Source: a virus
IMG/VR virus record: IMGVR_UViG_3300009605_000128
Span: 1 to 25,359 of that record
Reading direction: 5' to 3' (one strand)
DNA: 25,359 nt
Shown: piece after piece, positions 1 to 25,359 of the stretch
Layout: each line of letters begins with the position of its first letter
How positions within the stretch are numbered: position 1 is the first letter of the stretch
The notes under the pieces: model-generated
Told to the model about the DNA's origin: nothing
What the model saw: the letters and a program-made list of their open reading frames with translations, nothing else
Database searches by the model: none
Program-made: the position numbers and the translations under genes

Positions 1-31
1 GTCTTGGGGAATTCCCTAGCGCTGGGCCTGG

Positions 32-50
32 AATGAGAATGATTCGCATT
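32..50. promoter_or_regulatory. Fur-box-like 9-1-9 palindrome
   Basis: The site reads AATGAGAATGATTCGCATT. The two 9-base arms around the central G are inverted repeats with one mismatch. It fits the gammaproteobacterial Fur consensus AATGANAATNATTNTCATT at all but one specified base. It lies 108 bases before the -35 box of the first clear promoter, so it does not obviously overlap it, and no good promoter is visible directly around it. A short open frame (positions 3-66) also runs through it, so it may be the end of an upstream gene. The match is seen in the sequence; Fur binding is inference. Confidence 0.4.
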
Positions 51-56
51 ACGATA

Positions 57-73
57 ACGCTTCAATGAAGCGT
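57..73. repeat. Short perfect hairpin
   Basis: Arms ACGCTTC and GAAGCGT surround a 3-base loop (AAT). No T-run follows on either side, so a simple terminator is unlikely. The rest of 1-158 holds no gene I can support; open frames entering from the left edge stop at 36 and 66 and could be the tail of an upstream gene. Confidence 0.4.
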
Positions 74-158
74 GTGAGTGCGTGAGGTACACATTGTTTT
101 TCTATCTCTTCTATACCTAGTCGCCTCACCCCACCCTTCTTCTATCTTCTATCTACTA

Positions 159-187
159 TTGACATCAGATGAGGATACCCCTATGAT
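159..187 (+). promoter_or_regulatory. Near-consensus sigma-70 promoter
   Basis: A -35 box TTGACA (159-164), a 17-base spacer and a -10 box TATGAT (182-187) give 11 of 12 consensus bases. Transcription would start near 194, about 28 bases before the first ATG at 222, which has a GAGGT-type ribosome binding site. It drives the short + strand unit that ends at the terminator at 1698-1724, so this unit can be read by host RNA polymerase alone. Confidence 0.8.
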
Positions 188-221
188 CCGCTGTTCACTC
201 ACATCAACACCGAGGTACAAC

Positions 222-380
222 ATGGCATATTCCTACTTCCCGACTCAGAGTTCAGCAGAGAAATGGGTCAGAGAAAATCTAGACCTATCTATTGGACGTG
301 TCACAATCGAAAGGGCATTCCACAAGACAGACGACAGAAAGCAATGGCTTGTCAATTATTCCTTGAGGGCTATAAAATGA
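222..380 (+). CDS. Small protein of unknown function (52 aa)
   Basis: I do not recognise this protein. It begins MAYSYFPTQSSAEKW and is basic near its C-terminus. The ATG at 222 follows GAGGT with normal spacing and lies just after the promoter at 159-187. The frame stays open upstream to a GTG at 78, but that start precedes the promoter and gives an unlikely Ser/Leu-rich extension. The stop overlaps the next start as ATGA, so the two are probably translationally coupled. It is the first gene of a five-gene early unit. Confidence 0.6.
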   Translation: MAYSYFPTQSSAEKWVRENLDLSIGRVTIERAFHKTDDRKQWLVNYSLRAIK

Positions 381-514
381 TCATATTAGAGCAGATCATC
401 GGTTGGACTATAGCGGTATCGTTGACAGTTTCCACGGTAGCACTATCAGCTATTGTCATTCTGTTCGTTGTCTCAGTAGTCGCCAGAATCATACTTCAGA
501 TAAAAGGAGAGTAA
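377..514 (+). CDS. Small single-pass membrane protein (45 aa)
   Basis: The protein is almost entirely a hydrophobic helix (about residues 7-40, rich in Ile, Val and Ala), ending in QIKGE. It should sit in the inner membrane. It starts by ATGA overlap with the previous stop. A longer version from 263 in the same frame would overlap the upstream gene heavily and is less likely. Function is unknown; small membrane proteins in phage early units can be superinfection or host-interference factors, but nothing specific shows that here. Confidence 0.55.
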   Translation: MIILEQIIGWTIAVSLTVSTVALSAIVILFVVSVVARIILQIKGE

Positions 515-515
515 A

Positions 516-887
516 ATGAAACGAGTACAGGTATATTACAACATTCGGCGTGGTGATTATTCGGTCCGTCAATCGGGCCGGGTAATTGATCATGTCGACT
601 CTATTGCGCTATCTGATGTCCGTTTCAACGTAGCACCTGCTGGCCGTGATAAGGTCCGAGCTACTGGTGTCAAAAACGTACACGCTACCGTCTCGGGCTA
701 TTTGGACCTACACGCTATGATGAAGGATTGGAACTGTGACTATGTTGCGTACAATCCGTTCAAATATGATCAGTTTGTGAAAATCACTGCCCGTGCTTAT
801 GATGGTTTTGATGCAACCCCTGTATCATCTGCCGATTATGTCGAATTAATGCCGAACCGCGAAATCCGAGCATGGGGGGTCAAATGA
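516..887 (+). CDS. Hypothetical phage protein (123 aa)
   Basis: The start is ATG at 516, preceded by AAAGGAGAG. The protein is soluble and mixed alpha/beta in character, with no cysteine cluster or catalytic motif that I can see. The sequence begins MKRVQVYYNIRRGDYSVRQS, and its internal pattern of short strands suggests a small beta-rich fold. It is tightly packed in the early unit and its stop overlaps the start of the GP88-family gene as ATGA. I cannot assign a function. Confidence 0.7.
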   Translation: MKRVQVYYNIRRGDYSVRQSGRVIDHVDSIALSDVRFNVAPAGRDKVRATGVKNVHATVSGYLDLHAMMKDWNCDYVAYNPFKYDQFVKITARAYDGFDATPVSSADYVELMPNREIRAWGVK

Positions 888-1501
888 CACTACATTTATC
901 TAAAATGTCTGGGAAGCTAACCGGCATACCAGCATACAATACAAACACGACTAGCAATGAGTTTTGTATACGTCAAAAAGATACAGATACCATATGCGGA
1001 GAATGCTATTCACACAGGATGTTAGCTACATACAGGAAGTCGTGTATCCCGGCATTCGAACGAAATTCGGTAGCTTTTGCGGAATGGATAGACTGGGCCG
1101 ATTTACCATTTATAAATGCCGCTTTCGTACGACTAAACGGGCATGGCGAACTGATAAACGAAACTCATTTTGTCAATATTATCAGGCTTGCGCGTAAAAA
1201 CCCGCACACCACATTTGCATTGTGGACAAAACGTGCCAGCATCACCCGCAAGTTCACTAAGCCATACAATGGCAAGAACTTGACGCTGAGAAGAGGTGTG
1301 CCAAATAATTTGATTCTCGTATTCTCAAATCCTAGAATTAACAAGGTAATTGGAGTGCCGCGAGGCTTCCATAAGGTGTTCAACAATGTATCAAAAGGCT
1401 CTACAGAGCCGCAGAACTGCACTGGCAAAAAGTGCATAGAGTGTCTTTTCTGTTACAGAAAGGACAGCGGAATAAACGTAATCGTGGAGCAAACCAAATG
1501 A
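884..1501 (+). CDS. GP88-family cysteine-rich protein
   Basis: This matches the phage gene product 88 family. It opens with LSKMSGKLTGIPAYNTNT, typical of the family, and carries two cysteine clusters: C28, C38, C41 near the N-terminus and C179, C184, C187, C190 in NCTGKKCIECLFCY near the C-terminus. Seven placed cysteines suggest metal or Fe-S binding, but the family's role is not established. I chose ATG 884 because it overlaps the upstream stop (ATGA) and has a G-rich site before it; a start at 872 is also open. The length is 205 aa. A 59-aa gene overlaps its end. Confidence 0.8.
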   Translation: MTLHLSKMSGKLTGIPAYNTNTTSNEFCIRQKDTDTICGECYSHRMLATYRKSCIPAFERNSVAFAEWIDWADLPFINAAFVRLNGHGELINETHFVNIIRLARKNPHTTFALWTKRASITRKFTKPYNGKNLTLRRGVPNNLILVFSNPRINKVIGVPRGFHKVFNNVSKGSTEPQNCTGKKCIECLFCYRKDSGINVIVEQTK

Positions 1502-1677
1502 AATATATTATATTCGAAAAGGACGGACAGCGATATTTATCCATGCACGGCCAGATGGTAGGTATAAAAACTATCCCACCAAAGCACAAGCGCAAGAAGC
1601 CAACACGGCTCCCATCGTGCATACACGGAGTAACTCACAGAAGTCAACTGACAATGGACCATTATAGTAAAAGGTGA
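1498..1677 (+). CDS. Small basic protein (59 aa)
   Basis: It starts by ATGA overlap with the GP88-family gene. It begins MKYIIFEKDGQRYLSMHGQ and contains a basic stretch KHKRKKPTR near residue 32. I do not recognise it. It is the last gene of the early unit; the terminator hairpin starts 21 bases after its stop. Confidence 0.55.
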   Translation: MKYIIFEKDGQRYLSMHGQMVGIKTIPPKHKRKKPTRLPSCIHGVTHRSQLTMDHYSKR

Positions 1678-1697
1678 CAGTATTGAGTAACTTCAAT

Positions 1698-1724
1698 AAG
1701 GGCCCCGAAGGGCCCTTTTTTTTT
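1698..1724 (+). terminator. Strong intrinsic terminator
   Basis: A perfect 8-base-pair stem (AAGGGCCC with GGGCCCTT) closes a CGAA loop and is followed by nine T residues. It ends the early + strand unit. Read from the other strand, the loop is TTCG, but only a weak T-run follows, so leftward termination is less certain. Confidence 0.93.
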
Positions 1725-1734
1725 GCCACCAGAC

Positions 1735-1757
1735 GGCCCTGTAAGGGCCATTACAGG
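1735..1757. repeat. Two mutually exclusive hairpins between convergent units
   Basis: GGCCCT (1735-1740) can pair with AGGGCC (1744-1749), or CCTGTAA (1738-1744) can pair with TTACAGG (1751-1757). The two pairings exclude each other. The site lies between the end of the rightward early unit and the end of the leftward 1782-2148 unit, so a role in ending leftward transcripts is plausible. No T-run follows on the - strand. Confidence 0.45.
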
Positions 1758-1781
1758 CTTTTGAGGGGATACCGCTACACC

Positions 1782-1967
1782 CTATAGGGTATCGAAGTCC
1801 ACGCCGCCTTGGCGCTTCTGCGGCCTGTGATAATCTCTTAATGTGGCGTGCTTGTGCCCTTTCTTCTTGTAAGGGCTGTTCTTGTGCGCCAGATTCCGCT
1901 GCCTGGACGAACGCCGCCTCGCTTTCTCAGATTCGCGAACGCCGCCGTCATTTGTCTGTTGCTTCAT
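1782..1967 (-). CDS. Small, highly basic protein (61 aa)
   Basis: About a third of the residues are Lys, Arg or His, as in KARRRSSRQRN and SPYKKKGHKHATLRDYHRPQK, so nucleic-acid binding is possible but unproven. It starts inside the end of the DUF3310 gene (20-base overlap) with only a weak ribosome binding site, which fits translational coupling. I do not recognise a family. Confidence 0.5.
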   Translation of the reverse strand: MKQQTNDGGVRESEKARRRSSRQRNLAHKNSPYKKKGHKHATLRDYHRPQKRQGGVDFDTL

Positions 1968-2148
1968 TTTTCGACACTTCCCGCTTTAGGATATCCGCAT
2001 AGTCGATGATCTTGTCGAGGTCACCAATTGGGTCACCCTTCTTGTTCCACCGCGACGCATATTTTATGATGTTCCCGGTGCAAAAATCCAGATTATTCTC
2101 CAAAATGTAAGTGATTGGAGTTATTTTCATCGCGTAGTGTTGGCTCAT
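1948..2148 (-). CDS. DUF3310-family phage protein
   Basis: The 66-aa protein matches DUF3310: PITYILENNLDFCTGNIIKY is followed by SRWNKKGDPIGDLDKIIDYA, the family's two conserved blocks. T7 gp1.7, a nucleotide kinase, carries a related domain, but this short copy is only the DUF3310 segment and no enzymatic role can be claimed. The ATG at 2148 follows AGGAG with a 7-base spacer. It is the first gene of a short leftward unit that diverges from the replication genes across the control region at 2149-2408. Confidence 0.85.
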   Translation of the reverse strand: MSQHYAMKITPITYILENNLDFCTGNIIKYASRWNKKGDPIGDLDKIIDYADILKREVSKNEATDK

Positions 2149-2172
2149 CCATAATCTCCTACTATACTAACA

Positions 2173-2323
2173 TATAAGCGGTAACCCTTTGATTACAAAG
2201 GAATGATTAGTAATAATGTTGAATGAGAAAGATGACTACCTGTAATAAGCGGCTACAACTCGACTGATTCCTCTATAAGCGGCTACAACTGGTACACTGA
2301 TTCCTCTATAAGCGGCTACAACT
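2173..2323. repeat. Cluster of TAAGCGG direct repeats (operator or iterons)
   Basis: The core ATAAGCGG occurs at 2174, 2245, 2275 and 2308. The last three copies extend to ATAAGCGGCTACAACT (ends 2260, 2290, 2323). A 28-base exact repeat occupies 2263-2290 and 2296-2323, 33 bases apart (about three helical turns), with the preceding copy 30 bases away. The array sits in a gene-free region between divergent units, and its last copy ends 13 bases before the -35 box at 2336. Either repressor or activator sites, or origin iterons, would fit. Confidence 0.7.
2186..2201. promoter_or_regulatory. Inverted repeat near a leftward promoter
   Basis: CCTTTG and CAAAGG form a perfect 6-4-6 inverted repeat. 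On the - strand its inner part supplies TTGTAA, which with TATATG 16 bases on could be a weak promoter for the DUF3310 unit. A protein bound here would cover that promoter. The promoter itself is only about 4 of 6 in each box, so this is tentative. Confidence 0.4.
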
Positions 2324-2335
2324 GAAATAAAAAGC

Positions 2336-2365
2336 TTGACAGGCCCTGGAGATCCATGCTATCTT
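2336..2365 (+). promoter_or_regulatory. Sigma-70 promoter for the replication unit
   Basis: A -35 box TTGACA (2336-2341), an 18-base spacer and a -10 box TATCTT (2360-2365) with a TGC before it (extended -10). Transcription would start near 2372, about 37 bases before the ATG at 2409. The repeat array ends 13 bases upstream, so binding there could activate or block it. Confidence 0.7.
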
Positions 2366-2408
2366 CCTCTCATGGAATCAAGGTTGGTTCCAACAACTGG
2401 AGAAATAA

Positions 2409-2699
2409 ATGAAACGCAGGAAAAAGAACGCATCTGAAAAGATGCAGGACATCAAGAGAACCCAAAAGGCTTACGAGGGAATGGCTAACGCCGTCGATAA
2501 ATTCAAGGATGAGGTGTACACCTATGAGTGGGATGTTGGGAAAATTGGCACCTCTAGCTTCCATGAACTCTTCAACGGCAGGGATGAACTTGACTCGGCG
2601 AAGCTTATGCAGGGGGAAAGTCTGGTGGATGACACCTATTATTCGGACGGTAAGTTCGAAGGGATGGATGTTACCCTCATTGAGGAATATAAGAGTTGA
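2409..2699 (+). CDS. Hypothetical protein (96 aa)
   Basis: The first gene of the rightward replication unit, with GGAGA before its ATG. The N-terminus is very basic (MKRRKKNASEKMQDIKRTQK); the rest is acidic, ending TLIEEYKS. I see no known domain. Its position right after the repeat-controlled promoter is where phages often keep regulators or replication-initiation factors, but no DNA-binding motif is evident. Its stop overlaps a TTG start. Confidence 0.65.
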   Translation: MKRRKKNASEKMQDIKRTQKAYEGMANAVDKFKDEVYTYEWDVGKIGTSSFHELFNGRDELDSAKLMQGESLVDDTYYSDGKFEGMDVTLIEEYKS

Positions 2700-2724
2700 C
2701 AACAAGAGCTAAATCAATTATCAT
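2696..2724 (+). promoter_or_regulatory. Second sigma-70 promoter inside the replication unit
   Basis: TTGACA (2696-2701), 17 bases, then TATCAT (2719-2724): 11 of 12 consensus bases. It overlaps the end of the 96-aa gene and would raise transcription of the downstream replication genes. Transcripts would begin near 2731 and pass through the attenuator-like hairpin at 2925-2958. Confidence 0.6.
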
Positions 2725-2803
2725 CAGATTATTGATAGGAGTTCCCACTGTTTCACTGCTTTTCTGGATTGTGTGGGAAGTGGCAAACACCCCTTACTGG
2801 TGA
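2696..2803 (+). CDS. Possible tiny membrane protein (35 aa, TTG start)
   Basis: The TTG at 2696 overlaps the previous stop (TTGA) and follows GAGGAA by 8 bases. The product has a basic N-terminus then a hydrophobic helix: SIIIRLLIGVPTVSLLFWIV, ending ANTPYW. Its stop overlaps a GTG start (GTGA). The same bases carry a strong promoter, so it may be only a chance frame; the coupled arrangement on both sides is the main support. Confidence 0.35.
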   Translation: MTTRAKSIIIRLLIGVPTVSLLFWIVWEVANTPYW

Positions 2804-2964
2804 GGAAAGGTCTACTGGAGCCAGAGAAGGCTAGATTGCGTGTGATTAATGCCGCACTAAACTGCATGACCAAGTCCCGGGCAAGACTAAAACTGCCCTT
2901 CGTTTCATGGATGTTCCTCCTGGTGAGCCCTGAGCAAGGCTTAAAAAGGCTCTTTTTTATATGA
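2800..2964 (+). CDS. Possible small protein (54 aa, GTG start)
   Basis: GTG at 2800 overlaps the stop before it (GTGA), and its own stop overlaps the next ATG (ATGA). The product is basic, with a hydrophobic segment LPFVSWMFLLV. No family is recognised. The last codons are encoded by a terminator-like hairpin and T-run, so this stretch may instead be a leader RNA. Translation of it would explain how the next gene, which lacks its own ribosome binding site, is started. An in-frame GTG at 2773 is also open. Confidence 0.35.
   Translation: MRKGLLEPEKARLRVINAALNCMTKSRARLKLPFVSWMFLLVSPEQGLKRLFFI
2925..2958 (+). terminator. Terminator or attenuator-like hairpin
   Basis: GAGCC (2925-2929) can pair with GGCTC (2948-2952), which is followed by six T residues. 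The same GAGCC can pair with GGCTT (2938-2942), a competing fold without a T-run. The next ATG is two bases after the T-run. This is a layout expected of an attenuator; the stem is short (5 pairs), so efficiency is unclear. Confidence 0.45.
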
Positions 2965-3440
2965 GAAAAGGAAGTCGAAAAATCAAAAGCCGAGGACTCA
3001 AGAGAGCCTTGGCTATTCTGCGTGGAATTGAAAAAGAGAGGGTTGCCTGTATCAAGAATGCCTCTCAGATAGAGTTCGAATCACTGCTCAGTAGAGCATT
3101 AAATCAGATAGAAAACATCAAGAGAATAGGTAGGGATAAGTATGCAGAAGAAGGCGACTCTGCTATCATTCAAGCATGGAATGTCTACAGTAACCTACAG
3201 AGAAGTAAGAATGACCCGGCGTTTTTCATGGATAACACCCGTAACAGGCCTGGACGGGTTATTCATCAGGGCAGACCTGCATCCGTAAGATGGGACGCTG
3301 CCGCCATGATGGCAACCACACGCTTCAGGGGTTATCAAGACACATGGTGGAGGCCGCCACCCAGAAGGTCACAAGTTAAACACTACACTCAAGAGGAAAT
3401 AGAACGTGAATTCCCCGACAAAATCTATAAAAGACGCTGA
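2961..3440 (+). CDS. Hypothetical basic protein (159 aa)
   Basis: The N-terminus is strongly basic (MRKGSRKIKSRGLKRA), followed by a predicted helical region and a C-terminal Arg-, Trp- and Pro-rich stretch (DTWWRPPPRRSQ). I do not recognise a domain. There is no ribosome binding site before the ATG at 2961, so translation probably depends on the overlapping upstream frame. The next gene starts 35 bases before its end. Confidence 0.65.
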   Translation: MRKGSRKIKSRGLKRALAILRGIEKERVACIKNASQIEFESLLSRALNQIENIKRIGRDKYAEEGDSAIIQAWNVYSNLQRSKNDPAFFMDNTRNRPGRVIHQGRPASVRWDAAAMMATTRFRGYQDTWWRPPPRRSQVKHYTQEEIEREFPDKIYKRR

Positions 3441-3669
3441 ATTGATCATCGGCGCGGCCATCCTCGACATGAAGGATATGGTCAAGGCGCTAGAAGATAA
3501 CCTAAATATTATGAATGAAGACGAGATATGGGACGCTGCCCAAGGGTTATTGGGTATCGGTAATGAGGTATCTCAGTATGGAAACTGCCTGCTGAAGTCC
3601 CATTCGGAAATAGAGGAGTGGTTGTGGCGATACCATGAGGCACAACTGGAGGTATCAGTATGGGCCTGA
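3406..3669 (+). CDS. Hypothetical acidic helical protein (87 aa)
   Basis: A GTG start at 3406 follows AGAGGAA by 8 bases. The product is largely helical and acidic, with heptad-like LEDNLNIMNEDEIWDAAQGLL. It lies immediately before the helicase and overlaps it by 10 bases, and the helicase's GGAGGT site is inside this gene. A helicase-loading or accessory role is possible from position alone; no motif supports it. Confidence 0.65.
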   Translation: MNSPTKSIKDAELIIGAAILDMKDMVKALEDNLNIMNEDEIWDAAQGLLGIGNEVSQYGNCLLKSHSEIEEWLWRYHEAQLEVSVWA

Positions 3670-4580
3670 TTGACCAAGAAGAACTCAAGAAGTACGGAAG
3701 AATATCAGACGCGCAGAGAAACATTAGGGAAAGCGGGGAGTTTATTGACGACGTTCTAGACCGCTTCCTGAACGGTACTCATCTAACTGGTATTAAACTT
3801 CCCTTCAGGCTGTTCGAAAACGTATTCAGACTGCGTGAGCAGGAGACAACTGTCCTAGCGGGAATAAATGGAGCCGGAAAAAGCTTATTCGCCGGGATGG
3901 TCATATTGAATGCGATAAATCAGGGTTACCCATGCCTGTCAATATCCCTAGAGATGAGCCCCCAATCGCAGGTGGCCAGGATGGTAAGGCAAGCAACCCT
4001 TCAGGCAACCCCCTCGATGGACGGGGTTCTTGAGTTTGCAAAGTGGTGTAAGGGAAATCTGTACTTCTATGACCAACACGGCTCTGTGGACCCTAATACC
4101 CTGAACTCTGTCATCCGCTATTCGGTGGCAGAATATGGGGTCAAATTTATTCTGGTGGATTCGCTTATGACAATGTCGTTCGCTTCAGATGACTGGAATT
4201 CACAAAAGGCGGTAGTTTGCAGTCTAGCTAACGCCGCCAGGAATCTGGACGTGCATATTATGCTGGTCTGCCATGCCAGGAAAGGTAATTCAATCAAAGA
4301 CCGGCTAGATAAGTGGTCTGTAGCTGGTTCATCCGATATAACAAACCGGGCAGACAACGTAATTATACTTGGCAGAGAGTACGAAAAGGACGGAGCTGAT
4401 GCCTACATGAGCCTGTGTAAGGCGCGACATTGGGATGGTGCGGAGATGGACCTTGATCTGGTCTTTGATATGCCCTCCCTGAACTACTACGTGCATGATG
4501 AATTCCCCAAACAATTCTGTGATAGCGTAAAACCAGATGGTGTTGTTGGGGAACTGGACAGGGCTGCATTAAATGGCTAA
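3660..4580 (+). CDS. DnaB/gp4-like replicative helicase, RecA-fold domain only
   Basis: An ATP-driven, ring-type DNA helicase for phage replication. Walker A is GINGAGKS (residues 68-75, K74); SLEMS carries the likely catalytic glutamate E98; Walker B is FILVDSL (163-169, D167); CHARK (204-208) and GSSDITNRADNVIIL (223-237) match DnaB motifs H3 and H4. At 306 aa it lacks the N-terminal domain of DnaB and the primase of T7 gp4, so priming must come from elsewhere. The start follows GGAGGT. It overlaps the next gene by 8 bases and leads the recombination block. Confidence 0.88.
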   Translation: MGLIDQEELKKYGRISDAQRNIRESGEFIDDVLDRFLNGTHLTGIKLPFRLFENVFRLREQETTVLAGINGAGKSLFAGMVILNAINQGYPCLSISLEMSPQSQVARMVRQATLQATPSMDGVLEFAKWCKGNLYFYDQHGSVDPNTLNSVIRYSVAEYGVKFILVDSLMTMSFASDDWNSQKAVVCSLANAARNLDVHIMLVCHARKGNSIKDRLDKWSVAGSSDITNRADNVIILGREYEKDGADAYMSLCKARHWDGAEMDLDLVFDMPSLNYYVHDEFPKQFCDSVKPDGVVGELDRAALNG

Positions 4581-4887
4581 TTGGAAAAGGTTTGAAAGAC
4601 GAGTGGCAGGAAGAACCGGCGGGAAGAGAATACCTATAACAGGCAGGAAAGGTCTCGATATTGACCACCCTGTGCTGGATATGGAATGCAAGTACCGCAA
4701 AGAACTACCGGCATGGCTCTTCAAGGATGCTTGGAGGCAGGCGAACGAGGGGAATGGTATCCCCACTATAGTGGTTGGAGAGTATAATAATTCCCAGATT
4801 TGGGCTATTATTTCACTCGATGATCTTGTTACATTAATACGAAAGGAGTATAATTGTGAGAAATATGATGATCAGCCCGTTGTTTAA
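4573..4887 (+). CDS. PD-(D/E)XK nuclease, Holliday-junction-resolvase-like
   Basis: The 104-aa protein has the order expected of a small PD-(D/E)XK endonuclease: E8 in an N-terminal helix, an R-G-G-K-R strand, D29 in GLDI, E38-C-K40, and a helix with Q56. This fits Hjc-like or VRR-type phage resolvases that cut branched DNA. It overlaps the helicase end and precedes the Rad52-like gene, so a role in resolving replication or recombination intermediates is reasonable. The exact substrate is inference. Confidence 0.68.
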   Translation: MANWKRFERRVAGRTGGKRIPITGRKGLDIDHPVLDMECKYRKELPAWLFKDAWRQANEGNGIPTIVVGEYNNSQIWAIISLDDLVTLIRKEYNCEKYDDQPVV

Positions 4888-5077
4888 TATGATGAGAAGT
4901 ATACGTGATCCCTTCGATGTCTCTTGGAATGACGCTTATCAGCAGTCGATGATTCCAGAAGATGGTGCAATAATCACCAAGACAGAGATGGTCACCAAGA
5001 AGTACCGTGTTAAACATGGAGAGGATGGTTCCATAAAGTACGTTCCTATAACCATTGAAGAGGGAAAAGATGAATAA
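4856..5077 (+). CDS. Hypothetical protein (73 aa)
   Basis: GTG at 4856 follows AAAGGAG at good spacing. The N-terminus is Met-rich (MRNMMISPLFNMMRS) and the C-terminal half is charged, with a strand-like KKYRVKHGEDGSIKYVPITI. No family is recognised. It overlaps the nuclease gene by 32 bases and the Rad52-like gene by 8. Confidence 0.6.
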   Translation: MRNMMISPLFNMMRSIRDPFDVSWNDAYQQSMIPEDGAIITKTEMVTKKYRVKHGEDGSIKYVPITIEEGKDE

Positions 5078-5528
5078 AGTAGAAGTAGGCTTAAAGCGTC
5101 CGTTCGAATTATCGAAACTCAGATGGCGCAAGGGGCATGGTAGTGGTGAGTTGGTATACATTACCGCTAGAGATGTCATGGACCGACTGGACCAAGTTTG
5201 TGGTACGGATGGATGGATGGATGAGTACGCATACATCGGTGGCCGTATGGTGTGTAAAATCTCTATACTCACCAAAAATATGTGGATCAGCAAGTGTGAT
5301 GGAGCTGACGACTCAAACATAGAAGGCGCGAAGGGTGGATTGAGTGATGCCTTTAAGAGGGCTGCGGTTAAGTTCGGAGTCGGACGCTATTTATACCACC
5401 CTAACGCATTCAACAGTAAGAAAGAACCGGCTCCTTGGGCTACTCCAGAGGGGTATGACAAGCTTATGGCTGAGAGGGAAGGTCTTGAGATTGTTCAGTT
5501 TAAGGAAGCCTTGAAGGCGGCAGCATAG
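5070..5528 (+). CDS. Rad52/22-family single-strand annealing protein
   Basis: This protein would anneal complementary single strands during phage recombination. It matches the Rad52 family in several blocks: KRPFELSKLRWRKG, YITARDVMDRLDQVCG, W-x-SKCDGADDS and KGGLSDAFKRAAVKFGVGRY (88-107). It is 152 aa from the ATG at 5070, about the length of the core Rad52 domain, with no C-terminal extension. An in-frame TTG at 5055 is less likely because AGAGGG precedes the ATG. The exonuclease at 8187-8957 is its probable partner for two-component recombination. Confidence 0.87.
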   Translation: MNKVEVGLKRPFELSKLRWRKGHGSGELVYITARDVMDRLDQVCGTDGWMDEYAYIGGRMVCKISILTKNMWISKCDGADDSNIEGAKGGLSDAFKRAAVKFGVGRYLYHPNAFNSKKEPAPWATPEGYDKLMAEREGLEIVQFKEALKAAA

Positions 5529-5536
5529 GAGGAGAT

Positions 5537-7177
5537 ATGTTTAGAACGGAACTAGGAGAGAACATCTTCAAACAGAAGTATGCCTCGAATCCCTATGAAA
5601 CTTGGGAGGATAGGGCCAATACCGTAGTTAATTGGGTATGCGGCAATATGGATGGGGCAAAGAATAACCTGATGGGTAAGGCAGACAGGGATCAACTGGC
5701 TAAATACATCACCGAGTTTAAGTTCATGCCCGGTGGTAGATACCTGTGGTACGGGGGTAGAGATGCCCGGTTCTTCAACAACTGCTATCTTCTGAGGCTT
5801 GAAGAGGATACTAGAGAAGAGTGGGCTGCTCTCACGCAGAGGGCAATGTCTTGCCTGATGACCGGCGGTGGGATAGGAGTCGATGTTTCGGTGTGTAGGC
5901 CGTCTGGAAGGCAGTTGCGACGTACAGGAGGGGTTGCCTCCGGGCCCCTTCCTCTCCTGTCCACTTTGAATGAAGTCGGCAGGAATGTCATGCAGGGTGG
6001 AAGTCGGAGGTCTGCCCTGTATGGCTCCCTCTCATGGCAACATGAGGACGTAAGGGAGTTCCTACGCTACAAGAACTGGCATGATATGCCACTGCCGGGC
6101 TCTAATGCTTCTTTGGCTGAAGCAAAGAAGCTAAACTTTAACTTCCCATGTCCATTGGACATGATGAATATCAGTCTGAATTATGATGACTCTCTGTTTT
6201 ATAACGGAGACAACGATGTATTCTATGACAACTGCCGACAGGCATTGATGACTGGAGAACCAGGGTTCTCATTTAACTTTGGGAATAAAGCCACCGAAAC
6301 ATTGCGTAATGCCTGCTGTGAAATAACATCATCTGATGACAGTGATTGCTGCAATTTAGGCTCAGTCAACATGGCTAACATAGAGTCCATTGAGGAGTTC
6401 AAGGATGTGGTGAACCTGTCAACCAAGTTCTTGGTCTGCGGGTTAATCAGGGCACAGTTGCCATACAAGAAGGTGGAGATGGTTCGGCAACAGAACAGTC
6501 GTATCGGTTTAGGTATCATGGGGCTGCATGAATGGCTCCTGAAGCGCGGCTATGTGTATGAATTTAATGATGAATTAAGGAAGTGGATGCGCTGCTATGA
6601 AAGCGAATCAGAGAGGTCAGCTAATGAACACTGCGATAGGTTGTATCTCAGTCGTCCAAAAGGATACAGAGCTATAGCCCCGACAGGTACCATCAGCATC
6701 CTCGCTGGCACCACCTCTGGTGTGGAACCAGTCCACTCGGTGGCATACCGCAGACGCTACCTTGCAGATGGAACCAAATGGAAGCATCAGTTTGTTGTTG
6801 ATGGTACGGCAGAAGCTCTCATCAATGACGGCGTAAAGCCCGGGCAGATTGAGTCAGCTATAGACTTGGCTGCTGATCCGGAGAGAAGGATACGCTTTCA
6901 GCATGATCTACAGAAGTACGTGGATCACGCTATCAGCTCGACAATAAACCTTCCCAAATGGGGAACCGAGTTGAATAACGAAGATAAGGTTCCAGAATTC
7001 GCTAGGATAGTAAAGAAATACTGTCAAGGGCTGCGCGGTCTAACCCTTTACCCGAGTGAGTCCAGGGGTGGTCAGCCAATCACGGCAGTGCCTTATGAGG
7101 AGGCTCACGCAAAGCGCGGGGTTGTTTATGAGGATAACAGTGACGAGCAGTGCTTATCTGGTGTTTGCGGTATATGA
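5537..7177 (+). CDS. nrdJ: Adenosylcobalamin-dependent (class II) ribonucleotide reductase
   Basis: Reduces ribonucleotides to deoxyribonucleotides using vitamin B12, feeding phage DNA synthesis. Seen: NNCYL with C83, the N258-x-C260-x-E262 active-site motif, CNLGS with partner C272, the phosphate-binding PTGTIS (382-387), and a C-terminal redox pair in CLSGVCGI (C539, C544). No radical-generating small subunit or activase lies nearby, which fits class II. At 546 aa it is shorter than most bacterial NrdJ (about 700 or more), as in other phage forms; I see no N-terminal ATP cone. GGAGGAG precedes the ATG. Confidence 0.9.
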   Translation: MFRTELGENIFKQKYASNPYETWEDRANTVVNWVCGNMDGAKNNLMGKADRDQLAKYITEFKFMPGGRYLWYGGRDARFFNNCYLLRLEEDTREEWAALTQRAMSCLMTGGGIGVDVSVCRPSGRQLRRTGGVASGPLPLLSTLNEVGRNVMQGGSRRSALYGSLSWQHEDVREFLRYKNWHDMPLPGSNASLAEAKKLNFNFPCPLDMMNISLNYDDSLFYNGDNDVFYDNCRQALMTGEPGFSFNFGNKATETLRNACCEITSSDDSDCCNLGSVNMANIESIEEFKDVVNLSTKFLVCGLIRAQLPYKKVEMVRQQNSRIGLGIMGLHEWLLKRGYVYEFNDELRKWMRCYESESERSANEHCDRLYLSRPKGYRAIAPTGTISILAGTTSGVEPVHSVAYRRRYLADGTKWKHQFVVDGTAEALINDGVKPGQIESAIDLAADPERRIRFQHDLQKYVDHAISSTINLPKWGTELNNEDKVPEFARIVKKYCQGLRGLTLYPSESRGGQPITAVPYEEAHAKRGVVYEDNSDEQCLSGVCGI

Positions 7178-7512
7178 GTATACCGAAACATAAGAGGTGG
7201 GAACATAAGCCGTACACTAGGTGGGTAGCTACGCACTCGGGTAAGTGTGCGGCGTGTTCCATACAAGATAATACTATCTCACCCCACCATCTGAAGCACA
7301 TCTACGCTGGGTTATCAGGTGGGATGGGGTATAAGGCGTCGGACTGGTTGACGACTCCTTTATGCCACTCTTGCCATACGAAACTCCACGGTGGAGATAG
7401 GTGGCTTATAGAGTATCAACCATTTATGATACTATCAACGCTTGACATAGCATTCAGAGATGGTATCATGGTATGTACGCTTCCCAAAATCGGGGAGGAT
7501 TTAGATGATTAA
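7174..7512 (+). CDS. HNH/beta-beta-alpha-metal nuclease-like protein
   Basis: From ATG 7174 (ATGA overlap with the reductase) the 112-aa protein has C25-x2-C28, a central HH (38-39), GGMGYKASD, then C64-x2-C67-H68 and H72. This arrangement matches the zinc-stabilised HNH proteins of the DUF968 and Ref-like group. In that group the second H of the HH pair is catalytic and the cysteines hold structural zinc. It probably nicks or cuts DNA during recombination. A start at 7150 is open but would overlap the reductase more. Confidence 0.72.
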   Translation: MSIPKHKRWEHKPYTRWVATHSGKCAACSIQDNTISPHHLKHIYAGLSGGMGYKASDWLTTPLCHSCHTKLHGGDRWLIEYQPFMILSTLDIAFRDGIMVCTLPKIGEDLDD

Positions 7513-7855
7513 ATACAGAGGTGAAGTAGATACAGAAACAATGGGAGAGGCCCTTGAAGAAATTGAAGAAACTGGTCCGTTATACGCTAAAGCTAAGGCT
7601 CGGAGGATGCAGCTGGAAGCTTATATCAAGACCAAAAAGGCTACGCTATTTGCTCAAGCTCATATGTGCAAGACTATAGCCGAGAAAGAGAACTGGTGCA
7701 TAGCGCACCCTGACTACAAGGAAATTATTGATGCTCACGTAGATGCCGTGCAAGAAGAAGAGGCATTGAGGTGGCTGTTGAAACTTTCTGAAATGCAAGT
7801 GGAAGTCTGGAGAACTATACAGGCAACCAAAAGAACAGAGGCGAGAGTCCTGTGA
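7505..7855 (+). CDS. Conserved phage coiled-coil protein (116 aa)
   Basis: A mostly helical protein: EALEEIEETGPLYAKAKARR, a central HPDYKEIIDAHVDA segment and a C-terminal EALRWLLKLSEMQVEVWRT. I believe this is a widespread phage protein next to SSB or recombination genes, with no known function. GGAGG precedes the ATG inside the upstream gene (8-base overlap). A role assisting the SSB-like protein after it is only suggested by position. Confidence 0.7.
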   Translation: MIKYRGEVDTETMGEALEEIEETGPLYAKAKARRMQLEAYIKTKKATLFAQAHMCKTIAEKENWCIAHPDYKEIIDAHVDAVQEEEALRWLLKLSEMQVEVWRTIQATKRTEARVL

Positions 7856-8187
7856 ATGAATCAGACCTACCCGGGTTTTATACGCCGGAAGAACTGATAG
7901 ATGAGGAAAACTCATCTCAACTTTTAGCAACTAACGAGGTTACTATGTCTCAAGAGTATACGATAGAAGAGGGTGACATCACCCTGTGGGTAAACGATAA
8001 GGAAGGGAACGAGAAACGTCCTGACTATACCGGCAAGGGTGTATTTTCCGGTGGGGAGTTTCGAGTTGCTTTGTGGGAACGTCGTTCCAAATCTGGGAAT
8101 ATGTTTCTCAGTGGTAAGATAGAGAAGCCTTACAACGGCTCCTCATCGAAGCCAGCTGAAGCTCCCCTAGAAGATGTGCCATTCTAA
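7852..8187 (+). CDS. SSB-like protein with acidic C-terminal tip
   Basis: The body (ITLWVNDKEGNEKRPDYTGKG, then FRVALWERRSKSGNMFLSGK) is beta-rich and resembles small OB-fold or DUF736-like proteins. The end, APLEDVPF, is a typical bacterial SSB tip (acidic residues then Pro-Phe) that docks partner proteins. It would coat single-stranded phage DNA. Two starts are possible: GTG 7852 (GTGA overlap, 111 aa) or ATG 7945 (80 aa, weak GAGG site). I list the first because the upstream stretch would otherwise be empty. Confidence 0.62.
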   Translation: MNESDLPGFYTPEELIDEENSSQLLATNEVTMSQEYTIEEGDITLWVNDKEGNEKRPDYTGKGVFSGGEFRVALWERRSKSGNMFLSGKIEKPYNGSSSKPAEAPLEDVPF

Positions 8188-8957
8188 TGAATATCACTTA
8201 TCCAGATGGGGAGATTGTTGAACTTCTCTTCGATAAGCGATTACATTCGTACAAGGTGGGGGAGGAGATAGTACCGAGTGCTACGAAGGTTCTCGATATT
8301 ATCTCCAAACCTGCGCTTGTGCCTTGGGCACTCAAGGTTGGAGTGAACTGGCTGGAGAAGAATGTATTCCAAGACGAAGAGTCATCGTCAAAGAACACCA
8401 AGATTTACAAGTCTAGCATGGGGCTTGACAATATAATCAAGGGTGTTAAATCTGCATACAGAAGCAGCTCTAAAGATGCTCTGAATATAGGGACCATCAC
8501 CCATGACTGGGTAGAGGGAGCTATAAAGTGGAAGCTTAATGGCGGAGAGATGCCGAAGATGCCGAAGCAGGAAGAGGCTCAGAACTCCATCTCTGCTTTT
8601 CGTAAGTGGATTGCGGCTAATAATGTGGAGTGGTTATCCAGTGAAGAGAAGGTATATAACCGTAAGGATGGTTACGCTGGAACGCTAGACGCCAGGGCTC
8701 ATATCAACGGGGAGTATTGTGTAATAGATTGGAAGACATCCAAGGCTATATACCCTGAATACCATTTACAGGTGGCCGCATATGCTAAAGCTGTAGAGGA
8801 TATGCACGGTAAACCAGTAGATGCAACCTACATTCTACGGTGTGATAAGGCATCTGGAAGGTTTGAGGCTTGTAGGTCAACTGATATTGATAAAGACTAT
8901 CAAGCTTTCCTCGCTGCTCTAATTCTGTATAGAAGACTGAAGGAGATAGGTAGGTGA
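8187..8957 (+). CDS. PD-(D/E)XK exonuclease (RecB/Cas4-like)
   Basis: A DNA exonuclease of the PDDEXK_1 type that would resect ends for the Rad52-like protein. Seen: a motif with H106 (GTITHDWVEGA), D168 in GYAGTLDAR, D181-W-K183 in VIDWKTSK, and Q195-VAAYAKA. The ATG at 8187 shares a base with the previous stop (TAATG). I see no cysteine cluster of the Cas4 Fe-S type. The length (256 aa) suits phage exonucleases of this family. Confidence 0.87.
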   Translation: MNITYPDGEIVELLFDKRLHSYKVGEEIVPSATKVLDIISKPALVPWALKVGVNWLEKNVFQDEESSSKNTKIYKSSMGLDNIIKGVKSAYRSSSKDALNIGTITHDWVEGAIKWKLNGGEMPKMPKQEEAQNSISAFRKWIAANNVEWLSSEEKVYNRKDGYAGTLDARAHINGEYCVIDWKTSKAIYPEYHLQVAAYAKAVEDMHGKPVDATYILRCDKASGRFEACRSTDIDKDYQAFLAALILYRRLKEIGR

Positions 8958-9196
8958 GTGATACACCACTGTCTATGGTTATGTTGTTTCACTTTGACTC
9001 AGGTATAACTCTGTTAAGGGAGATCATTGACAATGATCTTGTGGACATCGAGGCTCTTGACGACTGGATTTCTGAGAAGAAACTCAGGTCAGACAGTGTA
9101 CATGAGGAAAGGTTATGGTCTGCGGTGCGGGGGTTCCTCCAGAAGAATGGTGATGTGCTGGGGTTCCCGCCAGACCTGAAGGGTCCGGACACTTGA
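8954..9196 (+). CDS. Small acidic hypothetical protein (80 aa)
   Basis: A GTG start overlaps the exonuclease stop (GTGA). The protein is acidic and helical, with TLLREIIDNDLVDIEALDDW in the middle and a Pro- and Gly-rich end. No family is recognised. It is probably made by coupled translation from the exonuclease mRNA. Confidence 0.55.
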   Translation: MSDTPLSMVMLFHFDSGITLLREIIDNDLVDIEALDDWISEKKLRSDSVHEERLWSAVRGFLQKNGDVLGFPPDLKGPDT

Positions 9197-9450
9197 TTAG
9201 GTGGGGTAGTGGTTCAGCCTTTAATCACGGTCATGTGGAAGGGGATAATTGGCACAGAGTGGAAAGATATAAAACCACAGAGGGGATGTGGTTTTTGTTA
9301 TCTTCCCCGGAAAAAACATATCTGTGTTGCATGGGTCCGTACTCCTCAAAAGAGGAGAGGGACGAGGCTATTCTAAACGAGGTAAAGAAACGTGAAGGTA
9401 GTGTTAAGCTGGGAAGAAACAGAAGAGATAGCAGAGGCAGGAATTGGTAG
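9193..9450 (+). CDS. Hypothetical protein (85 aa, TTG start)
   Basis: A TTG at 9193 overlaps the previous stop (TTGA). The product has a beta-like WHRVERYKTTEGMWFLLSSP and a basic tail (KLGRNRRDSRGRNW). No recognised domain. An internal ATG near 9286 is an alternative start but its G-rich site is too close. The next gene begins inside its last 59 bases in another frame. Confidence 0.45.
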   Translation: MIRWGSGSAFNHGHVEGDNWHRVERYKTTEGMWFLLSSPEKTYLCCMGPYSSKEERDEAILNEVKKREGSVKLGRNRRDSRGRNW

Positions 9451-9877
9451 GGCACTCACGAACTGGAAGCTTGGGACCAAGCATTCGGCGGGATTCAAAC
9501 CCAAGGACTTGGGCTTTGAAGAAGACATACGGGGTGTTGGTGCAGAGGCGGCTGTAGGAAAGGTCCTTGGTATACCTTGGGACCGTTCTTATGGGTCAGC
9601 TAGTATAGGTAATGTGGATTTGGGTGAGGATATAGAGGTCCGGTCATCAAAGATTCCGTTCCTAATCCTGAGACCAAAGGACTCGAAGGAGAGTCGCTAT
9701 ATTCTGGTGCGTGACCTGTGGGTATCTAGGCATAAGCCGGTGTATGATATAGTCGGTTGGCTAAAAGGGGGTGATGGCATGACAGAGGATAACTGGACTA
9801 ACTTCGGTAAGGATAGGCCATTCTGCTGGGGTGTCCCTCAGTCAAAGCTAAATCCTATGGAAAATTTTGGACAATAA
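9392..9877 (+). CDS. Conserved phage protein with nuclease-like layout
   Basis: The GTG at 9392 gives MKVVLSWEETEEIAEAG. The pattern that follows is E52 in GVGAEAAVGKVLG, D76 in NVDLGED, then E82-V-R84, a strand FLILRPKD, and DIVGWLKGGDG. It is one I associate with a common phage family near recombination genes. The E-x-D-x-E-x-R order resembles a PD-(D/E)XK fold in which Lys is replaced by Arg. Activity is uncertain; it may be a DNA-binding relative. Confidence 0.62.
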   Translation: MKVVLSWEETEEIAEAGIGRALTNWKLGTKHSAGFKPKDLGFEEDIRGVGAEAAVGKVLGIPWDRSYGSASIGNVDLGEDIEVRSSKIPFLILRPKDSKESRYILVRDLWVSRHKPVYDIVGWLKGGDGMTEDNWTNFGKDRPFCWGVPQSKLNPMENFGQ

Positions 9878-10049
9878 GTGGGAAGAGGAGAAGCGATACT
9901 ACTTCGCTAGATACTGTTGGGCCAATCAGAGAAGAAGGGCTCCATCCGGTAGAACTTGGATGGAGGTCTTCGACTCGATGGAGAAGGTTTCTTTACGTGA
10001 GTACGCGAGGGAACGTATGAAGGCTAAAGAGTCTCAATCACCCGAATAG
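9867..10049 (+). CDS. Small basic hypothetical protein (60 aa)
   Basis: A TTG at 9867 starts in the last codons of the previous gene. The product is charged and helical, with RYCWANQRRRAPSGRTWM. No family is recognised. Its end overlaps the end of the convergent - strand gene by 26 bases, with no terminator between the two transcription units. Confidence 0.45.
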   Translation: MDNKWEEEKRYYFARYCWANQRRRAPSGRTWMEVFDSMEKVSLREYARERMKAKESQSPE

Positions 10050-10227
10050 ATAGCACGTTCCTTGTTGGTATATACCACAGGTTCCCCCAGTAATCCTTCT
10101 CTTTTGTCATGGCAAGCGTAGTCCACCCTCTGGTCTTCCCAACCAGGAGCCCGAATGTTTTAGTCGCTACGGTCTCGGGGTTATACTCAGCCCAGCTTGC
10201 GTCAGTGTAAGCGTCTACCCAACTCAC
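10024..10227 (-). CDS. Small conserved phage protein (about 67 aa)
   Basis: The last gene of the long leftward unit. The core is SWVDAYTDASW, then TFGLLVGKTRGWTTLAMTKE and GNLWYIPTRNVLSIRVI. I associate this pattern with a small protein common in phages, of unknown function. The start is uncertain: I give GTG 10227, but the frame is open to GTG 10284 and ATG 10326. A non-standard CTG at 10242 overlaps the upstream stop. Confidence 0.6.
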   Translation of the reverse strand: MSWVDAYTDASWAEYNPETVATKTFGLLVGKTRGWTTLAMTKEKDYWGNLWYIPTRNVLSIRVIETL

Positions 10228-10238
10228 CTCGACTAGCT

Positions 10239-10673
10239 TCAGTCCTTTTTCTTTTTTCTCTCCAGAGGACCGGGCAGCACCCACCCTAGAACCATCGGTA
10301 CGAATATCAACAGCAGTAAGAACCATCCACCCATCTCCACTAAAGACCCTAACAGGGTCCAGAAATTATCATTCGCGCAGTCAGTCATGCCATTTGCCTT
10401 CGAGGAATGTGACATCAGGTTCGTCCCCACAGAGCCCACAAAGGCACCCGTCATGCCTCCCACTATCGGTGCAGCTACACCCGAACTCAATACAGTTGCC
10501 GCAGTTGCACCTCCCCCCGCTGCTATCGCTGTAACTCCTGCTTTCTTTATTGTCGTGCATCCTATTAAGAGGCCGCAGGCGGCGAGGACCACCAACCAGT
10601 TAAATACCCAACCAAAGCTAGAACTGCTATTACTCCTACCGCTATTGCAAACATCTTCTTTTTCTTCAACCAT
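10239..10673 (-). CDS. Glycine-rich lipoprotein with C-terminal membrane helix
   Basis: Two lipobox-like sites are visible, LAAC (C33) and LIGC (C39), after a hydrophobic stretch. Residues 46-87 form a Gly/Ala-rich zipper. A clear membrane helix spans 115-133 and the end is RKKKKD. N-terminal lipid plus a C-terminal inner-membrane helix with positive tail is the layout of a unimolecular spanin, which fuses inner and outer membranes at lysis; this is inference. The true start is unsure because the n-region is acidic. It overlaps a membrane protein in another frame at 10565-10673. Confidence 0.6.
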   Translation of the reverse strand: MVEEKEDVCNSGRSNSSSSFGWVFNWLVVLAACGLLIGCTTIKKAGVTAIAAGGGATAATVLSSGVAAPIVGGMTGAFVGSVGTNLMSHSSKANGMTDCANDNFWTLLGSLVEMGGWFLLLLIFVPMVLGWVLPGPLERKKKKD

Positions 10674-10678
10674 TCCAT
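10565..10678 (-). CDS. Tiny membrane protein overlapping the lipoprotein gene (37 aa)
   Basis: The ATG at 10678 follows AGGAG by 6 bases, a better site than that of the overlapping lipoprotein, whose ATG is 5 bases later in another frame. The product is MEWLKKKK, then a hydrophobic helix AIAVGVIAVLALVGYL, then TGWWSSPPAAS. It should be an inner-membrane protein with its basic end inside. A holin-like or lysis-related role is possible given its neighbour, but unproven. Confidence 0.5.
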   Translation of the reverse strand: MEWLKKKKMFAIAVGVIAVLALVGYLTGWWSSPPAAS

Positions 10679-10679
10679 G

Positions 10680-10985
10680 CTAATCTCCTATTGTGAAGCT
10701 ACTTCCGCACCCACAAGATGATGCCCCTGTTGGCGGTGTAAAGTGAAAAGTGGGCCTAAAGGGATCATCTATCCAATCCATCGTTGCGTCTGACAGCAAC
10801 TCCAAAGAGATGGGGTCTGAGAAGATTGTTTCTGAAACCATCCTCGAATCTGGTGGGAGGTCTGGACTGGGTTTTAATTTTATCTGATAACCAGAGCAAC
10901 CACCTCCTTCTAAATGTATACCTAAAAAGCCCTCGCCTTTTAAGGTTTGATCCACTTTCGCTTGAGCTGCTTCTGTTATAGTCAT
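10680..10985 (-). CDS. IscA/HesB-like A-type Fe-S carrier
   Basis: Carries or delivers Fe-S clusters. It has the three family cysteines: C30 in GGGCSGYQ, and C91 and C93 in SSCGCGSSFTI at the C-terminus. The 101-aa length is standard for the IscA/ErpA/HesB family. It begins by ATGA overlap with the zinc-ribbon gene. Phage HesB-like genes are known as auxiliary metabolic genes in marine viruses; clients could be host Fe-S enzymes or phage proteins. Which A-type subfamily it belongs to is not clear. Confidence 0.9.
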   Translation of the reverse strand: MTITEAAQAKVDQTLKGEGFLGIHLEGGGCSGYQIKLKPSPDLPPDSRMVSETIFSDPISLELLSDATMDWIDDPFRPTFHFTPPTGASSCGCGSSFTIGD

Positions 10986-11149
10986 TTGAAATCATCATCT
11001 CTCACATACATATGACTTTTGCCACACCATGGGCAATATAATTCCTTGTTTAATACCACAAAATCTGCGCCATTACTTAATGCTATTGACCAATGTCTGG
11101 AACAAAAAATACACGTAAAATTATGGATTACTTCTTTAGTCCAACTCAT
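10982..11149 (-). CDS. Small zinc-ribbon protein (55 aa)
   Basis: The protein has two knuckles, C13-x2-C16 and C39-x2-C42 (CIFC and CPWC), spaced as in a zinc ribbon. It starts MSWTKEVIHNFTC and ends RDDDFK. Its start lies inside the end of the DUF6356 gene, and its stop overlaps the IscA-like start (ATGA). The cysteines could hold zinc or an iron centre; no other function is visible. Confidence 0.72.
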   Translation of the reverse strand: MSWTKEVIHNFTCIFCSRHWSIALSNGADFVVLNKELYCPWCGKSHMYVRDDDFK

Positions 11150-11312
11150 CAGATAATTTCTTCACCCCTTCAGAAGTTCTCGTAATAAATATAAAAGGTA
11201 ATATTCCATGAACCAAAGCAGTCAACGATAAAAGAAATAATTTCCATGAAAGCCTCCACGCTTTCCTACCATGCCTATACCAACTCATGTCTACATCATA
11301 TAAGTGATTCAT
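11136..11312 (-). CDS. DUF6356-like small membrane protein (58 aa)
   Basis: The protein reads MNHLYDVDMSWYRHGRKAWR, then a hydrophobic helix LFLLSLTALVHGILPFIF, then TSEGVKKLSDEL. The W-x2-H, LVHgilPFiF and S-x2-V-x2-L features fit DUF6356, a short one-helix family of unknown function found in bacteria and phages. A GAGAGG site precedes the ATG. It overlaps both neighbours, which indicates coupled translation in the distal cassette. Confidence 0.68.
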   Translation of the reverse strand: MNHLYDVDMSWYRHGRKAWRLSWKLFLLSLTALVHGILPFIFITRTSEGVKKLSDELD

Positions 11313-11431
11313 TTATCACCGCCTCTCCTGTTAAATAGATCAAACAAAACCCTAACCTTCTCCTCCAGAACCTCTATGCTTGCGTGCATTTTTGCCAATA
11401 CTATTATTAACATAACGACTGCAAGCCCCAA
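11309..11431 (-). CDS. Tiny membrane protein with coiled-coil tail (about 40 aa)
   Basis: The frame encodes a hydrophobic helix LAVVMLIIVLAKMHA followed by IEVLEEKVRVLFDLFNRRGG. Its stop overlaps the DUF6356 start (ATGA). The start is unclear: I list TTG 11431; ATG 11410 would give a shorter form; an ATT further up follows a GGCGGGGG site and would add DLSEYWQ. Similar short helix-plus-coil proteins occur in phages, function unknown. Confidence 0.42.
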   Translation of the reverse strand: MGLAVVMLIIVLAKMHASIEVLEEKVRVLFDLFNRRGGDK

Positions 11432-11457
11432 CTGCCAGTATTCAGATAAGTCAATAG

Positions 11458-11793
11458 CTAAACCCCCGCCTGCGGCCCCTTGGCCTGAAACAATTTGTCC
11501 ATCATCTTCTGAAGATGCTTAATGTTTCTGTCCATCTCCTCGATTCTATATAGGACTACATCCATTCCCTTAACCGTGGATTTAACATCACCCATGTCTT
11601 CCATCAGTTTCTTCAGGTTGTGAATCTCTGTTCCACAAATCTTCGCCTCTTCTTCTAATGCGGGAATCTTTGCATCTACCAATCTGCCTACCCTATCCAT
11701 CTCTGAGGAGATGCTACTAGCCCACCAGATAGCGCCAGTAGACTGAACGATTAAGAACAGTGCTAAAGTTATAATTCTTGAGTCTACATTCAT
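11458..11793 (-). CDS. Membrane-anchored coiled-coil protein (111 aa)
   Basis: One N-terminal membrane helix (IITLALFLIVQSTGAIWW, residues 7-24), then a long charged helix with heptads: DRVGRLVDAKIPALEEEAK and YRIEEMDRNIKHLQKMMDKL. This is the general layout of an inner-membrane i-spanin or holin-associated protein, but it is short of decisive motifs. It overlaps the secreted protein upstream by 4 bases. With lipoproteins in the same transcript, a lysis role is worth considering. Confidence 0.6.
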   Translation of the reverse strand: MNVDSRIITLALFLIVQSTGAIWWASSISSEMDRVGRLVDAKIPALEEEAKICGTEIHNLKKLMEDMGDVKSTVKGMDVVLYRIEEMDRNIKHLQKMMDKLFQAKGPQAGV

Positions 11794-12137
11794 ATGTTCT
11801 CATCCTGTTCGCTTGGTATGTGATCCGGTTCATCAAAGTGCTTAGTGTTATCGCCACTGAATATCAGGCAAGTTTCCCCATCACTGGTAACCACAACAGA
11901 CATACTCTTATCGTCTGGGTCTTCCAGAAGAAAGAGTGTCATATCGCCTTCCTTTCCAATCTCAGAGGTTAGCGAGATGTATTCATGGAAGGAACTCTGT
12001 ACAGCGTACAACATAGTGGCCTCATCTTTGTGGCAGTAAAGTATGAACGGCACCTGCCTTGGGTAGGAGCCGGGTGGCGGGCCCGACAGTGCTGGAGTGG
12101 AAAGTAGTAGTGTTATCAGTGTAAGTAGTGTTTTCAT
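11790..12137 (-). CDS. Small secreted protein (115 aa)
   Basis: A cleavable signal peptide (MKTLLTLITLLLSTPALSG) points to the periplasm. The mature part has two cysteines (ILYCHKDEATM and DGETCLIFSGD) that could form a disulfide. The pattern recalls small exported proteins of unknown function in marine phages. The ribosome binding site GAGGTAAT lies over the stop of the 971-aa gene. Confidence 0.65.
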   Translation of the reverse strand: MKTLLTLITLLLSTPALSGPPPGSYPRQVPFILYCHKDEATMLYAVQSSFHEYISLTSEIGKEGDMTLFLLEDPDDKSMSVVVTSDGETCLIFSGDNTKHFDEPDHIPSEQDENI

Positions 12138-12138
12138 A

Positions 12139-15054
12139 TTACCTCATTGCTCTGCGTTTTTCTCTCTGAAGCTCTCGCCTTCGCATCTTAATATCTTGGA
12201 GTGCTTCACGTTTTTCCTGTCCGTCTATTCCCCCAGCCTTATACTCTGAGAGGATATTCCTCTTCTCAGCGTCAAGTTCTTTCAACTTCCTGATGTAGTA
12301 ATACCCTATACGTCGCTTCTGTTTCCTTGTGGACACAGGAGTAACCTTTACTCCGAAGCCACTCAGGTAAGCAGCGGATGGTGTATATACATCCTTGGTG
12401 CTACTGTACTTTCCACTCCTTGCGCGGTCTATCTTACTTCCAGAGTAAGACGGGAATCCAGGGATAGGCAGGTTTGGTGTGAACTGCCTTCCAATTTCCT
12501 CTACCCTAGCCCCCCAGTTTGAAGGGATGGGTTGACCAGTGAACTGCTTTATCCCAAACGACGGCCAGAGTATACCACCGGCTGCACCGAATGAGGGCTG
12601 AAGCCACTGTGGGAGACCGGGAATCTGCCCGACACCGCCTTCCGCGCCTTGAAATATATCCCCACCGGGATACATACGAGAGGTATTAAGATACCAAGAG
12701 TCTCTTGTCTCAGGAGACATGGACTTCGGCAGCTTTATCATCCCCTCTGGCATAAATGGTAAGCCCCACCAGCCTTTTGATTTCTCCCCGCGCATCAGTC
12801 TTCTCTGCTTTTCTATCTCACTCTCGCTTTCATCGGATAGTTTCTCGCCAGCAGAATTCAGGGTATGCAAGAAGAGTCCCCACTTTGCGAACTTTATAGG
12901 CTTCTTCGCCGCTGTCTCACCAATCTTTGGGATTACACCGTACATATAAGACATGAATGGAAAGGGACCTTCTCTCATAACCTCAAGGACCGGGGAGGTT
13001 CTTTCGTAATCAACAAACCATTCTCTAGCTTTCCTTGCCGCACCCATCTGTGCGTTCTCCACTGTATCCCCATTAGCTATAAGCCTAGACTTCTCTGATC
13101 TGTACAAGGCCATCCTGAAGACTTGATCCTCTGCGTTGTACAGTTGAGCCATCTTGTCCCATGTTATACCTTTTGTCCTGCTGTAAATTCTGGAAAGCAT
13201 TGATGGGATTGACTTGGCTATATCAAGGTTATCAGTAGCTCCGGCACCCTCTCTGGATAAGAGCTTGAAATAATCATCAGCCCCAGAGCCAAGCTCTGAT
13301 GAGAAGAATCCACCGAACACCCCTTGAGACTCCGCCTCCCGGTACTCGTCTGTCTTCTTGGCTAAATCCTTGACAGCCCTTATGAAATCCGTAGACCTGC
13401 CATTGGCGAAATCATAATGCACAATGTTAGATACGAAGTTATTAAAATGGACAGCTGGATTAGCTATAGTCTTCGAACCCTTCCAATACTGGTTCAGCTT
13501 CCTATACTTCTGCACCCAAGGATGTCTCTTGTAAGCGGATAAGGCATTCATCTGGTTTATACCAGCGAGGTCTCTCATGGTTTCCCTTGTAACGAAATGC
13601 TCACCATCACCGAGGGCACCGTACTTTTTATCTTTGGGGACTCGAACCATAAAATCCCCTTCGGGCTCCCCAACGCTGCTGATGTTCTTATTAACTGCCA
13701 TATCCTTGAAGAACTTGTTTGCAGATACATCGTTGGCGAGTATCTTTCCGGTCCTGTCTATAGCCAACATGGCATCAGTAACCTCCCCCATCTCCAACCT
13801 CTCTTCGGGGCTCCAGTCTCTTCTAACCCGGTACTTATCGTCACCTATAGAATCCACAACACCCCATTTACCCTTATCGTCCGGCCTTCTACCGGCGTCC
13901 CATAACCTAGAGCTAACGTCCTTTACATACCCCCTCATTTTTAACTCATCACCTATGTGACGAATGTTAACGTCGGAGGGCATCTTATTTAATCTCTCAG
14001 GATCATTATAGGTACGGTGGAGGTAGGTATATTTGTTCTTCGTCCAAGTCTTCTCATCAAGCAAGCCAAGATCAACCAGCCTCTTTCCGTACTTGTTAAC
14101 AAGCTCCCTACTCCTTTCTCCCAAGCCAGAAAGCTCCTTATCAACGGGAGCCTCTGAATCAGTCAGCATATGGTACAGTTTCTGTCGAGATTTCAAAGGT
14201 AATTCAGACATTTCTTTGATAAGAGACTCAAACTCACCCTGTATAAATTTTCTTTCCCCTTTGAATACAGACCTGCCATGAATCCACTCATCAGCAAGAC
14301 GGTAATCGGGGATGATCATACCCCCGAGCTTTCCTGTGAGATCATCTGTAACACCCATCTTATCGAGAGCTTTAGGTGTTGCTCCAACGCCTGCTCCTAA
14401 TGCAGCAAACTTCAAGGCGTTCTTTATCTTTTCTTCAGTGGTGGCATTCTCCCCCATGTTCCACCCGGCTAAACCACCTACGGTAGCCCCAGCACCGGAG
14501 GGATGCTTCAACACATTCCAGGCAGCATCACCGGCCTTATTATTCCAGAAGTCTCCGACACCTTTAGCTACAGGCATGGCCGCAGCACCCATACCAGCGC
14601 CAAGCATTCCTTGTTCTACACGGCCCATCTTTCCCTCACCCACAAGGGACTCCATCTCCGGGTCTACATAACCAAGACCACCGGCAATAGCCCCTGCTCC
14701 TGCGGCTGGTGCAACCCCCCTTGTAAGTATCTTTCTCGCTGTGTTAAGGTGCTTGAGCCTTGATATGGGAACCAGCCATCCAGCAGGGTCAGCAATAAGC
14801 CCGGCGAAATAAGTTGCTGTTACAGACGTGCCATACTCAGGGTCATCCATAGCTACGTTAAGCTGTCTCTGCTCCTCCGCCAAGGTTTCCTCATCTACAC
14901 CCGCAAGCTGTTGTATACCCCTTGCTGTGTCAAGGAACCCCAGCCTTCCGGCAAGCCATAGAGCCTCCTTCCTAGAGAGCCTCTTCCTTTCCTCATCTAA
15001 GTATGTAAAGCTGGAGGTCTTGGGGGTCTCATAAAGATATGTAAAGGAACCCAT
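12139..15054 (-). CDS. Large internal virion / DNA-ejection protein candidate (971 aa)
   Basis: Size, place among structural genes, and composition fit a podovirus internal core protein that is ejected into the cell. It has Gly/Ala-rich hydrophobic stretches (about 112-165 and 186-226) that could contact membranes. Near residue 525 the motif NPAVHFNNFVSN resembles segments of large polyvalent proteins in phages. The C-terminus is a very basic helical tail (KMRRRELQREKRRAMR). I see no lysozyme or transglycosylase motif. The start shares a base with the previous stop (TAATG). Confidence 0.66.
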   Translation of the reverse strand: MGSFTYLYETPKTSSFTYLDEERKRLSRKEALWLAGRLGFLDTARGIQQLAGVDEETLAEEQRQLNVAMDDPEYGTSVTATYFAGLIADPAGWLVPISRLKHLNTARKILTRGVAPAAGAGAIAGGLGYVDPEMESLVGEGKMGRVEQGMLGAGMGAAAMPVAKGVGDFWNNKAGDAAWNVLKHPSGAGATVGGLAGWNMGENATTEEKIKNALKFAALGAGVGATPKALDKMGVTDDLTGKLGGMIIPDYRLADEWIHGRSVFKGERKFIQGEFESLIKEMSELPLKSRQKLYHMLTDSEAPVDKELSGLGERSRELVNKYGKRLVDLGLLDEKTWTKNKYTYLHRTYNDPERLNKMPSDVNIRHIGDELKMRGYVKDVSSRLWDAGRRPDDKGKWGVVDSIGDDKYRVRRDWSPEERLEMGEVTDAMLAIDRTGKILANDVSANKFFKDMAVNKNISSVGEPEGDFMVRVPKDKKYGALGDGEHFVTRETMRDLAGINQMNALSAYKRHPWVQKYRKLNQYWKGSKTIANPAVHFNNFVSNIVHYDFANGRSTDFIRAVKDLAKKTDEYREAESQGVFGGFFSSELGSGADDYFKLLSREGAGATDNLDIAKSIPSMLSRIYSRTKGITWDKMAQLYNAEDQVFRMALYRSEKSRLIANGDTVENAQMGAARKAREWFVDYERTSPVLEVMREGPFPFMSYMYGVIPKIGETAAKKPIKFAKWGLFLHTLNSAGEKLSDESESEIEKQRRLMRGEKSKGWWGLPFMPEGMIKLPKSMSPETRDSWYLNTSRMYPGGDIFQGAEGGVGQIPGLPQWLQPSFGAAGGILWPSFGIKQFTGQPIPSNWGARVEEIGRQFTPNLPIPGFPSYSGSKIDRARSGKYSSTKDVYTPSAAYLSGFGVKVTPVSTRKQKRRIGYYYIRKLKELDAEKRNILSEYKAGGIDGQEKREALQDIKMRRRELQREKRRAMR

Positions 15055-17159
15055 TAAACCTCAGCCTTATCTAGACCTATAACAATAAAATCACCCTTCT
15101 TTATTTTACCAGCCCTCAAAGCGGCTTCCGCTTCTTCCTCATTTGCGAATATGGCCTTCACTTCTCCAGCCCTCAAAGCAGCTTCCGCTGCTTCCTTATT
15201 TGCGAACGTGACCCTCACTTTTTGCGTTACTGGTGTCCCTTGATTTTCTGCATCGCTGACTAGGCGCAGAGCTTCTTCTTCCCCAAGTGCTTGCTTAATC
15301 ATATTCTGAATCATAGCTCTCAGTCTATCCTGCTCTTCATTCGAGCCATCCCAATCTCCACTAGAAATAATGCGCAATAGAGGAGTTAAAGAACTGACAG
15401 ATAGGCCAGCAGGGGGTCTCCGAATGGCCCTAACCATCATCCCGTAAGCATCAGCCGCAGCCTGAAGTTCTACCTTATCAGCCCCTTCGGCTGCTGCCGC
15501 TTTTGCATTCATGCGATTCCAAATATTAAACTGTTCGGTACTCACGCCACCTTCCGTGCCTATACGAGCTGGTCCTGAACTTGATGGTTTTCCCTTCACC
15601 CATCCTGGGCCCGGGTCCACGGCTCTACGAACCACTTCAAATTTGGTTGGGTCTTTGGGGTCCACCCTGTAATACTGCTCCTTACTCGCCTTCTTCGGAT
15701 GATGTCCGTAGATAGCAGACGCCTCTTCTGGAGAAGCTTTGAACCTCAAGGCTCTTTCATACGCCTCCTTCTTACTATTCGGCGGGTCATAATTCCCGGC
15801 TTCGTCAAAGTAAACACCCCGGTGTATATTGTAAAGCCTCTCTTCCTCATCAAACTTTTCTATAATCTCAAGCTGTCCTATAGCATACTTTGTGTATGCG
15901 TCAGATTGAGAAGTTCCACCAGTAAAGGTGGCTATCATGTCGAGCATGAGCCCCTTCATAAAGATGTTATTCAACTGGCGGAGGAATTCTTTCTTTCTTT
16001 CGTTTGGGTTTTGCGCGAAGCTTCCCCAGATTCTATTTAGGGTTGGATCATTTGATGCATCCTGACCATTCTTCGTATTACTGGCACCTTCTGATGCCCT
16101 GTTTGCGTCATTTAGTTTTTGCTCCGCGTCTCCAATTACTTTACTAAGGTCTTTCTCAACCTCTTCTACTTCTTTGGGAGATGCTCCGGATTCTTCAACG
16201 GTTTTAAGCACCACATCTGCGGGAGTGGTTGAGTCATCTGTTTCATTCGACGAAGGAGGAATGAAGGCAAACCTTCCTCCCCCGACGTGCTGGGGTAGCA
16301 TACCTTCATCTGATAACCAATCAGCAACACCTGCCCCAGCTCCTGCAACTCCAGTGCCTATACCAACCTTCGTTAATGTCTTCCATTTGTCCGTAGGACG
16401 CTTACCCTTTGACTGGCGATTAACTCTGTTCCTGCTTACCCACTTAAAGAATGCCTCTTTCCCTGACTTGGCAAGATTGCTAACAGACTTCAGCCGTCCG
16501 GCGACTCCCAAGGAAATTAAATCTTCCATGTATACCGGGTCACCTTCATCTGTAATGTACAAAGGTTTATTAGATGCCATCTCTAATTGTTCTGAGCCGG
16601 TGGGGAAACGCCAAGGGTCCACTTGAGGCGGGGCCTCTGCATCAGCGAGAAGGGAGCCTGTGGCCTGCTCTTCTGGAATTAGTTCCTGCCTCTGGAAATC
16701 AGCGTACTGCGCCAGCGCATTCTCTGCCTCTTCCTGAGAAGGCGCGGCAGTTCCTTGCTCTTCTCTAGCGGCCTGCTGTGCCATCTGGGCATACCAGTCC
16801 TGCATTCCCCTCTCGTCATGCTCCGCATCTCTGCCGGAAAAGTCATCGAGCAAGCCCTGTTGAATATCCCTCATCTCCGCCTTCTGGGAAAGCTGGTGAT
16901 TCTTCAGTGCGGTCTCATACGCCTTATCATCGTCTTCTATTGTAGTCGTATAGGTTGTTGCTACATCCGGGTCATCAGACTCCTTGATGACTGTCCTTGT
17001 TTTCTTCTCCCTCTCTTCTTCCGGTTCTTCAATTAAGGTTGACTGACCGGGCCAAGGGAAGCCCCCGTACTCCTCCCCGCCTGATTCCAAAGCAGCTAGA
17101 ATCTCCGCGAAGGTGCGCTTCTTCTTCATAAACGGTGGTGTTCCTACGAATCCTGGCAT
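15054..17159 (-). CDS. Large structural protein, probable internal virion protein (701 aa)
   Basis: A mostly helical, charged protein with Gln/Glu/Ala-rich regions (about 100-160), a Gly-rich hydrophobic segment VGIGTGVAGAGAGVADW near 267-285, and a C-terminal pair of repeats (FANKEAAEAALRAG and FANEEEAEAALRAG). It sits between the 172-aa and 971-aa genes with one-base junctions. I expect it to be an ejected core protein like its neighbour. No enzymatic motif is seen. Confidence 0.62.
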   Translation of the reverse strand: MPGFVGTPPFMKKKRTFAEILAALESGGEEYGGFPWPGQSTLIEEPEEEREKKTRTVIKESDDPDVATTYTTTIEDDDKAYETALKNHQLSQKAEMRDIQQGLLDDFSGRDAEHDERGMQDWYAQMAQQAAREEQGTAAPSQEEAENALAQYADFQRQELIPEEQATGSLLADAEAPPQVDPWRFPTGSEQLEMASNKPLYITDEGDPVYMEDLISLGVAGRLKSVSNLAKSGKEAFFKWVSRNRVNRQSKGKRPTDKWKTLTKVGIGTGVAGAGAGVADWLSDEGMLPQHVGGGRFAFIPPSSNETDDSTTPADVVLKTVEESGASPKEVEEVEKDLSKVIGDAEQKLNDANRASEGASNTKNGQDASNDPTLNRIWGSFAQNPNERKKEFLRQLNNIFMKGLMLDMIATFTGGTSQSDAYTKYAIGQLEIIEKFDEEERLYNIHRGVYFDEAGNYDPPNSKKEAYERALRFKASPEEASAIYGHHPKKASKEQYYRVDPKDPTKFEVVRRAVDPGPGWVKGKPSSSGPARIGTEGGVSTEQFNIWNRMNAKAAAAEGADKVELQAAADAYGMMVRAIRRPPAGLSVSSLTPLLRIISSGDWDGSNEEQDRLRAMIQNMIKQALGEEEALRLVSDAENQGTPVTQKVRVTFANKEAAEAALRAGEVKAIFANEEEAEAALRAGKIKKGDFIVIGLDKAEV
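15109..15206 (-). repeat. Tandem 57-base duplication inside the 701-aa gene
   Basis: Two 41-base segments (15109-15149 and 15166-15206) differ at few positions and are 57 bases apart, in phase. They encode two copies of a 19-residue unit, FANxEEAEAALRAGxxK. The remaining differences mean the duplication is not fresh. Confidence 0.8.
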
Positions 17160-17677
17160 CAGTAGCTCCTCCTCTTTTTCTTCCTAAACGGGTCCATGTC
17201 AGGACTGTAGAAATCCTGTATTTGAACACCGTACATATCTTCTGGAGTTGGAACACCGAAAGAACCTGGCCTTCTCCCAGCACCTGGAGAACCCCGTAGT
17301 GGTTTAATAGAGGGACGGCTAGTTGCCGTCTTCAAAGCCGCAGCGAGGAAGTTCTTATCGAGTGATTTAGAAAAGGTGTCGAAGGTTGCTCCCTGTGAAT
17401 AGGGGTTCATATCCTCTGACGCTTTCATAACATCTTCTGAGAACATGGTGGGTTCGTACTCATCACTCATTGGATCATGGACCTCTCTTGCATCCTGTAA
17501 GGCTTTTATCCGCATGATCCTATCCGGACCAAGATTGGGTATATTGACCTCATCCTTACTATATTCCCAGATAGGGTTACCAAAGATACCATCCTGAGAA
17601 TCCTCGAACTCTTCCTCGTCAATAAGGATACCAGACTTGGCTGCCCTCAGTTTCTTTTTCCAATCTTCCCAATCCAT
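17159..17677 (-). CDS. Hypothetical virion-associated protein (172 aa)
   Basis: The N-terminus is acidic (LIDEEEFEDSQDGIFG). The C-terminal half is Pro/Gly-rich and basic (PLRGSPGAGRRPGSFG, ending RKKKRRSY). Its look suggests a partly disordered linker or scaffold-type protein. It shares one base with each neighbour in the structural block. No family is recognised. Confidence 0.6.
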   Translation of the reverse strand: MDWEDWKKKLRAAKSGILIDEEEFEDSQDGIFGNPIWEYSKDEVNIPNLGPDRIMRIKALQDAREVHDPMSDEYEPTMFSEDVMKASEDMNPYSQGATFDTFSKSLDKNFLAAALKTATSRPSIKPLRGSPGAGRRPGSFGVPTPEDMYGVQIQDFYSPDMDPFRKKKRRSY

Positions 17678-18876
17678 TATAGTAGACCGTAGTTAACGTG
17701 TTTAATTCCCCCAAACTCAGCAACAGCGGAAGGGTTGGTCCTCTCGACTTCCTGCGCTATTACCCCTCTTCGTCTATTACTATCACCCAAGTAGTTAAAG
17801 GTGTAAGCATTATGGCCCCTTATGGTTCCAGAAGGTTTTATGTTTTCCTTAACCCTCACATCAGATGCCATGATGGCGGCTGAACCCAGTGTTCCTATTA
17901 AGCTCATAATATCACCACCACCGCCGCCGGTACTCGTCTGAGTCCCTCCGTAGTTACCAGAGATAGTATTCATAAACTGGTTGAGTGCGTTGCGTGGAGC
18001 ATTAGCCTCATAGTTATACCTCTGCATATCTGCGTTGATCTGCCTTTGGTTTAATGCCTGCCTATCCCTACCGACTCCGGCCATCCTGTCATACAGGGAG
18101 AACGGGGCATTCATCATACCCGGGTATTGAGCTGTTGCGCCTAGCCCTAACTGTCCCGCGCCTTGAGCAGCGCCTAGCCCCTGTAAACCATACCCCATAC
18201 CGTGCTGCTGGGCACCAAGGCCCATCTGCGCGGCTGGTAACCTCATTCCTTGAGCCTGCTGGTATGCGTCACTGTACATCTGAGCCATAGGTTTAGTAAG
18301 CCCCGATGCAACGGCGGAAGATATAGCCTTGTTCTGTTCTAGTTGACCTCTTGAGCTTCCACCGGGCTGATACTGCATCTGTTGCTGCCTTAAACCGGGG
18401 AGTATGTTACCTTTCAGATTACCCATAACACTCTGTGTAAGAGCATCTGCGGTGCTTTTGAATGGGCTTCTAGGACCGAGGTTAACATTACCGGCCATTA
18501 GGTCTCTATACTGCTTTTGCTTAAAAGGGGTTAACCTGGAGAACTGGCTCTGGCTCAGAGGTCTAGCCAAAGATTGACCATACCTCCCTGCTCTAGCCCC
18601 CATACCCGCTAGATTGCGGGACAGGCCATAGGTGCCAAGGAGTTGGTTCTCTGCCCCAGCCTGCTGGGCAGCTGCCCTTGGGCCCATAGCATAGCCAAGC
18701 GTAGCCTGATGTGCAGCCTGCTGCGCTGGGTCAAACCCTGCTACCGTAGCCCCCGGATAGTAACCCGGCATTCCCTTTTCATATAGCCTTTTAGCCTCAT
18801 CGAAACCGCCTAGAAGAAATGGCTTCTGCTCGGCCCAAGGCTCATTTGTTGTTGTAGTCGTTGATCCGCCACTCAT
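17677..18876 (-). CDS. Structural protein with C-terminal S74 self-cleaving chaperone domain
   Basis: The body is Gln/Gly/Ala/Met-rich (for example AQMGLGAQQHGMGYGLQGLG) with no fibre-like beta repeats. After a Gly run (317-321) the last 62 residues match the Peptidase S74 intramolecular chaperone: S338-D-V-R-V-K343, then GHNAYTFNYLG and RRRGVIAQEVERTNP, ending VNYGLL. In this family a Ser-Lys pair cuts the chaperone off after it has assembled the protein. Here the rest looks like an ejection or head-neck protein rather than a fibre, which is unusual. Confidence 0.8.
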   Translation of the reverse strand: MSGGSTTTTTNEPWAEQKPFLLGGFDEAKRLYEKGMPGYYPGATVAGFDPAQQAAHQATLGYAMGPRAAAQQAGAENQLLGTYGLSRNLAGMGARAGRYGQSLARPLSQSQFSRLTPFKQKQYRDLMAGNVNLGPRSPFKSTADALTQSVMGNLKGNILPGLRQQQMQYQPGGSSRGQLEQNKAISSAVASGLTKPMAQMYSDAYQQAQGMRLPAAQMGLGAQQHGMGYGLQGLGAAQGAGQLGLGATAQYPGMMNAPFSLYDRMAGVGRDRQALNQRQINADMQRYNYEANAPRNALNQFMNTISGNYGGTQTSTGGGGGDIMSLIGTLGSAAIMASDVRVKENIKPSGTIRGHNAYTFNYLGDSNRRRGVIAQEVERTNPSAVAEFGGIKHVNYGLL

Positions 18877-19409
18877 TATAACAACCCTCCTGACCAGTCT
18901 GTTAATTCAACAGGGTCATAATTCCATATACTTTTAGGGACATATCTACTACCACCCTCTCTGGTCCAAGGCTGGTACAAAGCACCCTTACCTTTGGAGA
19001 GGTTGGGGCCTCTGAACAAACCCCTGTTTTGCTGTACCCCGCGAGGCATAAACTTGCTAAAATTACGAACCCCGGGAGCTTCGTACTCTTGTTGAGCCAA
19101 GGGGTGAAACCAGTCTATATCTCTAGGATCAGGGGTTAGGTCTATAGGTACTATAGGTTCAGAACCATTCCCATTACCATTACCGGGGTCATCACCTTGG
19201 GTGCCTATATTTTCTGCTGACGTACCAGGGTTAGCGGGGTCAAAATTATCTTGCTGCCTTGCCGCGTGCCACTCAGCATTCGCCAGCATAGAATCCCAAT
19301 CACCCCATTCGAATGGTGGCCCATAATCACCATAATCAGGATCAGCCGTACCTTGACCACCTATTACATCTTGATTGGTATCAATTTCGCCTTCCCCACC
19401 GAAATACAT
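18876..19409 (-). CDS. Hypothetical virion-associated protein (177 aa)
   Basis: Acidic and low-complexity at the N-terminus, with a Gly/Asn stretch near residue 77 (GNGNGNGSEP) and a conserved-looking C-terminal part (GVRNFSKFMPRGVQQNRG, SIWNYDPVELTDWSGG). It resembles the disordered linkers around it. No catalytic motif or known family is seen. Confidence 0.58.
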   Translation of the reverse strand: MYFGGEGEIDTNQDVIGGQGTADPDYGDYGPPFEWGDWDSMLANAEWHAARQQDNFDPANPGTSAENIGTQGDDPGNGNGNGSEPIVPIDLTPDPRDIDWFHPLAQQEYEAPGVRNFSKFMPRGVQQNRGLFRGPNLSKGKGALYQPWTREGGSRYVPKSIWNYDPVELTDWSGGLL

Positions 19410-20155
19410 TACTTCTTGCCTCGTAAGGCTCGGTGCATCGATTTAGACCACTTGCCACCGCCTTTTTCAACCTGCTTTTTTGCCCGGCCCATCTTACCAC
19501 TGGCAGCAAACTCTCTAGCCTTTGCCATGCGGCCACCAGATACACCAGCAAATGGGTCAGGCTGCGAAATGCCACCGACTTCACCGACTGCAACCTCATC
19601 AGCACCCCCTCCAGGGTAAGGTTCAGGACGACGCATCCCGCCACCACCCATATAGCCTGTGCCACCCTGCGCTGGGTCATCAGGGCCACCCGTCACAAAC
19701 GCTGGACGGAGCATCCCTCCTGGTGGCTGAGGCGCTATTGTTGGCGGTGGGCTGGGAAACCCTGGCCGTTGCATTCCGCCACCGTTAGCCTTCTCCCAAC
19801 CTGGGGGGGCCTGCCACCCGCCGTGGCTTGCGGTCCATTTTTGACCAGTAGTTGGATTGACGTAATCAACCATGGCAGAAGTTGAGAGTCCGCCACCATG
19901 AGTAAATCCCGGTGGGGCTCCAGACCCCTGGCCCGGTTGTCCAGACGGCCAGCCACCCTGCTGAGGCCCACCAAAGCTAGGTTGTCCAATACGTCCACCT
20001 TGGCCCCAGGGGCCTTGCTGCGGCATTCCCGGGTTTTGAACATATCCTGGTTGACCCATTCCAGGGGGTCCACCAAACGTGCCAGCTGCACCACCTGTTG
20101 GGCCAGAAGGCTGTCCCGGTTGGCCGGGCTTCCATTGATTTGATCCAGCTGCCAT
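19409..20155 (-). CDS. Gly/Pro/Gln-rich disordered structural protein (248 aa)
   Basis: The first two thirds are almost entirely Gly, Pro and Gln (GQPGQPSGPTGGAAGTFGG). The short motif GGGM(Q/L/R)RPxF is repeated three times (GMQRPGF, GMLRPAF, GMRRPEP). The C-terminus is basic and helical (GRAKKQVEKGGGKWSKS). The protein should be disordered, perhaps packed inside the virion or linking components. The opposite frames also stay open because of composition; this frame is chosen because it joins its neighbours by shared bases. Confidence 0.62.
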   Translation of the reverse strand: MAAGSNQWKPGQPGQPSGPTGGAAGTFGGPPGMGQPGYVQNPGMPQQGPWGQGGRIGQPSFGGPQQGGWPSGQPGQGSGAPPGFTHGGGLSTSAMVDYVNPTTGQKWTASHGGWQAPPGWEKANGGGMQRPGFPSPPPTIAPQPPGGMLRPAFVTGGPDDPAQGGTGYMGGGGMRRPEPYPGGGADEVAVGEVGGISQPDPFAGVSGGRMAKAREFAASGKMGRAKKQVEKGGGKWSKSMHRALRGKK

Positions 20156-20604
20156 TATTGCATCCTCTCTTTTATGTCTTTAGTGTAAACGATGTAGCTA
20201 TCTTTCCAATCTGGTAATAGCTTTTTCCATCCCTTTCTGCCCCACATCTCCAGAGCAGAACATTCACAGCGCACGGCAAATGCTTCCACCATGCTTATGA
20301 AATCCTTGAAATCCTCAAAGTTATCCCCAGCTAGGGAGATGAGTCTTAAAACCTTTTTCTGCGGGTAAGATACTATTTGGGTAATCAAGCTTGCAATTAT
20401 GTTTGCAGAGGCTAGGTCCTTATGTAAGGATACCCCTCCATCCTCGACTACCCAGAGTTGCATCTCACCGTGTGTTAAAGGCTCTATAAAGTCATCAGGC
20501 TCTAACTCCCCCTCTGTATGTCTAGTAACCCTAGATATTAATGGGGCTACACTCTCCCATACATAGGCTACATCACTCGGTTGTAATAGATGAGCCCTGA
20601 TCAT
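20155..20604 (-). CDS. GNAT-fold-like phage structural-region protein (149 aa)
   Basis: The layout follows small acetyltransferase-like phage proteins near the tail genes. An early WESVAPLIS segment, EMQLWVVED, and IIASLITQIVSYPQKKVLRL are followed by the late CSALEMWGRKGWKKLLPDW, the most family-like part. I do not see a clear acetyl-CoA P-loop (Q/R-x-x-G-x-G/A), so activity is doubtful. No ribosome binding site is evident before the ATG at 20604, and 36 bases separate it from the lipoprotein gene. Confidence 0.62.
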   Translation of the reverse strand: MIRAHLLQPSDVAYVWESVAPLISRVTRHTEGELEPDDFIEPLTHGEMQLWVVEDGGVSLHKDLASANIIASLITQIVSYPQKKVLRLISLAGDNFEDFKDFISMVEAFAVRCECSALEMWGRKGWKKLLPDWKDSYIVYTKDIKERMQ

Positions 20605-20640
20605 AGGTAAAACAAATAGATATGCCCCATTCCGATATAA

Positions 20641-20796
20641 CTAATCAGAAGTAACGTCAGTAGTAGAGCTGTCCGAATTGTCATTATGACCATCCCCGCA
20701 TTCTGTTCCAGTACATACATCACTACTTGATCCACCGACTTCTACGCAGCCAGTGATAAACAGTAAACCTAACAGAATCAAAGCATATTTACTCAT
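20641..20796 (-). CDS. Small lipoprotein 1 (51 aa)
   Basis: MSKYALILLGLLFITGC carries a lipobox (ITGC, C17). The mature part is short, acidic and Ser/Thr/Asp-rich, with C28 and C33. AGGTGGA precedes the ATG. It would be anchored in the outer or inner membrane. It overlaps the lipoprotein before it. Candidate roles are o-spanin partner or surface-exclusion factor; neither is shown. Confidence 0.6.
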   Translation of the reverse strand: MSKYALILLGLLFITGCVEVGGSSSDVCTGTECGDGHNDNSDSSTTDVTSD

Positions 20797-20917
20797 TATT
20801 TTCCACCTCATCCATTTTGATTATCATGTGGAAACTACCATCTCCTAACCTGCTGGAGAATGAGCAACCACCCAGTAAGAACGATACCAACATTAAAGAA
20901 ACAACTATCTTTATCAT
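20789..20917 (-). CDS. Small lipoprotein 2 (42 aa)
   Basis: MIKIVVSLMLVSFLLGGC has a perfect lipobox (LGGC, C18). The mature part is only 25 residues (SFSSRLGDGSFHMIIKMDEV and a short tail). It begins by ATGA overlap with the 101-aa gene and its stop overlaps the start of lipoprotein 1. The tandem suggests the two act together. Confidence 0.6.
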   Translation of the reverse strand: MIKIVVSLMLVSFLLGGCSFSSRLGDGSFHMIIKMDEVENNE

Positions 20918-21219
20918 AACTTATTCCATGTGTCATTAAAGTAAGCGTATATTCCTTCACCAGTTCCTCCTGGGTCCCATTCAGTACCATCTGCGTATCT
21001 TATATCCCCGTCTCTAGGTTTTGTTTTTCTAGGCTCACTACCTGGCTCTACATACGTCCTCGACAACTGTAGCATATCTACATTAAATATCAGGTCACTG
21101 AGCCTGTTCAACTCGCTAAATAAATAATCCGGTAATTGCTCCGGTTCTACTGGAGCAGGATTAGGTGACCACCTCTTTACACTCTTTATCTGCTTTACAG
21201 AGTATTTATCTACTGCCAT
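20914..21219 (-). CDS. Small tail or neck protein (101 aa)
   Basis: The C-terminal third (PRDGDIRYADGTEWDPGGTGEG, then IYAYFNDTWNKL) is a motif I know from the ends of many phage tail-associated proteins: an adhesive or trimer-type tag. The N-terminal part is helical (LPDYLFSELNRLSDLIFN). It shares one base with the 713-aa tail gene, so the two are made together. Confidence 0.65.
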   Translation of the reverse strand: MAVDKYSVKQIKSVKRWSPNPAPVEPEQLPDYLFSELNRLSDLIFNVDMLQLSRTYVEPGSEPRKTKPRDGDIRYADGTEWDPGGTGEGIYAYFNDTWNKL

Positions 21220-23360
21220 TATGCCTGCATCCTGCTGCCGCGATTTCCTCTCTGTGTTACGTCAAAGGCTAACCCGTGCAACTTCCAATCTATGTCCGTA
21301 GTTGATTCAACCTTCACGCCAAAATACTTTCCGGATACTCTACAGGAAACCTTTGACTGAGTGTTAGGGTTAAACAGGGTTGGTCCATCCCAAGTAACCC
21401 CCTCTTCTGTAGACATTTGGCTACCCACATACACATTCACTGTGCTATCACCAGATACTTCCATTTGAGGGTAAACGGCTGATACGAATTTAACAGTAGA
21501 TGGATCACCCAAGTCATACCCTGTCCTCTCTATATAGGATGACATGTCTACGCCAGCCTCCTGATTGCCTGAGTTGTCACGATAGATTTTCGTATTAGTC
21601 ACATCGGCAAAAACAACATTCTCCAAATGAGAGTCATATGCCGAAGAACCCCATGCCTCTGAATCAGAATCCCATGTGGAACCAACCTGATTGACCATGA
21701 TTGCGTCTGAGTGAGCTGCTGGAGTTGTAGAGTTAGCGCCTCTTGTTATTCCGGTAAAGGTGGTAGAAGTTGTTCCGGTGTATGTTATCTGCTCATCATC
21801 CAGAATTAATGTGCCTGTTGATGTAAACGCTGGAGTCGCTGTAGTGCTGACTACGGTTAAATTTCCACCATCGGCAGGGGTGGACGAGGTCATGGATGAT
21901 TCGTTTAACACCGCTTGGGCACCCCATAACTTGCCACCCGGATCAGCCTCTAGTATCCCTACAGTTGCGTGTGAAAGGGTTGGCAAATCCCTGAACGTAA
22001 AAGCATCCCTCTCCCAGTTCCAGATAACTGCTTTATTAACGACGGTAGAATCCTCTGATGCGTAGCAGGCAAGTATTTCCTTATGCACATGGTCAGCAAC
22101 AGCAAAGGACTTCTGCCAACTGGGGTCACTTATGTCACCAGCCACAATCTCATCAAACACAGCCCTTCTTAATCTGCCGTTTAATAGGGGTTTTACAGTC
22201 TGTCCATTGCATAGATAGAAGTTAGAGTTACCCATGAAGAAGTGACCTAGCTCAAAATCTACAACAGAATTAGCGCATAGGGCTCCCACAGTAGGTGATA
22301 GCAACTTAAACGAGAATATGTAGGGAGTACCAACATAGTTCATAACGTAAATGCTATCGTTCTTGTATATTATGAAAGAATCACCAAGCGGAAGACCATC
22401 GACTATATCCCCAGGAGTGTCTGCCAATTCATACTCACCGGCATCTAGGGTGTTATCAGAAGAATCCCATGTTGAGGGGGAAGAACCATAGCTGGCCTCT
22501 GTTGACCACTTTACCAGCCTGGGCTCTTTCACAGAACGGGCTTGCGCGTTCTCCCAGTTTAATCCAATAAGGAATGTTCTAAATGACCTTATAACCTTAC
22601 ATTTATTATTTGAGCCTCCGGCGGTTATAGCGGTTGCTGCGGGCCAGTTCTGCAACTCCCTGAAAGGTACGGTTTTTAGAGGGATACTGGACGAGTTTAG
22701 CGGCCACATTTGCGGCGCGTCAAACCCGTTAGTAGCTACCACAAGTCCATTTAGATTCGTTACGGACCATCGCCTGGAGTTTCCGTTAGCGGCGTAATCG
22801 CTATCGGTAGTAGCTGTTGTGCTAATCGGAGTAACAACGGCACCGTCATCGTGAGCTACCTTGTCGCTACCTCTTGTGCAGCCAGTAAGATCATTAGATG
22901 ACTTCCCTGAATAGGTAATCTCCTCATATGCGTTTGTGCCGTAATATTGATTTGACCCTATAGCAATCGTTCCGCTGGCAGGGAAGCCGCTGGCATCATC
23001 AAGGGTAATGGTTGTAGCTACATCAGTTATAGACCCATCCAGATTGTCGGTTGTTTGTCTGGTTATATCTGTCCAGGTGGAACCATCCCACACGGCAATA
23101 TCAGCAACACCGAAGGCAAGCCAATAGTAGACCCCCGCAGCAGTCTCGTATGGCATTATGTATAAGGGGGCAAAGGATAGGGTTTTTAGAGATTCCCCGT
23201 ATCCTCTTATTTTCTTTACCCCACCGTCAAGAACTCTGACATTATTGCCGCCAGACCAAGCGTTAGGGGGCAAGCTATACGGAGGTGTATCTTGAATGAT
23301 TCCAACATCCCCAAGAGACTCTATAGGTACTAGAGGCATTATTCTGGGGGTGTCGGCCAA
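21219..23360 (-). CDS. Large tail protein, T7 gp12-like hub candidate (713 aa)
   Basis: The N-terminus (DVGIIQDTPPYSLPPNAWSG, then NNVRVLDGGVKKIRGYG) is typical of large podovirus tail proteins that follow the adaptor. The rest is beta-rich, as in a propeller. Two related Gly/Thr modules are inserted, about residues 111-176 and 500-556, each ending EEITYSG or EQITYTG, then TGxTRG and a final AH. Cell attachment or tail-tube function is inference. The gene overlaps the chaperone-like gene by 22 bases. Confidence 0.68.
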   Translation of the reverse strand: MADTPRIMPLVPIESLGDVGIIQDTPPYSLPPNAWSGGNNVRVLDGGVKKIRGYGESLKTLSFAPLYIMPYETAAGVYYWLAFGVADIAVWDGSTWTDITRQTTDNLDGSITDVATTITLDDASGFPASGTIAIGSNQYYGTNAYEEITYSGKSSNDLTGCTRGSDKVAHDDGAVVTPISTTATTDSDYAANGNSRRWSVTNLNGLVVATNGFDAPQMWPLNSSSIPLKTVPFRELQNWPAATAITAGGSNNKCKVIRSFRTFLIGLNWENAQARSVKEPRLVKWSTEASYGSSPSTWDSSDNTLDAGEYELADTPGDIVDGLPLGDSFIIYKNDSIYVMNYVGTPYIFSFKLLSPTVGALCANSVVDFELGHFFMGNSNFYLCNGQTVKPLLNGRLRRAVFDEIVAGDISDPSWQKSFAVADHVHKEILACYASEDSTVVNKAVIWNWERDAFTFRDLPTLSHATVGILEADPGGKLWGAQAVLNESSMTSSTPADGGNLTVVSTTATPAFTSTGTLILDDEQITYTGTTSTTFTGITRGANSTTPAAHSDAIMVNQVGSTWDSDSEAWGSSAYDSHLENVVFADVTNTKIYRDNSGNQEAGVDMSSYIERTGYDLGDPSTVKFVSAVYPQMEVSGDSTVNVYVGSQMSTEEGVTWDGPTLFNPNTQSKVSCRVSGKYFGVKVESTTDIDWKLHGLAFDVTQRGNRGSRMQA

Positions 23361-23692
23361 TTAATATTGAACGGGTCAGGCTGATCTGTTATGTCTCTCA
23401 ACTCTTGACGGTAATCTACCCACTCATCCTCCTTCCCTGGAGGTATTGGGACATCCGGCAATACCGTCCAATCCGAAACAGCAAGCCTCTGATTCCTTGA
23501 GGCCCTAACAGAAACCCACTGTTCATCATCTTGACCACCCTGAACGTCAGCCCAAGAAGGTTTCTCCGATGGGGTGTTAAACACAACTCCACCATCATAA
23601 TCAGACTCAGTTATGATGCTACCATAAATAGCGAATCCATTGTTACCGGGGGCAAGAGTAGTTAAGATATTACCCAGAAATACATTGTTCAT
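23339..23692 (-). CDS. Tail-fibre assembly chaperone-like protein (117 aa)
   Basis: The end (SVRASRNQRLAVSDWTVLPD, then KEDEWVDYRQELRDITDQPD, ending NWPTPP) matches the Phage_tail_APC type of assembly chaperone. These fold or trimerise tail fibres and are normally next to them, as here. I chose ATG 23692 (after GGAGGTGGA) rather than an upstream in-frame start at 23707. Confidence 0.8.
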   Translation of the reverse strand: MNNVFLGNILTTLAPGNNGFAIYGSIITESDYDGGVVFNTPSEKPSWADVQGGQDDEQWVSVRASRNQRLAVSDWTVLPDVPIPPGKEDEWVDYRQELRDITDQPDPFNINWPTPPE

Positions 23693-24297
23693 TGCTCCAC
23701 CTCCCAAACCGTAATATTTCCATGACTTAACGTAAGCCCACCATCATCTGCATCATTTATCTTTGCCCAAATATCAAAGGTATTATTCCCGCTAGTTCCA
23801 TCAGGGCAATTAGCTGCAATAACTTTCCATACATAGGAAAACCCATTTCCAACCTCCACTGTTGCGCATCCAGAAGGAACCAAATCCCTCATATCTGATA
23901 TTTGAATGTTATCAGTAGTTCCCCCTATTAAGGCTCCAGATGAATTAGCCAGTCTTATATACGACAAGAAATTCGCGCACCCTAGATCACCCCAACTACT
24001 GAAGGAGTGCTGACTACAGCATAACTGAACATATAACGTGCTGGTAGTCGATGACTTGTTATAGGTTATAGAAAACCCAGTGTCAATATATGATTCGCTT
24101 CTCATGGAGGCTGAGGCGCTTTGTATGGTATGACCAACACCAACTAATGGAGTTGTAGCCGTAGTAACATTCGGAAATGAGTTCTTTAATACAGACTTTA
24201 TCATCCTTATGTGGTCATCTCCAACAGATATACTGTCAGACCCAAGAGGGTTTGTCGATACTAAACCATCTACGTATGTTGCACTTTCTTTACCCAT
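23689..24297 (-). CDS. Short tail fibre / receptor-binding protein (202 aa)
   Basis: The N-terminus (YVDGLVSTNPLGSD, then SVGDDHIRMIKSVLKNSFP) is the common virion-attachment segment of phage fibres. The remainder is beta-rich with Ser/Thr and four cysteines (CC, C and C in the 90-165 range), as expected of a receptor-binding tip. It overlaps its chaperone-like gene by 4 bases. Confidence 0.75.
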   Translation of the reverse strand: MGKESATYVDGLVSTNPLGSDSISVGDDHIRMIKSVLKNSFPNVTTATTPLVGVGHTIQSASASMRSESYIDTGFSITYNKSSTTSTLYVQLCCSQHSFSSWGDLGCANFLSYIRLANSSGALIGGTTDNIQISDMRDLVPSGCATVEVGNGFSYVWKVIAANCPDGTSGNNTFDIWAKINDADDGGLTLSHGNITVWEVEQ

Positions 24298-24914
24298 TAC
24301 TTGTACTCCACATGATAAGGATCAACCTCCGCATCAGGTGCTTCAGGCCATCCCCAGGTTGTCTTATCTACTGTCCTGTTGATATCTCTCGTCTCAGGAC
24401 CAATGGTCTCATTACCATCTTCATCATAGGTGCTCTCATATCTCACCTCAACAATATTATGGTTCTGAAAGTTTTTAACCGCCTGGACAGATGCGAATGC
24501 CTGAACCCCGGACTCTAGGCTATTTCCATGTGCCCGAACTTCGTTTCTGTAAGTCTTCCATTCATCTGTCAAGGGAGTCCCTCCGTCTACCTCCCTGACC
24601 ACCCTCCAGTCTGAAGGTGAAAGCAATGCTCCTGTACGGGAATTGATTGCGGAGATAACATTCTTCTTCAAATCCTCGACATCCTTCTCTGTGTATGCGT
24701 AGCTTATTACCCATTCGTTGTCAATCAACTCGTAGTTCTCGCCACCCGTGTTGTAATACCGGCTGTCAGGAGTTTCTACACGCGCAGGTCTGATCCCGAG
24801 TTCAGCGAGTTTAGGCTTGTCCCACTGGCGGAATATCTGGCGAGGGTATGTTATGCCGCTGATTGTGAGTTCCCGAGGCGTCTTAATTACACCATATGTT
24901 TCTGAATACCACAT
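24297..24914 (-). CDS. Second fibre-assembly chaperone-like protein (205 aa)
   Basis: The middle (LLSPSDWRVVREVDGG, then LTDEWKTYRNEVRAHG) parallels the SDW, EW and YRxELR pattern of the 117-aa chaperone, with an N-terminal extension carrying a separate small domain (GITYPRQIFRQWDK). It lies directly after the partial fibre gene and before the short fibre. It probably serves the fibre at 24918-25359. A one-base junction joins it to the 202-aa gene. Confidence 0.68.
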   Translation of the reverse strand: MWYSETYGVIKTPRELTISGITYPRQIFRQWDKPKLAELGIRPARVETPDSRYYNTGGENYELIDNEWVISYAYTEKDVEDLKKNVISAINSRTGALLSPSDWRVVREVDGGTPLTDEWKTYRNEVRAHGNSLESGVQAFASVQAVKNFQNHNIVEVRYESTYDEDGNETIGPETRDINRTVDKTTWGWPEAPDAEVDPYHVEYK

Positions 24915-24917
24915 AAT

Positions 24918-25359
24918 TTACCTCGCGTTTGAGTATTTGAATGGTGATTCTGCGAATGCTAGATACAGATAAACGCCACCACTTGCATTAAATCCAGCTT
25001 CATCAGTCCTAATCTTAAACCCATTGCTCAAGAAATCTTTAGATTGGCTAGCGCCATCAAACTCCGCAGCATTTGTATTTGCATAGAGCCTTTTGGTTGC
25101 AACATTGTATGGGCTTCTTACTGTATCCATAATCCTCCAATCATCTGATACACCAATATATTTGGACATAACGTACTCTGGTTTAAAGCCAGTGTAAATA
25201 AATGCACCATCTGCATTACCATTCCCAGTGTAGCTACCTACCTTTGAGTATCCTTCGATGCTTGCGAAACAATAGGCTATATATTCATCATTGAGTTTAT
25301 TTACCGCATCCCATGTTCCCAGTGTAAATACTGACGATGATGGTATGGTGTTGTATTGA
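24918..25359 (-). CDS. Tail fibre, C-terminal fragment cut by the window edge
   Basis: The frame is open to the right edge; about 146 residues are visible, beginning QYNTIPSSSVFTLGTWDA. The visible part (YTGNGNADGAFIYTGF, then YVMSKYIGVSDDWRIMDTVR, ending YLYLAFAESPF) fits the DUF7483-like beta domain of phage fibre and lectin-type proteins. An internal ATG at 25169 is inside this domain and not the true start. The N-terminal part lies outside. Confidence 0.75.
   Translation of the reverse strand, partial: QYNTIPSSSVFTLGTWDAVNKLNDEYIAYCFASIEGYSKVGSYTGNGNADGAFIYTGFKPEYVMSKYIGVSDDWRIMDTVRSPYNVATKRLYANTNAAEFDGASQSKDFLSNGFKIRTDEAGFNASGGVYLYLAFAESPFKYSNAR

Follow-up and report, generated by a model that had tools for sequence, protein, structure and literature searches.

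A divergent, phage-specific A-type Fe-S carrier in a variable slot of a marine viral gene cassette, with a nested cysteine-rich reading frame nearby

Virus record IMGVR_UViG_3300009605_000128, of which positions 1 to 25,359 were analysed (25,359 bases, hereafter the window), encodes a genuine A-type Fe-S carrier, for which cluster binding and transfer are predicted from its sequence and modelled fold. The carrier family is divergent and phage-specific by sequence comparison, and its gene is probably accessory cargo that a marine podovirus-like lineage keeps in the variable slot of a distal late cassette, within a lysis region. The observations behind this reading are the family assignment, the predicted fold, the intact cluster ligands, purifying selection, the conserved cassette, the turnover of the slot and the cysteine-poor late proteins.

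Family, fold and selection of the carrier

An IscA-like carrier had been proposed in the sequence-only reading of this DNA, and the identification held. The protein passes the NCBIfam model TIGR00049 (58.9 bits, cut-off 58.8), falls below the cut-off of Pfam PF01521 (23.9 against 26.3 bits) and does not reach the equivalog cut-offs for ErpA (48.3/117 bits), SufA (39.0/136.2) or IscA (37.1/150.6). A profile built from 22 relatives and searched against the PDB returned HI1723, IscA and SufA at 6e-11 to 8e-6, with IscA/HI1723 as the best match (6e-11). The AlphaFold2 model (pLDDT 88.8), compared using Foldseek, resembled IscA with a [2Fe-2S] cluster (1x0g; TM 0.80, E=3e-6). Furthermore, Cys30, Cys91 and Cys93 are invariant across 29 phage and 59 cellular sequences, and dN (0.02-0.15) lies far under dS (0.9-2.8) wherever the two were computable, indicating purifying selection on the carrier.

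The carrier shares the predicted fold and the GGGCSG and CGCG motifs with E. coli IscA, SufA and ErpA, whereas it is only ~20-30% identical to them in the fold alignment and scores far under their equivalog thresholds. Its full-length identity to cellular carriers in the sampled genomes is at most ~37%. In the tree, 27 of the 29 representative phage carriers form one clade (support 74), and a second A-type carrier found in relatives sits on a long branch. Among cultured phages only low-identity, host-like IscA/ErpA genes were found, in six records. The title of a study cited in PMC10721903 reports that DsrR, an IscA-like protein, binds neither iron nor an Fe-S cluster; the phage carrier, in contrast, keeps the cluster ligands.

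The late cassette and its variable slot

The window is divided into two opposed blocks. Rightward genes encode a DnaB-like helicase, RusA, Erf, a ribonucleotide reductase (RNR, with a weak class II signal) and an exonuclease; the leftward block carries structural and tail-like genes and meets the rightward block at 10024-10049. The six ORFs of 10680-12137 described earlier are all present, all on the minus strand behind virion-side genes, at the distal end of the leftward block (Table 1). The cassette extends past 10680 to take in a TM peptide, the lipoprotein-like ORF (LIP), a nested cysteine-rich ORF and a 100-aa ORF. Upstream, the 971-aa ORF has homologues at the same place in L002 and L020, and no Pfam or PHROG match. 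At the other end of the window, the motif ATAAGCGGCTACAACT repeats in an intergenic stretch (~2230-2330, plus strand) ahead of the early genes starting at 2409.

Table 1. Coordinates of the cassette genes and their upstream neighbour in the window.
Feature	Position	Strand	Remarks
971-aa ORF, zero Cys, presumed virion or internal protein	12139..15054	-	cassette's upstream neighbour
Secreted 115-aa protein, signal-peptide-like N-terminus (SEC family)	11790..12137	-	
N-terminal TM and coiled-coil protein (CC family)	11458..11793	-	
Short helix/coil membrane ORF, TTG start uncertain	11309..11431	-	rare among relatives (5 matches)
DUF6356 small membrane protein	11136..11312	-	PF19883, E=1e-13; present in most relatives
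Zinc-ribbon-like CxxC...CPWCG protein	10982..11149	-	4-nt overlap with carrier
A-type Fe-S carrier (IscA/SufA/ErpA-like), Cys30, Cys91, Cys93	10680..10985	-	TIGR00049
37-aa single-TM peptide MEWLKKKKMFAIAVGVIAVLALVGYLTGWWSSPPAAS	10565..10678	-	ATG 1 nt past carrier stop
LIP, lipoprotein-like ORF	10239..10673	-	candidate lipobox Cys; ectodomain rich in glycine; putative C-terminal TM; basic tail
Nested out-of-frame 59-aa Cys-rich metallothionein-like ORF, 8 Cys	10381..10560	-	ATG overlaps lipobox codon
100-aa ORF, last before convergent early region	10024..10326	-	weak SSB-like phrog_12631, E=0.004; conserved in place

The genes had been described as translationally chained, and they do run in one direction, overlapping or nearly touching. 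The 971-aa ORF stops 1 nt ahead of the secreted gene, the secreted/coil, helix/DUF6356 and ribbon/carrier junctions each overlap by 4 nt (the last, an overlap already noted earlier, at 10982-10985), and DUF6356 and ribbon share 14 nt. The chain is interrupted, however, between the coil and helix ORFs, where the TTG start leaves a gap of ~26 nt. Promoter and terminator signals inside the region do not exceed those of shuffled sequences, consistent with a single late transcript. The late expression suggested previously for the carrier agrees with its late-side position; we infer lateness from strand, gene order and the missing internal promoter.

At least 360 confirmed viral relatives of the carrier were found in IMG/VR, and this recurrence in a common gene order rules out chance as the origin of the cassette. 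In the loci read the genes usually come in the order virion-side gene, secreted protein, small TM/coil proteins, DUF6356, TM-coil protein, p144, p85, variable slot and carrier, followed by TM peptide, LIP, SSB-like ORF and the opposed early genes. Members are absent or moved in places, the carrier preceding p144 in L039 and L079, and the window itself has neither p144 nor p85. Cultured phages gave no match to DUF6356, to LIP or to the nested ORF.

The slot holds a second A-type carrier (L012, L014, L023, L061, L076), a SufT/MIP18-like protein, the ribbon or combinations of these (L093), or is empty. In a set of 55 LIP-anchored loci, gathered without the carrier as query, the carrier occurs in only 27, which marks it as accessory. 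No carrier was found elsewhere on the contig in 13 longer LIP-bearing records chosen as carrier-less.

These contents could also mean that the slot is a hot spot where unrelated small genes collect, the carrier being one more auxiliary gene of host origin, generic in kind and unconnected with the lysis genes. Slot contents do vary and decay: the carrier has an internal deletion in L086/L087, and in L085 the ribbon is joined to a start resembling that of DUF6356. Moreover, some relatives have a 2OG-Fe(II) oxygenase (L014) or methyltransferase-like genes (L025, L057) close by. Yet the carriers form a divergent, phage-specific family whose position ahead of LIP is kept, and the slot repeatedly contains second Fe-S maturation genes. 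We therefore regard the hot-spot explanation as possible, though unlikely, and prefer accessory cargo in a late cassette.

Some details of the slot are recorded here for their own sake. The second carrier is a very divergent 107-aa protein whose C-terminus reads GMCGGCGGAGH or nearly so, and its gene lies just ahead of that of the first (second-carrier loci L006, L012, L014, L022, L023, L028, L061, L076, L093, L137 and L160). SufT/MIP18-like genes (PF01883) lie just upstream of the carrier at L031:5821-6150 (E=7e-12) and L051:1641-1967. At L086:5373-5531 the internally deleted carrier, with 52 aa left, adjoins an intact ribbon.

The ribbon has two conserved cysteine knuckles and an AF2 model of pLDDT 74, and found no convincing Pfam, PDB or fold match, rubredoxin and known zinc-ribbon families included. 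Its pairing with the carrier does recur in other genomes: 12 of 16 distinct ribbons overlap the start of an A-type carrier by 4 nt (one of these carriers is internally deleted, and the ribbons of L023 and L024 are near-identical). The ribbon also occurs in 6/27 carrier-bearing and 0/28 carrier-less LIP-anchored loci (Fisher p=0.01, optimistic as the loci are related). Both counts would fit a dedicated pair in which the ribbon acts as electron donor, metal donor or adaptor. Against this, the ribbon stands directly upstream of only 8/89 distinct carriers (~9%), and junctions just as close join the carrier to DUF6356, coil, p85, p90 or the second carrier, so that a 4-nt overlap is a general trait of the slot and weak evidence for partnership. 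The ribbon is moreover found without a carrier in L085 and L088, several genes away from it in L054 and before DUF6356 in L121. A dedicated pair thus appears rather unlikely. Of the partnership suggested earlier, the modest association remains, while the junction has lost its weight; the ribbon is an optional slot neighbour, perhaps with a helper role.

LIP and the nested cysteine-rich ORF

The conserved TM-peptide gene directly after the carrier (10678-10565) is below the usual ORF cut-offs, and a comparable peptide is present in 65/74 LIP loci. LIP has candidate starts at 10673 (ATG), 10595 (TTG) and 10592 (GTG). The lipobox cysteine is present in 74/74 homologues and is preceded by glycine in 70; its retention, although the nested frame does not demand it, suggests that LIP is real too. 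The LIP frame is open in 74/74 loci against 21 expected, a biased comparison since the loci were selected by LIP. The C-terminal hydrophobic segment and basic tail are conserved, as judged by eye from the alignment.

In its candidate lipobox cysteine, C-terminal hydrophobic segment and basic tail, its small size, its overlapping gene and its lysis-like surroundings, LIP resembles a unimolecular spanin of the T1 gp11 type. It differs in giving no sequence match and in having a cysteine where the protein is presumed to be periplasmic (C99 of LIP in the window; 45/74 homologues have cysteine at one such column), whereas 58/58 known u-spanins lack periplasmic cysteine (PMC6139136). On account of this residue and of the unclear start and signal region, we have not filed LIP as a unimolecular spanin.

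The nested ORF lies in the +2 frame of LIP, opens just past the TM-peptide stop codons and follows the pattern CxCx2Cx4CxC...CxCx2C. An alternative is that it is no gene, only a shadow of the Ala/Val-rich stretch of LIP, as Ala and Val codons following T-ending codons yield cysteine in the nested frame. Codon resampling already gave 6.3 cysteines under the null, with 9.3 as the observed mean, and was equivocal gene by gene; the question was decided by a column-wise test at fourfold sites, using 74 LIP genes below 80% identity and seven nested-Cys columns. The third base was T at 308/350 sites in the nested-Cys columns (88%), as against 191/1994 in the other overlap columns (10%) and 280/980 in the non-overlapping C-terminal part of LIP (29%). 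The Cys columns were taken from the same alignment, which leaves the p-value not clean, but the contrast persists below 60% identity (17 sequences; 66/78 vs 48/446) and below 50% (6 sequences; 25/29 vs 16/152). Likewise, at each level of divergence the third base is more often identical in the overlap (0.63/0.54/0.42) than in the C-terminal part (0.37/0.31/0.29). The start ATG is conserved, and standalone ORFs of the same cysteine pattern occur in three LIP-less loci with carrier and ribbon (L025, L057, L061); a search for further standalone copies returned only L025 again. Taken with the excess of cysteines over the null, these results make a mere shadow of LIP very improbable.

The nested ORF is thus treated as a probable gene, previously unannotated and metallothionein-like, whose product is, from its sequence, probably a cytosolic metal binder; a link to the carrier is conjectural. 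Like metallothioneins it is short and cysteine-rich, contains CxC and CxxC motifs and shows no clear signal peptide; unlike them it is encoded out of frame inside another gene and gave no Pfam or NCBIfam match, metallothionein models included. No paper on a phage metallothionein was found among the openly licensed literature. The conservation of the nested ORF suggests that annotation misses small metal-binding phage proteins. A broader reading would join the carrier, the optional second carrier, the SufT-like protein, the ribbon and the mini-protein nested in LIP, taken as a lysis lipoprotein gene, into a late metal-handling module that controls the metal or Fe-S status of the dying cell; we consider this doubtful.

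Site of action and published viral carriers

A late carrier might serve the virion, as the sequence-only reading suggested with metal loading as an example. The carrier does lie directly behind virion-side genes, and Fe-S hub proteins exist in siphophage-type tails (PMC10276861), such as the tail-tip hub proteins with a four-Cys cluster of lambda (gpL) and roseophage R4C. However, the upstream late proteins are nearly free of cysteine: six consecutive ones (2,668 aa; window 12139-20155, minus strand) have none. In carrier-bearing loci, late long ORFs average 0.25% cysteine, against 2.0% in opposed long ORFs; both figures come from ORF calls over loci some of which are near-duplicates, and part of the opposed ORFs may be spurious. 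The cysteine-richer late ORFs are mainly a 553-554 aa terminase-looking ORF, and a 713-aa tail-like protein has six scattered cysteines. Portal and capsid genes may sit outside the window, which leaves some room for virion loading; it is nevertheless very improbable that the carrier furnishes a virion protein with Fe-S clusters or metal, and the scarcity of cysteine in the virion-side proteins speaks against iron-loaded particles in this lineage.

A setting in a lysis region is more likely than virion metal loading. In the cultured Pelagibacter phages HTVC027P and HTVC010P the p144-p85 pair has a peptidase M15 gene close by, p144 relatives lie near a lysozyme gene in HTVC121P, and 34 of the 38 phage records with p144 relatives are Pelagibacter phages. 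These neighbours suggest that the cassette is a lysis region and that the host is SAR11-like, in both cases by way of the relatives, since p144-p85 is missing from the window. The lysis function proposed earlier is upheld as regards this setting and weakened by the same absence; no recognised endolysin was found in the window.

What the carrier does and how the cassette genes are linked, as well as when they are expressed, we infer from this arrangement. The carrier would be co-transcribed late with virion and membrane/lysis genes and, as the cassette has no scaffold gene, would receive clusters from the host's own assembly machinery. It may then hand them to host or phage apoproteins, and Fe-S enzymes could thereby be sustained until lysis. 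Cluster maturation is suggested by the second A-type carrier and the SufT-like protein that relatives have in this slot.

A-type carriers of viruses are known as a kind; the present one, from a divergent family in a late exit slot, is a variation on it. Viral A-type carrier (ATC), IscU and PaaD genes have been reported in marine genomes (PMC5332604), erpA and iscU in HMO-2011-type phages (PMC9038755), and Fe-S cluster proteins in viruses of sulfur oxidisers (PMC10721903). The present carrier is likewise a phage-borne A-type carrier, sometimes with PaaD/SufT-type genes. It is set apart, by description, from the published ATC, sufA/erpA and IscU genes in its divergent family, podovirus-like lineage and late lysis-region slot, and it sometimes has a second A-type carrier as neighbour. 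Fe-S genes of ocean viruses are usually treated as generic metabolic helpers, and the tie to a late exit slot makes a role testable.

No client of the carrier was identified among the proteins considered. The exonuclease (8187-8957), considered as a Cas4-type Fe-S nuclease, has only three scattered cysteines. The best cysteine-rich candidate, a GP88 family protein, was set aside, being present in 2/24 carrier-bearing and 2/26 other records (50 records). In its own right, this protein (PF17338; window 872-1501, plus strand) has eight cysteines and is a possible metal or Fe-S protein.
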